Shown piece by piece: positions 1 through 64,000 of a DNA stretch of 64,000 nt; positions within the stretch are counted from its first letter, which is position 1; each line of letters begins with the position of its first letter. Location of the stretch: the NCBI RefSeq assembly GCF_900116145.1, contig NZ_FPAB01000001.1, positions 124,001 to 188,000 on the forward strand, written 5' to 3'. The DNA is from Streptomyces harbinensis (GTDB lineage Bacteria; Actinomycetota; Actinomycetes; Streptomycetales; Streptomycetaceae). The notes beneath the pieces are model-generated. The model was not told the DNA's origin, ran no database searches, and saw nothing but the letters and a program-made list of their open reading frames with translations. Position numbers and translations under genes: made by a program.

Positions 1-1277
1 GTGTGGGCGGTGGCGATGGCGGCGAGTGCGGCGATGCCGAGGGTGTCGCCGATCATCCCGGAGGTGCCCGCGACGCCGGAGGCCAGACCGACCTCATCGG
101 GTGAGCGCACCGACATGCTGATCATCATCACGGCGGGCATCACGAGGCCGCCGCCCACGCCGACCAGCAGGGCCACCGGCAGGAAGTCCACGACGTACAC
201 CGGATCGACCGGCACCCGGGCGGCCAGCGCCAGACCGGCCACGACCAGGAGCAGACCGCCGATGAGGACGGTGCGCGGCCCGTAGCGCATGTTGAGCCGG
301 GCGAAGAGCGCCAGGGAGCAGATGGCCGAGACGACGGCCAGCGGCAGGAAGGCGAACGCGGTGGACAGCGGCGAGTGGCCGACGACCTGCTGGAGGTAGA
401 GGGCGATGAGGATGTTGAACGGCACGGTGCTGGCGGTGAAGAGCAGATGGACGATGTTGCCGCCGGCGAGGTTGCGGTTGCGGAAGACGCCGAGCCGCAC
501 CAGCGGGACGGCCGCGGTGGCCTCGCGGATCAGGAAGCCGATGAACAGGGCGACGGCGGCGCCGCCGAACCCGAGGGTGTGGCCGGAGGACCAGCCGTAG
601 TCGGGGACGGTGGCGATGGTGTAGACGCCCAGCAGCAGTGCGCTGGTGACGAGGGCGGCGCCGATGACGTCGGCTCCGGCGCCGAGGCCGGGGCCCCGGT
701 CGTCGGGGACCAGCCGGGCCGCGAGGTAGAGGGCGACCACGCCGATCGGGACGTTGACGTAGAACACCCAGTGCCAGCTGATGCCGTGGGAGAGGACGCC
801 GCCCGCGATGATGCCGAACGAGGCGCCGGCGGCCTGGGCGAAGCCGGAGGCCCCCATGGCCATGCCGCGCTCGCGCGGGTCGGTGAACAGCGTCACGATG
901 ATGCCCATCACGACGGCGAAGGCCATCCCGGCGCCGGTGCCCTGGATGAAGCGCATCGCGATGAGCACTTCCTGGTTCCAGGCGAGCCCGGCGAAGGCCG
1001 AGGCGGCGGTGAAGGTGGTCAGACCGATGAGGAACATCCGCTTGCGGCCGACGAGATCGCCCAGCCGTCCGGAGAGCAGCAGAACGCCGCCGAAGCCGAG
1101 GGTGTAGGCGTTGGTGACCCAGGCGAGCCGGGCCTGGTCGATGCCCAGGTCCTCCTGGATGGAGCGCAGGGCCACCGTCACGATGCTGATGTCCACGACG
1201 ATCATCAGCTGCATCGAGCAGAGCACCGCGAACGCGACCCATCGGGTGCGGCCGGGCGGGGGGACGGGTTCGGTCAT
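1..1277 (-). CDS. DHA2-family MFS drug exporter (3' end beyond window)
   Basis: Drug:proton antiporter of the 14-helix DHA2 (EmrB/QacA) type, in the cytoplasmic membrane. About 425 codons are visible; the C-terminus lies before base 1. The protein starts MTEPVPPPGRTRWVAF. Helix 1 carries the DHA2 signature MIVVDISIVTVAL and is followed by the loop motif GRLGDLVGRKRMF. Motif C-like glycines are present (GTGAGMAFAVVMGI, GFAQAAGASFGIIAGG). It is divergent from a MarR gene 175 bases away, the usual layout for a MarR-controlled exporter. Substrate cannot be told from sequence. Other-frame ORFs covering this stretch have no family features. Confidence 0.9.
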   Translation of the reverse strand, partial: MTEPVPPPGRTRWVAFAVLCSMQLMIVVDISIVTVALRSIQEDLGIDQARLAWVTNAYTLGFGGVLLLSGRLGDLVGRKRMFLIGLTTFTAASAFAGLAWNQEVLIAMRFIQGTGAGMAFAVVMGIIVTLFTDPRERGMAMGASGFAQAAGASFGIIAGGVLSHGISWHWVFYVNVPIGVVALYLAARLVPDDRGPGLGAGADVIGAALVTSALLLGVYTIATVPDYGWSSGHTLGFGGAAVALFIGFLIREATAAVPLVRLGVFRNRNLAGGNIVHLLFTASTVPFNILIALYLQQVVGHSPLSTAFAFLPLAVVSAICSLALFARLNMRYGPRTVLIGGLLLVVAGLALAARVPVDPVYVVDFLPVALLVGVGGGLVMPAVMMISMSVRSPDEVGLASGVAGTSGMIGDTLGIAALAAIATAH

Positions 1278-1370
1278 GGGACGCCTCCTGGCTCCTCCGC
1301 GACGACACCAGCAGGACCGAACTATACCTTCCCGTTTCTCATTGTCTACTTCAAAACTATATTCCTGCGG

Positions 1371-1389
1371 ATCGCCGCATGCGGATGAT
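1371..1389. promoter_or_regulatory. Imperfect dyad between exporter and marR, candidate operator
   Basis: A 19-base imperfect inverted repeat (15 of 19 positions symmetric) centred on the perfect palindrome CCGCATGCGG at 1375-1384. It lies in the divergent gap between the DHA2 exporter and the MarR gene, where MarR proteins normally bind. Inferred from symmetry and position only. Confidence 0.35.
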
Positions 1390-1451
1390 CGCTTTCGCAA
1401 TCGTTTTGCTGACGAACTTTCCGGTTGCGGTCGATCCGCTACGCTGGACGG

Positions 1452-1943
1452 ATGAGCGACCCGGCACCGGCCACCCCATCCACCGACGCCGACCTGATGT
1501 TCCTGTTGTCCTGGAGCAATCACGCCCTGGCGTCCGAGATGGCGGCGAACCTGGCCGACCTCGGCATCTCCCCCCGCGCCCACTGCGTCCTCCACGAGGC
1601 GCGCCACGGCGAACTGACGCAAACGCAAATCGCCACGGCCATCGGTCTCGACAAGACCACGATGGTGGTGCTCACCGACCGGCTGGAGAAGGACGGACTC
1701 GCCGAGCGCACCCCGTCCCCCAGCGACCGCCGCGTCAAAATCCTCACCCTGACGGACAAGGGCCGCCGGCTGCTGCGCCGCTCCCAGGAGGTCGTGGACC
1801 GCACGCACCGCGACGTCCTGGAGTCGCTGCCCGCCGAACTGCGCGCCCCGTTCGTGGAGGCGCTCACCCTCCTCGTCGGCGGCCGGCTGTCCACCTTCGC
1901 CCCCTCCGAGCAGCCGCCGCGCCGCCGCTCCGCCCGGCGCTGA
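1452..1943 (+). CDS. MarR-family transcriptional regulator
   Basis: A 163-aa winged-helix repressor. The MarR fold is clear: recognition region LTQTQIATAIGLDKTTMVVLT (roughly residues 48-68), then the wing DRLEKDGLAERTPSPSDRRV, with the DxR motif in the wing. The C-terminus is basic (PPRRRSARR). I chose the ATG at 1452 (MSDPAPATP) rather than the in-frame start at 1425 because the family begins about here; no strong ribosome binding site is visible for either. It probably represses the divergent DHA2 exporter in response to a small molecule. Confidence 0.88.
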   Translation: MSDPAPATPSTDADLMFLLSWSNHALASEMAANLADLGISPRAHCVLHEARHGELTQTQIATAIGLDKTTMVVLTDRLEKDGLAERTPSPSDRRVKILTLTDKGRRLLRRSQEVVDRTHRDVLESLPAELRAPFVEALTLLVGGRLSTFAPSEQPPRRRSARR

Positions 1944-1957
1944 CTCCGGCGCCGCGA

Positions 1958-2005
1958 CCGGCGGACCGTCGCCGCGCCCGCCGCACCCGGCGGACCGTCG
2001 CCGCG
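1958..2005. repeat. Two direct copies of a 19-bp GC-rich unit
   Basis: CCGGCGGACCGTCGCCGCG occurs at 1958-1976 and again at 1987-2005, a 29-base period, in the gap between the convergent marR and FAD/Fe-S genes. No function can be assigned. It may be replication slippage in GC-rich intergenic DNA. Confidence 0.6.
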
Positions 2006-2050
2006 ACCGGCGCGCCGGGCGGTGCGGCGGGGCGCGCGCGGTCCGTACCG

Positions 2051-4939
2051 CTACGCCCGGTGGCCGTCCTCCGGGCCTGTCGGCAGGGCGTCGTCGCTGC
2101 CCTCGTCGAGGGCGTCCGCCAGGAATTCGGCGAGGTGGTGCGCCGTGCGGCCGGCCAGTTGGTCGAGCTGGGTGCGGCAGGAGTAGCCGTCCGCCACGAG
2201 CGCGGCGCCCGCCGGGGCGCGGCGGACGGCGGGCAGCAGCTGGTCCTCAGCGCAGGCCACCGACACCTCGTAATGGCCCTTCTCGAAGCCGAAGTTGCCG
2301 GCGAGGCCGCAGCAGCCGGCGGAGAGTTCGCCGTGCAGTCCGGCGCGCTCGCGCAGCCGCCGGTCGGCGGCGTCGCCGAGGATCGCGCTCTGGTGGCAGT
2401 GGGTCTGGCCGGCCACCGGGCGATCCAGGCGGGGCGGCTCCCAGCCGGGGGCGCGTTCCTCCAGGGTCTCGGCGAATGTCCGGACCGAGTCCGCCAGTTG
2501 CCGGGCGCGCGGTTCGTCGGGCAGCAGTTCGGGCAGGTCGGTGCGGAGCGCCGCCGCGCACGGCGGTTCCAGGACGGTCACCGGCAGCCCGGCGTCCAGG
2601 GCCGGTACCAGCCGGCGGAGGGTGCGGCGCATGACGGTGCGGGCGGTGTCCAGTTGCCCGGTGGTGACGTAGGTGAGGCCGCAGCACACCGGGCGCGGTG
2701 GCACGGCGACGTCGATCCCGGCGGCGTCGAAGACCCGTACCGCGGCCCGGCCGGCCTCGGGCGCCAGGTAGTTGGTGAAGCTGTCGGGGAACAGGACGGT
2801 GCGGCGGCCGGCGCGGGCGGGGTCGGGCCGGCGGCCACGCCCGCGCCACCAGCGGGTGAACGGCTCGGTGGCCAGCGGCGGGATCGGGCGCTCGGGGGCG
2901 ATGCCGCCGAGGCGTTTGGCGAGCGCGGCCAGCGGCGGCACCCGGGCCCCGGCGTTGGCCAGCGGCGCGGCGCGCAGCGCGGCGGTGAGCCGCAGCCACT
3001 GCGGCAGCCGCCCCATGGCGTAGTGGGCGGCCGGGCGGCGCCGCCCCCGGTACCGCTGGTGCAGGAACTCGGCCTTGTAGGTGGCCATGTCCACCTCCAC
3101 CGGGCAGTCGCCCCGGCAGCCCTTGCAGGACAGGCACAGGTCGAGCGCGTCGGCGACCTCCCCGGACTGCCAGCCGTCGGTGATCACCTCGCCGACCAGC
3201 ATCTCGTGCAGCAGCCGGGCCCGGCCCCGGGTGGAGTGCTGTTCCTCGCCGGTGACGCGGAAGGAGGGGCACATCACCTGGCCGCCGCTCGCTGTGGTCT
3301 CGCGGCACTTGGCGACGCCGACGCAGCGCCGTACCGCCGCCGAGAAGTCGCCGCCGTCGTGCGGGTAGCCGAACGCCACCGGTACCGGTTCCTTCGGCAG
3401 TCCGGCGAACCGCAGGTGGTCGTCCAGCTGGTCGGGGCGGGCCAGGACTCCGGGGTTGAGGCCGCCGTCCGGGTCCCACAGGTCCTTGAATTCGTGGAAG
3501 ACGCCGACCAGTTCGCGGCCGTACATCAGGGGCAGCAGTTCGGCCCTGGCCAGCCCGTCGCCGTGCTCGCCGGAGAGCGAGCCGCCGTGCGCGGCGACCA
3601 GGCGGGCCAGTTCGGTGCTGAACTCGCGGAACCGGGCGATGCCGGGGGCGGTCAGCAGGTCGAAGTCGATGCGCACATGGATGCAGCCGTCACCGAAGTG
3701 CCCGTACGGCAGTCCGCGCAGCCCGTAGTCGCTCAGCAGTGCCCGGAACTCCCGCAGATAGCCGGCCAGCCGGGCGGGCGGTACGGCGCAGTCCTCCCAG
3801 CCGGGCCAGGCCTCGCCGCCGTCCGGGAGCCGGGTGGCGGTGCCGGAGGCGTCCTCGCGGATCCGCCACAGGACGCGCTGGCCGGCCGGGTCGGTGACCA
3901 GGGTGTGTCCGGTGGCGCCGTCCGCGCCTGCGGCGCGCACGAGGTGGCCGGCGGCGGCCTCGGCCTCGGCGCGGCCGGCGCCGCCCATCTCGACGAACAG
4001 CCAGGCGCCGCCGCGCGGCAGGGCGGCCCGCGCGGTGTCGCCGACGAGATCGCCGGCCATGCCCTCGACGGTGAGCGGCCGGTACGGCAGCAGGCCGGGC
4101 GCCGCTTCGGCGGCGGCGGACTCGTCGGGGTAGCCGAGGACGGCGAGGACGCGGGCGGGCGGCGACTCCACCAGCCGGACGGTGGCCTCGGTGAGGACGG
4201 CCAGGGTGCCCTCGCTGCCGGTGAAGGCGCGGGCCCAGTCCCGGCCGCGTTCGGGCAGCAGCTCGTCGAGGGCGTAGCCGGAGATGCGGCGCGGCAGTTC
4301 CGGGAAGCCGGTGCGCAGCAGCGCGAGTTCGCGCCGGACGAGGTCGTCGGCGGCGGTGCGCAGGGCGGCGGGCAGCTGGTGGCCGCCCCGGCCGAGCAGC
4401 AGCCGGTCGCCGCGGTAGGTGAGGGCGTCCAGGGCGTGCACGTTGTCGGCGGTGGTGCCCCAGGCGACGGAGTGGGAGCCGCAGGAGTTGTTGCCGATCA
4501 TGCCGCCGATGGTGCAGCGGGAGTGGGTGGAGGGGTCGGGCCCGAACGTCAGCCCGTGCGGGGCGGCGGCGTCGCGCAGCGTGTCGCAGACGACGCCGGG
4601 CTGGACGACGGCGGTGCGGGCGTCGGCGTCCAGGGCCAGGACGCGGTTCATGTGGCGGGTGAAGTCCAGGACGACGCCGACGCCGGTGGCCTGCCCGGCG
4701 ATGGAGGTGCCGCCGCCGCGCGCCACGACGGGCACGCCGTGCGCACGGCAGACGGCGAGCGCGGCGGCCACGTCGTCGGCGTCGTACGGGGCGACCACCC
4801 CGACCGGCACCCGCCGGTAGTTGGAGGCGTCCATGGTGGTCAGCGCCCGGGCGGCGGCGTCGAACTCCACCTCACCGCGCATCACCGCCCGTAGCGCCGC
4901 CGCGAGTTCCGTGGTCCCGGTGCTGTGCTGCTGTGCCAT
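2051..4939 (-). CDS. FAD-linked dehydrogenase fused to Fe-S/CCG domains (D-lactate/glycolate dehydrogenase type)
   Basis: A 962-aa fusion of GlcD/Dld-like flavoprotein with a GlcF-like iron-sulphur module, expected to oxidise a 2-hydroxy acid and pass electrons to the membrane chain. The N-terminal third is a PCMH-type FAD-binding domain (GPDPSTHSRCTIGGMIGNNS), followed by the FAD-oxidase C-terminal domain (GHFGDGCIHVRI, SGEHGDGLARAE). A [4Fe-4S] motif CLSCKGCRGDCP follows. Two cysteine-rich CCG-type regions close the protein (RPVCCGLTY, THCHQSA, AGCCGLAGNFGFEKGHYE). Start taken as MAQQHSTG at 4939; an upstream in-frame start at 4972 adds only 11 unlikely residues. The substrate is not determined. 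It stands alone, with quinone oxidoreductase upstream in the same direction. Confidence 0.88.
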   Translation of the reverse strand: MAQQHSTGTTELAAALRAVMRGEVEFDAAARALTTMDASNYRRVPVGVVAPYDADDVAAALAVCRAHGVPVVARGGGTSIAGQATGVGVVLDFTRHMNRVLALDADARTAVVQPGVVCDTLRDAAAPHGLTFGPDPSTHSRCTIGGMIGNNSCGSHSVAWGTTADNVHALDALTYRGDRLLLGRGGHQLPAALRTAADDLVRRELALLRTGFPELPRRISGYALDELLPERGRDWARAFTGSEGTLAVLTEATVRLVESPPARVLAVLGYPDESAAAEAAPGLLPYRPLTVEGMAGDLVGDTARAALPRGGAWLFVEMGGAGRAEAEAAAGHLVRAAGADGATGHTLVTDPAGQRVLWRIREDASGTATRLPDGGEAWPGWEDCAVPPARLAGYLREFRALLSDYGLRGLPYGHFGDGCIHVRIDFDLLTAPGIARFREFSTELARLVAAHGGSLSGEHGDGLARAELLPLMYGRELVGVFHEFKDLWDPDGGLNPGVLARPDQLDDHLRFAGLPKEPVPVAFGYPHDGGDFSAAVRRCVGVAKCRETTASGGQVMCPSFRVTGEEQHSTRGRARLLHEMLVGEVITDGWQSGEVADALDLCLSCKGCRGDCPVEVDMATYKAEFLHQRYRGRRRPAAHYAMGRLPQWLRLTAALRAAPLANAGARVPPLAALAKRLGGIAPERPIPPLATEPFTRWWRGRGRRPDPARAGRRTVLFPDSFTNYLAPEAGRAAVRVFDAAGIDVAVPPRPVCCGLTYVTTGQLDTARTVMRRTLRRLVPALDAGLPVTVLEPPCAAALRTDLPELLPDEPRARQLADSVRTFAETLEERAPGWEPPRLDRPVAGQTHCHQSAILGDAADRRLRERAGLHGELSAGCCGLAGNFGFEKGHYEVSVACAEDQLLPAVRRAPAGAALVADGYSCRTQLDQLAGRTAHHLAEFLADALDEGSDDALPTGPEDGHRA

Positions 4940-5036
4940 GCATCCCAGCGTGCACCGTCCCCCCACCCCCACGGAACCGCCGCACCGGTGCGGGTCGCCC
5001 GGGCGCGCAAGCGGCGTGCCCGCCCGCGCGCGCGTC

Positions 5037-5055
5037 GGCCGCCCAGTGGGCGGCC
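5037..5055. terminator. Hairpin downstream of the quinone oxidoreductase
   Basis: Perfect 8-bp GC stem GGCCGCCC/GGGCGGCC with a 3-base loop (AGT), 15 bases past the stop of the 5070-6041 gene. It separates that gene from the FAD/Fe-S gene, so these two are probably not one operon. No U-tract, as is usual in actinomycetes. Confidence 0.5.
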
Positions 5056-5069
5056 GGCCGCCCGGCGTC

Positions 5070-6041
5070 TCAGGGCAGCAGCAGGGTCTTGCCCACCGTC
5101 ATGCGGTTCTCCACCGCCGCGTGGGCGGCGGCGGCCTCGTGGAGGGGGTAGGTCCGGCCGATCACCGGGCGGAGCTCGCCGGCCGCCGCGCGGGTCATGA
5201 TGCGGTGGGCCCAGCGGGGGACGTGCGGCGGGAAGCCGTAGAGCTGGTCGATGCCGATCACCTCCACGCCGCGCCGGCGGGCCTCGGCCGGGTCGATGAG
5301 GGTGGCGTCGCCGCCCGAGGCGCCGTGGACGGAGAACCGGCCGCCGGGGGCGGTCGCCTCGAACGCCTCGCGGCCGATCCGGCCGCCGACGCCGTCGAAG
5401 ACGAGGTCGGGTCCCGCGCCGCCGGTGGCGTCGCGGAGCCGGTCCGTCCAGCCGGGGAGGGAGTAGTCGACCGTGGCCGTGGCGCCCAGTTCGGCCGCGA
5501 GGCGGAGTTTGCGCTCGCCCCGGGCGGCCCCGATGACGTGGGCGCCCGCGGCGACGGCCAGCTGGACGAGCAGGCTGCCGACCCCGCCGGCCGCCGCTTC
5601 GACGAGGACGTGGCTGCCAGGGGTGATCCCGGCGTGTTCGGCCAGCCCCTCGGCGGTGGCGCCGTCGCTGTGGAGGGCGGTGGCCTCGGGCAGGCCGAGG
5701 CCAGCGGGTACGGGGAAGAGGTCGGGGACGGTGGCCAGGGCCCGTTCGGCGAAGCCGCCGGTGAGTCCGGTGGTGGCCAGGACGCGGCGGCCGAGCCAGT
5801 CGCGGTCCACGCCCTCGCCCAGCTCCGCCACCCGGCCCGCGACCAGGCCGCCGGGGACGTACGGCGGGGAGGGCCGTTCGTGCCACGGGTCGGTGCCTTG
5901 CCGGATCCGGGTCTCGACGAAGGTCATCCCGGCGACGGCCACCTCGATCACCACCTGGCCCGGGCCCGCCACCGGGTCGGGTGCCTCACGGGGCACCAGC
6001 ACCTCGGGGCCGCCGAACCGTACCGCCTCGATCACCCGCAT
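5070..6041 (-). CDS. Zinc-independent quinone oxidoreductase / MDR-family NADPH reductase
   Basis: A 323-aa medium-chain dehydrogenase/reductase of the QOR type. The GroES-like N-terminal half (MRVIEAVRFGGPEVLVPREA) lacks the structural-zinc cysteines. The Rossmann dinucleotide site is VEAAAGGVGSLLVQLA, near residue 150, and the QOR-type DLVFDGVGG follows. The start at 6041 has GGAG 8 bases upstream; MGACV at 6056 is the alternative. A perfect SoxR-type palindrome sits 51 bases upstream. In Streptomyces coelicolor a quinone oxidoreductase (SCO4266) belongs to the small SoxR regulon that answers redox-cycling compounds; I infer the same role here. Confidence 0.88.
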   Translation of the reverse strand: MRVIEAVRFGGPEVLVPREAPDPVAGPGQVVIEVAVAGMTFVETRIRQGTDPWHERPSPPYVPGGLVAGRVAELGEGVDRDWLGRRVLATTGLTGGFAERALATVPDLFPVPAGLGLPEATALHSDGATAEGLAEHAGITPGSHVLVEAAAGGVGSLLVQLAVAAGAHVIGAARGERKLRLAAELGATATVDYSLPGWTDRLRDATGGAGPDLVFDGVGGRIGREAFEATAPGGRFSVHGASGGDATLIDPAEARRRGVEVIGIDQLYGFPPHVPRWAHRIMTRAAAGELRPVIGRTYPLHEAAAAHAAVENRMTVGKTLLLP

Positions 6042-6091
6042 CACGCACGCTCCCATCCGTCCGCCGGTGCGGACCCGGAGCGAGCCTGCGG

Positions 6092-6109
6092 CCTCAAGTG
6101 CACTTGAGG
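6092..6109 (-). promoter_or_regulatory. SoxR-type box with 19-bp-spaced promoter
   Basis: Perfect 18-bp palindrome CCTCAAGTGCACTTGAGG, differing from the well-known E. coli soxS SoxR site only in the central bases. On the minus strand it lies in the spacer between TTGACC (-35) and CAGGCT (-10), exactly 19 bases apart. That over-long spacer is the hallmark of MerR-family activation. It drives the quinone oxidoreductase at 5070-6041. No soxR gene is in the window. Confidence 0.85.
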
Positions 6110-6311
6110 TCAACCGGGCGGCGTGCACCGGTGTGGCATATACCTGCCGTGGTTGATCGGCTTCCAGAGATTTCCGTACAGAGGACGACCCCAAAAGGTT
6201 GCAGAACTCTCCTATAGTGGTCGGCAATTGATCGGATGGTCTCTGGCCCCACCGCCCTCCGAACCCGAACGCCGACCCACCCGCTCCGCGTCTGTCCGAG
6301 GTCCTCGATTG

Positions 6312-7826
6312 ATGACTGCTGCGCACTCCCCCACCGCGCGCCCCGGGACGGAGCGTTCCCCGCTGCGGCAGGCGCTGCTGGTCCTGCTGACCGGCGTCCT
6401 GGCCGTCGCCGTACTCGCCCTCGCCGGGTGGCTGCTGATCGATGACTTCTTCACCGACGTCCTCGCCCTGGCCGCTCTCGCCCTCGCGCTCGCGCTGGCC
6501 GTCGCCCTCGCCGTCGCCACCCACGCCCGCCGCACCGCCGCCGCGCTCCGCGCCGACATCGCCGAACGCGAGCGGCGCGCCGCGCACTTCGCCGACGAGA
6601 CGGTGCCCGCGCTCGCCGCCCGGCTGCGGACCGGCACCTCCGCCGCCACCGCGCTGGCCACCGCCGAGACCCCGGCCGACGCGCCCCACCAGCGGGTCCT
6701 CAAGGTGCTCGCCGAGGAGATGGGCCGCAGCGAGACCAGCAAGGCCGCCGCCATGGCCGCCTGCGCCAACGCCGCCGGCCGGATGCAGGCGCTGGCCACC
6801 TCCATGCTCGCCGACCTGCGCGAGATGGAGCACCGGCACACCGACGAGACCGTCCTCGGCGACCTGCTCCACCTCGACCACCGCACCGCCCAGGCCGGCC
6901 GCCTCGCCGACTCCATCGCCGTGCTCACCGGCGCCCGTTCCGGCCGCCGCTGGGCCAAGCCCATCGTCATGGAGTCCATCCTGCGCGGCGCCATGGGCCG
7001 CATCGGCGGCTACCAGCGGGTACGGCTGCACTCCACCAGCCGGCTCTTCGTCGCCGGGCACGCCGCCGAGGGCGTCATGCACGCCCTGGCCGAACTCCTC
7101 GACAACGCCGCCAACTTCTCGCCGCCCACCGCCGAAGTCCACGTCTACGTCGAAGAGGTGCCCTCCGGCGCCATCATCACCGTGGAGGACTCCGGCCTGG
7201 TGATGAGCGAGGTGGCGCTCCGCCGAGCGGAGCGCGCCGTCTCCGCCGCCCCACTGGACCTCACCGCGCTCTCCGGCACCCGGCTCGGCCTCGCCGTCGT
7301 CGGGGCGCTCGCCCGCAAGCACGGCATGTCGGTGTCCTTCCGGCCCTCCGCGCGCGGTGGCACCGGCGCGCTCATGATGATCCCGCAGGAGCTGATCTCC
7401 CGCCCCAAGCAGGAGGAGACCCAGACCCCCTCCCCCGCCGACAGCCGCGCCCCCAGGGCCGAGCGGCCCGCGCTGCGCGAGGTCACCGCCACCCCCGAGC
7501 ACGCCCCGGCCGCCCCCGAGAGCGCCCCGCCCGCCACGGCGACGGCCACCGCGGCGAGCACCCCCGCCGCGTCCGAGGACCTCACCGAGTACGGCGAGAG
7601 CGGCCTGCCCAAGCGCCGCCGCGGCCGTACCCTCGCCGCCGCGCACGCCGACCACGACCCGCCGACCCGCAAACTGCGGCCCCGGGCCAACCACTCCCCG
7701 GCCGAGACGGCGGCCCGCTTCGGCACCTTCCGCCGCGCCGTGCGCGGCGAACAGGACACCGCCCCGGGGCGGGACGCCCCGGCGGCCGACACCCCGACTT
7801 CACAGCCGGAGGACGAGAACTCATGA
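6312..7826 (+). CDS. cvnA: Conservon sensor-kinase-like protein CvnA
   Basis: 504-aa first gene of a Streptomyces conservon, a membrane sensor with a histidine-kinase-type ATPase domain acting with CvnB-D. Two adjacent N-terminal membrane segments (about residues 18-40 and 43-70) leave almost no extracellular loop. A coiled linker follows, then a HATPase domain with N-box ELLDNAANFSPP and G-box-like GTRLGLAVVGALARKHG. The C-terminal ~130 residues are Pro/Ala-rich and basic. The MTAAHSPTA start at 6312 was preferred to the in-frame 6123 start, whose extra residues are not family-like. TATAGT at 6213-6218 could be the -10. Its stop overlaps the ATG of a 10-codon mini-ORF. Confidence 0.88.
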   Translation: MTAAHSPTARPGTERSPLRQALLVLLTGVLAVAVLALAGWLLIDDFFTDVLALAALALALALAVALAVATHARRTAAALRADIAERERRAAHFADETVPALAARLRTGTSAATALATAETPADAPHQRVLKVLAEEMGRSETSKAAAMAACANAAGRMQALATSMLADLREMEHRHTDETVLGDLLHLDHRTAQAGRLADSIAVLTGARSGRRWAKPIVMESILRGAMGRIGGYQRVRLHSTSRLFVAGHAAEGVMHALAELLDNAANFSPPTAEVHVYVEEVPSGAIITVEDSGLVMSEVALRRAERAVSAAPLDLTALSGTRLGLAVVGALARKHGMSVSFRPSARGGTGALMMIPQELISRPKQEETQTPSPADSRAPRAERPALREVTATPEHAPAAPESAPPATATATAASTPAASEDLTEYGESGLPKRRRGRTLAAAHADHDPPTRKLRPRANHSPAETAARFGTFRRAVRGEQDTAPGRDAPAADTPTSQPEDENS

Positions 7827-7855
7827 CCGCACCAGCCACGGGGGAACACACCTGA
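7823..7855 (+). CDS. 10-codon mini-ORF linking cvnA to cvnB
   Basis: ATG at 7823 overlaps the cvnA stop (ATGA) and reads MTAPATGEHT before a TGA at 7853-7855 that overlaps the cvnB ATG (TGATG). MTAP is a common start of CvnB proteins, so this may be the old cvnB N-terminus cut off by a small indel, now serving only to carry ribosomes from cvnA to cvnB. Expression as a peptide is unproven. Confidence 0.4.
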   Translation: MTAPATGEHT

Positions 7856-8301
7856 TGCCCGGCAGTACCGCCACCGCAACCGCAGGGGCCGACGACCATC
7901 TGAACTGGCTGCTGGAGAGCCTTCTGGAGCGCACGCCGGGCACCCGGCACGCCCTGGTGCTCTCCCGCGACGGGCTCAAGCTGTGCCGCAGCCCCGAACT
8001 CTCCGAGGACCAGGCCGACCAGCTCGCCGCGATCGCCGCCGGCATCCAGAGCCTGTCGCACGCCGCCTCCATCGAGTTCGGCGACGGCACCGGCGGCGTA
8101 CGCCAGCTGATGACCGAGTTCTACGGCGGCATTCTCTTCATCGTGGAGGCCGGGGACGGCGCGCACCTCGCGGTCGTCGCCACCGAACACGCCGATGTCG
8201 GGCTGATCGGACACAACATGAACGAACTGGTGGAGCAACTCGGCGACCATCTCTCGGCGCCACCGCGTGAACAGCCCGGCAGCGGCGGCGGGCAGGCATG
8301 A
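7855..8301 (+). CDS. cvnB: Conservon Roadblock/LC7 protein CvnB
   Basis: 148-aa Roadblock/LC7-fold protein, in conservons thought to regulate the partner GTPase CvnD. The signature HLNWLLESLLERTPGTRHAL followed by VLSRDGLKLCRSPELSEDQADQLAAIAAG is typical. The rest of the fold (EFYGGILFIVEAGDGAHLAVVATEHADVG) is intact. The first residues (MPGSTATATAGADD) are poorly constrained. The ATG at 7855 shares a base with the stop of an upstream mini-ORF, and the 3' end overlaps cvnC by 4 bases (ATGA). Confidence 0.9.
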   Translation: MPGSTATATAGADDHLNWLLESLLERTPGTRHALVLSRDGLKLCRSPELSEDQADQLAAIAAGIQSLSHAASIEFGDGTGGVRQLMTEFYGGILFIVEAGDGAHLAVVATEHADVGLIGHNMNELVEQLGDHLSAPPREQPGSGGGQA

Positions 8302-8720
8302 GCCGCCCGGGCCGGGACGAGGACCCCGACCGGCTCTACACCCTCACCGGAGGGCGCAGCCGGGCGGGCTCCGCCGCTGCCGCGTTCGACCTGGTCACCC
8401 TGGTGGTCAGCGAGAGCGAACCGACCGCGGGCATGCAGTCGGAACACGCGACCATCCTGCGGCTGTGCCAGTACCCCACCGCCGTGGTGGAGATCGCCGC
8501 CGAACTGCGGCTGCCCATCAGCATCGTGAAGATCCTGCTGTGCGATCTCCTCGACCAGGGCCGGATCACCGCCCGCCATCCGCGGACCGCGCCCGCCACG
8601 CCCCCCGGTGCCCGGACGGCAATCGCCGCCACCGGCACCGGCGGCCCGGTGCCGCACGCCGCCCCCCTACCCGACCCACATCTCCTTGAGCAGGTGCTCG
8701 TTGGACTCCGCAACCTCTGA
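8298..8720 (+). CDS. cvnC: Conservon DUF742 protein CvnC
   Basis: 140-aa DUF742 protein, third gene of the conservon, with a winged-helix-like core (EHATILRLCQYPTAVVEIAAELRLPISIVKILLCDLLDQGRI). The start DRLYTLTGGRS near residue 11 is typical of the family. It ends in the usual LLEQVLVGLRNL, whose codons overlap the start of cvnD in another frame. The middle (residues ~95-125) is an Ala/Pro/Thr linker. Coupled to cvnB by an ATGA overlap. Confidence 0.9.
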   Translation: MSRPGRDEDPDRLYTLTGGRSRAGSAAAAFDLVTLVVSESEPTAGMQSEHATILRLCQYPTAVVEIAAELRLPISIVKILLCDLLDQGRITARHPRTAPATPPGARTAIAATGTGGPVPHAAPLPDPHLLEQVLVGLRNL

Positions 8721-9345
8721 CCACCCGCCGCTGCCCGAGCGGCGCGAGCGGCGCATCCCGCTGGGCGGCAACGCCGACAACGGGCTGAAGATCGTCGTCG
8801 TGGGCGGCTTCGGGGTCGGCAAAACCACCATGGTCCGCTCGGTCAGCGAGATCCGGCCGCTGAACACCGAGGAGGTCATGACCCAGGCCGGCGCCGGCGT
8901 GGACGATCTGTCCGCCGTGCGTGGCAAGACCTCCACCACCGTGGCGTTCGACTTCGGCCGGATCTCCCTCAACGAGCAGACCGTGCTGTACCTGTTCGGC
9001 GCCCCCGGGCAGGAACGTTTCTGGTTCCTGTGGGACCGGCTGTTCGCCGGCACCCTGGGCGCGGTGGTCCTGGTGGACACCCGCCGGCTGGCCGACTCCT
9101 GGTACGCCATCGACCGCCTGGAGCAGCACGGCACCCCGTTCATCGTGGCCCGCAACGACTTCGGCGGCCCGCCGCACACCCAGCAGCAGATCCGCGAAGC
9201 GCTGGACCTGCCGGCGCACATCCCGCTGATCGACTGCGACGCCCGCTCCCGGGAGTCCAGCAAGCAGGTCCTGATCACGCTCGTCGAGCATCTGCACGCC
9301 CTGTCCACCACCGGCCGGCCGGTTCAGGAGACGACCTCACCGTGA
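8701..9345 (+). CDS. cvnD: Conservon small GTPase CvnD
   Basis: 214-aa Ras-like/MglA-type GTPase, the switch of the conservon. P-loop GGFGVGKTTM lies near residues 29-38. The switch region has the PGQ form (FGAPGQERFWFLW), and the guanine-specificity stretch is ARNDF. I chose the TTG at 8701 (MDSATSDHPP), inside the end of cvnC. Conservon GTPases typically begin at this point, reading the cvnC C-terminal codons in another frame. The in-frame ATG at 8608 would add 31 non-conserved residues. Overlaps cvnE by 4 bases (GTGA). Confidence 0.88.
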   Translation: MDSATSDHPPLPERRERRIPLGGNADNGLKIVVVGGFGVGKTTMVRSVSEIRPLNTEEVMTQAGAGVDDLSAVRGKTSTTVAFDFGRISLNEQTVLYLFGAPGQERFWFLWDRLFAGTLGAVVLVDTRRLADSWYAIDRLEQHGTPFIVARNDFGGPPHTQQQIREALDLPAHIPLIDCDARSRESSKQVLITLVEHLHALSTTGRPVQETTSP

Positions 9346-10619
9346 CCTCACCCCAGCACCCGCCCACCGCGGGCGGCACGCCACCGCCCCCGGGCTGTCC
9401 CGCGCACGCCGGTGCCGTCGCGCTGTCCGGGCCCCGGTTCCAGACCGAACCCGCCGAGCTGTACCGGGAGATGCGGCGCGACCACGGCGCGGTCGCCCCG
9501 GTGACGCTGACCGGCGACGTACCCGCCTGGCTGGTCCTCGGCTACCGCGAACTCCACCAGGTCTACAGCGACCCGGTGCTGTTCAACCGCGACTCGCGCC
9601 ACTGGGGGCAGTGGGAGCGGATCCCGGCCGACTGGCCGCTGCGGCCGATGGTGGACCACTCCTTCGACTCGGTGCTGTGGACCACCGGCGAGCAGCACTC
9701 GCAGCGGGTCGCCATGACCGAGAACGCCCTGGACGCGGTGGACAGCTTCGAACTGCGCCGCAGCGCCGAGGAGATCGCCGACCGGCTGATCGACACGTTC
9801 TGCGGGCAGGGCGAGACGGAGCTGATGCAGCACTACGCCACCTTGCTGCCCGCCCTCGCCCTGGTGCGGGTGTGCGGCTACGACGACGAGGAAGGCCCGG
9901 GTCTCGCCGACTCCATCAACACCTTCCTGAACGGTACGCCGGAGTCGCTGGTCGCCTTCCAGCACTTCCACGCCGCCACCTACCGGCTGGTGGACGCCCG
10001 CACGGCCCGGCCCGCCGCCGACGCGGCCTCCCGGATGCTGGCGCACGGCGGGTACGGGCGCGAGCAGATCGTCCAGGACCTGGCGGTCATCATCGTCTCC
10101 GGGCAGCAGCCCACCGCCGACTGGATCGGCAACTCGCTGCGGCTGATGCTCACCGACGACCGGTTCGCCGCCTCCCTCACCGGCGGCCGGCACTCCGTCA
10201 CCGAGGCCATGAACGAAGTGCTGTGGGAGGACGCCCCGCTGCAGAACTCGGTGGCCCGCTTCGCCACCCGCGACGTCCAGCTGGGCGGGCAGCACATCAG
10301 GGCGGGCGACATGGTGATCATGGGCATCGCCTCCGCCCACCACGACCCGCAGGTCCGCGCCCCCGGCGGCTCGTTCACCGGCGGCAACAACGCCAACTTC
10401 GCGTTCGGCCACGGCGACCACCGCTGCCCGTACCCCGCTCAGGAGATCGGCGAGACGATCGCCAGGACCGGCATCGAGGTCCTGCTCGACCGGCTGCCCG
10501 ACGTCGAACTCGCCGTCCCCGAGGCCGCCCTGGTGTGGCGGCCCTCGGTGTGGATGCGCGGCCTGACCGCGCTGCCGGTGCGCTTCACCCCGGCGCCGGC
10601 CCAGCGTTTCCTCGCATGA
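9342..10619 (+). CDS. cvnE: Conservon cytochrome P450 (CYP157-like) lacking the EXXR motif
   Basis: 425-aa P450 co-translated with cvnD from a GTG overlapping its stop. The heme loop is FAFGHGDHRCPYP, with the ligand Cys at residue 362. Two otherwise near-universal motifs are altered. The K-helix EXXR reads EVLW (residues 292-295), and the I-helix (A/G)GX(D/E)T reads SGQQPT, without an acid. Loss of EXXR is the known hallmark of the Streptomyces CYP157 family, which is found in conservons beside CYP154. Whether it is a monooxygenase or a regulatory heme protein is unknown. PVLFNRDSRHWGQWERIPADWPL is the shared conservon-P450 B-region. Confidence 0.9.
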   Translation: MTSPQHPPTAGGTPPPPGCPAHAGAVALSGPRFQTEPAELYREMRRDHGAVAPVTLTGDVPAWLVLGYRELHQVYSDPVLFNRDSRHWGQWERIPADWPLRPMVDHSFDSVLWTTGEQHSQRVAMTENALDAVDSFELRRSAEEIADRLIDTFCGQGETELMQHYATLLPALALVRVCGYDDEEGPGLADSINTFLNGTPESLVAFQHFHAATYRLVDARTARPAADAASRMLAHGGYGREQIVQDLAVIIVSGQQPTADWIGNSLRLMLTDDRFAASLTGGRHSVTEAMNEVLWEDAPLQNSVARFATRDVQLGGQHIRAGDMVIMGIASAHHDPQVRAPGGSFTGGNNANFAFGHGDHRCPYPAQEIGETIARTGIEVLLDRLPDVELAVPEAALVWRPSVWMRGLTALPVRFTPAPAQRFLA

Positions 10620-10659
10620 ATCCGGTGAAAGGCAACCCAGTGAGAGGTTCCCGATACAG

Positions 10660-13217
<2,558 letters not shown>

Positions 13218-13246
13218 CCGTCAGCGGACCCCGCAACGGTGACAGT

Positions 13247-13284
13247 GGGCCCGCGTTCCGTGCGCCAGTACGGAACGCGGGCCC
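13247..13284. terminator. Bidirectional terminator between serC and APH gene
   Basis: Perfect 15-bp stem (GGGCCCGCGTTCCGT at 13247-13261, complement at 13270-13284) with an 8-base loop, placed between two convergent stops. Confidence 0.85.
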
Positions 13285-13287
13285 GGC

Positions 13288-14307
13288 TCATGTGCCCGGC
13301 CGCACGGCCGCGCCGGGCGCGAGGGCGTCGACGGCGCGGGCGAGGCCCGCGCGGGCGAAGTCGTACTGGGCGGGGTCGGTGTGGCCCCGGTAGACCGTCT
13401 CGATGACCATGACGAGCATCAGGTGCAGGTCGTACAGCCGGCGGCGGGCGTCCTCGTCCGGGGTGAGGGCGGGCTTGCCGTAGCCGTGCAGGAAGCCGGC
13501 GGGGTCGCCGAATCCTTCGAGCCGGCAGGCGGCGAACCCGGCCTCCATGAGCGGGTCGCCGTACAGGGCGCGTTCGTGGTCGATGACGGCGGCCAGGGCG
13601 CCGTCGCGGACCATGACGTTGCCGGGCCACAGGTCCCACTCGACGAGCACCGGTTCGGTGACCGCGTCGAGGCAGCCGGCCCGCGCGGCGAGCAGGGAGC
13701 GGACGGTGGCGTAGGGCACGCCGAGGTCGACGGCGCGGTGTTCGCCGTCGCGCAGGACGTCCGCCACCAGGCCGGTGAAGACCTCGCGCCAGGTGGTGCG
13801 GCCGGGGACGGGGCCGGTGAGCGGGCCGAAGTGCGGGCCGGGGACGCGGTTGAGGGTGCGGGTGGTGGCGCCGATCAGCCGCTGGTAGCCCTGTTGTTCG
13901 CCCGGGGTGAGCCGGTCGGAGAGGACGCCGAGATTGTCGGCGTCGATGTACTCCATGAAGAAGTGGTCGGCGCCGCACAGTTCGTGGCTGTCGTCGTAGT
14001 GGTACACGGCGGGGACCGGCACGGAGGTCTCGCGGCGGACCAGCGAGAGCGCGGTGACCTCGTTGCGCATCAGGCCGCGCTCGTACGTCATGACCTCCAC
14101 GCCGGGCGGCGGGGCGATCTTGAGGACCACCGGCAGGCCGTCGCGCAGCCGGATCAGGTAGGCGACGTTGAACCAGCCGTGACCCAGCTCCTCGGCCCAG
14201 CCCTGCCCCTCGGGCACCCGGTGGGCGCCGAAGGCCCGCTGCGTCATGGTGCGCAGGACGGGTTCGGGCTGGCGGTTCTTGGTGATGCTCTCGGTCACGG
14301 CCTTCAT
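13288..14307 (-). CDS. APH-family phosphotransferase
   Basis: 339-aa kinase-fold protein of the APH/choline-kinase superfamily, substrate unknown. The Brenner loop reads VEWDLWPGNVMV, with Trp in place of the usual His before the catalytic Asp and the Asn kept. The metal-binding loop reads VIDHERALYGDPLME. The N-terminal lobe includes GHGWFNVAYLIRLRDGLPVVLKIAPPP with the ATP lysine. The LacI-family gene follows upstream in the same orientation. A LacI-type operator lies 40 bases upstream of the start, so expression is probably sugar- or metabolite-controlled rather than resistance-related. Confidence 0.82.
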   Translation of the reverse strand: MKAVTESITKNRQPEPVLRTMTQRAFGAHRVPEGQGWAEELGHGWFNVAYLIRLRDGLPVVLKIAPPPGVEVMTYERGLMRNEVTALSLVRRETSVPVPAVYHYDDSHELCGADHFFMEYIDADNLGVLSDRLTPGEQQGYQRLIGATTRTLNRVPGPHFGPLTGPVPGRTTWREVFTGLVADVLRDGEHRAVDLGVPYATVRSLLAARAGCLDAVTEPVLVEWDLWPGNVMVRDGALAAVIDHERALYGDPLMEAGFAACRLEGFGDPAGFLHGYGKPALTPDEDARRRLYDLHLMLVMVIETVYRGHTDPAQYDFARAGLARAVDALAPGAAVRPGT

Positions 14308-14346
14308 GGCTGCACACCGTAGGACGTGCCGGGTGCCGTGCGGTAG

Positions 14347-14358
14347 GGAAGCGTTTCC
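14347..14358. promoter_or_regulatory. LacI-type operator upstream of the APH gene
   Basis: GGAAGCGTTTCC, an imperfect palindrome centred on CG, the form bound by LacI/GalR-family repressors. It lies between the LacI gene (14399-15502) and the APH gene (start 14307), suggesting that this regulator controls APH from an internal promoter. Confidence 0.6.
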
Positions 14359-14398
14359 ACACGCCCGCCCGTACGGGGGGTCGGCGCGGCCGGTGCGG

Positions 14399-15502
14399 TC
14401 AGTGCGGGCCGCAGCTGTCGCGGAGCAGGACCCGGACCGGTGCCACCCGCTCCTGCCGGGGCAGCCGGGGGTCGGCCAGGCAGGCCCGCAGTACGTCGAC
14501 GGCGAGCCGGCCGAGGTCGGCCATGGGCTGTTCGACGGTGGTCAGGCGCGGGGAGCACGTCCGTCCGGCGTCCACGCCGTCGAAGCCGGTGAGCGCGATG
14601 TCGCCGGGCACGTCGTACCCCTCGGCGGTGAACACGTCCAGGAAGCCGAGGGCCGTCTCGTCGTTGGCGCACACCAGCGCACCGGGGAGCGCCCGGTCCC
14701 CGGCGCGGTGGGCGGCGATCAGCTCCCGGGCCAGCCGCCGGGCGGTGGGGCGGCAGAAGTCGCCGCGCAGCGCGGGCACTTCGGGCACCGGCAGACCGGC
14801 GCGGCGCAGGGCGGCGCGGAAGCCGGCGAACCGTTCGGTGTCGTCGGGGGTGTCCGGCCGGCCCGCGACGTAGCGGATGTCGCGGATGCCGTGCCCCCGG
14901 TGCAGGTGGTCGACCAGGGCCTGGACGCCGCGCGCGTTGTCGACCCCGACGTGGTCGAAGCCGCCGGCCGGTCGCGGGCCGGCGACCAGGACGACGGGAA
15001 CGCGGTGCGCCAGGTGGTCGAGCAGCCCATCGCTCTGGGTGCCGGCGACCACGATGAGGCCGTCCACCCGGCCGGCCAGCTCCCGGATCCTGGCGTCGGA
15101 CTCCGGTGGCCGGGCGACGGCCACGGTGATGGCCAACCCGGCCTGCCAAGCGGCGTATTCGGCGCCCCGGACGACCTCGCCGAAGTAGAGGCCGCCCCAG
15201 GAGACCGTTCCCGCGCTGTCGTGGTCGGGCACCACCTCCACCCGCTGGCCGACCCGCACCGGCGCCCGCAGGTCGGCCACCGGCCCGGTGTCGGGCAAGC
15301 ACAGGCCCAGCATCCCGGTGCGCCGGGTGACCAGCCCCCGGGCGGAGCCGGACGGGAGGTAGCCGAGGTCGGCGATGGCCGCCTCGACGGCGCGCCGGGT
15401 GCCGGTCTTCACATAGCCGGTGCCGTTGAGCACCCGCGACACGGTGGTGACGGACACCCCGGCGCGTACCGCCACATCCCGCATGGTCGCGATCTTCACC
15501 AT
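14399..15502 (-). CDS. LacI-family transcriptional regulator
   Basis: 367-aa repressor: N-terminal LacI helix-turn-helix (ATMRDVAVRAGVSVTTVSRVLNG) and hinge, then a periplasmic-binding-protein-like effector domain (LALTGFDGVD-type loop near the C-terminus, CANDETALGF). An unusual stretch in residues 75-105 (RAPVRVGQRVEVVPDHDSAG) precedes the LYFGEVVRGAEYAA segment. It probably controls the downstream APH-family gene through the GGAAGCGTTTCC site. Ligand unknown. Confidence 0.88.
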   Translation of the reverse strand: MVKIATMRDVAVRAGVSVTTVSRVLNGTGYVKTGTRRAVEAAIADLGYLPSGSARGLVTRRTGMLGLCLPDTGPVADLRAPVRVGQRVEVVPDHDSAGTVSWGGLYFGEVVRGAEYAAWQAGLAITVAVARPPESDARIRELAGRVDGLIVVAGTQSDGLLDHLAHRVPVVLVAGPRPAGGFDHVGVDNARGVQALVDHLHRGHGIRDIRYVAGRPDTPDDTERFAGFRAALRRAGLPVPEVPALRGDFCRPTARRLARELIAAHRAGDRALPGALVCANDETALGFLDVFTAEGYDVPGDIALTGFDGVDAGRTCSPRLTTVEQPMADLGRLAVDVLRACLADPRLPRQERVAPVRVLLRDSCGPH

Positions 15503-15526
15503 CCGGTCATTCTCACCCCTGGTACC

Positions 15527-16354
15527 TCAGTCGCTCAGCCGCTGGTACTTGCGGACCGCGAGCGGCAGGAAGACCGCCGTGATCAGCAGGGGCCAGATCA
15601 CCGCCATCGGCAGGGCGTTCGCCTCGATCCAGCTGCCGCCGGTGGGCATCGGGTTGCCGAAGAGGTCGCGGATCGCGCCCGCCGTGGCCGAGACCGGGTT
15701 CCACATGGCGATGGCGCCCAGCCAGTCCGGCATGAGGGAGGGCGGGGTGAAGACGGAGGAGACCATGCCGAACGGGAAGGCGAGGGCGAACAGGTTGCCC
15801 GCCGCTTCGGTGTTGGGGACCAGCAGGCCGATCAGGACGCCGATCCAGATGAGGGCGAACCGCAGCCACAGCAGCAGCGCGAAGGCGGCCAGCGAGGCGA
15901 GGAGGCCGCCGTCCGAGCGCCAGCCGATGACCAGGGCGATGGCGGCCAGGACGGCCAGGTCCAGGGCGGCGTGCAGGACATCCGAGATGCCGCGCCCGGT
16001 GACGACCGCCGAGGGCGCCATGGGCATCGAGCGGAACCGGTCGATGACCCCGCGTTCCTTCTCGACGGCCACGGCCATCGCGGTGTTCATGAAGCCGAAG
16101 GCCATGGTCATGGCGAACATGCCGGGCATGGCGTACGAGACGTAGTCGGCGCCGCCGCCGACGTCCATGGCGCTGCCGAAGACGTAGACGAACAGCAGCA
16201 CGGAGACGATGGGGAAGCCCAGTTGCCAGGCGATGATGGAGGGTTGCCGGATCAGGTGGACCAGCTCGCGCCGCACCAGGGTCCAGCAGTCGCGGACGGC
16301 CCAGTACACGCGGCGTTCGGGGCCGTCGAGGGTGGGGAGGTCGAGGGTGCTCAT
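15527..16354 (-). CDS. ABC-2 type permease, DrrB-like
   Basis: 275-aa membrane component of a drug/lipid ABC exporter with about six predicted helices. It has the [21 protein letters not shown] loop typical of DrrB/ABC-2 permeases and [12 protein letters not shown] near the C-terminus. It overlaps the ATPase gene by 4 bases (ATGA), so it is translationally coupled and second in the operon. Confidence 0.9.
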
Positions 16355-17331
16355 GCGGGTGTCGGCTCCTCGTGCGCGGTGGTGTCGGTCAGCCGCAGGT
16401 ACACCTCGTCGAGGGTCGGGCGGCGCAGTCCGATGTCGGTGACGGTGACGCCCCGGTCCTGGAGGGAGCGGGCGACGTCGGTGAGGGCCAGGACGCCGTC
16501 GGTGACGGGGGCGGTGACGCGCAGCCGTTCGGCGTCGGGTTCGGGCGCGGTGCCGTCGGCGCTGACCCGGGCGACGGCCTCGGCGGCGGCGGGCAGGTCG
16601 GCGGCGGTGGCGACCACCACCTCCAGGCGGTCGCCGCCGAAGGCGCGCTTGAGGGCGGCCGGGGTGTCCTCGGTGACCTTGCGGCCGTTGTTCATGACGA
16701 CGATCCGGTCCGAGAGCTGGTCGGCCTCGTCCAGGTAGTGGGTGGTGAGCAGCACCGTGGTGCCGGCGGCGGTGAGCCGGCGGACGGCGTCCCAGACCTC
16801 GCCCCGGCCGCGCGGGTCGAGGCCGGTGGTGGGCTCGTCGAGGAAGAGCACCTGGGGGGCCAGCACCATGCTGGCGGCGAGGTCGAGGCGGCGCCGCATG
16901 CCGCCGCTGTAGGTCTTGGCGGGCCGGTCGGCGGCCTCGGTGAGGCTGAATTCCGCCAGCAGCTGTTCGGCGCGCGCGTCGGCGCGGCGGGCGTCGAGGT
17001 GGAAGAGCCGGCCGAACATCCGCAGGTTCTGGCGTGCGGTGAGGATCTCGTCGACCGCCGGGTGCTGGCCGGTGAGGCCGATGCGGCGGCGTACGGCACG
17101 GGGTGCGCGGCGTACGTCGACGCCGGCGACCTCGGCCCGGCCGCCGTCGGCGCGGATCAGGGTGGTGAGGATGCGTACGGCCGTGGTCTTGCCGGCCCCG
17201 TTGGGGCCGAGCAGGCCGCAGACGGTGCCGCGCGGCACGGCGAGGTCGAGTCCGTCCAGTGCGGTCTTGTGGTGTTTTCCGAACGTTTTGCGCAGTCCTT
17301 CCGCGCGGATGGCGAGTGCTGTCTCCGCCAT
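16351..17331 (-). CDS. ABC transporter ATPase, DrrA-like
   Basis: 326-aa ATPase with Walker [13 protein letters not shown]-loop GQHPAVDE, signature [12 protein letters not shown], Walker [17 protein letters not shown] and the switch His in LTTHYLDEA. The C-terminal ~90 residues form the DrrA-type accessory domain, including [21 protein letters not shown] lies just upstream of the start. It forms an exporter with the next gene and is divergent from a TetR gene, with a GTAC dyad in the shared promoter region. Confidence 0.92.
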
Positions 17332-17346
17332 GGCCCCCTCCTTATT

Positions 17347-17361
17347 GAGTACGCTGTACTC
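17347..17361. promoter_or_regulatory. TetR-type operator between ABC exporter and tetR
   Basis: GAGTACgctGTACTC is a perfect 6+6 inverted repeat with a 3-base spacer. A second GTAC pair (GTACACCGTAC) follows at 17370-17380. It sits in the 86-base divergent gap, so the TetR protein probably represses both the exporter and itself. Confidence 0.7.
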
Positions 17362-17417
17362 GCATCACCGTACACCGTACCCAGATGTGGGGGACAGTGA
17401 TTAAACTGGGCCACACC

Positions 17418-18212
17418 ATGACGACGGCACACAGCAGCGGAGGCGGCGACATCAGCCGCAGCCTGCGCCTGATGTGGGAGGGCAGGGAGAGCCCGAACCG
17501 GGGGCCGCGCCCCGGGCTGACCCTGGACGGCATCGTCACCGCCGCCATCGAACTGGCCGACCGCGAGGGCCTGTCCGCCCTCTCCATGCGCAAGGTCGCC
17601 GCCGAACTGGGCGTGGGCACCATGACCCTCTACCGCTACGTTCCGGCCAAGGAAGAGCTCCTTGACCTGATGCTCGACCGGGTCAACGGCCCCGCCCCCG
17701 GCCACGACGCCGAGCGCTTCACCGGCCTCCCCTGGCGCCAGTGCCTCAGCGAGATCGCACAGGGCTCGTACGCCACCTATCTGCGGCACCCCTGGCTGCT
17801 CCAGGTCAACCAGTCCCGGCCACTGCTCGGCCCCAACGCCCTGCTCGGCTTCGAGGTCTCCCTGACCGGGCTGCGCTCCCTGCCGCTCACCGGCCGCGAG
17901 AAGGTCGCCGTCATCTCCACGATCGACGCCTTCGTCACCGGCCTGGCCCGCACCCATGTCCTGGCCCAGCAGCTGGCGGAGCAGAGCGGGGTCAGCGACG
18001 AGGAGTTCTGGAACGCCCAGGCCCCGCTCATGGAGACGGCGCTGCACTCCGGCGCCTACCCGGAGGTCTTCGCCCTCCCCGACAACACCTTCGACATGAC
18101 CGGCGAGGAGATGTTCGCCTTCGGCCTGGACCGGGTGCTGGACGGCCTGGAGGTCTACTTCGCCCGGCCGGAGGCCGCCGCCGACCCGGTCAGCGGGACC
18201 GGCTGCGGCTGA
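17418..18212 (+). CDS. TetR-family regulator with TetR_C-type C-terminal domain
   Basis: 264-aa regulator: HTH near residues 35-80 (LTLDGIVTAAIELADREGLSALSMRKVAAELGVGTMTLYRYV) followed by an all-helical ligand domain of the tetracycline-repressor C-terminal type (about 150 residues). The start is taken at MTTAHSSGGG (17418); the in-frame 17385 ATG lies within the promoter dyad region. Likely a repressor of the divergent DrrAB-type exporter. The 3' end overlaps the convergent propeller-like gene by 23 bases. Confidence 0.88.
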   Translation: MTTAHSSGGGDISRSLRLMWEGRESPNRGPRPGLTLDGIVTAAIELADREGLSALSMRKVAAELGVGTMTLYRYVPAKEELLDLMLDRVNGPAPGHDAERFTGLPWRQCLSEIAQGSYATYLRHPWLLQVNQSRPLLGPNALLGFEVSLTGLRSLPLTGREKVAVISTIDAFVTGLARTHVLAQQLAEQSGVSDEEFWNAQAPLMETALHSGAYPEVFALPDNTFDMTGEEMFAFGLDRVLDGLEVYFARPEAAADPVSGTGCG

Positions 18213-19251
18213 ACAGCAGCCGGCGCAGCGCCACCACCAGCACCGTGCCCAGGGCGAACACCACGACGAGCCGGGTGAAGGTCTCCGACTCCCCGGACGT
18301 CTCCTCCGGCCCGGCCTCCGGATCGCTCCCGGCACCGGGCGGGGCCTCCGCACCGCCGGAGTCCGCACCGTCCCCGCCGTCCGCCGCCCCGTCCACCGGG
18401 TGCAGGCTCTCCGGCAGCAGCTCCCCCTTCAGCTCCACCGGCACCACTTCACTGCCCTCGCCCTCCGAGCCGTACATCAGATACCGCCCGTCCGGCGTGA
18501 ACGTCACCGACTCGCCCTGCGGCTGCACCGGCACCAGCAGCTGCCGCTGGACCCGCTCCCCCAGGCCCTCGTCCGTCCACCGGTACATGTGCGCCGTGAA
18601 ATAGCCGCGCAGCACCAGCCGGGTCCCGTCCGGCGAGAACGCGCCGTCCGTCATCCACAGATCGATGTCCGCGACCCGCTCGAAGGTGTTGACCTCCGTC
18701 GTCGACAGCGTCTCGGGCCCGGCGTACAGCGCGCCCGGCTCCTTGCGCTTCTTGCTGGCGATGTACACCCGCCCCGTCTCCGGATGCACCATCAGCGACT
18801 CCGCGTCGCGCGGCCCGTCGTCGTACCGCACCCGGTACACATCCGGGACGACCGTCGCGTCCGCCAGCATCTCGGGCTCCGGCACCCGGTAGATCCACAC
18901 CTCGTCCCAGCCGCCGTCGAAGTTGTCCCCGATGTCCCCGACGTACAGCGCGCCGTCCGGCCCGAAGTGGATCGCCTCCACATCGCGCATCTCGGCGCCC
19001 TGGAGGGTGAGCGTGGCCACCGTACGCCCGGTGGCGCTGTCCACGGCGTACAGATACGGGCCGTACCCGCTGTCGTTGTGCGTCCAGTACACCCCCGGAT
19101 GCCGGACGCTGGCCGCCAGCCCGCTCGACTCCGTGATCCGCTCGTCCTCGATCACGAACGGCTCCGGCGCCCCCTCCGCAACCGCCGGCGCCGCGGGCAC
19201 CGCCAGCAGCACCGCGCTCATCACTCCGGCAGCCGCACTCCAGACCGTCAT
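18190..19251 (-). CDS. Secreted, membrane-anchored beta-propeller-like protein
   Basis: 353-aa protein: signal peptide (residues 1-26, MTVWSAAAGVMSAVLLAVPAAPAVAEG), then repeats resembling propeller blades (HFGPDGALYVGDIGDN, AFSPDGTRLVLRGY, TFTPDGRYLMYGSEGE). An acidic Gly/Pro/Ala linker follows, then one C-terminal helix (VVVFALGTVLVVALRRLLF) and an Arg-rich tail, so it is sortase-independently anchored. No catalytic residues recognised. The start at 19251 was chosen for its signal peptide; the longer in-frame ORF to 19440 has a non-secretory N-terminus and would overlap the divergent gene. Confidence 0.78.
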   Translation of the reverse strand: MTVWSAAAGVMSAVLLAVPAAPAVAEGAPEPFVIEDERITESSGLAASVRHPGVYWTHNDSGYGPYLYAVDSATGRTVATLTLQGAEMRDVEAIHFGPDGALYVGDIGDNFDGGWDEVWIYRVPEPEMLADATVVPDVYRVRYDDGPRDAESLMVHPETGRVYIASKKRKEPGALYAGPETLSTTEVNTFERVADIDLWMTDGAFSPDGTRLVLRGYFTAHMYRWTDEGLGERVQRQLLVPVQPQGESVTFTPDGRYLMYGSEGEGSEVVPVELKGELLPESLHPVDGAADGGDGADSGGAEAPPGAGSDPEAGPEETSGESETFTRLVVVFALGTVLVVALRRLLFSRSRSR

Positions 19252-19302
19252 GCGCCCAAGACTGCCAGAACGTCTTGCCCCCGGCGCCCCCGAAGGCGTT
19301 GC

Positions 19303-19437
19303 ATGGCGATCATGAAGTACACACAGCTGGGCCGCACCGGCCTCAAGGTCAGCCGACTGGTGCTGGGCACCATGAACTTCGGGCCGTACACCGACGAGGC
19401 CGACTCGCACGCCATCATGGACGCCGCGCTGGACGCT
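19303..19437 (+). pseudogene. Aldo/keto reductase, 5' fragment (interrupted)
   Basis: First ~44 codons of an AKR gene (MAIMKYTQLGRTGLKVSRLV, then LGTMNFGPYTDEADSHAIMD and AALDA), cut off after GACGC near 19437 by an inserted element. The sequence matches, apart from mostly synonymous changes, the intact AKR carried inside the insert. The 3' part resumes at 22515. The encoded fragment has no catalytic residues. Confidence 0.85.
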
Positions 19438-19538
19438 CACCGCTCCTGTGGACCCCGAGTGGAAACGACGAAGCCGCCGCCTCCGACTCGCTTCGAAGGC
19501 AAGCAGAAGGCGACGGCCCCTTGCAGAGACCCGTTACC

Positions 19539-20528
19539 TCACCATGCGAAGGCTTCGGGAGACGGTCCGGGACCGGGGAAGATCTCGTCCAGAGACGTCA
19601 TCAACTCCTCGCTCAACTCCAGCTCCAGGGCACGCAGCGCCGAGTCCAGTTGCTCCTGCGTGCGGGGGCCGACGATGGGGCCGGTCACGCCGGGGCGAGT
19701 CAGCAGCCAGGCGAGCGCCGCTTCACCGGGCTCCAGGCCGTGCTTGTCGAGGAGGTTCTCGTACGCCTGGACCTGCTCGCGTGTCTTGGTGTCCTTGAGC
19801 GCGTCGGCAGCGCGGCCGCTCGCCCGACGCCCCTGCGTGGCCTCCTTCTTGAGGACGCCGCCGAGCAGCCCTCCGTGCAGCGGAGACCAGGGGATGACAC
19901 CGAGGCCGTAGTCCTGCGCGGCCGGGATGACCTCCATCTCGGCGCGGCGCTCGGCGAGGTTGTAGAGGCACTGCTCGCTGGCCAGGCCGTACGACCCGCG
20001 CCGGGCTGCGGCCTCGTTGGCCTGGGCGATCTTGTATCCGGGAAAGTTGGAGGACCCCGCGTAGAGGATCTTGCCCTGCTGGACCAAGACGTCGATCGCC
20101 TGCCAGATCTCTTCGAACGGCGTCAACCGGTCGATGTGATGGAACTGGTAGATGTCGATGTAGTCGGTCTGCAACCGCTTGAGGGAAGCGTCGACGGCAC
20201 GGCGGATGTTCACCGCGGAGAGCTTGTCATGGTTGGGCCACGCCTCGCCGTCGGCGGCCATGTTCCCGTACACCTTGGTGGCGAGGACCGTCCTGTCGCG
20301 CCGCCCGCCACCCTGGGCGAACCACGTGCCGATGATCTCCTCGGTGCGGCCCTTGTTCTCGCCCCACCCATAGACGTTGGCCGTGTCTACGAAGTTCAGA
20401 CCCGCGTCGAGAGCGGCGTCCATGATGCCGTGGCTGGCTGATTCGTCCGCCTGCGGACCGAAGTTCATGGTGCCGAGGACGAGTCGGCTGACCTTGAGTC
20501 CGGTGCGTCCGAGCTGTGTGTACTTCAT
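19539..20528 (-). CDS. Aldo/keto reductase carried by the element
   Basis: 329-aa NADPH-dependent AKR, intact. The family tetrad is present: Asp and Tyr in DTANVYGWGENKGRTE, Lys in VLATKVYGN, His in IYQFHHID. The C-terminal NADP loop is GPIVGPRTQEQLDSAL. It ends PGPGPSPEAFAW, the same as the interrupted host copy. The start MKYTQLGRTG at 20528 matches the host copy; a further 19 upstream codons are not conserved. It lies on the minus strand, opposite to the interrupted copy. Substrate unknown. Confidence 0.9.
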   Translation of the reverse strand: MKYTQLGRTGLKVSRLVLGTMNFGPQADESASHGIMDAALDAGLNFVDTANVYGWGENKGRTEEIIGTWFAQGGGRRDRTVLATKVYGNMAADGEAWPNHDKLSAVNIRRAVDASLKRLQTDYIDIYQFHHIDRLTPFEEIWQAIDVLVQQGKILYAGSSNFPGYKIAQANEAAARRGSYGLASEQCLYNLAERRAEMEVIPAAQDYGLGVIPWSPLHGGLLGGVLKKEATQGRRASGRAADALKDTKTREQVQAYENLLDKHGLEPGEAALAWLLTRPGVTGPIVGPRTQEQLDSALRALELELSEELMTSLDEIFPGPGPSPEAFAW

Positions 20529-20574
20529 GAGCCACAAGCCAACTGCTTCGAGCCCGCTCCGGCAAGGAGCATCA

Positions 20575-20731
20575 GGTGCCGCCATCAGAAGTCGCCCCCG
20601 AGTGGCGGGACAAGGTAGCCCGGGAGGCGCTCAGAGCCTTGGCGATCGCGCTGACGCCCTCACTCTTTCGTCTTCCTCGCGCGGACCACGGTCAGCACGT
20701 CCTCGTTCACGACGGACGGCCTGCCAGACAT
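20575..20731 (-). pseudogene. Resolvase-type helix-turn-helix remnant, frameshifted
   Basis: Reading the minus strand from the ATG at 20731: MSGRPSVVNEDVLTVVRARK TKE then stop. In the next frame the sequence continues GVSAIAKALSASRATLSRHS with GATSDGGT and a stop. Together these match the C-terminal HTH of Tn3-type resolvases and invertases (GRP..., then SVSAIAKALGVSRATLYR), with a one-base shift near 20665. The catalytic domain is absent. This is a decayed second recombinase next to the large one, upstream of the element's AKR. Confidence 0.7.
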
Positions 20732-20790
20732 GTGAGAGACGCGCAGGAGGGTCCCCGCCACAGGGCCTCCTCGTCACATGCAGTTGTCGG

Positions 20791-22440
20791 TCAGCCTTCG
20801 CTGTGGACCGCCGCGATGTTGCGCAGACGCTGCTTGAAGTCCATCGGGATCAGAACCTGAACCCTCCCGACCGGGTGTTGCCACATCCCGTCATGGCCAT
20901 CGGGAGCCATGAGCTGCGCGGCGGCCACTGCGGGAATCGGCTCGGCATGGATGACGGCCTTGACCCCTGCGGCGCGTAGCTCCCTGCCCTTTTCGTGCTG
21001 TGTCGACAACGTGCTCCACCGCCCCCGGTAGGTTTCTCCTGTCGGGAACTCCTCCCAGGTGTCCGGGCGCGTGGGCTGCGCGATGAGCTGCTCACGCCGC
21101 GCGTCCAACCGCTTGTACGCCTCCCGGTATTCCTGCTTGCCCAGCTCACTGGAGTAGAGACCCGCCTCGCGGTCCTCCCTCAGGTCCGACAGGGCGCGGT
21201 TCGCTTCCTCGATGTCGCGCGTGTGGTCCACGCCCGGCCGGAAGACCTTCCGGACGATCTCGACGTCCCCGGCAGCGAGGAGGAACGCCTGTTCCACGGC
21301 GTCCTCCAGCGTGTGCGCCGCGATGCCCTTGCTTCCGGTCGGACACGGCTTGTGCGTGGTACGGGAGGCGCAGCGGTAGTAAGGCCAGTTACGGCCAGGG
21401 GCGAGATATGCCGGCTCCCCACATGTGCAGAACGCGACCCGGAGCAAGGGCGATCCACCCTTGCGGTTGCCGTTGCGCTTGCTGGTGTTCTCGTCCAGCT
21501 TCTTGTTGGCCAGCTCCCACTCCTCATGAGTGATCAGAGGCTCCGCACGCTGGAGCGGCTGACCGTCCGCGTCCCGAACGACCCGGCGTCGTGTCGTCTT
21601 CTTCCCATCGACCATCGTCTCCTCGGATACTTCCATCTGTCCCAGGACGCAGCGGGAGCGCACGACCTTGGCCGTGTTCGCGGCGGTCCACCGGCTCCCC
21701 TTCGGGGTTTTGCCGCTGCGGATCATCTGAGCGTCGAGTGACGTCGGGGTCCTCGACACGTCCTCGTTGAGCCACTGCGCGATAGTGTTCGCCGATTCAC
21801 CCGCAATGAGACGGCGGATGATCTCACGGAGCGTCCCGGCCGTGTCGGTCCCGAAGTCGTCAGGGACGAGCTTCCATCCGTCGCCGGCCTCCTGCTTCTC
21901 CTCGCGGTAGCCGTACGGAGTGCGGCCGCCACGCCAGCGCCCCTCCTTCACCAGGTGGTTGTACGAGGACTTGGCCCGCGCCTTGATGGCTTCGAGCTCC
22001 CCTTCCGCAAAGGACGTGATCAGGCTGAGGAGGAGCCTCCCCAGCTGCGTGTTGAGGTTGATCCCGTCCTCAACTGTCGCGACCTCCTTGCCGTTCTTCT
22101 CGCACCACTCCAGGAGGGTGTGCACGTGGAGCACGCGCCGCGAGAGACGGTCGATCTTCAGCGCGCAGATGATGTCGTACTCGTCGGTGCGTGACTCCTC
22201 CACCGCGATCCGGTGCTCGATCACGCTGACCTCCTTCCCGATGGTCGAGGGAAGCCACTTGCCGAACTCCGGACGCTTCCACGGCTCGACCCCGCCCGAC
22301 ACGTCGATGTCCTCGGCCCACCCCACGACGACGTGCCCCTCCTGATCGGCCCATCGCTGGACGGACCGACGCTGACGCTCCGGCGACGTGGTCTCGTCCG
22401 ACACCCTCGACAGACGCACCACGCCCAGAACTCTCGCCAT
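20791..22440 (-). CDS. Large serine recombinase (integrase)
   Basis: 549-aa site-specific recombinase. The N-terminal resolvase domain begins MARVLGVVRLSRVSDETTSP, with the catalytic Ser probably S11 in the VRLS motif and Arg residues in DRLSRR. The recombinase domain contains VKEGRWRGGRTPYGYRE. The zinc ribbon cysteines are in CTCGEPAY and YYRCASRTTHKPCP. A coiled-coil segment (EEANRALSDLREDREAGLYS) precedes the C-terminus. This is the full phage/ICE-integrase architecture and looks intact. It reads toward the AKR genes inside the insertion, with its start 75 bases from the right junction. Confidence 0.93.
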   Translation of the reverse strand: MARVLGVVRLSRVSDETTSPERQRRSVQRWADQEGHVVVGWAEDIDVSGGVEPWKRPEFGKWLPSTIGKEVSVIEHRIAVEESRTDEYDIICALKIDRLSRRVLHVHTLLEWCEKNGKEVATVEDGINLNTQLGRLLLSLITSFAEGELEAIKARAKSSYNHLVKEGRWRGGRTPYGYREEKQEAGDGWKLVPDDFGTDTAGTLREIIRRLIAGESANTIAQWLNEDVSRTPTSLDAQMIRSGKTPKGSRWTAANTAKVVRSRCVLGQMEVSEETMVDGKKTTRRRVVRDADGQPLQRAEPLITHEEWELANKKLDENTSKRNGNRKGGSPLLRVAFCTCGEPAYLAPGRNWPYYRCASRTTHKPCPTGSKGIAAHTLEDAVEQAFLLAAGDVEIVRKVFRPGVDHTRDIEEANRALSDLREDREAGLYSSELGKQEYREAYKRLDARREQLIAQPTRPDTWEEFPTGETYRGRWSTLSTQHEKGRELRAAGVKAVIHAEPIPAVAAAQLMAPDGHDGMWQHPVGRVQVLIPMDFKQRLRNIAAVHSEG

Positions 22441-22514
22441 GCTCGTTCACCCTCCCCCTGCCAGTAACCAGATGGTCACCTCATGCAGTCAGAGTACGGC
22501 ATCAAAGTTGATCA

Positions 22515-22878
22515 CTGGACACTGCCAACGTCTACGGCTGGAGCGAGAACAAGGGCCGCACGCGAGGAGATCATCGGCTCCTGGTTCGCCCGCGGCGGCG
22601 GCCGGGCCGCCGAGGCGCTGGCCGACCCGCGGCGGCGGGCCGCGATCCAGCGGTACGAGGACACGGTGGCCGCGCACGGTCTGGAGCCGGGCGAGGTGGC
22701 GCTCGCCTGGCTGCTGACCCGGCCGGCCGTCACCGGGCCGATCGTCGGCCCTCGGGTGGCCGGACAGCTGGACTCGGCGGTGCGCGCCGTGGAGCTGGAG
22801 CTGGGCCCGGAGCTGCTGGACGCGCTGGAGGAGATCTTCCCCGGCCCCGGCCCCTCGCCGGAGGCGTTCGCCTGGTGA
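22515..22878 (+). pseudogene. Aldo/keto reductase, 3' fragment with frameshift and internal deletion
   Basis: Resumes the interrupted AKR: DTANVYGWSENKGRT in one frame (22518-22562), then a one-base insertion, then REEIIGSWFARGGGR in the next frame. The following residues AAEALADPRRRAAIQRYED correspond to GRAADALKDTKTREQVQAYE of the intact copy, so about 180 residues (including the catalytic Lys and His) are missing between them. The end PGPGPSPEAFAW is preserved. The resident gene is therefore dead three times over: insertion, frameshift and deletion. Confidence 0.85.
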
Positions 22879-22900
22879 CCCCGCGGCGGGGCCCGGCCCG

Positions 22901-22987
22901 TCAGCCGAAGATCGCGGAGAGCGCCACCACGGCGAGGATGAGCACGAGCGCGGCGCTGACGATACGGGTCCGGGTCTTGGTGTTCAC
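22901..22987 (-). CDS. 28-residue membrane microprotein
   Basis: GTG at 22987, reading (V/M)NTKTRTRIVSAALVLILAV VALSAIFG and stop. It is a basic head followed by one hydrophobic helix, typical of single-pass small proteins. It lies between the AKR remnant and the ThpR gene. No ribosome binding site stands out (TTGGGAC is 5 bases upstream). Confidence 0.5.
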   Translation of the reverse strand: MNTKTRTRIVSAALVLILAVVALSAIFG

Positions 22988-23002
22988 GCGTCCCAAGGTA
23001 GC

Positions 23003-23575
23003 TCAGCCGGGCCGGCCGCCCGCCAGCGGCCAGGACGCCTCGGTGGCGTAGCGCGAGCCCTCGGGAGAGGTCTCGCTGCGCACCAGGACCAGCTCACCGG
23101 CCGTCCACGGCCGGCCCGCGAAGCCGGCCAGCCGTTCGGCGTACGGGGCCAGCGGGGCCGGGGCGCGGCGGCCGGTGAGGGCCACGGTCAGATGGGGGAC
23201 GTACTCCGGGCGCGCGTCCGGCAGCAGGCCGAGCGCGCGCCCGGTGTCGCGGGCCGCCGCCGCAAGCGCCATCAGCTCCCCGGTGTCCCCCGCGACCCCG
23301 GCCCACAGCGCGCGGTCGCCGAACCGGCCGCCGCCGGCCAGCCGCAGCGTGCAGCCGGGCCGCGCGGCGGCCACCGCCGCCAGCCGGCCGCGCAGGGTGG
23401 GCACCAGTTCGTCGGGCACCTCGCCGTAGAAGGCGAGGGTGAGGTGCCACCCGGCCACCGGCGTCCAGCGCACGCGCCCGGCGCCGTCCCCGGGCAGCGC
23501 GCGCAGCGGGCGCACCGCCCGCTCCAGCTCGCGTACGGCCTCGGCGTCCGGAAAGAGTGCCGCGAAAAGTCTCAT
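23003..23575 (-). CDS. thpR: 2H phosphoesterase, RNA 2',3'-cyclic phosphodiesterase (ThpR/LigT-like)
   Basis: 190-aa protein with the two H-x-T-x motifs that define the 2H superfamily: WHLTLAFYG near residue 45 and PHLTVALTG near residue 135. MRLFAALFPDAEAVRELE is the family N-terminus. Expected to hydrolyse RNA 2',3'-cyclic phosphates to 2'-phosphates. The start at 23575 is divergent from the GNAT gene 34 bases away. Long upstream extensions of the frame run into the GNAT gene and are not real. Confidence 0.88.
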   Translation of the reverse strand: MRLFAALFPDAEAVRELERAVRPLRALPGDGAGRVRWTPVAGWHLTLAFYGEVPDELVPTLRGRLAAVAAARPGCTLRLAGGGRFGDRALWAGVAGDTGELMALAAAARDTGRALGLLPDARPEYVPHLTVALTGRRAPAPLAPYAERLAGFAGRPWTAGELVLVRSETSPEGSRYATEASWPLAGGRPG

Positions 23576-23609
23576 GATCCCCGGTTCCCCCACTCTAGGA
23601 TCGGGCCGC

Positions 23610-24113
23610 ATGAAGATCCGATCGGGTGGCAGTGACGATATTCCCCTGATACTCGGCATGCTCGACGGCGCTGTCGAGTGGCTGGTGGCGCGCGGGCGCA
23701 CCGGACAGTGGGGCACCGAGCCGTGGTCGGCCCGGCCGAAGGCGGTGGCGCGGGTCGGGGAGATCGTGGCCCAGGGCGAGCCGTGGATCGCCGAGATCGA
23801 CGGGGAGCCGGCCGGGACGCTGACCCTCACCCCGCACCCGACGCCGTACGTCGCGGCGGTGGACGAGCCGGAGGTGTACGTCCATCTGCTGGTCACCGAC
23901 CGCCGCTTCGCCGGGCGCGGGGTGGGCGCGGCGCTGCTGGAGCACGCGCTGGCAGAGGCCCGGCGGAAGGAGATCTCGCTGGTGCGGGTGGACTGCTACG
24001 CGGGGGACGACGGGCGGCTGGTGGCGTACTACCGCTCGCAGGGCTTCGAGCTGGTGGAGCACTTCACCGCCAACACCGACTGGCCGGGCGCGCTGCTGGC
24101 GCAGCGGGTCTGA
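23610..24113 (+). CDS. GNAT-family N-acetyltransferase
   Basis: 167-aa acetyltransferase. The acetyl-CoA loop is RRFAGRGVGAALLEHAL (R/Q-x-x-G-x-G/A pattern), followed by VRVDCYAGDDGRLVAYYRSQGFELV, a common GNAT motif B. Acceptor unknown. TAGGAT at 23596-23601 places a transcription start next to the ATG, suggesting a leaderless mRNA. Convergent with the MFS gene across a 24-bp perfect hairpin. Confidence 0.88.
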   Translation: MKIRSGGSDDIPLILGMLDGAVEWLVARGRTGQWGTEPWSARPKAVARVGEIVAQGEPWIAEIDGEPAGTLTLTPHPTPYVAAVDEPEVYVHLLVTDRRFAGRGVGAALLEHALAEARRKEISLVRVDCYAGDDGRLVAYYRSQGFELVEHFTANTDWPGALLAQRV

Positions 24114-24121
24114 GCCGGCGG

Positions 24122-24173
24122 ACGCGGCGGGGGCGGGTCCGTACCGGCTGGTACGGACCCGCCCCCGCCGCGT
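24122..24173. terminator. 24-bp perfect hairpin between GNAT and MFS genes
   Basis: Bases 24122-24145 pair without mismatch to 24150-24173 around the loop GGCT. It begins 9 bases after the GNAT stop and lies between two convergent genes, so it should terminate both transcripts. Confidence 0.88.
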
Positions 24174-24215
24174 GGCGCACAGCATGGAACACCGGACGCG
24201 GACGCCCGAACCGGC

Positions 24216-25553
24216 TCAGGCGGTCGTGGTGAGCGGCTGCGGGTCGCGCGGCACCAGGGCCACCGCGCGGCGGCCGGCCCGCAGGTCGATGCGCAGCCGC
24301 AGGCCGCCGATCCTGGCGAGCACCATGGCGAGGGCGGCCGTGGCCAGCAGGCAGACCGCGCCGCCGGAGAGCATCCCGACCCGGGGGCCGAAGTGGTCGG
24401 TGACCCAGCCGACCACCGGGGCGCCGATCGGGGTGCCGCCCATGAAGACCATCATGAAGAGGCTGATCACCCGCCCCCGCATCTCCGGGTCGCTGGCCAG
24501 CTGGATGCCGGCGTTCGCGGTGACCTGGAAGGTCATCGCCGTCAGCCCCAGCGGCACCATGAGCATGGCGTACACCCAGAAGAACGGCGCGGCCGAGGCC
24601 ACCATCAGCACGGCGGAGAACATCGCCGCCGCCGCGAAGGTGAAGCGCATCCGCCGGCTGCCGCGCCGGGCGGCCAGCAGCGCGCCGACCACCGAGCCGC
24701 CGCCCATCAGCGAGTTCAGCAGGCCGTAGCTGCCCGCTCCGGCGTCGAAGACGCCGTCGGTGAAGGCGATGGCCCACACCGGGAAGTTGAACCCGAAGGT
24801 GCCGATGAAGCCGACCAGCACGATCGGCCACAGCAGGTCGGGGCGGCTGCCCACGTAGCGCAGCCCCTCCCGCAGCTGCCCCTTCTTGCGGGCGGCGCGC
24901 CGGGGCCGGGACAGTTCGCCGCTGCGCATGAGCAGCAGACCGACGATGGGCGCGGAGAAGGAGAGCCCGTTGACGATGAAGGCCCAGCCGCCGCCGACCG
25001 CCGTGATCAGCACACCGGCGACGGCGGGGCCGATCAGCCGGGCGGAGTGGAAGTTGGCGGAGTTCAGGGAGACGGCGTTGGGCAGCAGCCGGGGCCCGAC
25101 CATGTCGGCCACGAAGGTCTGCCGGGTGGGGTTGTCGACCACGGTGACGAGGCCGACGACGAAGGCGAGCGCGTACACGTGGTAGACGTTCACGTGGCCG
25201 CTGATGGTGAGCAGGCCGAGCAGCAGGCCGGTGATCCCGAGGGACGCCTGGGTGATGAAGAGCAGCCGGCGCTTGTCGAAGCGGTCGGCGAGGACGCCCC
25301 CGTAGAGGCCGAACATCAGCATCGGCAGGAACTGGAGCGCCGTGGTGATCCCGACGGCGGTGGCGGATCCGGTCAGTTCGTGCACCAGCCAGTCCTGGGC
25401 GATGCGCTGCATCCAGGTGCCGATGTTCGATATCGAGCCCCCGATGAAGAACAGCCGGTAGTTGCGGACGGCGAGGGAGCTGAAGGTGGTGAGGGGTGCG
25501 TCGTGGTGATCGGTCGGTGCGGGTGCGGAGTCTGCTCCGGGTCCCGAACTCAA
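24216..25553 (-). CDS. MFS transporter (DHA3-like), TTG start
   Basis: 445-aa, 12-helix MFS exporter with the typical N-terminus FSSLAVRNYRLFFIGGSISNI GTWMQ-RIAQDWLVHELT split over helix 1, motif GGVLADRFDKRRLL after helix 2 and VGLVTVVDNPTRQTFVAD in helix 4. I chose TTG at 25553 (MSSGPGADSAP): AAAGGAG lies 7 bases upstream, while the in-frame ATG at 25583 has no such site. A MarR gene lies 77 bases upstream in the same direction, with a hairpin between them. Substrate unknown. Confidence 0.88.
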   Translation of the reverse strand: MSSGPGADSAPAPTDHHDAPLTTFSSLAVRNYRLFFIGGSISNIGTWMQRIAQDWLVHELTGSATAVGITTALQFLPMLMFGLYGGVLADRFDKRRLLFITQASLGITGLLLGLLTISGHVNVYHVYALAFVVGLVTVVDNPTRQTFVADMVGPRLLPNAVSLNSANFHSARLIGPAVAGVLITAVGGGWAFIVNGLSFSAPIVGLLLMRSGELSRPRRAARKKGQLREGLRYVGSRPDLLWPIVLVGFIGTFGFNFPVWAIAFTDGVFDAGAGSYGLLNSLMGGGSVVGALLAARRGSRRMRFTFAAAAMFSAVLMVASAAPFFWVYAMLMVPLGLTAMTFQVTANAGIQLASDPEMRGRVISLFMMVFMGGTPIGAPVVGWVTDHFGPRVGMLSGGAVCLLATAALAMVLARIGGLRLRIDLRAGRRAVALVPRDPQPLTTTA

Positions 25554-25601
25554 GAGAACACTCCTTTGTGCGGTACAGCGCATGGTGCGGTCAGTGCGGA
25601 G

Positions 25602-25625
25602 GCCCCGTACCGGAGTACGGGGCCG
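25602..25625. terminator. Hairpin between marR and MFS gene
   Basis: 10-bp stem GGCCCCGTAC/GTACGGGGCC with loop CGGA, six bases after the MarR stop and upstream of the MFS ribosome binding site. It could terminate the marR message or attenuate read-through into the exporter. Confidence 0.6.
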
Positions 25626-25630
25626 GGTGG

Positions 25631-26089
25631 TCACAGGTGCGCGAGTTTGTGCAGGACGGGGGCGGCCTCGCGCAGGGCTGCCCATTCCTCTTCGTCCAGT
25701 TCGTCGGCGAGCTGGGTCAGCCAGGCGTTGCGCTGGCCGCGGCTCGCTTCCAGCACCGCCTCGGCTTCGTCGGTGGCGGCGACCAGCTTCTGCCGCCGGT
25801 CCTCGGGGTGCGGCTCCAGGCGGACCAGCCCGCGGTCCACGAGCAGGGCGATGATGCGGGTCATGGACGGCGGCTGGACGTGTTCCTTGCGGGCCAGCTC
25901 ACCCGGGGTCATGGCGCCGCAGCGGGCGAGGGTGCCCAGCGCGGACATCTCGGCGAGGCTGAGCGTACGGTCCACCCGCAGGTGGCGCAGGCGGCGGGAG
26001 AGCCGGAGCACGGCGATGCGCAGGGTGTTGACCGTCTCGGCATCGTCGGCGTGGGCGGCCGGCGTCACGTTCGGCATGTACACCACCAT
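25631..26089 (-). CDS. MarR-family regulator
   Basis: 152-aa (148 if started at the ATG 26077) MarR protein. The HTH is LSLAEMSALGTLARCGAMTP then GELARKEHVQPPSMTRIIAL, followed by the wing LEPHPEDRRQKLVAATDEAE with DxR. It lies directly upstream of the MFS gene in the same orientation and probably represses it and itself. A TTAG-N5-CTAA dyad is just upstream of the start. Confidence 0.88.
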   Translation of the reverse strand: MVVYMPNVTPAAHADDAETVNTLRIAVLRLSRRLRHLRVDRTLSLAEMSALGTLARCGAMTPGELARKEHVQPPSMTRIIALLVDRGLVRLEPHPEDRRQKLVAATDEAEAVLEASRGQRNAWLTQLADELDEEEWAALREAAPVLHKLAHL

Positions 26090-26095
26090 AGCTCA

Positions 26096-26108
26096 TTAGC
26101 TTGCCTAA
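26096..26108. promoter_or_regulatory. TTAG-N5-CTAA dyad upstream of marR
   Basis: TTAGCTTGCCTAA, a short inverted repeat 7 bases before the MarR start in an AT-rich patch unlike its surroundings. Probable autoregulatory MarR site. It could also overlap the promoter. The remaining ~250 bases up to the DUF2530 gene show no gene. Confidence 0.5.
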
Positions 26109-26358
26109 CGAAATATACGCCCACGGCACGCCGTTCCGCACCCGGAATACCCCCCAAGATCACCCTTTCGAGTGAGCGCACTCCGAAAACTCTTGCGCGC
26201 CCCCGGAGTGCCGGTAGCGTGCAGCGCTCCGCCGCACTCGCCGCCTGGGGTCCCCCGCACGGTTCCTAGCGGGGCTCCTCATCCCGGGCCGCCACCGGCC
26301 CCGGTTACGCTGAGAAGCGCTACCTCGGGGACGGGGATCGGACGGGAAAGGCAGCGGC

Positions 26359-26673
26359 ATGCGGCTGGGCAACTGGACCGACGGCAAACGGGTCGCACCC
26401 GAGCCGTTGGAGGGCAACGTGGTGGCGACCATCGCGGTCGGCACCCTCATCTGGGGCGCCCTCTTCGTGGTCCAGCTCCCCTTCTACAGCTGGTTCAGCG
26501 ACCACGACCACACGTGGTGGCTGTGGACCTGTCTGGCCGGAGCCGGTCTGGGACTGCTGGGTCTGTGGATCGTACGGCGGCGCGAAGCCGCCCTGTACGC
26601 TGCCCGGAACAGCGGCCGGGACGCGCACGGACCGTCCGCCGATGGCGGGCCCAGTGAGCAGCCCGCCCCTTAA
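26359..26673 (+). CDS. DUF2530 membrane protein
   Basis: 104-aa protein of the actinobacterial DUF2530 family, function unknown. Two membrane helices (about residues 22-44 and 53-72), the second followed by the family-typical RRREAALY. The C-terminal 25 residues are hydrophilic. Upstream GGGAAAGG is a reasonable ribosome binding site. It ends 12 bases before the P-type ATPase start, so the two are likely co-transcribed. Confidence 0.85.
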   Translation: MRLGNWTDGKRVAPEPLEGNVVATIAVGTLIWGALFVVQLPFYSWFSDHDHTWWLWTCLAGAGLGLLGLWIVRRREAALYAARNSGRDAHGPSADGGPSEQPAP

Positions 26674-26685
26674 GGGACGGAAGCC

Positions 26686-29193
26686 ATGAGTCAAGGGTCA
26701 GGCGGGGGCCGTACTCCCGTCACGCGTATCGCGGAGGAGCAGCCGGGGGGCGCGATCGGGGGCGAGGGCCGGCACACCGGCCTCACCGCCGCCGAGGTCG
26801 CCGAGCGGGTCGCGCGCGGCGAGGTCAACGACGTACCGGTACGGGCGTCACGATCCGTCGGCGAAATCATCCGCGGCAATGTTTTCACTCTCTTCAACGC
26901 CATCATGGGCGTGCTGTTCGCCGTCATCCTGGTGGTCGGCCCGCTCAAGGACGGCCTGTTCGGGTTCGTCGTCCTCTTCAACGCGCTGATCGGCATCATC
27001 CAGGAGCTGCGCGCCAAGAAGACGCTCGACAGCCTCGCCGTCATCGGCGAGTCCAGGCCCACCGTGCGGCGCGACGGGCAGTCCCACGAGGTCGCCACCG
27101 GCGACATCGTGCTGGGCGACCTCATCGAGCTGGGCCCCGGCGACAAGGTCGTGGTCGACGGCGTGGTCACCGAGTCCGACGGCCTGGAGATCGACGAGTC
27201 CCTGCTGACCGGCGAGGCCGACCCGGTGGTCAAGCAGCCGGGCGACACCGTCATGTCCGGCAGCTTCGTGGTGGCCGGCGGCGGCGCCTTCACCGCCACC
27301 AAGGTCGGGCGGCAGGCGTACGCGGCGCAGCTCGCCGAGGAGGCGTCCCGCTTCACGCTGGTCAACTCCGAACTGCGCAACGGCATCGCCAAGATCCTCA
27401 AGTTCTGCATCGCGCTGATGATCCCGGCCTCCATCGGTCTTGTCCTCAGCCAGCTGCTGGTGCAGCGCGCCGACACCTTCGAGGCGATCCGCCGCACCGT
27501 CGCCGGCATCGTCGTCATGGTCCCCGAGGGCCTGGTGCTGATCACCTCCGTCGCCTTCGCGATCGGCGTGATCCGGCTCGGCCGCAAGCAGTGCCTGGTG
27601 CAGGAGCTGCCCGCGATCGAGGGCCTGGCCCGGGTGGACGTCGTCTGCCTGGACAAGACCGGCACCCTCACCGAGGGCGGCATGGACGTCACCGACCTGC
27701 GCGTCCTGGACAGCGGGTCCGGCGAACCGTACGTCCGGCAGGTCCTCGCCGCGCTCGGCGCCAGCGATCCACGGCCCAACGCCAGCCTGGCCGCCATCAT
27801 CGACGCCTACCCGGCGGACGGCGCCGAGGGCTGGCGGCACGGCGAGACCCTGCCGTTCTCCTCCGCCCGCAAGTACAGCGGCGCGGAGCTGACCGAACCG
27901 GACGGCACCCGCCGCACCTGGCTGCTGGGCGCCCCCGACGTGCTGTTGCCCCCGGGCCACACCCAGCTGGGCGCGGTCGACGAGCTGAACACCCAGGGCC
28001 TGCGCGTGCTGCTGCTCGCCCGCGCCGACGGCCCGCTGGAGGACGTACGGGCCTCGGCGGCGCCGGAGGCACTGACCCCGGCCGCCCTGGTCATCCTGGA
28101 ACAGCGGCTGCGCCCCGAGGCGCCCGACACCCTGCGGTACTTCGCCGAGCAGGGCGTGGACGCCAAGGTCATCTCCGGCGACAACGCGGTGTCGGTGGGC
28201 GCGGTGGCCGGCAAGCTGGGCCTGCGCGGTGCGGAGTCCCCGGTGGACGCCCGCGAACTGCCGCAGGACCAGCAGCGGATGGCCGAGGCCGTCGAGGACG
28301 GCGCGGTCTTCGGCCGGGTCTCCCCGCAGCAGAAGCGGGAGATGGTCGGCGCGCTCCAGTCCAAGGGCCACAACGTGGCGATGACGGGCGACGGCGTCAA
28401 CGACGTCCTGGCCCTGAAGGACGCGGACATCGGTGTCTCGATGGGCTCGGGCTCGGAGGCCACCCGGGCGGTGGCGCAGATCGTGCTGCTCAACAACAGC
28501 TTCGCGACGCTGCCGGACGTGGTGGCCGAGGGCCGCCGGGTGATCGGCAACATCGAGCGGGTCGCCAACCTCTTCCTCACCAAGACCGTCTACTCGGTGT
28601 TCCTGGCCTTCGCGGTGATCGCCACCCAGGTGCCGTACCCGTTCCTGCCGCGCCACTCCACGCTGCTGTCGGCGCTGACGATCGGCACCCCGGCGTTCTT
28701 CCTGGCGCTCGCCCCCAACAAGGAGCGCGCGCGGCCGTACTTCGTCCGCAGAGTGCTGAGACTGGCCATCCCGTTCGGCATCCTGGCGGGCGCGGCCACC
28801 TTCGGCACGTACCTGCTGGCCCGGGCGCACTACGGCGCGACGGACGCCACCCGCGAGGCGGAGACGACGGCGGCGACCCTGACGCTGTTCCTGATCGCCC
28901 TGTGGGTCCTGACGATCATCGCCCGCCCACTGTCCTGGTGGCGGGTCGGCCTGATCGCGACGATGTTCACCGGCTTCGTGCTGGCGATCAGTATCCCGTT
29001 CACCCAGGACTTCTTCGAACTCCAGCTGGTCGGCACGCAGATGCCGCTCACGGCCATCGGCATGGCGGTGGCGGCGGGCGTCATCATGGAGATCGCGGCG
29101 AGGATCGCCCCGAAGAAGGTCCCCGACCTGCCCAAGTCGGTGACGGAGCAGCAGCAGGAGCAGGACCGGGAGAAGGCCGGACAGACGGCCTGA
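26686..29193 (+). CDS. Cation-transporting P-type ATPase, CtpE-like
   Basis: 835-aa P-type ATPase. Actuator TGEADPV (LTGEADPV, near residue 180), TM4 motif VVMVPEGLVLI, phosphorylated Asp323 in DKTGTLTEGG, and hinge MTGDGVNDVLALKDADIG. There is no N-terminal metal-binding CxxC and no CPC in TM4, which argues against heavy-metal pumps. Closest in layout to mycobacterial CtpE, reported as a calcium transporter; the ion here is inferred. Ends in a Gln/Glu-rich cytoplasmic tail. Followed by a strong hairpin. Confidence 0.9.
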   Translation: MSQGSGGGRTPVTRIAEEQPGGAIGGEGRHTGLTAAEVAERVARGEVNDVPVRASRSVGEIIRGNVFTLFNAIMGVLFAVILVVGPLKDGLFGFVVLFNALIGIIQELRAKKTLDSLAVIGESRPTVRRDGQSHEVATGDIVLGDLIELGPGDKVVVDGVVTESDGLEIDESLLTGEADPVVKQPGDTVMSGSFVVAGGGAFTATKVGRQAYAAQLAEEASRFTLVNSELRNGIAKILKFCIALMIPASIGLVLSQLLVQRADTFEAIRRTVAGIVVMVPEGLVLITSVAFAIGVIRLGRKQCLVQELPAIEGLARVDVVCLDKTGTLTEGGMDVTDLRVLDSGSGEPYVRQVLAALGASDPRPNASLAAIIDAYPADGAEGWRHGETLPFSSARKYSGAELTEPDGTRRTWLLGAPDVLLPPGHTQLGAVDELNTQGLRVLLLARADGPLEDVRASAAPEALTPAALVILEQRLRPEAPDTLRYFAEQGVDAKVISGDNAVSVGAVAGKLGLRGAESPVDARELPQDQQRMAEAVEDGAVFGRVSPQQKREMVGALQSKGHNVAMTGDGVNDVLALKDADIGVSMGSGSEATRAVAQIVLLNNSFATLPDVVAEGRRVIGNIERVANLFLTKTVYSVFLAFAVIATQVPYPFLPRHSTLLSALTIGTPAFFLALAPNKERARPYFVRRVLRLAIPFGILAGAATFGTYLLARAHYGATDATREAETTAATLTLFLIALWVLTIIARPLSWWRVGLIATMFTGFVLAISIPFTQDFFELQLVGTQMPLTAIGMAVAAGVIMEIAARIAPKKVPDLPKSVTEQQQEQDREKAGQTA

Positions 29194-29207
29194 CCCCGCC
29201 CCACCCC

Positions 29208-29244
29208 ACGGGCCCCCGCCGGCAGCGCACCGGCGGGGGCCCGT
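29208..29244. terminator. Terminator after the P-type ATPase
   Basis: 15-bp perfect stem (29208-29222 with 29230-29244) and a 7-base loop, 15 bases past the stop. Confidence 0.85.
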
Positions 29245-29264
29245 CGCGTACCGGGCGGCGCGCT

Positions 29265-29280
29265 GGTAACAGCTGTTACC
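29265..29280. promoter_or_regulatory. Perfect palindromic operator of the toxin-antitoxin pair
   Basis: GGTAACAGCTGTTACC, a 16-bp perfect palindrome 9 bases before the antitoxin ATG. TACCAT (29277-29282) overlaps its right arm and could serve as -10 for a leaderless transcript, so binding by the ribbon-helix-helix antitoxin would block the promoter. Confidence 0.8.
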
Positions 29281-29289
29281 ATCGCGGGC

Positions 29290-29532
29290 ATGGCGAAAGA
29301 ACAGCTCGGGGCGCGCGTCGACGCCGACGTCGCCGACCTGGCCCGCAAGCGGGCCGCCGACCGGAACCTCTCCCTGGGTGACTACCTGGCCCAGCTCGTC
29401 CTGGAGGACGTGCACGGCATGCGGCAGCGGGCCATGACGGCCGCCGACCGGTTCATCGGGGAGTTCGGGGAACTGCTCGACGCGGCGGAGGACGCGCAGG
29501 CGGCGTCCGCGAAGGAGAACCGGGCCGCGTGA
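29290..29532 (+). CDS. Antitoxin, ribbon-helix-helix type
   Basis: 80-aa protein with an N-terminal ribbon-helix-helix pattern (EQLGARVDADVADLARKRAA then DRNLSLGDYLAQLVLED) and an acidic helical C-terminus likely to wrap the toxin (FGELLDAAEDAQAASAKE). The stop overlaps the GTG of the toxin gene by 4 bases. A perfect palindrome sits in its promoter, consistent with autoregulation. Confidence 0.75.
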   Translation: MAKEQLGARVDADVADLARKRAADRNLSLGDYLAQLVLEDVHGMRQRAMTAADRFIGEFGELLDAAEDAQAASAKENRAA

Positions 29533-29903
29533 GCGTGCACATCGACGTCTCCTGGATCCTCCAGGTCGCCCAGCTGGCGGGCGCCGGCGACCCGGCCCCC
29601 GACGATCTCGGGGTTCCGGTGGCCGCGTGCGCCCGCCAGCAGGCCGAGTTGCTGGAGACCCCGGTGTACGGGGGCCCGTACCAGCGTGCCGCCGCCCTGG
29701 TGCACACCCTCGGCCGCTGCCGGTGGCTGGAGCGGTCCAACCTCACGGTCGCACTCGCGAGCGGCGTCATGTACCTGGAGGCTTCCGGGATTTCCGTCAA
29801 ACCCACCCAGGACCACGTGACGGCGCTCCGCGACCTGCTCCTCGACCCCCGCTGCACGGCGGCCCAGGTCGCCACGGAACTCAAGGGCTGGCAGACGGCC
29901 TGA
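29529..29903 (+). CDS. Divergent Fic/Doc-type toxin without the catalytic loop
   Basis: 124-aa protein resembling the Streptomyces 'Fic-family toxin component' proteins: VHIDVSWILQVAQLA start, PVYGGPYQRAAALVHTLGRC and LERSNLTVALASGVMYLEAS, which aligns with the Doc segment HPFxDGNKRTALASALVFL. The HxFxDGNKR loop is replaced by RWLERSNLTV, so the catalytic His and Gly-Asn-Lys-Arg are missing. Kinase activity of the Doc type is therefore doubtful. GTG start coupled to the antitoxin. Confidence 0.7.
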   Translation: MSVHIDVSWILQVAQLAGAGDPAPDDLGVPVAACARQQAELLETPVYGGPYQRAAALVHTLGRCRWLERSNLTVALASGVMYLEASGISVKPTQDHVTALRDLLLDPRCTAAQVATELKGWQTA

Positions 29904-29963
29904 GCGAGGCCCCCGCCGGGGCGGGCCCGGCGGGGCCTTCGGGCGGGGCGGCGAGCGCGCCGC

Positions 29964-30824
29964 TCAGCAGGTTTCGCGCCAGGCGTCCAGGTCCCAGTTC
30001 TTCAGCATCGAGCTGAAGTTCAGCGGCTGCGTCACCGGGCAGAACTCGTCCGTCGTCAGCTCGTACTCGACGTGGAAGACCGCCTTGCCCGCCTCGATGA
30101 ACGGGGCGACCTTGTGGCACTCGTTGTAGTACGCGCACTCCTCGTTGACCGCGAAGTCGAAGAGATCCACCAGCTCGGTGACCTGGTCCACGCCGTTCTT
30201 CAGGCCGACCGACAGGCCCCGCTCGTGCGCCAGGTCCGCGATCATCCGGTTGTAGGCCAGCTGGTCGTCCTTGGTCAGCGGGAAGCCGGAGTCATTGATG
30301 TAGGCGTCCATGTTGTCCGGCTCGATCGCGTCGAAGCCCTTCTCCGCGCACATGTCGAAGCGGGCCGCCATCAGCGGCTCCAGGACGTCCAGGGCGCGGA
30401 TGTCCAGCCACTGCTCGCCCTCCCACTCGTCCAGCGGCGCGCCCAGCACCTCCTCGGGGAAGTCCCCGGCGTCCGGGCGCCAGTCCTCGAAGGAGCCGAC
30501 ACTGATGTAGCAGATCACCTTGCGGCCCTGCTCGTGCAGCCCGGAGACGACCGCTGCGGAGTTGTCGAACCCGTCGATGTCGTACACCGGGACGTCCACC
30601 GAGGTGTCCACGGTGCCGATCAGCTGCCACTGCCAGTCGGTGCCCGGCTCCGGCGTCCAGAACTCGGCCGTGCCGGAGGCGGCCTCCGTCCCGGCCGCGG
30701 CATCCGGCGGCGCCGCCCCGCGGTCCTCGGTCGCGGTCGCCGACGAGCAGGCGCCCAGCGTCAGCAGCGCGGCCGTGGACGCGGCCAGCACGGTCAGGGG
30801 GGTACGGGACATCCTGCGGCGCAT
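29964..30824 (-). CDS. GH114-type lipoprotein (endo-alpha-1,4-polygalactosaminidase-like)
   Basis: 286-aa lipoprotein: signal and lipobox (LAASTAALLTLGAC, Cys about residue 28), then a TIM-barrel GH114 domain. Family features include VPVYDIDGFDN, KVICYISVGSFEDWRPD, FDAIEPDNMDAYIN and GLSVGLKNGVDQV, with acidic residues in the predicted active site. Expected substrate is galactosaminogalactan-like polymer; activity is inferred. The ATG at 30824 overlaps the stop of the upstream GHKL-ATPase gene by one base (TGATG), so translation is coupled. Confidence 0.85.
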   Translation of the reverse strand: MRRRMSRTPLTVLAASTAALLTLGACSSATATEDRGAAPPDAAAGTEAASGTAEFWTPEPGTDWQWQLIGTVDTSVDVPVYDIDGFDNSAAVVSGLHEQGRKVICYISVGSFEDWRPDAGDFPEEVLGAPLDEWEGEQWLDIRALDVLEPLMAARFDMCAEKGFDAIEPDNMDAYINDSGFPLTKDDQLAYNRMIADLAHERGLSVGLKNGVDQVTELVDLFDFAVNEECAYYNECHKVAPFIEAGKAVFHVEYELTTDEFCPVTQPLNFSSMLKNWDLDAWRETC

Positions 30825-33800
30825 CAGTCGAACCACCTCGCGGTCGCCAATTCCTCGGAACGGGACGGATCCTCCAGCAGGGCCGCGAGCTCGAAGCGGC
30901 GCTGCCACTGGCCGGTGGCCCAGGCGAGCCCCGCCGCCAGGCCCTCGACCGTGGCGGCGTGGACCCGGGCGTCCGCCCCGTCCCCGTCCTCCGCCGGGCA
31001 GCGCCACGTCACGTCCGTGCCGTCGATCACCAGTTCATTGTGTTCCACATAGGTGCGCGGTGTCCCGGGCCCCAGCAGTGATCGCGCCACGTCCGGCACC
31101 TCCCGCTCGGTGCCGCCCTCCGGTACGCCGGCGGTCAGCACCGCGCTCAACACGGGCACGTCCAGCACGGCCGCCAGCGCCGCCGCCCCGTCCGGCGGGA
31201 CCGGCAGCAGCGCGCGCCCCGCCGCCAGCGGCAGCAGATCGGGCGCGTCGGCGACCGCCGCAGACTCGGCGGGCACCACCCGGGGCATCCCGTCCACCAC
31301 CGCGCGCAGCGCGTCCGGCAGCGTCACCTCGTCCGGATCCAGCTCCGCCAGCAGGGCGTAGAGCCGCACCAGCCGGTCGGCCGTCACCTCGCGCTCCGGG
31401 TCGGCGAGCCGGGCCAGCAGCTCGGCGGCCCCGCCCGGCTCGGCGAGCAGCGCCCGCGCCGTGGTGCGCACGCCCAGCGCGCGCAGCACTTCCTCGTCGA
31501 CGTCCGCGACCCGCGCCTCCTCGTAGAGGCCGGCCAGCAGCGGATCGGCGTCGGCCGCCCGCAGCCCCGCCGGGCGGCGGCCGTCCAGCACCGGGGCGCC
31601 GCGCAGCCACCAGGCGGTGTACGGGCGGGCCGTGGTGACGGTGCCGTCCGGCATCCGGATCTGGACGGGCGCGGTCAGCGCCTGCCGCCACGGCCGGCGC
31701 GCCAGCAGCGACAGCGCCTGCGGCCAGCGCGCCTCGTCGATCAGCTCCAGGTCGCGCACCCCGGTCAGCTCCAGGGCGACCGGCGGCAGCTCGGTGGGCG
31801 GCAGCCCGTCCAGGACGTCCTCGCACCACACGTCGATCGCGTCCAGCACCCCGGCGTCGTCCGGCTCGGGGTAGTCGGTGTCGCGCGGGTCGAGTTCGTC
31901 CGGGTCGAGCACCACGTCGGTGGCCCGGACCAGCACCAGGTCCGCCTGGACGCCGACCGCCGTCAGCGGCTGCTCGCCCCAGCGCGCGACCAGCTCGGGG
32001 TGGCAGGCGGCCAGCTCGCCCGGCCGGATCAGCTGCGCGAACACGCTGCCCGGGTACACCAGCTCGCCCGCCGGGGCGGGGGCGTCGTGCTCGTCGCGCA
32101 GCGCCAGCGCCGCCAGCCACGGCTCCTCGCCGGGCGCCAGCTCGGCGTCCCGCACCAGGGACAGGACCAGGTCGGCCAGTTCGACGGGGCTGAGCGCGTC
32201 GTCGTACCACACCTCCTGGTCGAAGGAGTCGGCGACCGCACCGCGCACCTGCGGGGTGGCCAGCACGGCGCGCGGGGTGGCCGGGTTGGCGCCCAGCTTC
32301 TCCAGCAGCGGGTGCGCGGCGTCCGGGTGGGTGATGCGCAGCCCGAGGCGGCCGAGCCCGGCCGCCTCGGTGCCCGGCACCGGCAGCAGGACGCGGCGCG
32401 GGCCCATCGTGGTGCGGCCGTCCGCCAGCGGCACCGGCAGCCCGGACAGCAGCTCCGGGTCGACGCCGGACAGCGAGTCGTACAGCCGCCACCACCACGA
32501 CGGCGGGCGCTCCACGCCGGCCAGCCGGTCGATCATCTCGCCCAGCGGGACCCGGCTCACCTCCAGGATGCGCAGCTCCGCGCGGCGCTCCAGGCCGGCC
32601 GGCAGCAGGGTGGGGAACAGTTCGGCGAGGACGGCGACCGTGTCCGCGCCCGCCCGCTCCAGCAGTTCGGCCTGCTCGGGGCGGAGCGCCTGCGGCGCGT
32701 CCTCGTCCTCGGCCTTGCCGGCGGCCGTCGGCAGGAACGCGGTGGACGGCAGCCGCTCCAGCAGCAGTTCGCGCAGCGCCCCGTCCAGTTCGCCGCGGGC
32801 CAGCGGGCCGGGGACCAGGTCGAGGATGCCGGGGGTGACGGGGCGCCAGTCGGCGAGCAGCGAGGCGTAGAGGTCGGCGGCGCGGTGCAGCAGATGGTCC
32901 GTCAGCGGGCCGGGCGCGACATGGCGGCGGGTGGGTTCGAGCGGGAAGGTGGCGATGAGCAGCGCGGGCAGCCCCAGCGCCTCGTCGGTGGGGGTCGGCG
33001 CGTGCAGCACGGGCGGGCTGGCCGGCGGTACGGGGGCGCCCTCGGCGTCCACCGGCACGGCCCAGGTGACCGCCCAGCGCGGCCGGTGCCGTTCCTCCAG
33101 CGGCCGGTCGGCGAGCAGTTCGGGGGCGGCCTCGCCCTCGGCGGTGGCCACCCGCCAGCGGGTGGAGCGCACGGCGGAGCCGGCCGGCCCGGGCTCCTCG
33201 GTGATCTGGGTGTACGGGCCGAACCGGCGGTGGGTGAGGGTACGGGTGCCGCCGGGCGTCTCGACCGTCACCTCGGTGAGGGCGGGCAGCGCCAGCAGCA
33301 GCGTGTCGTCCACGGCGTCGAGCAGCCGGGTGACCAGGTCCTCGGCGGCGGCGTCGCGCAGCGGCAGCACCACGGCGGTGTCGTACCCCTCGGGCAGCCC
33401 CGCCGGCGGGTCGCCGGCGGGCAGCGGGAAGGGCAGCCGCAGCAGCGGTACGGCGTGCCGGCCGCCGGCCCGCTGTTCCAGTTCCGCGGTCAGCTCCGGG
33501 TGGTCGGCGGCAATCTCCCCGGCGAGCGCGGTGGCGTCGGCGAGGGACCAGCGCACCCCGCCGGCGGTGCTCACGATGGCGGGGGCGTCGCTCACCGCCA
33601 GCACGGCGGCGAAGCCGACGCCGAACCGGCCCACGGTGGCGGGCGCGGCGCTGTCCCGCTTGGCGGAGGCGCGCAGCGTGGACAGCGAGGCAACGCCGGC
33701 GGCGTCCAGCGGGTCGCCGGTGTTGGCGGCCACCAGTACGCCGTCCCGCAGGGCGAGCCGCAGCCGGCCGGGGCCGCCGGAGCGGGCGGCGGCGTCGGCC

Positions 33801-33994
33801 GCGTTCTGCGCGAGCTCGACCACCACCCGGTCGCGGTAGCCGCCCCGGGCCAGGTCCTCCTCGGCGTTGGCGTCCTCCCGGAACCGCGCCGGGGACGTAC
33901 TCCAGGCGCTCAGTACGGCGCGCCGCAGCCGCTCGGTCTCGAACGGGTCCTCGTGGTTGGTCACGGGGGTGACAGTACCGGGCACCGCCGACAC
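30824..33994 (-). CDS. Large GHKL (sacsin/HSP90-type) ATPase-domain protein
   Basis: 1056-aa protein with an N-terminal GHKL ATPase fold: VVVELAQNAADAAARSG (N-box) and VGRFGVGFAAVLAVSD (G-box) near residues 55-130. About 900 further residues are Asp/Leu/Ala-rich with no recognised domain. Sacsin-type proteins of this kind are conserved in actinobacteria, function unknown; chaperone-like ATP use is an inference. The start is unclear: GTG at 33994, 33985 or 33964 (VTNHEDPFETERL). TACTGT upstream of the last would suit a leaderless start. Coupled to the GH114 lipoprotein. Confidence 0.8.
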   Translation of the reverse strand: MSAVPGTVTPVTNHEDPFETERLRRAVLSAWSTSPARFREDANAEEDLARGGYRDRVVVELAQNAADAAARSGGPGRLRLALRDGVLVAANTGDPLDAAGVASLSTLRASAKRDSAAPATVGRFGVGFAAVLAVSDAPAIVSTAGGVRWSLADATALAGEIAADHPELTAELEQRAGGRHAVPLLRLPFPLPAGDPPAGLPEGYDTAVVLPLRDAAAEDLVTRLLDAVDDTLLLALPALTEVTVETPGGTRTLTHRRFGPYTQITEEPGPAGSAVRSTRWRVATAEGEAAPELLADRPLEERHRPRWAVTWAVPVDAEGAPVPPASPPVLHAPTPTDEALGLPALLIATFPLEPTRRHVAPGPLTDHLLHRAADLYASLLADWRPVTPGILDLVPGPLARGELDGALRELLLERLPSTAFLPTAAGKAEDEDAPQALRPEQAELLERAGADTVAVLAELFPTLLPAGLERRAELRILEVSRVPLGEMIDRLAGVERPPSWWWRLYDSLSGVDPELLSGLPVPLADGRTTMGPRRVLLPVPGTEAAGLGRLGLRITHPDAAHPLLEKLGANPATPRAVLATPQVRGAVADSFDQEVWYDDALSPVELADLVLSLVRDAELAPGEEPWLAALALRDEHDAPAPAGELVYPGSVFAQLIRPGELAACHPELVARWGEQPLTAVGVQADLVLVRATDVVLDPDELDPRDTDYPEPDDAGVLDAIDVWCEDVLDGLPPTELPPVALELTGVRDLELIDEARWPQALSLLARRPWRQALTAPVQIRMPDGTVTTARPYTAWWLRGAPVLDGRRPAGLRAADADPLLAGLYEEARVADVDEEVLRALGVRTTARALLAEPGGAAELLARLADPEREVTADRLVRLYALLAELDPDEVTLPDALRAVVDGMPRVVPAESAAVADAPDLLPLAAGRALLPVPPDGAAALAAVLDVPVLSAVLTAGVPEGGTEREVPDVARSLLGPGTPRTYVEHNELVIDGTDVTWRCPAEDGDGADARVHAATVEGLAAGLAWATGQWQRRFELAALLEDPSRSEELATARWFD

Positions 33995-34066
33995 GCCGGG
34001 GCGCAGTCCGGGAGGCCGCGGGTAAACCCGTGGTCACCGGCCCGTGCCCGGCCGAGGATGGGCGGC

Positions 34067-34660
34067 ATGACATCCCACATCGTGAACATCGCGGTCGACT
34101 GCGCCGACGCGTACGGGCTGGCGCGCTTCTGGAGCGAGGTCACCGGGCATCCGCTGCACCCGGAGGACCGGCCGGGCGATCCGGAGGTGCGGGTGCTGCT
34201 GCCGGAGGGTCCCATCCTGCACTTCAACCAGGTGCCGGAGCCCAAGACCGTCAAGAACCGGCTGCATCTGTGTCTGCGCCCGGAGACCTCCCGGGAGGAG
34301 GAGACGGAGCGGCTGCTGGCGCTAGGCCGTGTCTTTCGGATCTTCGCGGGGCCGCGCCGCCAGCTACGGCACCTCGCTGCGTTGTCGCATCTCGCGAGTA
34401 CAACCCGGTACGAGCGAGATCCTCCGCCTTGCGATGCACCGCATCCGACGACGCGGCCTGATCCACGAAGATCCAAAAGACACGGCCTGGGCGCCACCGA
34501 GGTCGCCGATCTGCGGAACCCGGACGGTACGGGGTGGCGGGTGCTGGCCGACCCGGAGGGGAACGAGCTGTGCGTGCTGCGTGGGAAGCGCGATCTGGCG
34601 GCGGCCGAGGAGCCGGCTCCGGAGGGGTGGCCGGCGGCGGACGGGCCCGCCGCCGGCTGA
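34067..34660 (+). CDS. VOC/glyoxalase-like protein with an in-frame 55-residue MITE insertion
   Basis: 197-aa product. Residues 1-86 (MTSHIVNIAVDCADAYGLAR start, LHLCLRPETSREEETERLLAL) and residues from ~142 (GATEVADLRNPDGTGWRVLA then DPEGNELCVLRG) form one ordinary ~142-aa VOC domain. Between them 55 residues (RVFRIFAGPRRQLRHLAALS and onward) are encoded by a 165-bp element with 23-bp terminal inverted repeats, without a stop and without shifting the frame. CGAGG lies 9 bases before the ATG. Whether the enlarged protein folds is unknown. It may be a pseudogene. Confidence 0.8.
   Translation: MTSHIVNIAVDCADAYGLARFWSEVTGHPLHPEDRPGDPEVRVLLPEGPILHFNQVPEPKTVKNRLHLCLRPETSREEETERLLALGRVFRIFAGPRRQLRHLAALSHLASTTRYERDPPPCDAPHPTTRPDPRRSKRHGLGATEVADLRNPDGTGWRVLADPEGNELCVLRGKRDLAAAEEPAPEGWPAADGPAAG
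34324..34488. mobile_element. 165-bp MITE-like element with 23-bp terminal inverted repeats
   Basis: Terminal repeats at 34324-34346 (AGGCCGTGTCTTTCGG...) and 34466-34488, complementary at 22 of 23 positions. No transposase gene inside. Removing exactly these bases restores CTG GCG CTG GGC GCC ACC, the expected VOC codons, so no target duplication is visible with these limits. If the outer A/T pair is excluded, a small CT-type duplication is possible. GC lower than the host gene. The autonomous parent is not in this window. Confidence 0.85.
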
Positions 34661-34677
34661 GCCGCCGGTCCGCGGGG

Positions 34678-35541
34678 TTACAGCGGGTCGGGGCTCACGT
34701 GGTCGATCACCGGCTGCGGCGGGGGCGGCGGGGTGGGGACCCGGGCCGCCTCCGAGTGGGCGCCGCAGCCGTAGTCCAGGGCCACCACATGGCCGTCCGC
34801 CGGGGAGAACTCGTTGCCGCACACGCCGAAGGAGCGGCGCAGCGAGCCCGCGACCGGCACCAGGAAGCCGCAGGTGACGCAGGAGGCGGGCGCGGACTGG
34901 GCCATGGGGGTGCGCGGCCCGTACTGCTCCTCCCAGCGTTCGGCGGCCTCGCTCAGGCCGAGCCGGGACAGCACCCGGGGGCGGGTCAGGCCCAGTTCGC
35001 CGGCCACCGCGGCGATGGTGGCCCGGTCCGGTACGGCGCCGGCGGCGTCCGCGCCGGTCACGGCCGCGGCCTCCGGGCCCGCCTCGTCGGCGGCCGGCTC
35101 CCCGGCCTCCGCCGGGGCGGTGACCGGACCGGTCGCCTCCTCCTCCACGGCGTCCGGGACGTAGCCGGGCTCCAGGCGCGGGTCGTCGGGCTCGGACGGC
35201 AGCAGGTCGCCGGGGCCGAGGTCGCCCGGCCGCAGCCGCTCGCTCCACGGCACCCAGTCGGGCGCGAGCAGCGAGGACGGTCCCGGGGTGAGGGCGACCT
35301 CGTCCACCGTGACGTTCTTCGCCCGCGACGCGCGGGCCACCGTCACCGACCAGCGCCAGCCCCGGTAGCCGGGGTCCTGGCTCTCGAAGAGATGGGTGAC
35401 CAGGCGGTCGCCTTCGGCCACCGCCCCCAGATAGGCTCCGATCGGCTGCGGACGGGCCGCTTCCACCGCCGCGTCGCGGGCCAGTTCCACGGCCTCCGCG
35501 CACAGCCGGTCGGGGGTACGGCTTCGCATCCCGGCACTCAC
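34678..35541 (-). CDS. DUF3027 family protein
   Basis: 287-aa actinobacterial protein of unknown function. The N-terminal domain (EAVELARDAAVEAARPQPIG, HLFESQDPGYRGWRWSVTVA) and C-terminal cysteine region (CVTCGFLVP, FGVCGNEFSPADGHVVALDY GCGAHSE) are typical, the four cysteines suggesting metal binding. An acidic Ala/Pro linker (residues ~125-175) joins them. Start at 35541; MRSRTPDR four codons later is equally possible. Convergent with the VOC gene. Confidence 0.85.
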   Translation of the reverse strand: MSAGMRSRTPDRLCAEAVELARDAAVEAARPQPIGAYLGAVAEGDRLVTHLFESQDPGYRGWRWSVTVARASRAKNVTVDEVALTPGPSSLLAPDWVPWSERLRPGDLGPGDLLPSEPDDPRLEPGYVPDAVEEEATGPVTAPAEAGEPAADEAGPEAAAVTGADAAGAVPDRATIAAVAGELGLTRPRVLSRLGLSEAAERWEEQYGPRTPMAQSAPASCVTCGFLVPVAGSLRRSFGVCGNEFSPADGHVVALDYGCGAHSEAARVPTPPPPPQPVIDHVSPDPL

Positions 35542-35754
35542 AAGAATCGACCCTCCTACGCCGTTGATCGGTGCGGGCGCCTGAAGGCGGACGGAGCTGA
35601 CGGAGCGGGCCCGGAACGAATGGCCGGCCGCTGCGACGTCGTACTGTTCGAGACTAGGCGCACCGTCTGACCACGCTACCGCACGGGTTACACCCGGGGC
35701 GCGTGGGCCGCGAGCCGGGGTGCACGGGGACGCTCAGGCCGTAGGCTGCTGATC

Positions 35755-37170
35755 GTGGTGGGTGCCAGCACCTCGGATGCCAAGAGCGCGACCGGATCCG
35801 GCTCCGGTCGTGTCGCGCGCGCGGGCCGGGCGACGGCCCGTGCCCTGCGCCGCCCGCCGGCGGCCCTGGCGCGCCGGGTGCGGCGGGCCACGCACGCGCA
35901 GGGGGCGGGCGAGTCGGGGCTCGGCAAGCTCATCGAACTGCACGCCGTGCACTCGGCCGGCGACATGCTCATCACGATGGCCCTGGCCTCCACCATTTTC
36001 TTCTCCGTCCCCACCGGCGAGGCCCGGGGACGGGTGGCGCTGTACCTGGCGGTCACCATGGCGCCGTTCGTGCTGCTGGCGCCGGTGATCGGCCCGCTGC
36101 TCGACCGGGTGCCGCACGGGCGGCGCGCGGCGATGGCGGCGGCGCTGCTGGCCCGGGGGTGCCTGGCGCTGGTGATCGCGGGCGCCATCGCGTCCGGGGC
36201 GAGTCTGGAGCTGTATCCGGCGGCGCTGGGCGTGATGGTGGCGTCCAAGGCGTACAACATCGTGCGGGCCGCGGTGGTGCCGCGCCTCTTGCCGGACCAG
36301 ATCTCGCTGGTGAAGGCGAACGCCCGGATCACGCTCACCGGGCTGATCTCGGCGGGGGCGGCGGCGCCGCTGGGGCTCGGGCTGAACGCGCTGGGCGAGC
36401 GCTATCCGCTGTACGCGGCGTTCGTGATCACGGTGGCGGGCGCGGTGATGTCGTTCCGGCTGCCGCACAAGGTGGATCTGGCGCGCGGCGAGCGGACCGT
36501 CCACATCGAGGAGCTGGCGCGCTCCCGCGCGGAGCGGGCGGAGCGCACGAAGGAGCAGAGCCGGGGCCGCAAGCTGATGGCGGTGGGGATGGACACCCCG
36601 GTGCTGAAGGCGCTGATCGCGAACTCCTCGCTGCGGGTGCTCACCGGGTTTCTGCTGTTCTTCCTGGCGTTCCTGCTGCGCGAGCACGGGCTGTCGGGGC
36701 TCTCCCCCGCGTTCTCGCTGGCCATGGTGGGGCTGGCGGCCGGGGCGGGCAACGCGCTGGGCAATCTGCTGGGCTCCTGGCTGCGGGACCGGGCGCCCGA
36801 GGCGATCCTGGTGATGATGATGGTGCTGGCGCTGGCCTCCTCGGTGGCGGCGGTGGTGGCGTACGGGGCGGCGACGGTGACGGCGGTCAGCGCGGTGGCA
36901 GGAATCTGCCAGGCGATGGGCAAACTGTCGCTGGACGCGATCATTCAGCGCGATGTCCCGGAAGTAGTGCGTACCTCCACATTCGCCCGTTCCGAGACGG
37001 TGGTCCAGATGGCCTGGGTGTTCGGCGGGGCCATCGCGATGGCGCTGCCGCTGAACGGCACCCTGGGGATGGCCGTCGCGGCGGCCGTCGTGGTGGCCGG
37101 GATGATCCCCACGATGGGCAGCCTGCTGTCCACCGCCCGGCGCGGCTCCCCGCACCCGCGCGTCAGGTGA
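35755..37170 (+). CDS. MFS transporter
   Basis: 471-aa, about 12-helix MFS protein preceded by a ~55-residue basic, Ala/Arg-rich cytoplasmic extension. IGPLLDRVPHGRRAAMAAAL is the motif after helix 2. A long hydrophilic central loop (DLARGERTVHIEELARSRAE) separates the halves. Substrate unknown. GTG at 35755 or 35758; TAGGCT ten bases upstream suits a leaderless start. Followed closely by the DUF2771 lipoprotein and mqn genes on the same strand. Confidence 0.85.
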   Translation: MVGASTSDAKSATGSGSGRVARAGRATARALRRPPAALARRVRRATHAQGAGESGLGKLIELHAVHSAGDMLITMALASTIFFSVPTGEARGRVALYLAVTMAPFVLLAPVIGPLLDRVPHGRRAAMAAALLARGCLALVIAGAIASGASLELYPAALGVMVASKAYNIVRAAVVPRLLPDQISLVKANARITLTGLISAGAAAPLGLGLNALGERYPLYAAFVITVAGAVMSFRLPHKVDLARGERTVHIEELARSRAERAERTKEQSRGRKLMAVGMDTPVLKALIANSSLRVLTGFLLFFLAFLLREHGLSGLSPAFSLAMVGLAAGAGNALGNLLGSWLRDRAPEAILVMMMVLALASSVAAVVAYGAATVTAVSAVAGICQAMGKLSLDAIIQRDVPEVVRTSTFARSETVVQMAWVFGGAIAMALPLNGTLGMAVAAAVVVAGMIPTMGSLLSTARRGSPHPRVR

Positions 37171-37196
37171 CCGGGGCTGCCCGGTAATCTGCCCGC

Positions 37197-37781
37197 ATGA
37201 CTGCGATCTCCACGAGCCGGGGCCGACGGGCCATTCGTACCGCTGCCACCGTCGGCGCCGTGTCGCTGGGCCTCGTCGTCCTGTCGGCCTGTGAGAAGCC
37301 CACGCCCAACGCGCACTTCACGCTCGGCAGCTCGACCACCTCCCCCGAGGCGGCCGGCGACTGCTACGGGCACGGGGAGACGCTGGGCGCGGAGCAGGCG
37401 GAGCAGTGCCTGACGGCGGCCACCGACGTGCCGGTCTTCGACTACCGGACCGGCGACGAGTTCCGGATCGGCGTGGACCCGAAGGTCGCCGACTCCGGCT
37501 GGCTGCTCTTCGTCAACGACAACCCGCTGGAGTACCAGCGCTTCACCAGCACCTACCGCACGCTCTCCGGCGACCTGCTGTGGTCGCTGTCGCAGAACGC
37601 GGTGCAGCAGTCCGGCGACGGCACGCTGCGGATCTCGGTCGCCGAGGTGACCGAGGACTTCAGCCTGGACAAGCTGACGGAGATCGCGCAGACCGAGGGC
37701 CAGCAGGCGGTGCAGACCGCCCTGTACGACAGCGTCAAGGGCGTGTGGAACGCCGAGCTGTCCCCGGCCGACGAGGACTGA
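37197..37781 (+). CDS. DUF2771 lipoprotein
   Basis: 194-aa secreted lipoprotein: basic N-region, hydrophobic core and lipobox LSAC (Cys about residue 32). The mature part begins CEKPTPNAHFTLGSSTT and includes FRIGVDPKVADSGWLLFVND, of the actinobacterial DUF2771 family. Function unknown. Lies 27 bases after the MFS gene and 8 bases before mqnB, so probably part of the same operon. Confidence 0.85.
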   Translation: MTAISTSRGRRAIRTAATVGAVSLGLVVLSACEKPTPNAHFTLGSSTTSPEAAGDCYGHGETLGAEQAEQCLTAATDVPVFDYRTGDEFRIGVDPKVADSGWLLFVNDNPLEYQRFTSTYRTLSGDLLWSLSQNAVQQSGDGTLRISVAEVTEDFSLDKLTEIAQTEGQQAVQTALYDSVKGVWNAELSPADED

Positions 37782-37789
37782 GTCCGCCG

Positions 37790-38476
37790 GTGCCGCATCC
37801 GCGCGTCCTCGTGGTGACCGCCGTGGCGGCCGAGCGGGACGCGGTGGTACGGGCGGCGGGTGCCGCCGGTGACCACCGCACCGTGCTGGCCGCCGGGGCG
37901 GGCCCGGCCGCAGCCGCCGCCGCGACGGCGTTCGCGCTGGCGGACGCCGCCCACCGGCCGTACGACCTGGTGATCTCCGCCGGCATCGGCGGCGGCTTCG
38001 CCCCGCACGCCGGGCCCGGCGACACCGTGGTGGCCTCCCGGATCGTCGCCGCCGACCTCGGCGCGCAGACGCCGGGCGAGGCGGACGGCTTCACCGACCT
38101 GGGCGCCCTGGGCTTCGGGGTGGCCGCGCACACGCCGGACGAGGCGCTGTCCACGGCCGTCGCCGCCGCGCTGGGCGCGGTGCGCGCCCCGGTGCTCACC
38201 GTCTCCACCGCGACCGGCACCGCCGGGCGCGCCGCCGAGCTGACCCGCCGCCACCCGGGCGCCGCCGCCGAGGCGATGGAGGGCTTCGGGGTGGCCGAGG
38301 CCGCCGCGCGGGCGGGCGTACCGGTGCTGGAGATCCGTACCGTCTCCAACGCGGTCGGGCCGCGCGACCGGGCCGCCTGGCGGATCGGGGAGGCGCTGGC
38401 GGCGCTCACCGAGGCGTTTGCCAGGATGGAACCGGTCCTGACCGCCCGGCCGGGAGAACGGAGCACCGCACCATGA
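37790..38476 (+). CDS. mqnB: Futalosine hydrolase
   Basis: 228-aa nucleosidase-fold enzyme that cleaves futalosine to dehypoxanthine futalosine and hypoxanthine in the futalosine route to menaquinone. Family features: VVTAVAAERDAVVRA start, DLVISAGIGGGFAP, and AEAMEGFGVAEAAARAGVP with the catalytic acidic residues. The GTG at 37790 lies 9 bases after the DUF2771 stop. The 3' end overlaps mqnD by 4 bases (ATGA), giving translational coupling of two consecutive pathway genes. Confidence 0.93.
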   Translation: MPHPRVLVVTAVAAERDAVVRAAGAAGDHRTVLAAGAGPAAAAAATAFALADAAHRPYDLVISAGIGGGFAPHAGPGDTVVASRIVAADLGAQTPGEADGFTDLGALGFGVAAHTPDEALSTAVAAALGAVRAPVLTVSTATGTAGRAAELTRRHPGAAAEAMEGFGVAEAAARAGVPVLEIRTVSNAVGPRDRAAWRIGEALAALTEAFARMEPVLTARPGERSTAP

Positions 38477-39351
38477 CGGACACCCTGACCCTGCGGCACT
38501 CCCCCTGCCCGAACGACACCTTCGTCTTCCACGCCTGGTCGCACGGGCTGCTGCCCGGCGCGCCGCCGGTCACGGTGGACTTCGCCGACATCGACATCAC
38601 CAACGCCCTCGCCGAGCGCGGCGAGGGCGAGCTGCTGAAGGTGTCGTACGCGGTCCTGCCGTGGGTGCTGGAGGAGTACGCGCTGCTGTCCTGCGGCGGG
38701 GCGCTGGGCCGCGGCTGCGGTCCGCTGGTGCTCACCCGCGAGCCCGGCACCTCGCTGGCGGGCCGGACGGTGGCGGTGCCCAGCGAGCGCTCCACCGCCT
38801 ATCTGCTGTTCCGGCTGTGGGCGGCGGCGAGCGTCCCGGCGCCGGGCATCGGCGAGATCCGGGTGCTGCCGTTCCACGAGATCATGCCGGCCGTACGGGA
38901 CGGGGTGGTGGACGCGGGCCTGGTCATCCACGAGGCCCGGTTCACGTACCAGGGGTACGGGCTGCACAAGCTGGCGGACCTGGGCGAGTTCTGGGAGTCC
39001 ACCACCGGGCACCCGATCCCGCTCGGCGCCATCATCGGCAAGCGCTCCCTCGGCGCGGAGCGGCTGACGGCCGTCGCCGACGCCATCCGCGCCTCGGTGC
39101 GGCGGGCGTGGCAGGATCCGGCCGCCTCCCGGGAGTACGTCCTGGCGCACGCCCAGGAGATGGACCCGGCGGTGGCGGACCAGCACATCGCGCTGTACGT
39201 CAACGACTTCACGGCCGACCTCGGCACGGCCGGCCACGCGGCGGTACGGGAGCTGCTGACCCGGGCGGCCGGGCAGGGGCTGGTACCGCCGGTGGCGGAG
39301 GAACTGCTGCTGCCGGTGGAAGCCGCCGGCCGGGCTCAGACGTCGAGCTGA
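38473..39351 (+). CDS. mqnD: 1,4-dihydroxy-6-naphthoate synthase
   Basis: 292-aa periplasmic-binding-protein-like enzyme converting cyclic dehypoxanthine futalosine to 1,4-dihydroxy-6-naphthoate. [20 protein letters not shown] is the diagnostic N-terminus. The [17 protein letters not shown] and [20 protein letters not shown] segments line the active site, with the catalytic His in HEARF. The last 16 bases overlap the 3' end of the convergent cold-shock gene. Confidence 0.94.
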
Positions 39352-39719
39352 TCGGCGACCGCGCGCAGCATGCCGGCGATCTTGCGGCCGTGCTCCTTGT
39401 CGGGGTACCGGCCGCGCTCCAGCTGCTGGGTGACGTTCTCCAGCAAGGTCGTCAGGTCCTGCACGATCGAGGCCAGCTCATCGGGCTTGCGGCGCTGCTG
39501 CGCGGCGACCGACGGCACCGGGTCCAGGACGACCACGGACAGCGCCTGGTCACCCCGCTGCCCCGCGACCACGCCGAACTCGACGCGCTGCCCGGGCTTG
39601 AGGCTGTCGACGCCACTGGGCAGGGCGGAGGAATGGACGAAGACGTCAGCGCCGTCGTCGCGGGAGAGGAAGCCGAAGCCCTTCTCGCTGTTGAACCACT
39701 TCACCTTGCCGGTAGGCAC
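39336..39719 (-). CDS. Cold-shock-domain protein with C-terminal helical extension
   Basis: 127 aa: a cold-shock domain (residues 1-66) with RNA-binding motifs KGFGFLSRD and DVFVHSSAL, then a ~60-residue charged helical tail ([37 protein letters not shown]). Most cold-shock proteins are only ~67 aa, so the extension is characteristic of this actinomycete subfamily. GTG at 39719 has GAGGA nearby; the ORF start at 39737 adds 6 codons. Likely an RNA chaperone. Confidence 0.9.
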
Positions 39720-39969
39720 GTGTCCTCGTCCTCGCACTCGTCCACTACGAACATCACCAGAAGCAATACCGCGCGATACAGCAATACGGCGGGCCCCGGG
39801 GGACCCGCTGCTCCAAGGCTAATCGCCCGTGCGCCCCTGGCAAGAGGCCATCGGCGCACGTCCCCCGACGGACACCGCGCCGTGCCATCGTGTCCATGCT
39901 CGCACCCTTTGCGATCAAGGTGAATGGCTTTTCTTGCCAGAAGGCCGGTGGACACTTCACCCTGGAGGG

Positions 39970-40233
39970 GTGAGCGGCACCGATGACAACACCCTCGATC
40001 GTGGGGATCTGCTGGTACGGATCGGCGGCGTGGTTTTCGCCGTGGGCGCGGTAGCGACCCTGATCACCTTCATTCCCCTGTTCGCCGGAACGGAACCCTT
40101 CCCCACCGCGGCGTACGCGGTCTCCATGCTGATGGGGGTAGGGTTCGCCATCGCCGGCGCCGGGCTGCTGCGCTCGGTGGCCCAGCAGCGCCGCCGGGAC
40201 CGGGCCGCTCAGTCGGCGTCCGCGGCTCCGTAA
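39970..40233 (+). CDS. Small two-helix membrane protein
   Basis: 87-aa protein with two membrane helices (LLVRIGGVVFAVGAVATLIT and AVSMLMGVGFAIAGAGLL) and an Arg-rich cytoplasmic tail. Function unknown. GTG at 39970 follows GGAGGGG almost without spacing, so the true start could lie elsewhere or be leaderless. Its last 25 bases overlap the convergent HAD gene. Confidence 0.6.
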   Translation: MSGTDDNTLDRGDLLVRIGGVVFAVGAVATLITFIPLFAGTEPFPTAAYAVSMLMGVGFAIAGAGLLRSVAQQRRRDRAAQSASAAP

Positions 40234-40826
40234 TCGCGGAGCCAGCCGGGGAAGTGGGTGAGGTCCGGCAGGACGGTGCCCGCCCCGGCCGCCGACAGTT
40301 CGGCGGCGTCGCAGGGCCCGGTGGCCACGGCCACCGCGTGCGCCCCGGCCGCCGCCGCGCCCCGTACGTCACCGACGTGGTCGCCCACGTACACGGTCGC
40401 GGCGTGTTCGCGCAGCGCGACGGCCTTCTGCTCGGCCCACAGCGAGCCGATGACGGCGTCGGGCCGCAGCCCGAGGGCGTCCAGGTGGAGCAGGGCGTTG
40501 GGCTCGTACTTCGCGGTGACGACGACGGCCCGGCCGCCGTGCGCGTGCACGGCGGCGATGGCCTCGGCGGCGCCCGGCATGGCGGGGGTGGGGCCGATGG
40601 CGTACTCCTCGTACATGGCGCGGTAGCGGTCGGCGGCCTCGCCGATGTGCTCGGCGGGGAACCAGTGCGCCAGCTCGACCTCCAGCGGCGGCCCGAGCCG
40701 GGTGACGGCGAGCGCGGCGTCGATCGCGACGCCCGTCTCGGCCGCCAGCGCCTCGTAGGTGGCGCGGATGCCGGGGCGGGAGTCGATGAGCGTCATGTCG
40801 AGGTCGAATCCAACGGTCAGTGCCAT
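40209..40826 (-). CDS. HAD-family phosphatase (phosphoglycolate phosphatase-like)
   Basis: 205-aa HAD hydrolase. Motif I DLDMTLIDS (nucleophile and acid Asp at about residues 8 and 10), motif II VVVTAKYEP with Lys, motif III VYVGDHVGDV. An alpha-helical cap lies after motif I, the class seen in PGP-type phosphatases. Start MALTVGFDLD at 40826. The same frame extends far upstream over the convergent-facing MFS gene, but that part is not coding. Confidence 0.87.
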   Translation of the reverse strand: MALTVGFDLDMTLIDSRPGIRATYEALAAETGVAIDAALAVTRLGPPLEVELAHWFPAEHIGEAADRYRAMYEEYAIGPTPAMPGAAEAIAAVHAHGGRAVVVTAKYEPNALLHLDALGLRPDAVIGSLWAEQKAVALREHAATVYVGDHVGDVRGAAAAGAHAVAVATGPCDAAELSAAGAGTVLPDLTHFPGWLRDYGAADAD

Positions 40827-40920
40827 GGCCCCAGTGTGCAGGGCGGCGGCGCGCGGCGAAGTGGCCCGCGTCACGGTGGGCGCAGGAATGCGCGCGGCGG
40901 CGGTGGCTGTTGGCCCTCGC

Positions 40921-42240
40921 GTGCCTGAATCCCCCGAATCCGCCCCGCCCGCCGGCCCCGCCGCCTCCGGCCCCGCCACTGCCGGCCCGGAAGCGGCCGG
41001 CCCCACCCGGCTGCCCACCGCCGTCATCGTCCTCGGGGTCGCCGTGTTCGCGCTCGGCACCTCGGAGTTCATGCTGTCCGGGCTGCTGCCCGAGGTCGCC
41101 GACGACCTGAACGTCTCCATCCCGAGCGCCGGGCTGCTGATCTCGGCGTTCGCGATCGGCATGGTGGTCGGCGCGCCGGTGCTGGCGGTGGCCACCCAAC
41201 GGCTGCCGCGCCGGGTGACGCTGATCGGGCTGCTCGCGGCGTTCGGCATCGGCCATGTGGTGGGCGCGCTGTCCTCCGGGTACGCGCTGCTGTTCGCCTC
41301 CCGGGTGGTGAGCGCGCTGGCCTGCGCCGGGTTCTGGGCCGTGGGCGCGGCGGTGGCGATCTCGCTGGTGCCGGTGCACGCCCGGGCGCGCGCCATGGCG
41401 GTGATGATCGGCGGTCTTTCCATCGCCAACATCGCCGGGGTGCCGGGCGGGGCGTTCCTCGGCCAGCACCTGGGCTGGCGGTCCTCGTTCTGGGCGGTGA
41501 CCCTGATGACGGCCGTCGCGCTGGTCGGCGTGGTGCTCTTCGTGCCCCGGGACAGCGGTGCGAAGGGCGGCACCGGCGCGGACGGCGCCCGGCTGCGGCT
41601 CGCCGACGAGCTGCGGGTCTTCAAGGACGGCGCGGTGCTGCTGGCCATGGCGACGGTCGTGGCGTTCGCCGCCGGCACCTTCTGCCTCTTCTCCTACCTG
41701 GCGCCGCTGCTGACGGACGTCACCGGGCTGAGCGAGTCCTGGGTGCCGGCCGTACTGGCGCTGTACGGGGCGGGCGCGCTGGCCGGGACGATGATCGGCG
41801 GCCGGGTGGCGGACGCCCACATGTTCGGCACGCTCTACACGGGCCTGGGCGGGGCGGCGGCCGTGCTGGCGACGCTGGCGCTGACCGCGCAGTTCGCGGT
41901 GGCGGCGGTGCTGCTGTCCGGGCTGCTGGGCCTGGCCTCGTTCCTGGTCGCCCCGGCGCTCAACGCCCGGATCTTCAATGTGGCCGAGGGCGCCCCCACC
42001 CTCGCGGGCGCCAGCGCCACCTCCTCGTTCAACACCGGCAACACGCTCGGCCCCTGGGTCGGCGGCCTGGTCATCAACGCGGGCCTCGGCTACGTGTGGA
42101 CCGCCTGGGTGGGCGCGCTGATCGCCCTGATGGGGCTGGGGCTCGCGTTCGCCCAGTCCCGGCTGTCGGCCCACCGCTCCCGGGTGATCGCTTCGGGCTG
42201 TCAGCCGGTGAGCAGCGAGAGTTCCGCCGTCACGTTGTAG
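40921..42240 (+). CDS. MFS transporter, Cmx/AraJ-like DHA1 family
   Basis: 439-aa, 12-helix exporter resembling chloramphenicol-efflux Cmx and sugar-efflux AraJ proteins. Helix 1 is VAVFALGTSEFMLSGLLPEVA, loop 2-3 is QRLPRRVTL and helix 5 contains GGLSIANIAGVPGGAFLGQ, all diagnostic of this group. The GTG at 40921 (VPESPESAPP) was chosen after a Pro/Ala-rich leader; ATG at 40888 is an alternative. The last 40 bases overlap the convergent HD-domain gene. Confidence 0.88.
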   Translation: MPESPESAPPAGPAASGPATAGPEAAGPTRLPTAVIVLGVAVFALGTSEFMLSGLLPEVADDLNVSIPSAGLLISAFAIGMVVGAPVLAVATQRLPRRVTLIGLLAAFGIGHVVGALSSGYALLFASRVVSALACAGFWAVGAAVAISLVPVHARARAMAVMIGGLSIANIAGVPGGAFLGQHLGWRSSFWAVTLMTAVALVGVVLFVPRDSGAKGGTGADGARLRLADELRVFKDGAVLLAMATVVAFAAGTFCLFSYLAPLLTDVTGLSESWVPAVLALYGAGALAGTMIGGRVADAHMFGTLYTGLGGAAAVLATLALTAQFAVAAVLLSGLLGLASFLVAPALNARIFNVAEGAPTLAGASATSSFNTGNTLGPWVGGLVINAGLGYVWTAWVGALIALMGLGLAFAQSRLSAHRSRVIASGCQPVSSESSAVTL

Positions 42241-42809
42241 CGGGCGGTGGCCTCCCAGTGCGCGGCGCCGTACGGGGTGTGGAACAGCCGGGGCAGCGCC
42301 AGCAGCCGCTCCAGCACCCCGGCGCGCCCGGCGCGGAAGGCGGCGTCCGGCACGAACCCGTACTCCTGGCGCACCTCGGCGGCGTAGACGGCGTACGCGG
42401 CGGGCGGCGAGGCCAGGACGCCGAGGTCGGCGTCGCACAGCGCGGCGCCGTCGGTGTCGCCGGGCGCCGGGTCGTGGGTGGTGGTGAGCCGCACCAGCCG
42501 CACCACCTCGGCGGTGCGCCCGCCGGGCGGCAGCCGGTCCTCGGCGAGTTCGGCGGCGGCCTCCTCGTTGCCGTCCGGGTCCCGGGGGTCGTACACGGCG
42601 TCGTGGAACCAGGCCGCCAGCGCGACGGCCACCGGGTCGGCGGCGTACTCGGCGGCCCCCAGCTCGTCCAGCCGGTCCAGCACCGCCCGCAGATGGGCGG
42701 CGGTGTGGTACCGGCGCTGCGGCTCGTGCCAGCGGTCCAGCAGCTCGCGGGCGAGCGCGGGCGGGCCGGGGAAGCGTGCGATCAGCGCGCTGTCGTCGTC
42801 ACCACTCAT
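42201..42809 (-). CDS. HD-superfamily metal-dependent phosphohydrolase
   Basis: 202-aa HD-domain protein. Metal-binding residues are in RYHTAAHLRAVL (His) and AAWFHDAVYD (His-Asp), with CDADLGVL supplying the distal Asp. YGAAHWEATARYNVTAELSL is the conserved C-terminus of this predicted hydrolase family. Substrate unknown. Start MSGDDDSAL at 42809 rather than the longer frame to 42851. Confidence 0.85.
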   Translation of the reverse strand: MSGDDDSALIARFPGPPALARELLDRWHEPQRRYHTAAHLRAVLDRLDELGAAEYAADPVAVALAAWFHDAVYDPRDPDGNEEAAAELAEDRLPPGGRTAEVVRLVRLTTTHDPAPGDTDGAALCDADLGVLASPPAAYAVYAAEVRQEYGFVPDAAFRAGRAGVLERLLALPRLFHTPYGAAHWEATARYNVTAELSLLTG

Positions 42810-42901
42810 CCGGGCATTGTGCCCCGGGACGCGCGCCGCCCGCGCGAACACCCGGGTGGCATTTCGGCATCCCCGCCCGGCAACCGGGGAAGGGCTCAGC
42901 C

Positions 42902-43609
42902 ATGCCGCGCCCCTTGCTCGAAGTCATCGCCCTCACCGCCCAGGACGCCGTTGCCGCCCAGCAGGGCGGTGCCGACCGCCTCGAACTGGTGACGGGCATG
43001 GACCAGGACGGTCTCACCCCCGGCCCGCGCACGGTCGCCGCCGTGCGGGCCGCCACCACCTTGCCGGTCCGGGTGATGCTGCGCGCCTCGGCCGGGTTCG
43101 GCGCGGGCGGCACGGACGGGGTGGTGCGGCTGTGCGCGGCGGCCAGGGAACTGCGGGCGGCCGGGGCGCGGGAGTTCGTGCTGGGCTTCCTCGACCCGGC
43201 GGGCCGGGTGGATGTGGCGGCGGTACGGACGGTGGTGGAGGCGCTGGACGGCGCGCCGTGGACGTTCCACCGGGCGCTGGACCACAGCGCCGACCGGGCG
43301 GCGGCCCGCCGGGCGCTCCAGGGGCTGCCGGGCCTGGACACGGTGCTGACCGCCGGGGCGCCGGGCGGGGTGGCGGACGGACTGCCGGTCCTGCGCGGCG
43401 AGGCGGCGCCGGGCCGCCCGCCGGGGCCCCGGCTGATGGCGGGCGGCGGGCTGCGGCACACGCAGCTGCCGGTCCTGCGCGCGGCCGGGGTGGACGCCTT
43501 CCACATCGGCTCGGCGGCGCGTACCGGCGGCTCCTGGTCCGCCCCGGTGACGGCGACGGCGGTCCACTCCTGGCGCCGCGCGCTGGACGACGTACCGGTG
43601 GCGGGCTGA
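42902..43609 (+). CDS. cutC: Copper homeostasis protein CutC-like
   Basis: 235-aa TIM-barrel protein of the CutC family. LEVIALTAQDAVAAQQGGAD RLELV is the family start, followed by WTFHRALDHSADRAAAR and LMAGGGLRHTQLPVLRAAGV with the C-terminal FHIGSAAR. The copper role was proposed from E. coli and remains debated. ATG at 42902 has GGGGAAGGG a dozen bases upstream. Confidence 0.9.
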   Translation: MPRPLLEVIALTAQDAVAAQQGGADRLELVTGMDQDGLTPGPRTVAAVRAATTLPVRVMLRASAGFGAGGTDGVVRLCAAARELRAAGAREFVLGFLDPAGRVDVAAVRTVVEALDGAPWTFHRALDHSADRAAARRALQGLPGLDTVLTAGAPGGVADGLPVLRGEAAPGRPPGPRLMAGGGLRHTQLPVLRAAGVDAFHIGSAARTGGSWSAPVTATAVHSWRRALDDVPVAG

Positions 43610-43698
43610 TCCCCGCCCCGGCGAGGACGGCGATCTGCGGTCTCCTCTGCTCGAAGAGCTCGGGGAGGGCCACCGGGGCGCCCGTCTACACTCACCGC

Positions 43699-43863
43699 AT
43701 GTCGACACTCGAACTGATCGCCGCCTGGGGCCTGGTGGCCGGCGGCGCTCTGCTGCTGCTCAGCACGCTGCGCGGCGACCACGCCCGCGGCCCCCGGATC
43801 AAGCAGAGCGGCATCGCGGTCGCCGTGATCGCGGTGGGCGCGCTGGTCCTGCTGAACGGCTGA
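43699..43863 (+). CDS. 54-residue membrane protein
   Basis: MSTLELIAAWGLVAGGALLLL then STLRGDHARGPRIKQSGIAV and a second hydrophobic stretch: two helices joined by a basic loop. TACACT at 43686-43691 places transcription initiation at the ATG, suggesting a leaderless mRNA. Function unknown. Confidence 0.7.
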   Translation: MSTLELIAAWGLVAGGALLLLSTLRGDHARGPRIKQSGIAVAVIAVGALVLLNG

Positions 43864-43924
43864 CGGACGGCCCGCCGGGGCGGGCGGCGTCCGCGGAGCA
43901 TTCTCGAACGTCGACCCCACCCAC

Positions 43925-43946
43925 GTGTACACAATCGTGCGTACAC
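43925..43946. promoter_or_regulatory. Inverted repeat in the Phd/RelE promoter
   Basis: GTGTAC (43925-43930) and GTACAC (43941-43946) form an inverted repeat with a 10-base spacer. The right arm overlaps the -10-like TACACT (43942-43947), with the antitoxin ATG at 43954. Expected autoregulatory site for the antitoxin or toxin-antitoxin complex. Confidence 0.65.
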
Positions 43947-43953
43947 TGGTCCC

Positions 43954-44226
43954 ATGACGGATTCCTTCAGCATCCGCGAAGCCCGGGCGCAGTTCGCCAC
44001 GCTCATCCACCGGGCGGAAGCCGGCGATGCCACGGTGATCACCAGGAACGGCGTCCCCGTTGCAGCGCTCGTCCCCATCCACGAGCACCAGGCGCTGGAG
44101 GACGCGGCGGACGAACTGCTGGCCCGGGAGGCGGAAGCCCACCGGGGGGACGACACGGTCGGCATGAGCGAATTGCTGGCCGACCTGTTCGCTGAGCGGA
44201 ACGGTGGGGGAACAGCCGCCGCATGA
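43954..44226 (+). CDS. Antitoxin, Phd/YefM family
   Basis: 90-aa antitoxin. DSFSIREARAQFATLIHRAE with VITRNGVPVAALVPIHEHQA is the Phd/YefM DNA-binding domain; the acidic C-terminus binds the toxin. Overlaps the toxin gene by 4 bases (ATGA). A GTGTAC inverted repeat covers its promoter, and the start appears leaderless. Confidence 0.92.
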   Translation: MTDSFSIREARAQFATLIHRAEAGDATVITRNGVPVAALVPIHEHQALEDAADELLAREAEAHRGDDTVGMSELLADLFAERNGGGTAAA

Positions 44227-44492
44227 AGTACGCCTTCCGTTTCACCACGGCGGCGCAGCGCCAGCTGCGGGCCGTCGACCAGCCGACGGCGATGCGCATC
44301 CTGGCCGCCCTCACGGCGCTCGGGGACGACCCGTACCGCAAGGATGCGGACATCAAGAAGCTGAGCGGCCACGAGGACCTCTACCGGCTCCGGGTTGGTG
44401 CGTACCGCGTGGCCTATACCGTCGACGACGGGGAACTGGTGGTTCTCGTCATCAAGGTGGGCAACCGCCGCGACGTCTACCGCGGACTGTAG
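44223..44492 (+). CDS. Toxin, RelE/ParE superfamily
   Basis: 89-aa toxin with the RelE-type core LSGHEDLYRLRVGAYRVAYT followed by LVVLVIKVGNRRDVYR. The Arg in YRLR and RRDVYR and the final Tyr correspond to mRNA-cleavage residues of RelE-type enzymes, so it looks active. Coupled to the upstream antitoxin. Confidence 0.92.
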   Translation: MKYAFRFTTAAQRQLRAVDQPTAMRILAALTALGDDPYRKDADIKKLSGHEDLYRLRVGAYRVAYTVDDGELVVLVIKVGNRRDVYRGL

Positions 44493-44520
44493 ATCGCGCA
44501 CCCGCCACTCTCCCCCGGCG

Positions 44521-45066
44521 TCAGATGTGCTCCATCACCATCACCGCCGAGGTGTCCGGGACCAGCGCGCGGAAGCTGTGCGGGGCGTCGCCGGGGTAGG
44601 AGAGGTAGTCGCCGGGGCGCAGTTCCACCGGGGCGTCGGCCGGGCCGATGAGGGCGTGGCCGGTGGCCAGGACGGCGTGTTCGACGGTGCCGGGCAGGTG
44701 CGGGGCGGAGAGCCGGGGTTCGCCGGGCTGGAAGACGATCCGGTAGATGTCGCGGCGGGCGCCGGGCGGGCAGGTGGCGAGGACGACGGCGGTGTAGTCG
44801 GCGTGTTCGGCGTGGGTGGCCGGGCCCTCACCGGCCCGGATGACGCGGGTGGTGGGGCGGGGCGGGTCCACGAGGTGGCTGAACGGGACGCCGAGCGCCG
44901 CGCCCAGGGCCCACAGGGTCTCGACGCTGGGGTTGCCGGAGCCGTTCTCCAGCTGGGAGAGGGTGGATTTGGCGATGCCCGCCCGCTTGGCCAGCTCGGT
45001 CAGGGAGAGGCCGGCGCGGGTGCGTTCGCGGCGGATGGAGGCCGCGATCGTACCGATGAGGTCCAC
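44521..45066 (-). CDS. XRE-family regulator with cupin domain
   Basis: 181-aa: HTH_XRE in residues 1-60 (IRRERTRAGLSLTELAKRAG, IAKSTLSQLENGSGNPSVET) and a C-terminal cupin barrel (PGTVEHAVLATGHALIG, LRPGDYLSYPGDAPHSF). GTG at 45066 has AGGGAG 6 bases upstream, which decides the start over the longer frame to 45213. Divergent from azlCD with a perfect inverted repeat between, so likely controls amino-acid efflux in response to a small ligand in the cupin. Confidence 0.9.
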   Translation of the reverse strand: MDLIGTIAASIRRERTRAGLSLTELAKRAGIAKSTLSQLENGSGNPSVETLWALGAALGVPFSHLVDPPRPTTRVIRAGEGPATHAEHADYTAVVLATCPPGARRDIYRIVFQPGEPRLSAPHLPGTVEHAVLATGHALIGPADAPVELRPGDYLSYPGDAPHSFRALVPDTSAVMVMEHI

Positions 45067-45120
45067 TGACGACTCCCTGTCTCGCTGACGCGCTCGCGAC
45101 TGTTCGCTCCACACTACCAA

Positions 45121-45140
45121 TCGTTCGCCTTGACGAACGA
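45121..45140. promoter_or_regulatory. Operator between XRE-cupin regulator and azlCD
   Basis: TCGTTCGccttgaCGAACGA: perfect 7+7 inverted repeat with a 6-base spacer. TTGACG (45130-45135) inside it is a good -35 for azlC, with CACTCT (45154-45159) 18 bases downstream. On the other strand it lies in the promoter of the regulator. Binding would block both. Confidence 0.75.
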
Positions 45141-45160
45141 CGCCCGGTGCGTTCACTCTG

Positions 45161-45868
45161 ATGGACATGCCTTCGATATGGCGAACACTGGACGGCGGGA
45201 CCCGCCGCGCCATCGTGCTGGTCTCCCTCGCCTACACCCTCATCGCCGCCTCCTTCGGCGCCCTCGCCGTCTCCGGCGGCCTCCCGCTGTGGGTGCCGAT
45301 CGTCATGTCCCTGACCGTGTTCGCGGGGGCGTCCCAGTTCGCCACCGTCGGCGTCGTCTTCGCCGGCGGCGGCCCGGTCGCCGCCGTCCTGGCCGGGCTG
45401 GTGCTCAACGCCCGGCTGCTGCCGTTCGGCTTCGCCCTCGCCGACTCCTTCGGCTCGCGCTGGTGGAGCCGGCTCGCCGGCGCGCACCTCCTCACCGACG
45501 CCTCGGTCGGCTTCGTCCTCCCGCACCGCGACCCCGCCCGCCGCCGCGCCGCGTTCTGGGCCGGCAACATCGCCGTCTTCCTCACCTGGAACGCCGGCGT
45601 CGCCCTCGGCGCCGTCGCCGGCGACCGGGTCGCCGACACCGACGCCCTCGGCCTGGACGCCGCCCTGCCCGCCATCCTGATCGCCCTCGTCCTGCCCGCC
45701 CTCACCAGCCGCGACGCCCCCGGACGCGCACGCCGCCGCGCCGCCCCGGCCGGCGCGGCGCTCGCCGTGGCCACCACCCCGCTGCTGCCGCCCGGACTGC
45801 CGGTCCTGCTCGCCCTGGCGGCGCTGCCCCTCACCCTGCTCGGCCCCCGCGCCGGAAGGAACGCCTGA
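45161..45868 (+). CDS. azlC: Branched-chain amino acid exporter large subunit AzlC
   Basis: 235-aa membrane protein with AzlC signature SLTVFAGASQFATVGVVFAG and NARLLPFGFALADSFG. With AzlD it exports branched-chain amino acids. ATG at 45161 follows the -10-like CACTCT directly; the second ATG at 45167 (MPSIWRT) may be the real leaderless start. TGATG overlap with azlD. Confidence 0.9.
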   Translation: MDMPSIWRTLDGGTRRAIVLVSLAYTLIAASFGALAVSGGLPLWVPIVMSLTVFAGASQFATVGVVFAGGGPVAAVLAGLVLNARLLPFGFALADSFGSRWWSRLAGAHLLTDASVGFVLPHRDPARRRAAFWAGNIAVFLTWNAGVALGAVAGDRVADTDALGLDAALPAILIALVLPALTSRDAPGRARRRAAPAGAALAVATTPLLPPGLPVLLALAALPLTLLGPRAGRNA

Positions 45869-46179
45869 TGCTGCCGCTCACCGCCATCGCCGTCCTCGCC
45901 GCCGGCACCCTCGCCTTCCGGCTCGCCGGACCCCTCCTCCACCGCCGGCTCGCCCCGGGAGAGCGCACCCGCGCGCTGCTCGCCGACGCCGCCACCGTGC
46001 TGCTCGTCGCCCTGGTCGCCACCGCCGCGCTCACCGAGGGGCAGGGCGCGGCCGGCTGGTCACGCCCCGCCGGGGTACTGGTCGGCGGAGCTCTCGCGCT
46101 CCGCCGGGCCCCGCTGCTCGCGGTCGTCGTCGCGGCGGCCGGCACCACCGCCGTCCTGCGGCTGTGCGGCCTCCCCTGA
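45868..46179 (+). CDS. azlD: Branched-chain amino acid exporter small subunit AzlD
   Basis: 103-aa protein with about four hydrophobic segments (LPLTAIAVLAAGTLAFRLAG; LLADAATVLLVALVATAALT) matching AzlD size and layout. Its ATG shares one base with the azlC stop. The last 120 bases overlap the frame of a convergent membrane protein gene. Confidence 0.88.
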   Translation: MLPLTAIAVLAAGTLAFRLAGPLLHRRLAPGERTRALLADAATVLLVALVATAALTEGQGAAGWSRPAGVLVGGALALRRAPLLAVVVAAAGTTAVLRLCGLP

Positions 46180-46527
46180 CCCGGCCCGCGCCCCGCGCGC
46201 CACCCGCTCCCGGCCCGCCATCCGCCTCCGGGCCGCGCCGAACAGCGCGCCCGCCCACAGCACGTTCAGCGTCTGCGCGGCCAGGATCGACGGCACCACG
46301 TACCAGCCGGGCAGCCCGTCCGCCCAGACCAGATGCCCCAGGCCGGTGGTCAGCATCAGGGACGGCAGGGACAGCGCGATCAGCAGCATCCCCGGGGCCA
46401 TCGAGGTACTCCCCTCCCGCCCCAGCACCGGCAGCCACGCCAGCACCATCACCCCCGCCAGCACCGCCGTCACCGGATTGGCCAGCAGCGCGCGCCGGCG
46501 CACCGCACCTCCCGCGTGCCCTTCCAT
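46060..46527 (-). CDS. Small membrane protein, convergent and overlapping azlD
   Basis: 155 aa if read to the first stop. Residues 15-100 carry three hydrophobic helices (NPVTAVLAGVMVLAWLPVL, SMAPGMLLIALSLPSLML, YVVPSILAAQTLNVLWAGAL), then a basic hydrophilic tail that overlaps azlD by 120 bases. The membrane part is convincing. The tail is low-complexity and may only reflect the absence of a stop on the other strand. Function unknown. Confidence 0.55.
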   Translation of the reverse strand: MEGHAGGAVRRRALLANPVTAVLAGVMVLAWLPVLGREGSTSMAPGMLLIALSLPSLMLTTGLGHLVWADGLPGWYVVPSILAAQTLNVLWAGALFGAARRRMAGRERVARGARAGSGEAAQPQDGGGAGRRDDDREQRGPAERESSADQYPGGA

Positions 46528-46668
46528 GGGCGCTCCCGTCCGTGGCCTCCCCCCTCGGACGCGCCCCCGCGCCCGCGGGTTCCGCCACCCACCGGAACGG
46601 GCCGGGGCCCCGCCACCAACGGGCCGCCAACCGGCCGCGCCGCGCCACCGACCGCCGTCGAGCGCCCG

Positions 46669-48744
46669 CTACCCGGCCGCCAGCCGGTCCGGCAGCGGCG
46701 CCGCGTGCGTGATCGTCAGCCCCGACACCGCACGGGTGAGCGCCACGTACAGCCGGCGCAGCCCGGTCCGTTCGTCCGGCTCGCCGTCCACCACCGCCGC
46801 CGGCTCGTCCAGCACCACGTAGTCGTACTCCAGACCCTTCGCCAGCGACGCCGGCACCAGCGTCAGCCGCGCCTCGGCGGAGGTCTCCTCACCCGGCGTC
46901 AGATACGCCAGCCCGGCCGCCGCCAGCGCCGCCCCCAGCACCGGCACCCGGGCGTCGGCCGCGATCAGACCCACCGAACCCTCCCGCGCCAGCGCCTCCC
47001 GGCACGCCGCCACCGCCGCCGCGTCCAGCTCCGCCACCGGCACCTCCCGGACCACCAGCGAACCCGCCGAATCCCGGATCGAGGTCGCCTCCGACAACTC
47101 GGGCGCGATCGCCGGCAGCAGCCGCGACGCGTACGCGATCACCTTGCGCGGCACCCGGAACCCCTGCGTCAGCTCCTCCACCACCGCCTCCGGCTTGCCC
47201 AGATGCGCCAGCGCCTCCGCCCAGCCCGAAGTCGCCCACGGCGTGGTGCCCTGCGCGATGTCGCCCAGCACCGTCACCGAACCCGTACTGCACCGGCGCC
47301 CCACCGCCCGGTACTGCATCGGCGACAGATCCTGCGCCTCGTCCAGCACCACATGGCCCAGCGACCCGGTCCGCTCGATCAGATCCCGCGCCTCGTCGAT
47401 CAGCACCGCGTCGGCCGGCGACCAGCGTGCCGACTTCACCGAACGCGCCGGGCGCTCCCACAGCAGATGCTTCTGCTCGTCCTCGTCCAGCACCCCGTCC
47501 GCCACCCGGGCCAGGAACGCGGCGTCCGACAGCAGCCGCAGCACCAGCTTCACCGGATCGACCTGCGGCCACAGCTCCTTCACCACCGCCTTGACGGCCG
47601 GGGTGCGGGCCACCGCGTTCTGCACCCGGTCGTCCGGCGCCTCGCCCGCCGCCTCCATCCGCACCAGCACCGCGTGCGCGATCCGCTGCGGCAGCGCCTC
47701 CCGCGCCGCCCCGTACCGGATGTCCCGCGCCAGCAGTTCCGTCACGATCTCCGTGATCTCCTGGGCCGGCACCCGCCAGCGGCGCGAGCCGCGCACCACG
47801 ACCACGCCCTCGGCCGGCACCGTCCGCACCCCGTCCCGCACCGCCCGGCGCAGCACCGCCGCCATCCGCGCGTCGCCCTTGAGCCGGGCCGTGGCCGGGG
47901 AGTCCGTGCCGCGGATCTCCAGACCGGCCGACACCAGATCGTCCACCGTCGCCTGCTTGACCTCCAGCTCGCCCAGCGCCGGCAGCACCTGCTCGATGTA
48001 GCGCAGGAAGGAGCGGTTCGGCCCGATCACCAGGGTGCCGCTGCGGGCCAGCCGCTCGCGGTAGGCGTACAGCAGATACGCCACCCGGTGCAGGCCCACC
48101 GCTGTCTTCCCGGTGCCCGGCGCGCCCTGCACGCACACCGAGCCGGACAGCCCGGCGCGCACGATCTCGTCCTGCTCGGGCTGGATGGTGGCCACGATGT
48201 CGCGCATCGGACCCACGCGGGGCTTCTCGATCTCGCGCTGGAGGAGGGCCGAGGAGCGCTCCGCTTCCTCCGGGTCGGTCAGGTGCTCGTCCTCGTACGC
48301 GGTCAGCTCGCCGCCGTCGTACCCGAAGCGGCGGCGCAGCCCGACGTCCTGCGGGTCGGTCTTGGACGCGCGGTAGAACGGCTGGGAGGCGGGGGCGCGC
48401 CAGTCGATGACCATCGGGTCGCCGTGCGCGTCGTGGACGTGCCGGCGGCCGATGTAGAACCGGCGGCCGGTCTCGTCGCCCTGCTCGCCCAGGTCGTGCT
48501 CGTAGTCGACCCGGCCGAAGAACAGCGGGGTGTCCGCCAGGTCGGCCAGGGACTTGATGCGCAGGGCCAGCTCGGAGGCGAGCACCTCGGCGTTGACCCA
48601 GTTCGCGGTGACATCGCTGATGTCCAGGCCCTCCGCCTCGGCGCGCATGGTGCGCAGCGCGGCACGGGAGGCGGCCAGGTGGGCCCGCTCGGTGTCCAGG
48701 GGCGAGGGGGAGGACGCGGGAAGATCCGTCCGGTCCGCTGGCAT
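46669..48744 (-). CDS. HelD-like UvrD/Rep-family helicase (RNA polymerase recycling factor)
   Basis: 691-aa SF1 helicase of the actinobacterial HelD type. An N-terminal coiled arm (residues ~15-75), the FFGRVDYEHDLGEQGDETGR-RFYIGRRHV segment in two parts, Walker A GAPGTGKTAVGLHR, motif II VVLDEAQDLSPMQYRAVGRR, and C-terminal motifs LAKGLEYDYVVLDEP and YVALTRAVSGLTI. HelD proteins release stalled RNA polymerase, and some Streptomyces members (HelR) protect against rifamycins. GGAGG lies 7 bases before the ATG. I saw no obvious rifamycin-associated element upstream. Confidence 0.9.
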   Translation of the reverse strand: MPADRTDLPASSPSPLDTERAHLAASRAALRTMRAEAEGLDISDVTANWVNAEVLASELALRIKSLADLADTPLFFGRVDYEHDLGEQGDETGRRFYIGRRHVHDAHGDPMVIDWRAPASQPFYRASKTDPQDVGLRRRFGYDGGELTAYEDEHLTDPEEAERSSALLQREIEKPRVGPMRDIVATIQPEQDEIVRAGLSGSVCVQGAPGTGKTAVGLHRVAYLLYAYRERLARSGTLVIGPNRSFLRYIEQVLPALGELEVKQATVDDLVSAGLEIRGTDSPATARLKGDARMAAVLRRAVRDGVRTVPAEGVVVVRGSRRWRVPAQEITEIVTELLARDIRYGAAREALPQRIAHAVLVRMEAAGEAPDDRVQNAVARTPAVKAVVKELWPQVDPVKLVLRLLSDAAFLARVADGVLDEDEQKHLLWERPARSVKSARWSPADAVLIDEARDLIERTGSLGHVVLDEAQDLSPMQYRAVGRRCSTGSVTVLGDIAQGTTPWATSGWAEALAHLGKPEAVVEELTQGFRVPRKVIAYASRLLPAIAPELSEATSIRDSAGSLVVREVPVAELDAAAVAACREALAREGSVGLIAADARVPVLGAALAAAGLAYLTPGEETSAEARLTLVPASLAKGLEYDYVVLDEPAAVVDGEPDERTGLRRLYVALTRAVSGLTITHAAPLPDRLAAG

Positions 48745-48984
48745 GGCGAAGCCTCCGGGAGAAGTCGTGCGGAAGGAACCGCGAGAGGTACGGAAGATGC
48801 CGGCCGGTTACCGTGCGGCCGGCTCCACTCCCGACCGGGAGGGAGGCAGACGCAGCACCCTAGGCGCGCCCTGCCGGGAACGCAAACGCTTATCGCGGCT
48901 CGGGGTTCTCCCTAAGGGCCGGGGACCGGGCTTTCCGACCGGAGACCGATGCCCGGCGCACACCCCGCGAGGCACGGTGGAGGC

Positions 48985-49182
48985 ATGAGTACCGCGACCG
49001 TTCACGGAGCCTCCGCCACCGGGCTCCTCCCGCACCCCCGGCACCGGCTGGGGAACGCGCTGCGCGCCGGCCGGGTCTGGCTGGGCGCGGCGTTCGAGGT
49101 GGTCGTCCTGGGCCGCACCGACCCGGAGGCCGCCGGCGTCAGACGCCGTCCGGGGTCTCCCGCAGCTCGGACGCGTCCATGA
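48985..49182 (+). CDS. 65-residue hypothetical protein
   Basis: Reads MSTATVHGASATGLLPHPRH then RLGNALRAGRVWLGAAFEVV VLGRTDPEAAGV and a Pro/Arg end. The middle is amphipathic or weakly hydrophobic. GGTGGAGG precedes the ATG. It overlaps the convergent XPB-type helicase gene by 44 bases, which weakens the case for the last ~14 residues. Function unknown. Confidence 0.5.
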   Translation: MSTATVHGASATGLLPHPRHRLGNALRAGRVWLGAAFEVVVLGRTDPEAAGVRRRPGSPAARTRP

Positions 49183-50791
49183 TCCGGTAGGCGTAGCCCT
49201 GCTCGGCGAGGAACCGCTGCCGGTGGGCGGCGAAGTCCTGGTCGACGGTGTCCCGGGCGACCACCGAGTAGAACCGGGCCTCGTGCCCGTCCGCCTTGGG
49301 CCGCAGCACCCGGCCGAGCCGCTGCGCCTCCTCCTGCCGGGAGCCGAACGTCCCCGACACCTGGATGGCGACCGTCGCCTCCGGCAGGTCGATGGAGAAG
49401 TTCGCCACCTTGGACACCACGAGCACGCTCAGCTCGCCCTCGCGGAACGCTCCGAACAGCCGCTCGCGCTGCGTGTTGCCGGTGTCGCCCTTGATGACGG
49501 GGGCGCCCAGCGCCTCGCCCAGCTCGTCCAGCTGGTCGATGTACTGGCCGATCACCAGGATCTGCTGCCCGGCGTGCCGCCGCACCAGCTCCTCGGTCAC
49601 CCGCCGCTTGGAGTCGGTGGTGGCGCAGAACCGGTACTTCTCCTCCGCCTCCGCCATCGCGTACGCCAGCCGCTCCGACTCGGTCAGATCGACCCGTACC
49701 TCCACGCAGTCGGCCGGGGCGATGTAGCCCTGCGCCTCGATCTCCTTCCACGGGGCGTCGAAACGCTTGGGGCCGATGAGCGAGAAGACATCCGACTCGC
49801 GGCCGTCCTCGCGCACCAGCGTCGCCGTCAGCCCCAGCCGCCGCCGGGCCTGGAGGTCGGCGGTGAACTTGAACACCGGCGCCGGCAGCAGATGCACCTC
49901 GTCGTAGACGACCAGGCCCCAGTCCCGGGAGTCGAACAGCTCCAGATGCGGGTAGACGCCCTTCCGCTTCACCGTCAGCACCTGGTACGTGGCGATGGTG
50001 ACCGGGCGGATCTCCTTGCGGGTGCCGCTGTACTCGCCGATCTCGTCCTCGGTCAGCGAGGTGCGGCGCACCAGCTCGGCCTTCCACTGCCGGGCCGAGA
50101 CGGTGTTCGTCACCAGGATCAGCGTCGTGGACTTGGCAGTCGCCATCGCGCCCGCCCCCACCAGCGTCTTCCCGGCGCCGCAGGGCAGCACGACCACCCC
50201 GGACCCGCCGTGCCAGAACCCCTCGACCGCCTGCCGCTGGTACGGGCGCAGCGCCCAGCCGTCCTCGTCCAGCTCGATCGGGTGCGCCTCACCGTCCACG
50301 TACCCGGCCAGGTCCTCGGCCGGCCAGCCGAGCCGCAGCAGCGCCTGCTTGATCTGGCCGCGCTCGGAGGGGTGCACGGCGACCTGGTCGGCGTCGATCC
50401 GGGCCCCGACGAGCGGCTTGATCCGCTTGGAGCGCAGCACCTCCTCCAGCACCGGCCGGTCGGTGCTCTGGAGGACGAGCCCGTGCACGGGGTGCTTGAC
50501 GAGGGAGAGCCGCCCGTAGCGGGCCATGGTTTCGGCCACATCGACGAGCAACGCCTGCGGCACCGGGTAACGCGAGTGGGTGACGAGCGCGTCGACGACC
50601 TGCTCGGCGTCGTGCCCGGCGGCACGGGCGTTCCACAGCCCGAGCGGGGTCACCCGGTAGGTGTGGATGTGCTCGGGCGCCCGCTCCAGCTCGGCAAACG
50701 GAGCGATGGCCCGCCGGCACGCCTCGGCCTGCTCGTGATCGACTTCGAGCAGCAGCGTCTTGTCACTCTGGACGATGAGCGGTCCCGACAC
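49139..50791 (-). CDS. XPB/Rad25-type DNA repair helicase
   Basis: 550-aa SF2 helicase of the bacterial XPB group. Residues ~1-170 form the DNA-recognition domain. Walker A is VVLPCGAGKTLVG, motif II is VVYDEVHLLP (DEVH) and motif III LGLTATLVRED. Motif VI is QEEAQRLGRVLRPK. The thumb-like insertion characteristic of XPB lies between motifs III and IV. GTG start at 50791 has GGAGG 7 bases upstream. Role in repair or transcription is inferred from homology. Confidence 0.92.
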   Translation of the reverse strand: MSGPLIVQSDKTLLLEVDHEQAEACRRAIAPFAELERAPEHIHTYRVTPLGLWNARAAGHDAEQVVDALVTHSRYPVPQALLVDVAETMARYGRLSLVKHPVHGLVLQSTDRPVLEEVLRSKRIKPLVGARIDADQVAVHPSERGQIKQALLRLGWPAEDLAGYVDGEAHPIELDEDGWALRPYQRQAVEGFWHGGSGVVVLPCGAGKTLVGAGAMATAKSTTLILVTNTVSARQWKAELVRRTSLTEDEIGEYSGTRKEIRPVTIATYQVLTVKRKGVYPHLELFDSRDWGLVVYDEVHLLPAPVFKFTADLQARRRLGLTATLVREDGRESDVFSLIGPKRFDAPWKEIEAQGYIAPADCVEVRVDLTESERLAYAMAEAEEKYRFCATTDSKRRVTEELVRRHAGQQILVIGQYIDQLDELGEALGAPVIKGDTGNTQRERLFGAFREGELSVLVVSKVANFSIDLPEATVAIQVSGTFGSRQEEAQRLGRVLRPKADGHEARFYSVVARDTVDQDFAAHRQRFLAEQGYAYRIMDASELRETPDGV

Positions 50792-50941
50792 GCGCCTACC
50801 TCCGTACTGGTCCGGTTCCGGCCAAGCTTCCAGTGTGCATCAAGGGTGCTGGGGTTCTGGAGCAAAGAAGGTGGAACGCTGAGGCAGTGAAGCCGTATCG
50901 AAAGGGTGAAGGCACTGGATCTTGCCGTTTGAGTAGCGGTA

Positions 50942-50958
50942 TCGTCGCACTACGACGA
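50942..50958. promoter_or_regulatory. Inverted repeat upstream of the RloA-like gene
   Basis: TCGTCG cacta CGACGA, perfect 6-bp arms with a 5-base spacer, 44 bases before the GTG at 51002 and overlapping likely promoter bases (TATCGT at 50939-50944). Candidate operator for control of a potentially toxic pair. Confidence 0.45.
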
Positions 50959-51001
50959 AATCACCGCCCAAACGGTGCGGTGGATGCCGAGGGAGGTCCC
51001 G

Positions 51002-52381
51002 GTGCTCCTGCGCTTCCAGGTGACCAACCACGCGTCACTGCGTGACGAGCAAGAACTGTCGTTGATCGCGAATGACGACCGCCCGGGCCGGGCCGAGTGC
51101 GACGTTCCGAGTTCCGAGTTCCGGACGGTTCCGGTGGCCGCCGTCTACGGCCCCAACGCTTCGGGCAAGTCGAACGCGCTGGACGCCCTCATGTGGATGC
51201 GTTTCGCCGTTCTTTCCTCCTTCCGCCGCTGGGATCCCGCCGGAGGCGTCCCCCGCCGGCCCTTCGCACTGCGGACCGACCCGGCACAATTCCCCAGTAC
51301 CTACGAAATGGATTTCGTGGCCGAGGGGACCCGATACGAATTCGGCTTCACCGTCGATGACGAACGCATTATCGAGGAGTGGCTTTTCTGCTTTCCCGAG
51401 GGACGGCGCCGGAGGCTCTATGTCCGCGAAGGCTCCGACAGTGAATCGATGACCTTCGGGCGCTCACTCGTCGGCCGCCCCAAGACCATCGCCCGGCTCC
51501 TGCGCCCCAACAGCCTGTACCTGTCCGTCGCCGCGGCGCAGGGACATGATCTGCTCGGCACACTGCACCGATGGTTTCGCAACGGTGTACGGGTGGCCTC
51601 CGACCAGGATTTCGCCGACCGCCTCGACTACACCATGGAGCTCTACCGGCGACGTGAGACCCGCGGAAGCCGGGGGGAGGCCCTGACGCGGCTGCTGCGG
51701 TTCGCCGATCTGGGCGTGGCGGATCTGCGCGTCCAGGATCAGGACGAAGAGGTCAAGGAAGAACACGGACGGGTCGTGGCGGCGCTGCGCGAAGCGCTGG
51801 GCCGGCGGGTCCACGTGGCCGGAGTTCCGCGCCACCGCGTCCAGGTGGAGCACCGCACGGACGAAGGACTGTTCGGGCTGGAGATCGACGAGGAGTCGAG
51901 CGGCACCCGGACCTGGATCAGCATGCTGGGCCCCGTCCTCTCAGCGCTCGGCGAGGGAAGCGTGCTGTGTGTGGACGAGCTCGACGCACGGCTCCATCCC
52001 TATCTGGCGGATGCACTGGTCGGCCTGTTCCAGAACGCGAACTCCAACCGGCACGGGGCTCAGCTGATCTTCAGCACACATGAGACGTCCCTGCTCGGCC
52101 ACACTTCCCGGACAGAGCTGTTCCGGGATCAGGTCTGGTTCACCGAGAAGGACGCGGGAACCAGCGCGACACGGCTCTTCCCGATAACTGATTTCTATGT
52201 GCGCGACTCAGTGACCAAGGACAACCTAGAAAAGCGCTACCTTTCCGGGCGGTACGGTGCCCTGCCCTTCCTTGACGACGATCTGCTGAGTCAGCTGACG
52301 GCCGAACTCTCGGACGGAGGGGAACGTGGGTCGGGGAAAGTCGCTGAAACGTCCTCCGGCGCATCGCCGGGAGCGGCGTAG
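51002..52381 (+). CDS. RloA-like AAA/ABC-type ATPase
   Basis: 459-aa ATPase of the OLD/RloA-like group. The N-terminus LLRFQVTNHASLRDEQELSL leads to Walker A YGPNASGKSNALDAL (about residue 60). A helical middle part follows, then Walker B-like SVLCVDELDARLHPYLADAL and the switch region LIFSTHETSLLGHTSR. GTG at 51002 has GGGAGG 6 bases upstream, preferred to the frame start at 50975. The next gene, RloB-like, starts inside it at 52326, so the two were co-translated. Such pairs are found among anti-phage and abortive infection systems. GC is slightly lower than neighbours. Confidence 0.85.
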   Translation: MLLRFQVTNHASLRDEQELSLIANDDRPGRAECDVPSSEFRTVPVAAVYGPNASGKSNALDALMWMRFAVLSSFRRWDPAGGVPRRPFALRTDPAQFPSTYEMDFVAEGTRYEFGFTVDDERIIEEWLFCFPEGRRRRLYVREGSDSESMTFGRSLVGRPKTIARLLRPNSLYLSVAAAQGHDLLGTLHRWFRNGVRVASDQDFADRLDYTMELYRRRETRGSRGEALTRLLRFADLGVADLRVQDQDEEVKEEHGRVVAALREALGRRVHVAGVPRHRVQVEHRTDEGLFGLEIDEESSGTRTWISMLGPVLSALGEGSVLCVDELDARLHPYLADALVGLFQNANSNRHGAQLIFSTHETSLLGHTSRTELFRDQVWFTEKDAGTSATRLFPITDFYVRDSVTKDNLEKRYLSGRYGALPFLDDDLLSQLTAELSDGGERGSGKVAETSSGASPGAA

Positions 52382-52957
52382 GGTCCTCATCTACTGCGAA
52401 GGGGAGTGCACCGAGGATCAGTACTTCAAGGGCCTGCGGGCGGACCTGCGCCAATTCCGCTGACCATCGCCCTCGGACCCGCCCACGGTGTGCCGACCGA
52501 ACTCGTCCGCGCGGCCGTCAAACACAAGGAGCGTGCTCCGACCAGTCCAGCCGATCGCCGCACCGCGTACGACGAGGTCTGGTGCGTCATGGACGTGGAG
52601 GCGCCCGCGCCGCATCCCGATCTCCAGCAGGCGTTACGACTCGCCGGCGACCGCGGCATCAAGGTGGCCCTGTCCAACCCCTGCTTCGAACTGTGGCTGC
52701 TGCTCCACTTCCAGGACGTCACCCGATACCGCACCTCCGCGCAGGCGCAGCAGATGCTCGAAGAGCACAAGGGCTGCGGTTACCGCAGGGACCGCAAGCA
52801 TCTCGATTACCCGGCTCTGCGGTCGCTGCACACGGATGCCTGCGACCGGGCCGCGGCGCTGCGCGCCGTCACCGAGCGGGGGCACCGGACCAATCCGTGG
52901 ACGGATGTCGATCAGCTGGTGCAGGGGCTCATGGCCGAGCGGAGGCCGGGCGGGTAA
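52326..52957 (+). pseudogene. RloB-like (TOPRIM-related) gene with a frameshift
   Basis: Frame 1 from GTG 52326: MGRGKSLKRPPAHRRERRRV then LIYCEGECTEDQYFKGLRAD LRQFR and TGA at 52461. Frame 2 continues without overlap loss: IPLTIALGPAHGVPTELVRA through VWCVMDVEAP and SNPCFELWLLLHFQDVT to 52957. Together these make a full ~210-aa RloB, with the acidic CEG-TE motif, the DVE motif and the diagnostic SNPxFExWLLLHF. One base appears missing at ...CGCCA|ATTCCG near 52452. No slippery sequence is present, so this is a broken gene or a sequencing error. Confidence 0.85.
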
Positions 52958-52992
52958 CCCACTGGGGTGTGCGGGCGGGGCCGGGCGGCCGG

Positions 52993-53907
52993 TCACGGTG
53001 CGTGGAGGGCCGCGTGGGTCAGGGTGTGGGTGGGGGGTGCGGTGGTGGTGCCGGATTCGGCTGCCCACAGGGCGTCCTGGAGGATCCGGGCCAGGGTCCA
53101 GGCCACCGCGCGGTCGCGGTCCAGGGCGGCGGTGGCCGTCATCAGGTCGAAGCGGCGGCGCAGCGCGCGGCGCGGGTCGGGGGCGGCGGTGATCTCGGTG
53201 AAGCGGTTGCGCAGGGCGGGGAACAGGTCGAAGCAGGGGTCGCCGGCCAGGGGTTTGGGGTCGATCGCCAGCCACGGCTCGCGTTCGCCCGCCAGGACGT
53301 TCGCGTAGTGCAGGTCCCAGTGGAGCAGCGACCCGCCCGGTTCCGGCAGCACCTCGCGGAGGGCGGCGGCGCAGTCGGCGTACAGTGCCCGGTCGGCCGG
53401 GTCGCGGTAGGCGGCGAGCGCCGGGGTGCGCTCCAGCATCCGGGCGCCGATGCCGGCCAGGGTGCGCAGCCCCGGCGGGGCGGGGACGGTGGCCAGCCGG
53501 GCCAGCAGGCCGGACAGCACCTCCAGGGCGGCCAGGTCGTCCGGCACGTCCTCCAGCGAGCGCGGGGCGAGCCGTTCCAGCAGCATGGCGCCGCTCGCCG
53601 GGTCGTGCGCGAGCAGCCGTACGGCGCCGCGCCCGGCCCAGGTCGTCAGGGCGAGGGACTCGCCCGCCGTCTCCTCGTCCACCATCTGGAGCTTCAGCGC
53701 CGCGGGCGTGCCGTCGGTGGTGCGGACGACCGGGAGCACGAGGGCGCACACGCCGTGCGCCGCCGGGCCGTCCGGGCGCAGGTCCCAGCGCTCCAGCAGG
53801 GTGGCGGCCAGCCGGGGCAGGGCGGCGATCCACGCGGCGCCCGGGGCCCCGTGGTACGCCGCGTAGGTGGCCGCCAGCCCTGCCGGTACCTCGATCGGTG
53901 CGCGCAC
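52993..53907 (-). CDS. Aminoglycoside 6-phosphotransferase-like kinase (StrB/hydroxyurea family)
   Basis: 304-aa kinase-fold protein of the APH(6)/StrB group. LLHWDLHYANVLAGERE is the catalytic loop (Asp and Asn) and LAIDPKPLAGDPCFDLFPAL the metal-binding Asp. ALKLQMVDEETAGESLAL holds the ATP lysine and following Glu. Family members inactivate streptomycin or hydroxyurea-type compounds; the substrate here is not determinable. Distinct from the other APH gene at 13288. Confidence 0.88.
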   Translation of the reverse strand: MRAPIEVPAGLAATYAAYHGAPGAAWIAALPRLAATLLERWDLRPDGPAAHGVCALVLPVVRTTDGTPAALKLQMVDEETAGESLALTTWAGRGAVRLLAHDPASGAMLLERLAPRSLEDVPDDLAALEVLSGLLARLATVPAPPGLRTLAGIGARMLERTPALAAYRDPADRALYADCAAALREVLPEPGGSLLHWDLHYANVLAGEREPWLAIDPKPLAGDPCFDLFPALRNRFTEITAAPDPRRALRRRFDLMTATAALDRDRAVAWTLARILQDALWAAESGTTTAPPTHTLTHAALHAP

Positions 53908-53929
53908 GGGCTCACCCTAGGCCGGATCG

Positions 53930-54769
53930 TCAGCAGTCGGGTATGACGTTTCCGCTGTTGTCCCGGGCCTCGTCGTTGCCCCAGCGGGAGAGGAAGTAGG
54001 CCGGTACGTACGCGCCGCGGCCGTTGCCGCCGGGGTAGGTGCGGTCGAGGTCGGTGCGCAGCCACCAGTGGTTGTGGCCGTACACGCCGTCGTACCGGGC
54101 GCCCCACACCTTGCAGTACACGTAGTGGGTGCCCTGGAGCAGCACGCCCTGCGGGGAGGCGGTGTCCGGCGCGGCGTAGCCCTCGGTCTGCGCGAAGGTG
54201 TCCACCCAGTAGCGGCCCCCTCCCCCGCCGCCGCAGCCGTTGTCGCTGGTGAGGTACCGCTGGTGGTACGAGCCGGGGTACGGGAGCGCGGTGCCGTTGA
54301 TGCGGATGTCCTGGCCGACGCCGTTGAGCAGCTGCTCGTAGTGGATGTGCGCGCCGGAGGAGTTGCCGGTGGAGCCGGTGGTGCCGATCTGCTGGCCCTG
54401 GGCGACGTGGGCGCCGCTGGGCACGGAGTACGCGGCGAGGTGGAAGTAGTAGGTGCGCCAGCCGCCGCCGTGGTCGATGACGATGTAGTTGCCGGCGCCG
54501 CCGGCCTGGCTGTGCCGGGTGGCGGTTCCGGCGGCGGAGGCGAGCACGGGCGCGCCGGCGGTGGGCCCGCCGTCGGTGCGGACGAAGTCCAGCGCGCGGC
54601 GTACCTCGGCGGAGTGGTGGCTGTACGTCCAGGTCTGGCCGCAGCCGAACGGGGCCTTGAAGGTGGGCGCGGCGGCCGGGGCGGCGGTGGCCCCGTTGGC
54701 GGTGCCGGGCAGCAGCATGGAGGCGATGAGCGCCCCGAGCGCGAGCAGGGCGATGCGGAGGGAACGCAC
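53930..54769 (-). CDS. Secreted M23-family metallopeptidase
   Basis: 279-aa secreted peptidoglycan endopeptidase. Signal peptide VRSLRIALLALGALIASMLL followed by PGTANGATA. The LytM/M23 domain has metal ligands in HSAEVRRALDFV (His, Asp) and HIHYEQL (HxH). The C-terminal ~90 residues, after a Gly-rich linker (NGCGGGGGGRYW), form a separate domain with paired Cys and Trp. GTG at 54769 has GGGAGG 6 bases upstream, which decides the start. Confidence 0.9.
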   Translation of the reverse strand: MRSLRIALLALGALIASMLLPGTANGATAAPAAAPTFKAPFGCGQTWTYSHHSAEVRRALDFVRTDGGPTAGAPVLASAAGTATRHSQAGGAGNYIVIDHGGGWRTYYFHLAAYSVPSGAHVAQGQQIGTTGSTGNSSGAHIHYEQLLNGVGQDIRINGTALPYPGSYHQRYLTSDNGCGGGGGGRYWVDTFAQTEGYAAPDTASPQGVLLQGTHYVYCKVWGARYDGVYGHNHWWLRTDLDRTYPGGNGRGAYVPAYFLSRWGNDEARDNSGNVIPDC

Positions 54770-54877
54770 CGGGGTCCTCCCGAGGTCGGTCCGTGTGGGG
54801 TCGCAGCGGACTTCCCCGGTGCGGGCGCGCGTTACGCGCCGGCCGGCTGGCAGCAAGCGGTCAGCGGGCCGGTCGGG

Positions 54878-55315
54878 TCAGGACAGAACGGGCGGCCGGC
54901 CGGTGGTCCACACCGCCTCGATGTCGATCCGGCTGAAGCGCCATCCGTCGTCCGGGCCGGTGCGCACCAGTTCGGCCGCGCACCGGCCGCCGACGGTGAA
55001 CACGCCGTGCGCGGGGTCGTGGTGCACATGTGTCATGAGGGCGTTCCAGGTGGCGGTGGCGTGGCCGGTGAGCGGGTCGGTGGTGGTCAGCAGGTCGGTG
55101 GCGCAGTGCTGGGTCCGCGCGTAGCGGCGGACCGCCTGCTCGGTCTGCCGGGTGACGGCCCGGTGTCCGCGCACGGTGCCGATCGGGGCGAGCGCCTGGA
55201 TGTCGTCGGTGTGGAAGGGGCGGCTCCACTCCGGGTCGTCGTCGAACGTCCGCCGGTCCAGGGCGAGGAAGTAGCGGCTGATGAGGGTGGCGATGGCGTG
55301 GTGCTCGTGGTCCAT
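54878..55315 (-). CDS. SnoaL/NTF2-like protein
   Basis: 145-aa protein with the SnoaL-like cone fold pattern: HAIATLISRYFLALDRRTFD at the start, WSRPFHTDDIQALAPIGTVR and the C-terminal WRFSRIDIEAVWTTG. Many such proteins are isomerases or small hydrolases; the active-site residues cannot be assigned here. MDHEHHAIA at 55315 was chosen because the longer frame to 55342 would place the start inside the promoter. A SoxR-type box lies 16 bases upstream, so it may respond to redox-cycling compounds. Confidence 0.82.
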   Translation of the reverse strand: MDHEHHAIATLISRYFLALDRRTFDDDPEWSRPFHTDDIQALAPIGTVRGHRAVTRQTEQAVRRYARTQHCATDLLTTTDPLTGHATATWNALMTHVHHDPAHGVFTVGGRCAAELVRTGPDDGWRFSRIDIEAVWTTGRPPVLS

Positions 55316-55330
55316 GCGGCGATCCTGATA

Positions 55331-55348
55331 CCTCAAGGCCACTTGAAG
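55331..55348 (-). promoter_or_regulatory. Second SoxR-type box with 19-bp-spaced promoter
   Basis: CCTCAAGGCCACTTGAAG, one arm base off the SoxR palindrome CCTCAAG-N4-CTTGAGG. On the minus strand TTGACT (-35) and CAGGAT (-10) are 19 bases apart with the dyad between them, the same geometry as the 6092-6109 site. It controls the SnoaL-like gene. Confidence 0.75.
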
Positions 55349-55395
55349 TCAAGGGCGGTTGCGCCGGACGGGGAGCACCCGGGGGCCCTCGGGGA

Positions 55396-57957
55396 CTAGT
55401 CGGCCGGGAGTTCGACGGTGCCGGTGATGCGGTGCAGCGGGTAGGTGCGGACCTCTTCCGCCGTGTGGTCGAACGCCGTGACGAAGCCGCCCTCCACCCG
55501 GACCGGCGCCAGGATGTGCTGGGCGGCGACGCCGTCGGCGCCGACGTAGCCGATCCGTACCAGGTCGCCGGAGAGCGCCGCCGCCTGGAGGGTGGCGAGG
55601 GTTTCGGCCGCGGGGGTGCGCGGCAGCGCGCCGGCCGGGGGTGGGGGGACGGGCCGGGCGGCGGTCCTGGCGCCGGCGGCCGTCGCCGCCTCGTCGGTGC
55701 GTTCCTCGGTACGGTCGCCGGCCCGGATCGCCCGGACCGCCGCCGCGAGCAGCCGGTCGTCGGCGGCGGGCGGGCCGTCCGGGACGGGTTCGGGCGCGGT
55801 GCGCGGCGGGGTGCGGTGCCGGGTGGCGGCCAGGGTCACCACGGCGCCCTCGGCGGATTCGGCGGCCGGGGCCAGGCCCAGTTCGCGCAGCCGGGCCAGC
55901 AGGATCTCGGGGGGTGCGCCGGAGATGACGACGGTGGGCGCGATGCGGCGCAGCCGCAGCTGTTCGGCGCGGCGGTCGGCGAGGACCTGGGTGAGCAGGG
56001 CCTCGTCCTCGCAGCGCAGATAGCCGGCGGCCACCCCGACCCGCAGCCGGCCGTGCCGCCGGGCGACGTCGTCGACGAGGTAGGTGAGCGGCTGCGGTAC
56101 GGGGGTGCGGGAGTGCTCGGCGAGGAAGCCGTGCAGCGCGTCGGGGGTCCAGCCGGCGTCCAGGGCGCGGCGTACCGAGGCGGGGGTGAAGCGGTAGACG
56201 GTGGCGCCGCCCTTGGACTCGATGTCGGCGATCAGCGCCATGGCCTGGGCGGGCTCGCGGCTGAGCGGTCCGGGGGCGACGGCGGTCAGGTCGGCCTGGA
56301 GGAGGAAGTGGTCGAGTTCCTCGGGGAGGAGCGGGGCCAGCAGGCGGGCGGCCCCGGCCTCGCGGTCCGCCGCCGGGGCCGTCCCGGCGGGCGTGGAGTA
56401 CAGCGGCACGGAGTCCGCGGACGGCGCCGAGTCCGCGGATGCGGAGCCGGGCGGCACCGAGCCCATCGGCGCCGAGTCCGCCGGCAGCCCCCCGTCCGCC
56501 GGAGCGGCGGCCAGCAGCGCGCGGCCGTACGAGGTCAGGGCGCCGCGGCCGGTCACGCCCAGCAGGTCGGCTTCGGCCAGGACCGCCGCGCACAGCGCGT
56601 CGCGCGCCTCCGGCGTCATCCGGCGCGGCAGTTCCCAGCCGATGCGGTCGCGCACCGCCGCCGGGTCGGGGGCGGTGCCCTCGGGGAGGGCTGCCAGCAG
56701 TTCCAGGACGCGGCGGCGCAGTTCGGCCGCCGGGCCGCGGTCCAGGCCGGGGCCCAGTGCGGTCAGGGTGCGGCCCTTGCCGTCCCGGTCGCCGACCAGG
56801 CCGGGGACCCGGGTGCCGGTGAGCCAGACGCCCACCAGCCGCGCCCAGCGCCGCTCCCCCGGTTCGGCGGCCCACGCGTCGTAGGCCGGGGTGGGCGCGT
56901 ACCGTTCGTCCACCTCGCCGTCGCCCGCCACCAGACCGGCGGCGTACGCCAGTTCGGCCCAGAAGGCGGCCTGCGGCTCGGGGACGTCCAGGGCCACCGC
57001 CGTGCGCTTCAGCTCGCGGACGCCGACCCCGCCGGTGCGCAGCACCGGGGGCGGCTCGGCCGCCCAGCCGGTCAGCAGTTCCTCGATCACGCCCAGCGCG
57101 CCCTGCGCGGCACCGGCGCCCGCCGCGTCGGCCACGCCCGGCGTGTACGTCGCGCGCGCCGTGACCTCCGGCGGCCGGGGGCGCAGTTCGCGGTGCGCGC
57201 GCCCGCCGCGCAGCCGCAGCGCCACCTCGCGCGGCAGCACCACGGTGCCCGGCTGGGTCGGCAGCAGCAGGCCCCGGTCCAGCAGCCAGCGCAGCTGCGG
57301 CCCGGGGCGGGCGGAGACCTCGCCGTACGGCGGCCCCCAGGCCAGCCGGTCCAGCGCCTCGCGGGCGCCGGGCGGCGCCGCCGCCAGCAGCCGGGCGAAC
57401 CGTTCCTCGTCCGCAAACAGCCCGGTGAGCGCGGTCACCGCGCTCACCGGGTCGCCGGTGGCCGGCAGCCCGGCGCCGGTCAGCAGTTCCTGCACCCGGC
57501 GCGGTGAGATGCCCGCGCACGCCTCGGCGACGGTCGGCCCGAGCCCCGTACCGCCGGGCCGGGCGGCGGTGGGCGCCAGCACCTCCTGCGCGGTGCGCAC
57601 CAGCCGCGGCTCGTGTTCGGCGCCCCACAGCAGGGCGCGCCCGCGCAGCCGGGCCAGCGCGTCCGGCAGTTCCCGCTCGCCGCCGGGCAGCAGGGCGGCC
57701 AGCGTGTCGTACGGGCACGGCTGGGGGGCGACGGCCAGCGCCTCGGCGACCTGGAGCGTGAAGACGTCCAGGCGCTCCAGGGCGCGCACCACCGAGGCGC
57801 GGGTGCCGGCCCGGGTGGCCAGCTGCGAGACGTCCCCGGGCAGCGGGGAGAGCAGGTCGGCCCGGGCCCGCAGCAGGGCGGTCAGCTCCTCGTCGCCGCG
57901 GGACCGCAGCTCCTCGGCCAGGGTGCGCGGCGGGCGCGGACGCTGCTCAGTGGTCAT
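55396..57957 (-). CDS. Helicase-associated / XPB-N-like protein with WYL-like C-terminus
   Basis: 853-aa protein of the actinobacterial 'helicase-associated domain' family, which lacks helicase motifs. The N-terminal ~450 residues contain repeated winged-helix-like segments (LRSRGDEELTALLRARADLL start). A low-complexity Ser/Pro/Asp linker (PADSAPMGSVPPGSASADSA) follows near residue 510. ELDHFLLQADLTAVAPGPLS is the XPB/Ssl2 N-domain-like part, and LVRIGYVGADGVAAQHILAP VRVEGGF is a WYL-like C-terminus. Such proteins may partner the XPB-type helicase at 49139-50791. MTTEQRP at 57957 is the start; the frame extends upstream into the XRE promoter. Confidence 0.85.
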   Translation of the reverse strand: MTTEQRPRPPRTLAEELRSRGDEELTALLRARADLLSPLPGDVSQLATRAGTRASVVRALERLDVFTLQVAEALAVAPQPCPYDTLAALLPGGERELPDALARLRGRALLWGAEHEPRLVRTAQEVLAPTAARPGGTGLGPTVAEACAGISPRRVQELLTGAGLPATGDPVSAVTALTGLFADEERFARLLAAAPPGAREALDRLAWGPPYGEVSARPGPQLRWLLDRGLLLPTQPGTVVLPREVALRLRGGRAHRELRPRPPEVTARATYTPGVADAAGAGAAQGALGVIEELLTGWAAEPPPVLRTGGVGVRELKRTAVALDVPEPQAAFWAELAYAAGLVAGDGEVDERYAPTPAYDAWAAEPGERRWARLVGVWLTGTRVPGLVGDRDGKGRTLTALGPGLDRGPAAELRRRVLELLAALPEGTAPDPAAVRDRIGWELPRRMTPEARDALCAAVLAEADLLGVTGRGALTSYGRALLAAAPADGGLPADSAPMGSVPPGSASADSAPSADSVPLYSTPAGTAPAADREAGAARLLAPLLPEELDHFLLQADLTAVAPGPLSREPAQAMALIADIESKGGATVYRFTPASVRRALDAGWTPDALHGFLAEHSRTPVPQPLTYLVDDVARRHGRLRVGVAAGYLRCEDEALLTQVLADRRAEQLRLRRIAPTVVISGAPPEILLARLRELGLAPAAESAEGAVVTLAATRHRTPPRTAPEPVPDGPPAADDRLLAAAVRAIRAGDRTEERTDEAATAAGARTAARPVPPPPAGALPRTPAAETLATLQAAALSGDLVRIGYVGADGVAAQHILAPVRVEGGFVTAFDHTAEEVRTYPLHRITGTVELPAD

Positions 57958-57966
57958 CCCAGCAAC

Positions 57967-57978
57967 GGTACCGGTACC
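57967..57978. promoter_or_regulatory. GGTACCGGTACC palindrome
   Basis: 12-bp perfect palindrome 10 bases upstream of the helicase-associated gene start, in the divergent gap to the XRE gene. Shares the GTAC core with the dyad at 58027-58042. May be a regulator site or restriction-site-like coincidence. Confidence 0.4.
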
Positions 57979-58026
57979 ACCCCCGCCAGGACAGGAAACC
58001 GCCGCAGAACCTCCCATAGCCCCCCC

Positions 58027-58042
58027 GGGGTACCTGTACCCC
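58027..58042. promoter_or_regulatory. GGGGTAC-CT-GTACCCC dyad
   Basis: Perfect 7+7 inverted repeat in the divergent gap between the helicase-associated gene and the XRE/DUF397 pair, 78 bases before the XRE start. Candidate operator for the XRE regulator. Confidence 0.5.
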
Positions 58043-58119
58043 AGCGCATGCAAGTGGACTCGGGGAGTAATGGAGCGGCAAACTCAGGAGCCAGCGATCA
58101 ACAGGACCGGAGAACCACC

Positions 58120-58962
58120 ATGCCGCCGAGGGAGCGCCCCACCGCCCGGCAAGCCCGCCTGGGAGCAGAACTGCGCAAGCTGCGCGAACACGCCGGCCGC
58201 ACCGCACGCGAGACCGCCGCCATGCTCGGCACCGACCAGGGCAAGATCAGCCACATCGAGTCGGGCCGGATCGGCGTCAGCGAGGAGCGCATCCGCAGAC
58301 TCGCCGCCTACTACGGCTGCACCGACGCGCCGCTGCTGGACGCCCTGAGCGCGATCGCCCGCGAGCACCGCGGCCAGTTCTGGTGGGACTCCTACCGCGG
58401 CGTCCTGCCGCCCCGCTTCCTCGACCTGGCCGAGCTGGAGCACCACAGCACCCGGATGCGCATCCTGCACACCGTCAACGTCCCCGGCCTGCTCCAGACC
58501 GAGGAGTACATCCGCGCCGTCAACGGCATGCGCCCGGCCGGCGAGGTCGAACCGTACGTCGAGTACCGGCTGCGCCGGCAGTCCGTCCTGGACCGCACCG
58601 ACCCCGCCCCGTTCGACGTGGTGCTGCACGAGGCGGCGCTGCGCATGCGGTTCGGCGGCCGGCACGTGGTGCGCGCGCAGCTGGAGCACCTGATGAAGGC
58701 GTCCGAGCGCCCGCACATCACCCTGCGGGTCATCCCGTTCACCAATGAACGCTTCTACGAGGCCACCCAGCCGCTGCTGTACGCGCACGGGGTGGTCCGG
58801 CAGCTGGACACGGTGCAGATGGACACCCCGATCGGCGGGCTGCTGCTCACCGCCGACGACCAGCTGGGCGAGTACCGGGACTTCTTCGACGACGCCCACG
58901 ACTTCACGCTCAGCCCCGCCGAGTCGCGCGGGCTGATCCATCACATCGCGCGGGAGCTATGA
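58120..58962 (+). CDS. XRE-family regulator with DUF5753 domain
   Basis: 280-aa regulator of the Streptomyces WhiJ-like type. The HTH (residues ~12-66) reads LGAELRKLREHAGRTARETA AMLGTDQGKISHIESGRIGV. The DUF5753 domain (residues ~95-275) contains LDLAELEHHSTRMRILHTVN and VPGLLQTEEYIRAVNG, its diagnostic motifs. Such regulators act with small DUF397 partners in development and antibiotic control. Coupled to the DUF397 gene by ATGA. ATG at 58120 has GGACCGGAG about 8 bases upstream. Confidence 0.92.
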   Translation: MPPRERPTARQARLGAELRKLREHAGRTARETAAMLGTDQGKISHIESGRIGVSEERIRRLAAYYGCTDAPLLDALSAIAREHRGQFWWDSYRGVLPPRFLDLAELEHHSTRMRILHTVNVPGLLQTEEYIRAVNGMRPAGEVEPYVEYRLRRQSVLDRTDPAPFDVVLHEAALRMRFGGRHVVRAQLEHLMKASERPHITLRVIPFTNERFYEATQPLLYAHGVVRQLDTVQMDTPIGGLLLTADDQLGEYRDFFDDAHDFTLSPAESRGLIHHIAREL

Positions 58963-59212
58963 CCACTCGCTGGCAGAAGTCCACCTTCTCCTCGGGTGGC
59001 GGGGAGAACTGCCTGGAACTGGCCGCCGCCCCCGCGCCGGGCGGCGGCCGGCTCGGTCTCGTCCTGCTGCGGGAGAGCGACCGGCCGGAGACCGTGCTGG
59101 CCGCCACCCGGGCCAGGGTCGCCGCGCTACTGGCCGCCGTCGCACAGCAGGAACGATTCGTCTTACCCGTCCGGCCCACCCGGCCGCTCACCCGCCGGAC
59201 CACCGGCCCCGC

Positions 59213-59237
<25 letters not shown>
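58959..59237 (+). CDS. DUF397 family protein, partner of the XRE regulator
   Basis: 92-aa protein. [20 protein letters not shown] is the DUF397 signature, as in WhiJ-associated partner proteins. The second half is longer than usual (~30 residues extra, Pro/Arg-rich). Overlaps the XRE gene by 4 bases and the convergent pstB by 25 bases. Confidence 0.9.
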
Positions 59238-59986
<749 letters not shown>

Positions 59987-60006
59987 GTCTGTCCGCCTCC
60001 CCCTTC

Positions 60007-60948
60007 TCACTTGAGCTTGTTGGCCTTGGAACCGAGCCAGCGGGCCAGCACCACCAGGATCAGCACCAGCAGGAACAGCGACAGCGCGCCGCCCCACGCC
60101 CGCTCGATGCCTGCCTCGAACTGCTGCCGGGCGCCCCGGTAGATCTGCAGCGGCACGGCGCCCTGCGCGCCCTCGAAGTAACTGCTCACCAGGTACTGCG
60201 AGCCGAGGATCGTCATGATCAGCGGCGCGGTCTCACCGGCGCCCCGGGCCACCGCCAGCATCGAGCCGGTGGCCAGGCCCGGCGCGGCGGCCGGCAGCAC
60301 GGTGGTCAGTACGGTGCGGGACTTGCTGGCGCCCAGCGCGTACGAGGCGTTGCGCCACTCGTCCGGCACCAGCTTCAGCATCTCCTCGCTGGAGCGCGCC
60401 ACGATCGGCAGCATGATGATCGCGATGGCGACCGAGCCGGCGAAGGCGTTGAAGCCCTGGCCCAGCCCGCCGGTGGAGGAGACCAGGAAGCCGTAGACGA
60501 ACAGACCCACGAAGATCGAGGGGATACCGGTCATCACATCGGTGAAGAACCGGATCAGGTCGGACAGCCGGCGCCCGGCGCGGGTCTCGCGGCCGTACTC
60601 CACCACGTAGATGGCGGTGGCCAGGCCCAGCGGCACGGACATCAGGATCGCGCCGCCCATGACGTACGCGGTGCCCACGAACCCGGCCCGGTAGCCGCCC
60701 TCCTGGCGGTAGCTGGGCTCGTCCGTGGTGAAGAAGTCCCAGTGGATGGCGCCGATGCCGCGCCGGGTGACCTCCCAGATGATGAGGAGCAGGGGGACGA
60801 CGGCGATGGCCATCGCGGCCGTCAGCACCCCGGTGGCGAAACGGTTCTTCACCGCGCGCGCACCGGCGTTGCCCTGCTTCACCAGCAGGCTGCGGTGGCC
60901 GGTCTCCGTGGTCTTCGCGGTGGTGTCGGTGGTGTCGGTGGTGCTCAT
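60007..60948 (-). CDS. pstA: Phosphate ABC transporter permease PstA
   Basis: 313-aa inner-membrane permease with about six helices. The binding-protein-dependent transport motif [33 protein letters not shown] docks on PstB. The N-terminus is Thr/Asp-rich ([17 protein letters not shown]). ATG overlaps the pstC stop (ATGA), giving translational coupling. Confidence 0.96.
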
Positions 60949-61928
60949 ACGGCGGCGTCCCCCGAGACTCGGCCGATCCGCCACACCAGCAGTCGGGCCC
61001 CGATGTTGATGATCATGGTGAAGAGGAAGAGCACCACGCCGATCGCCATGAGCGCCTTGGTGGTCTCCGGTGTCGCCTCGCCGAACCGGGCCGCGATGTG
61101 CGCGGCCATCGAGTCACCGGCGGACAGCAGCGAACCGTCCCAGCTCTTGGTGGAGCCGATCAGCATCATCACGGCCACCGTCTCGCCGACCGCGCGGCCA
61201 AGACCCAGCATGCTGGCGGCCACGATGCCGGAGAAGCTGGAGGGCAGCACCACCTTGCGCATCACCTCGAAGCGGGTGGCGCCCAGCGCGTACGCGGCGT
61301 GCTGCTGGTCGACGGGGTTGACCGCGATGACCTCACGGACGATCGCGGTGATGATCGGCAGGATCATGATGGCCAGCACGATGCCGGCCGCCAGGTAGCT
61401 GGAGCCGAACACCGGGCCCTCGAAGGGCTTCCAGCCGGCGAGGTTGATCCAGCCGAAGGTGGACTCCAGCCACTCCAGGAAGGGGCGCAGCACATTCGGC
61501 AGCAGCCAGAAGAAGCCCCACATGCCGAAGATGATGCTGGGCACGGCGGCCAGCATCTCCACGGAGTACGACAGCGGGTTGCGCAGCCGCTTGGGCGCGA
61601 GCTGGTTGATGTAGAAGGCGACGCACAGCGCGAGCGGCAGCGCGATGACGATGGCGATCAGCGCGGTGACGAGGGTGCCGTAGATGAACGGCCAGGCCCC
61701 GTACGTCCCGGTGAAGTCGCTGTCGGTGCGGCTGGAGCCGGCCAGCCACTGGTCACCGGTCAGGAAGCTGAAGAAGCCCTGGTACTGGAAGATGGGCCAG
61801 GCGTCGTTGGTCGTTCTGATGACCATCCCGGCGAGGATGACGAAGACGCTGGCGCCGGCGAGCGTCACGAACCAGCGGAAGGCCGGGTCGGCTATCCGCT
61901 TTCGTTGACGGGACAGTGTGGCCGACAT
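60945..61928 (-). CDS. pstC: Phosphate ABC transporter permease PstC
   Basis: 327-aa permease pairing with PstA. NPVDQQHAAYALGATRFEVM RKVVLPSSFSGI is the ATPase-docking loop, and GRAVGETVAVMMLIG is a PstC-type helix. Separated from pstS by 143 bases that include a strong hairpin, so it is expressed partly by read-through. Confidence 0.96.
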   Translation of the reverse strand: MSATLSRQRKRIADPAFRWFVTLAGASVFVILAGMVIRTTNDAWPIFQYQGFFSFLTGDQWLAGSSRTDSDFTGTYGAWPFIYGTLVTALIAIVIALPLALCVAFYINQLAPKRLRNPLSYSVEMLAAVPSIIFGMWGFFWLLPNVLRPFLEWLESTFGWINLAGWKPFEGPVFGSSYLAAGIVLAIMILPIITAIVREVIAVNPVDQQHAAYALGATRFEVMRKVVLPSSFSGIVAASMLGLGRAVGETVAVMMLIGSTKSWDGSLLSAGDSMAAHIAARFGEATPETTKALMAIGVVLFLFTMIINIGARLLVWRIGRVSGDAAV

Positions 61929-62001
61929 CGTTGCTGCTGCTCCTGTCTGCTGCCACGGGGGGGACGGAACGTCGGACGTGGGGAGGAACGGGTACGGGGA
62001 A

Positions 62002-62033
62002 CGCCCGGGGCGGGGTGGTTACCGCCCCGGGCG
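62002..62033. terminator. Hairpin between pstS and pstC
   Basis: 12-bp perfect stem CGCCCGGGGCGG/CCGCCCCGGGCG with an 8-base loop, 39 bases past the pstS stop. Likely partial terminator or mRNA end that raises the ratio of binding protein to permease. Confidence 0.75.
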
Positions 62034-62071
62034 GCGGGGGGACTGCGGTACCGCGCGGATCAGGAAGGCGC

Positions 62072-63169
62072 TCAGGCCTGGCTGTTGATCAGGTCGATCT
62101 GCGCCTGCACCCGCTCCTTGAGGTCCGCGCCCAGCGGCGCGTAGCCCAGCTCCAGGGCCAGCGCGTCGGCGTCCTCGGTCAGCGTCCAGGACCAGAAGTC
62201 CTTGATGATGTCGGCCGTGGCGTCGTCGTAGCCGCAGGTGTAGGCGAGGATGAAGTTGGTGCCGGCGATCGGGTAGCCGTCACCGCCCACACCGTTGATG
62301 GTGAACTGGAAGGTGTCGGGGATGTCCGCCTCCTCGGAGGCGGCGGTGGTGGCCTCCAGGGTCGGCGCGATGGCGTTGCCGTCGGCGTTGATGACCTGGG
62401 CGGTGGGCAGGCCCAGCTCCAGCGCGTAGGACTGGTTGACGTAGCCCAGGCCGCCGGGGTTCTGGGAGATCTGCTGCGAGACGCCCTCGTTGCCCTCGCC
62501 GCCGATGGTGTCACCGGCCCACTCGATCTCCTTGCCCTCGCCGAAGGCGTCGGCCCACGCGGGGACCTCGGTGTTGAGGTAGTGGGAGAAGACGAAGGTG
62601 GTGCCGGAGGAGTCGGACCGGTGGACCGGCAGGATGTCCTGGTCCGGCAGGTCGAAGTCCGGGTTCAGTTCGGCGATCGCCGGGTCGTTGTAGTTGGTGA
62701 TGTCGCGGGAGTAGATCCCCGCGATGACCTCCGGGCTCAGCACCAGGCCGTCCAGCGAGGCGTCGTTGAACGCGATCGCCACCGATCCGAAGACGACCGG
62801 GAACTGCACGGCCGGGCAGCCGCGGGCGGCCTCGGCCTCGGCCAGCGCCTCGTCGCTCAGGTACTCCTCGGAGGAGCCGAAGTCGATGGACTGGCCGATG
62901 AACTGCTCCACGCCGGTGCCGGAACCGACGCTCTGGTAGTTGACGGTGACGCCGGACTTGTCGCCCTGGTAGGCGGCTATCCAGTCCTGGAAGACGGTGG
63001 CGGGGAACGACGCGCCGGCACCGGTCACGGTGCCGGACAGCGAGGAACCGCCCTCGTTCTTCGTGCCGTCACCGCCGTTGTCACCGTTGTCGTCGCTGCC
63101 GCCGCACGCGGTCAGGGCCAGGGCGGACACCGCGACGAGGGCCGCGGTCTTGGCGCGCCAGTTGCGCAT
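62072..63169 (-). CDS. pstS: Phosphate-binding lipoprotein PstS
   Basis: 365-aa extracellular phosphate receptor. Signal and lipobox LALTACGGS (Cys about residue 22) are followed by an Asp/Gly-rich linker. Phosphate-binding signatures are GAGASFPATVFQDWIAAY, SVGSGTGVEQF, DFGSSEEYLS and RSDSSGTTFVFSHYL. AAAGGAG lies 8 bases before the ATG. A PHO-box-like triple repeat sits upstream, so induction by PhoP at low phosphate is expected. Confidence 0.97.
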   Translation of the reverse strand: MRNWRAKTAALVAVSALALTACGGSDDNGDNGGDGTKNEGGSSLSGTVTGAGASFPATVFQDWIAAYQGDKSGVTVNYQSVGSGTGVEQFIGQSIDFGSSEEYLSDEALAEAEAARGCPAVQFPVVFGSVAIAFNDASLDGLVLSPEVIAGIYSRDITNYNDPAIAELNPDFDLPDQDILPVHRSDSSGTTFVFSHYLNTEVPAWADAFGEGKEIEWAGDTIGGEGNEGVSQQISQNPGGLGYVNQSYALELGLPTAQVINADGNAIAPTLEATTAASEEADIPDTFQFTINGVGGDGYPIAGTNFILAYTCGYDDATADIIKDFWSWTLTEDADALALELGYAPLGADLKERVQAQIDLINSQA

Positions 63170-63238
63170 GGCCTTTGCTCCTTTGACTTTGAATGTCTCG
63201 GGGAGAACGTAGGAGCGCGTGGCGAAGGCGTGCGGTCG

Positions 63239-63271
63239 GGAAGGTGAACAGAAAGGTAGGTTCGGCGGAAC
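63239..63271 (-). promoter_or_regulatory. PHO-box-like 11-bp direct repeats upstream of pstS
   Basis: On the minus strand three 11-base units: GTTCCGCCGAA, CCTACCTTTCT, GTTCACCTTCC. Outer units match the Streptomyces PhoP unit GTTCACC-like core; the middle one is degenerate. About 70 bases before the pstS ATG. Confidence 0.7.
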
Positions 63272-63333
63272 CGGCAGTTTCACAAAGAGAGCTGAAATCG
63301 TTAAGAAAGACGTCACCTGGCGAAACGGGGACG

Positions 63334-64000
63334 CTAGGCGTACTGGGCCGGCGGCACCAGCCGGTAACCGACGCCGCGCACCGTCTGGATGATCTCCGGA
63401 TGGTGCGGATCGTCGCCGAGCCGTTCCCGCAGCCGCCGAATGTGAACGGTGATGGTATTCGACCGGCTGGCGCCGTCGCCCCACAGTTCGGCGCGGATAC
63501 GGTCACGGGTGATGACCTTTTCCGCGTGCAGCATCAGCAGATGCAGCAACTGGAACTCGCGCAGCGGCAGCCGGGCGGTGACCACCCCGTGCATCCGCAC
63601 CTCGTACGTGCCCGGGTCCAGGGTCAGCGGCCCGCACACCAGCGGCTGGTCCCAGCCGCCGCGCTGCCCGCGGTCGGACAGGCTGAGCAACTGGGCGACC
63701 TCGCGCGGCCGGTAGGGGCGCGCCACGCAGGCGCTGGCCCCGGCCGCGAGGGCCGGTGCCACCTGGTCGCTGTCCTCGGGGCTGACCCCGAGGACCACCG
63801 GGATGGACAGCCGGCGGCGCACCATGCGGGTGACGGTGGCGCCGTCCAGCAGCGGCAGCCCGGCGGAGACGAGCAGCACATCGGGGCGGCGCAGGCCGGC
63901 TTCCAGCAGGGCGGTGGCGCCGTCCGCGCAGTGCACGACGGACACCTGGTATTTCGCCAGCTGGGCGGTGAGCCCCTGCCGGATGCGTTCGTCCGCGTCC
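63334..64000 (-). CDS. OmpR/PhoB-like response regulator without the phospho-acceptor Asp (5' end beyond window)
   Basis: About 222 codons visible; the N-terminus lies beyond base 64000. The C-terminal winged-helix domain is standard (RLPLREFQLLHLLMLHAEKV, SNTITVHIRRLRERLG, IIQTVRGVGYRL). In the receiver the phospho-acceptor position is Ser: PDVLLVSAGLPLLDG against the usual LLDLxLP, and the conserved Lys is Arg (CVARPYRP). It is therefore an atypical receiver, probably not controlled by ordinary phosphorylation. It lies directly upstream of pstS in the same orientation. Confidence 0.88.
   Translation of the reverse strand, partial: DADERIRQGLTAQLAKYQVSVVHCADGATALLEAGLRRPDVLLVSAGLPLLDGATVTRMVRRRLSIPVVLGVSPEDSDQVAPALAAGASACVARPYRPREVAQLLSLSDRGQRGGWDQPLVCGPLTLDPGTYEVRMHGVVTARLPLREFQLLHLLMLHAEKVITRDRIRAELWGDGASRSNTITVHIRRLRERLGDDPHHPEIIQTVRGVGYRLVPPAQYA

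Follow-up and report, generated by a model that had tools for sequence, protein, structure and literature searches.

Genes at the Locus

The window, as the whole stretch of 64,000 nucleotides of Streptomyces harbinensis DNA analyzed here is called, contains an ATPase gene of the RloA/AbiLi type followed by sequences of the RloB/AbiLii type, all on the forward strand. The ATPase gene, rloA (51002..52381, + strand), starts with GTG at 51002, stays open for 459 codons and has its stop codon ending at 52381. Its product is an intact ABC/SMC-like ATPase of 459 amino acids, recognized by the open reading frame, Pfam AAA_21 (PF13304, E 4.5e-39), the PADLOC AbiLi model and a predicted structure. AbiLi is the best PADLOC model for this protein (302 bits, E 1.2e-90) and AriA is the next (130 bits, E 5.6e-38).

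RloA contains a Walker A motif, GPNASGKS (51149..51172, +), a signature-like sequence, SSGTRTW (51896-51916), and a Walker B region, VLCVDELDARLHP (51962..52000, +), which includes VLCVDELD. Residues G50, N52, G55, and K56 of the first motif and D325, E326, L331, and H332 of the Walker B region are invariant in 37 aligned RloA sequences, and an STHE motif lies inside 52064-52084. By Pfam, no TOPRIM domain was found on RloA, only ATPase-type domains and one weak DUF match. The predicted structure (mean pLDDT 85.7) resembles Rad50, SMC heads, and PtuA chains with VIA Z scores of about 17-20; AriA is absent from the 50 VIA matches listed, an absence that excludes nothing.

On the upstream side, the gene for the DNA repair helicase XPB (49139..50791, - strand; NF045503, 861.8 bits), which is the constant neighbor of the pair, has its 5' end 211 bases from rloA. 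The downstream flank begins with an APH(6)-like kinase gene (52993..53907, -; PF04655, E 3.3e-43), which is also present in the related genome G460 (77%) and falls below the cut-off of all four NCBIfam APH(6) models that it matched. This gene, an M23 peptidase gene and a SnoaL_4-like gene separate the pair from a Helicase_C_3 gene (55396..58053, -; Pfam, with a WYL match just below cut-off), which marks the far end of the XPB interval.

The Broken rloB Gene

The rloB frame opens with GTG at 52326, overlaps the end of rloA by 56 bases and is ended by TGA at 52461-52463. The resulting N-terminal fragment (52326..52463, +; 45 codons, then TGA) carries the EGxxTE motif and matches PF13707 positions 1-24 (E 3.4e-5). 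The net change of frame falls within 52448..52463 (+), where homology exits the first frame, to resume in another from 52454. The C-terminal fragment (52454..52957, +) begins at about residue 44, carries the D-V-E and SNPCFELW motifs and matches PF13707 positions 43-195 (E 1e-30). PADLOC names both fragments AbiLii (E 6.6e-7 for the first), and at E up to 1 it reports no other family on them, hence no AriB. A search by Pfam for an HNH partner (PtuB) downstream of RloA gave no match; the gene found there is RloB.

As EGxxTE lies on the first fragment and D-V-E on the second, no continuous RloB frame carries both, and an intact RloB reading frame is absent from the window, with the stop after 45 codons and the remainder in another frame. 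Judged from the sequence, the RloB effector of the window is most likely disrupted and the module in S. harbinensis inactive.

The original prediction had described a P-loop ATPase of the RloA kind, and the open frame, the Walker motifs and the AAA_21 and AbiLi matches agree with it. It had also placed after the ATPase an overlapping RloB-type gene with TOPRIM-like acidic motifs. The overlap, the RloB homology (PF13707) and both motifs were found; the single gene was not, the motifs being spread over two frames of a broken rloB. With RloB frame-broken, the window has no working pair of ATPase and effector as encoded, and the prediction is corrected on this point. The family call survives: PADLOC recognizes an AbiLi/AbiLii pair, and in the part of PMC10440598 that is available RloB is linked to OLD_TOPRIM through HHpred and counted among the relatives of AbiLii.

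Orthologues in Streptomycetaceae

Orthologues of RloA with at least 58% identity were found in 10 of 392 genomes of the genus, the eleventh match having 44%, and in 14 of 391 genomes of the order, the fifteenth match having 50%. These searches gave 18 different genomes; with S. spirodelae and Mangrovactinospora gilvigrisea added, 20 copies were compared, the loci of S. griseoaurantiacus, S. lonarensis, and S. sp. 549 each being counted once. All were located by their RloA, which either matched with an E-value no higher than 1e-95 or belonged to the best 80 of at least 578 relatives.

In all 20 Streptomycetaceae copies examined, the pair stands beside XPB, and RloB homology overlaps or adjoins the end of RloA. 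The start of RloA lies 196-3295 bases from the matched 5' end of XPB in 19 copies; in S. griseoaurantiacus (1 of 20), the pair adjoins XPB at its 3' end. One further close relative, the Nocardia donostiensis locus (L088, 57% RloA identity), lacks an XPB match within the 10 kb fetched to its left and right. Of the 74 RloA loci that are more distant (L090-L163), several of them on short contigs, none has a clear XPB match (E 1e-5) in the fetched flanks; L113 shows only a 29% partial helicase match. In genomes up to G149, coordinates compared by eye place the other RloB matches some hundreds of kb or farther away from XPB, or else on a different contig, and G121 has an RloB match and no XPB match. 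At the DNA level, a long match to the pair was seen only in the window's own genome among the matches listed, the other listed matches within the pair being no longer than about 285 bases.

A literature search gave, among the papers listed, no title on a link of the pair with XPB. For 'RloA' and 'RloB' together, the pair appeared in no title or visible part of an abstract, and the word 'AbiL' is absent from the main text of a survey of actinobacterial defence (PMC10482375). To the extent of these searches, a fixed address of the pair at XPB has not been published.

Effector Loss among the Copies

RloA is open in all 20 copies (449-464 amino acids), whereas RloB is disrupted in five, by different lesions: a frameshift in the window, a nonsense codon after 26 amino acids in L224, an in-frame loss of about 115 codons in L225, a late frameshift in L070, and two frameshifts in L229. 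The other 15 have no frame-breaking, nonsense or large-deletion lesion, as judged from first in-frame stops and frame maps; L234, whose RloB reads on to 333 codons, is counted among these. Since 15 of the 20 XPB-linked orthologues lack a disrupting lesion, the split of rloB is a lesion of the window copy and not the design of the family. A programmed frameshift as a conserved design was considered and rejected, because the intact copies need none and the lesions differ between species.

Because the copies were ascertained via RloA, the sample favors intact RloA, and loci with a severely damaged rloA may have escaped the search. As a partial check of this bias, the RloB search recovers the same eight loci as the RloA search among genomes up to G294. 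The length-based chance that all five broken loci would be hit in RloB is (208/662)^5, or about 0.003, when calculated by hand and ignoring ascertainment. Between the broken L224 and the intact L086, RloB has a dN/dS of 0.12, and from their sequences the RloB breaks look recent.

It could be argued that the break in the window arose through an error in sequencing or assembly, or that it is bridged by recoding, and that the pair works as an ordinary AbiL module. The sequence comes from a single draft assembly in 32 contigs of one strain of the species, and both RloB fragments still match PF13707, so the lesion, if real, is recent. By eye, however, neither a long base run, as an error might involve, nor a classic slippery heptamer for recoding is seen at the break; the neighboring XPB, HelD-like, RloA, and APH frames are all open; and a nonsense codon and a loss of about 115 codons, as found in other copies, are not typical read errors. 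The lesion-free copies need no change of frame, which makes conserved recoding unlikely. Error or recoding is on balance an unlikely explanation, and a true lesion in a formerly complete AbiL module is preferred.

Another reading, somewhat less probable again, is that RloA still has a function once RloB is lost, be it to restrain an incoming RloB (anti-addiction) or to act as a lone ATPase effector. Such a function would agree with the open RloA in all 20 copies, including all five with a broken RloB, and AAA antitoxins are reported from the NetFlax network in the available part of PMC10440598. Yet if the breaks are as recent as they look, an open RloA needs no selection, and the AbiLi protein showed no antitoxicity in PMC3985639. 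Moreover, RloA dN/dS is 0.14-0.21 in three pairs that include a broken copy, against 0.08-0.09 in six intact pairs (all with RloA dS below 0.5, the two sets being different clades), so that selection on RloA is, if anything, relaxed where RloB is broken. Selection on a lone RloA thus finds no support in dN/dS. The preferred reading remains that of a module which has lost its effector.

Probable Exchange of Alleles beside XPB

The address of the pair is fixed and its alleles are not, as is seen from RloA dS compared with flank dS and from conflicting RloA and flank trees. The nearest relative found, G460 (L227), has the XPB, pair, APH(6)-like, M23, SnoaL_4-like, and Helicase_C_3 genes in common with the window and in the same order, and no lesion was seen in its RloB. 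Between the two, dS in the flanking genes is 0.28 for XPB, 0.27 for the HelD-like gene, 0.34 for APH, 0.27 for M23, and 0.37 for the Helicase_C_3 gene (part, 537 codons), whereas it is 1.03 for RloA, 0.75 for the N part of RloB (44 codons only), and 2.09, near saturation, for the C part of RloB. Identity between window and G460 falls at the 5' end of XPB and rises again past 53000. An excess of RloA dS was found in most other close pairs, for example L226-L228 (XPB 0.10, RloA 0.74); the pairs L230-L231 and L224-L086 have none.

In the flank tree, where G186 is represented by just XPB and the HelD-like gene, this genome falls in with the window, G460, and S. lonarensis, whereas in the RloA tree its companions are S. 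spirodelae and G383. In AU tests, the clades of one tree are rejected on the data of the other, with p of 4e-7 and 5e-4 on the RloA data and of 4e-5 and 7e-45 on the flank data, the tested clades having been named after the trees were seen. RloA and flank distances correlate (Pearson 0.70 over 190 pairs), and the history is therefore partly vertical. From these sequences, different versions of the pair seem to be traded among related species without a change of position.

The Interval between XPB and the Helicase_C_3 Gene

Loci that lack the pair were fetched for comparison, 52 from within the genus and one from outside (G295). In the 48 of these 53 in which both ends were found, XPB and the Helicase_C_3 gene are 24 to 6409 bases apart. 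The intervals hold many different genes, a mixed cargo by reading of clustered sequences. Old remnants of the pair were sought in the 53 loci with tblastn, and matches were at chance level only (best E 0.087); none of the fetched loci was a site that lacked the pair but kept the APH and M23 genes downstream. With such a variable slot between XPB and the Helicase_C_3 gene, a functional tie to XPB accounts for the location of the pair no better than a permissive site does.

The pair had been predicted to stand between housekeeping helicases, which is right insofar as XPB lies on one side and the Helicase_C_3 gene on the other, with three genes intervening before the latter. A fixed core locus in all relatives with no link to defence islands had been named as what would speak against a defence pair. 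The pair is not core, being present in 10 of 392 genus genomes, while it does keep to one fixed address at XPB, where no defence island was shown. A role of the pair in DNA repair or housekeeping together with XPB, in place of defence, might be read from the position of all 20 orthologues next to XPB, whether at its 5' or its 3' end, and from the predicted likeness of RloA to Rad50/SMC heads. Such a role is very improbable, since XPB is present in 148 of 150 genus genomes (E 1e-150) and the pair in so few, other species have a variety of unrelated genes in this interval, and more distant RloA-RloB pairs sit elsewhere, with relatives on plasmids (RloA, 84 records) and in phages (RloB, four records).

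In L199 (2855-3874), from another species, the XPB slot holds a gene which resembles, by eye, a DUF262 (GmrSD-like) gene. In L066 (5818-7471, G100), XPB is split between two frames, by an assembly error or as a broken core gene.

The RloB Family and its Predicted Fold

A profile scan of contigs with the RloA alignment was used to select the best 80 loci of at least 578 relatives. By a profile criterion of our own, a near-full-length RloB lies directly 3' of RloA in 57 of these 80. The remaining 23 include contig ends; RloB is split between frames in L103, L123, and L152, and in L106 it lies about 1.3 kb apart from RloA. In L069 (S. lonarensis, 8672-9304) and L088 (N. donostiensis, 11313-11933), the RloB frame is kept and ED..AG replaces EG..TE.

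In the RloB alignment (n = 57), E25, G26, T29, and E30 are conserved at 90% or more and D90 is invariant. The RloB model, made for the intact copy of S. spirodelae in an alignment with 56 further sequences, has a mean pLDDT of 94.3 and places a strand (18-24) just before the near-invariant Glu25 and another (84-90) that ends at the invariant Asp90. TOPRIM domains are marked by a conserved Glu after the first strand and by an Asp-centered acidic motif after a later strand. In the model, the strand-Glu and strand-Asp arrangement of RloB would be as expected of a TOPRIM domain.

Comparison with solved structures is less specific. The RloB model matches the C-terminal region of OLD in 6nk8 with Z 7.6 (rmsd 4.5 over 146 residues) and that in 6njw with Z 6.4, but unrelated alpha/beta folds score about equally, among them lumazine synthases with Z up to 8.4. 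Foldseek of the model against the PDB gave nothing below 0.001, and a sequence search of the PDB gave chance matches only (best E 0.59). Against viral models, Foldseek found one RloB-like phage protein (E 5.8e-11).

The genome of S. harbinensis has a second AbiL-type pair (L064, 8460-10383; G000:C28), in which RloB is in one open frame with the motif CDSDATE instead of CEGxxTE. It lies between coenzyme F420 biosynthesis genes and a glycosyltransferase gene, and among the 10 proteins scanned around it no PADLOC match beyond the pair was obtained at E 1e-5.

Relation to Known Defence Systems and Proposed Function

The closest known systems are AbiL of Lactococcus lactis (AbiLi-AbiLii) and the RloA-RloB pairs of type I restriction operons, with which the locus shares the best PADLOC models for both proteins and the gene order, in which RloB comes after the ATPase and overlaps or adjoins it. 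Unlike these, the window copy has a frame-broken effector, is chromosomal and is fixed beside XPB. PARIS (AriA-AriB) likewise combines an ABC-type ATPase with a separate effector, which is of the TOPRIM type in PARIS and probably so in RloB, and the AriA model matches RloA; the partner in the window, however, is RloB/AbiLii and not AriB, and the AbiLi model scores 302 bits on RloA against 130 for AriA. Septu (PtuA-PtuB) and the PtuA of retrons share the ATPase fold of RloA (VIA Z 16.7-18.1 to PtuA chains), but the partner in the window is RloB, with no match to an HNH nuclease. OLD and Gabija GajA share the ATPase core, and OLD C-terminal regions are among the structural matches of RloB; in contrast to class 1 OLD and GajA, RloA has no fused TOPRIM domain and the effector is a separate gene.

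Phage resistance of AbiL by abortive infection is attributed to Deng (1999) in the available part of PMC10440598. In the part of PMC3985639 that is available, AbiLii of Fusobacterium nucleatum is toxic in Escherichia coli, whereas AbiLii of L. lactis is not, and AbiLi did not neutralize the F. nucleatum AbiLii. In PARIS, as described in the accessible parts of PMC11455837 and PMC12409363, the ATPase AriA sequesters AriB, and a phage trigger releases AriB, which cuts tRNA.

The reading that we favor with some confidence is that the locus carries a broken copy of an AbiL (RloA-RloB) module, that the window copy is probably inactive, and that its intact orthologues are probable abortive-infection modules which are exchanged by recombination at the XPB address. 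Their family membership indicates that the orthologues probably serve in defence, and the analogy with PARIS makes it rather likely that they are abortive-infection modules of a similar broad logic. In the intact copies, RloA would be an SMC/Rad50/PtuA-like ATPase with a holding or sensing role, and RloB would be a metal-dependent TOPRIM-like nuclease, freed or switched on by phage infection, as the families suggest. Activated RloB would then stop the cell, in the way that AriA/AriB do in PARIS. Homologous recombination in XPB and further genes of the flanks may carry alleles from one species to another, and the cost of RloB may be why this effector is lost so often.

A more far-reaching possibility, which we hold to be doubtful, is an address-locked immune cassette: one AbiL clade, in Streptomycetaceae only beside XPB, whose alleles are exchanged through conserved neighbors and whose effector is repeatedly switched off, with the ATPase kept, perhaps against incoming active versions. 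For the window, the reading is corrected in that the effector is dead here as encoded. With both intact and broken AbiL alleles occurring naturally at a single address, the cost of RloB and the route of exchange become testable.

Other Genes of the Window

PADLOC at E 1e-10 on the 61 called genes of the window finds AbiLi in one gene and AbiLii in one gene, and the scan fits the earlier remark that the pair stands without restriction-modification genes. The PbeA match is XPB itself, a generic helicase. Further matches among the 61 genes are mad3 (two genes), mad8, HTH_VI, CSD_V, and two further bearers of AriA. TmtA models match the N-terminal half of a 1046-amino-acid protein encoded at 30827-33964 (E 3.5e-46), about 17 kb from the pair; this protein has only a sub-threshold sacsin domain in Pfam, and its gene is a lone defence candidate. 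These results do not show a defence island around the pair, and the wider window has candidates.

A serine recombinase (20794-22404) with Resolvase and Recombinase domains possibly derives from a mobile element; one of the 61 genes matches the PHROGs 'integrase' family phrog_95 (E 1.9e-93) and may be this recombinase. At 43954-44489, a Phd/YefM antitoxin gene is followed by a ParE-type toxin gene, both named by Pfam.
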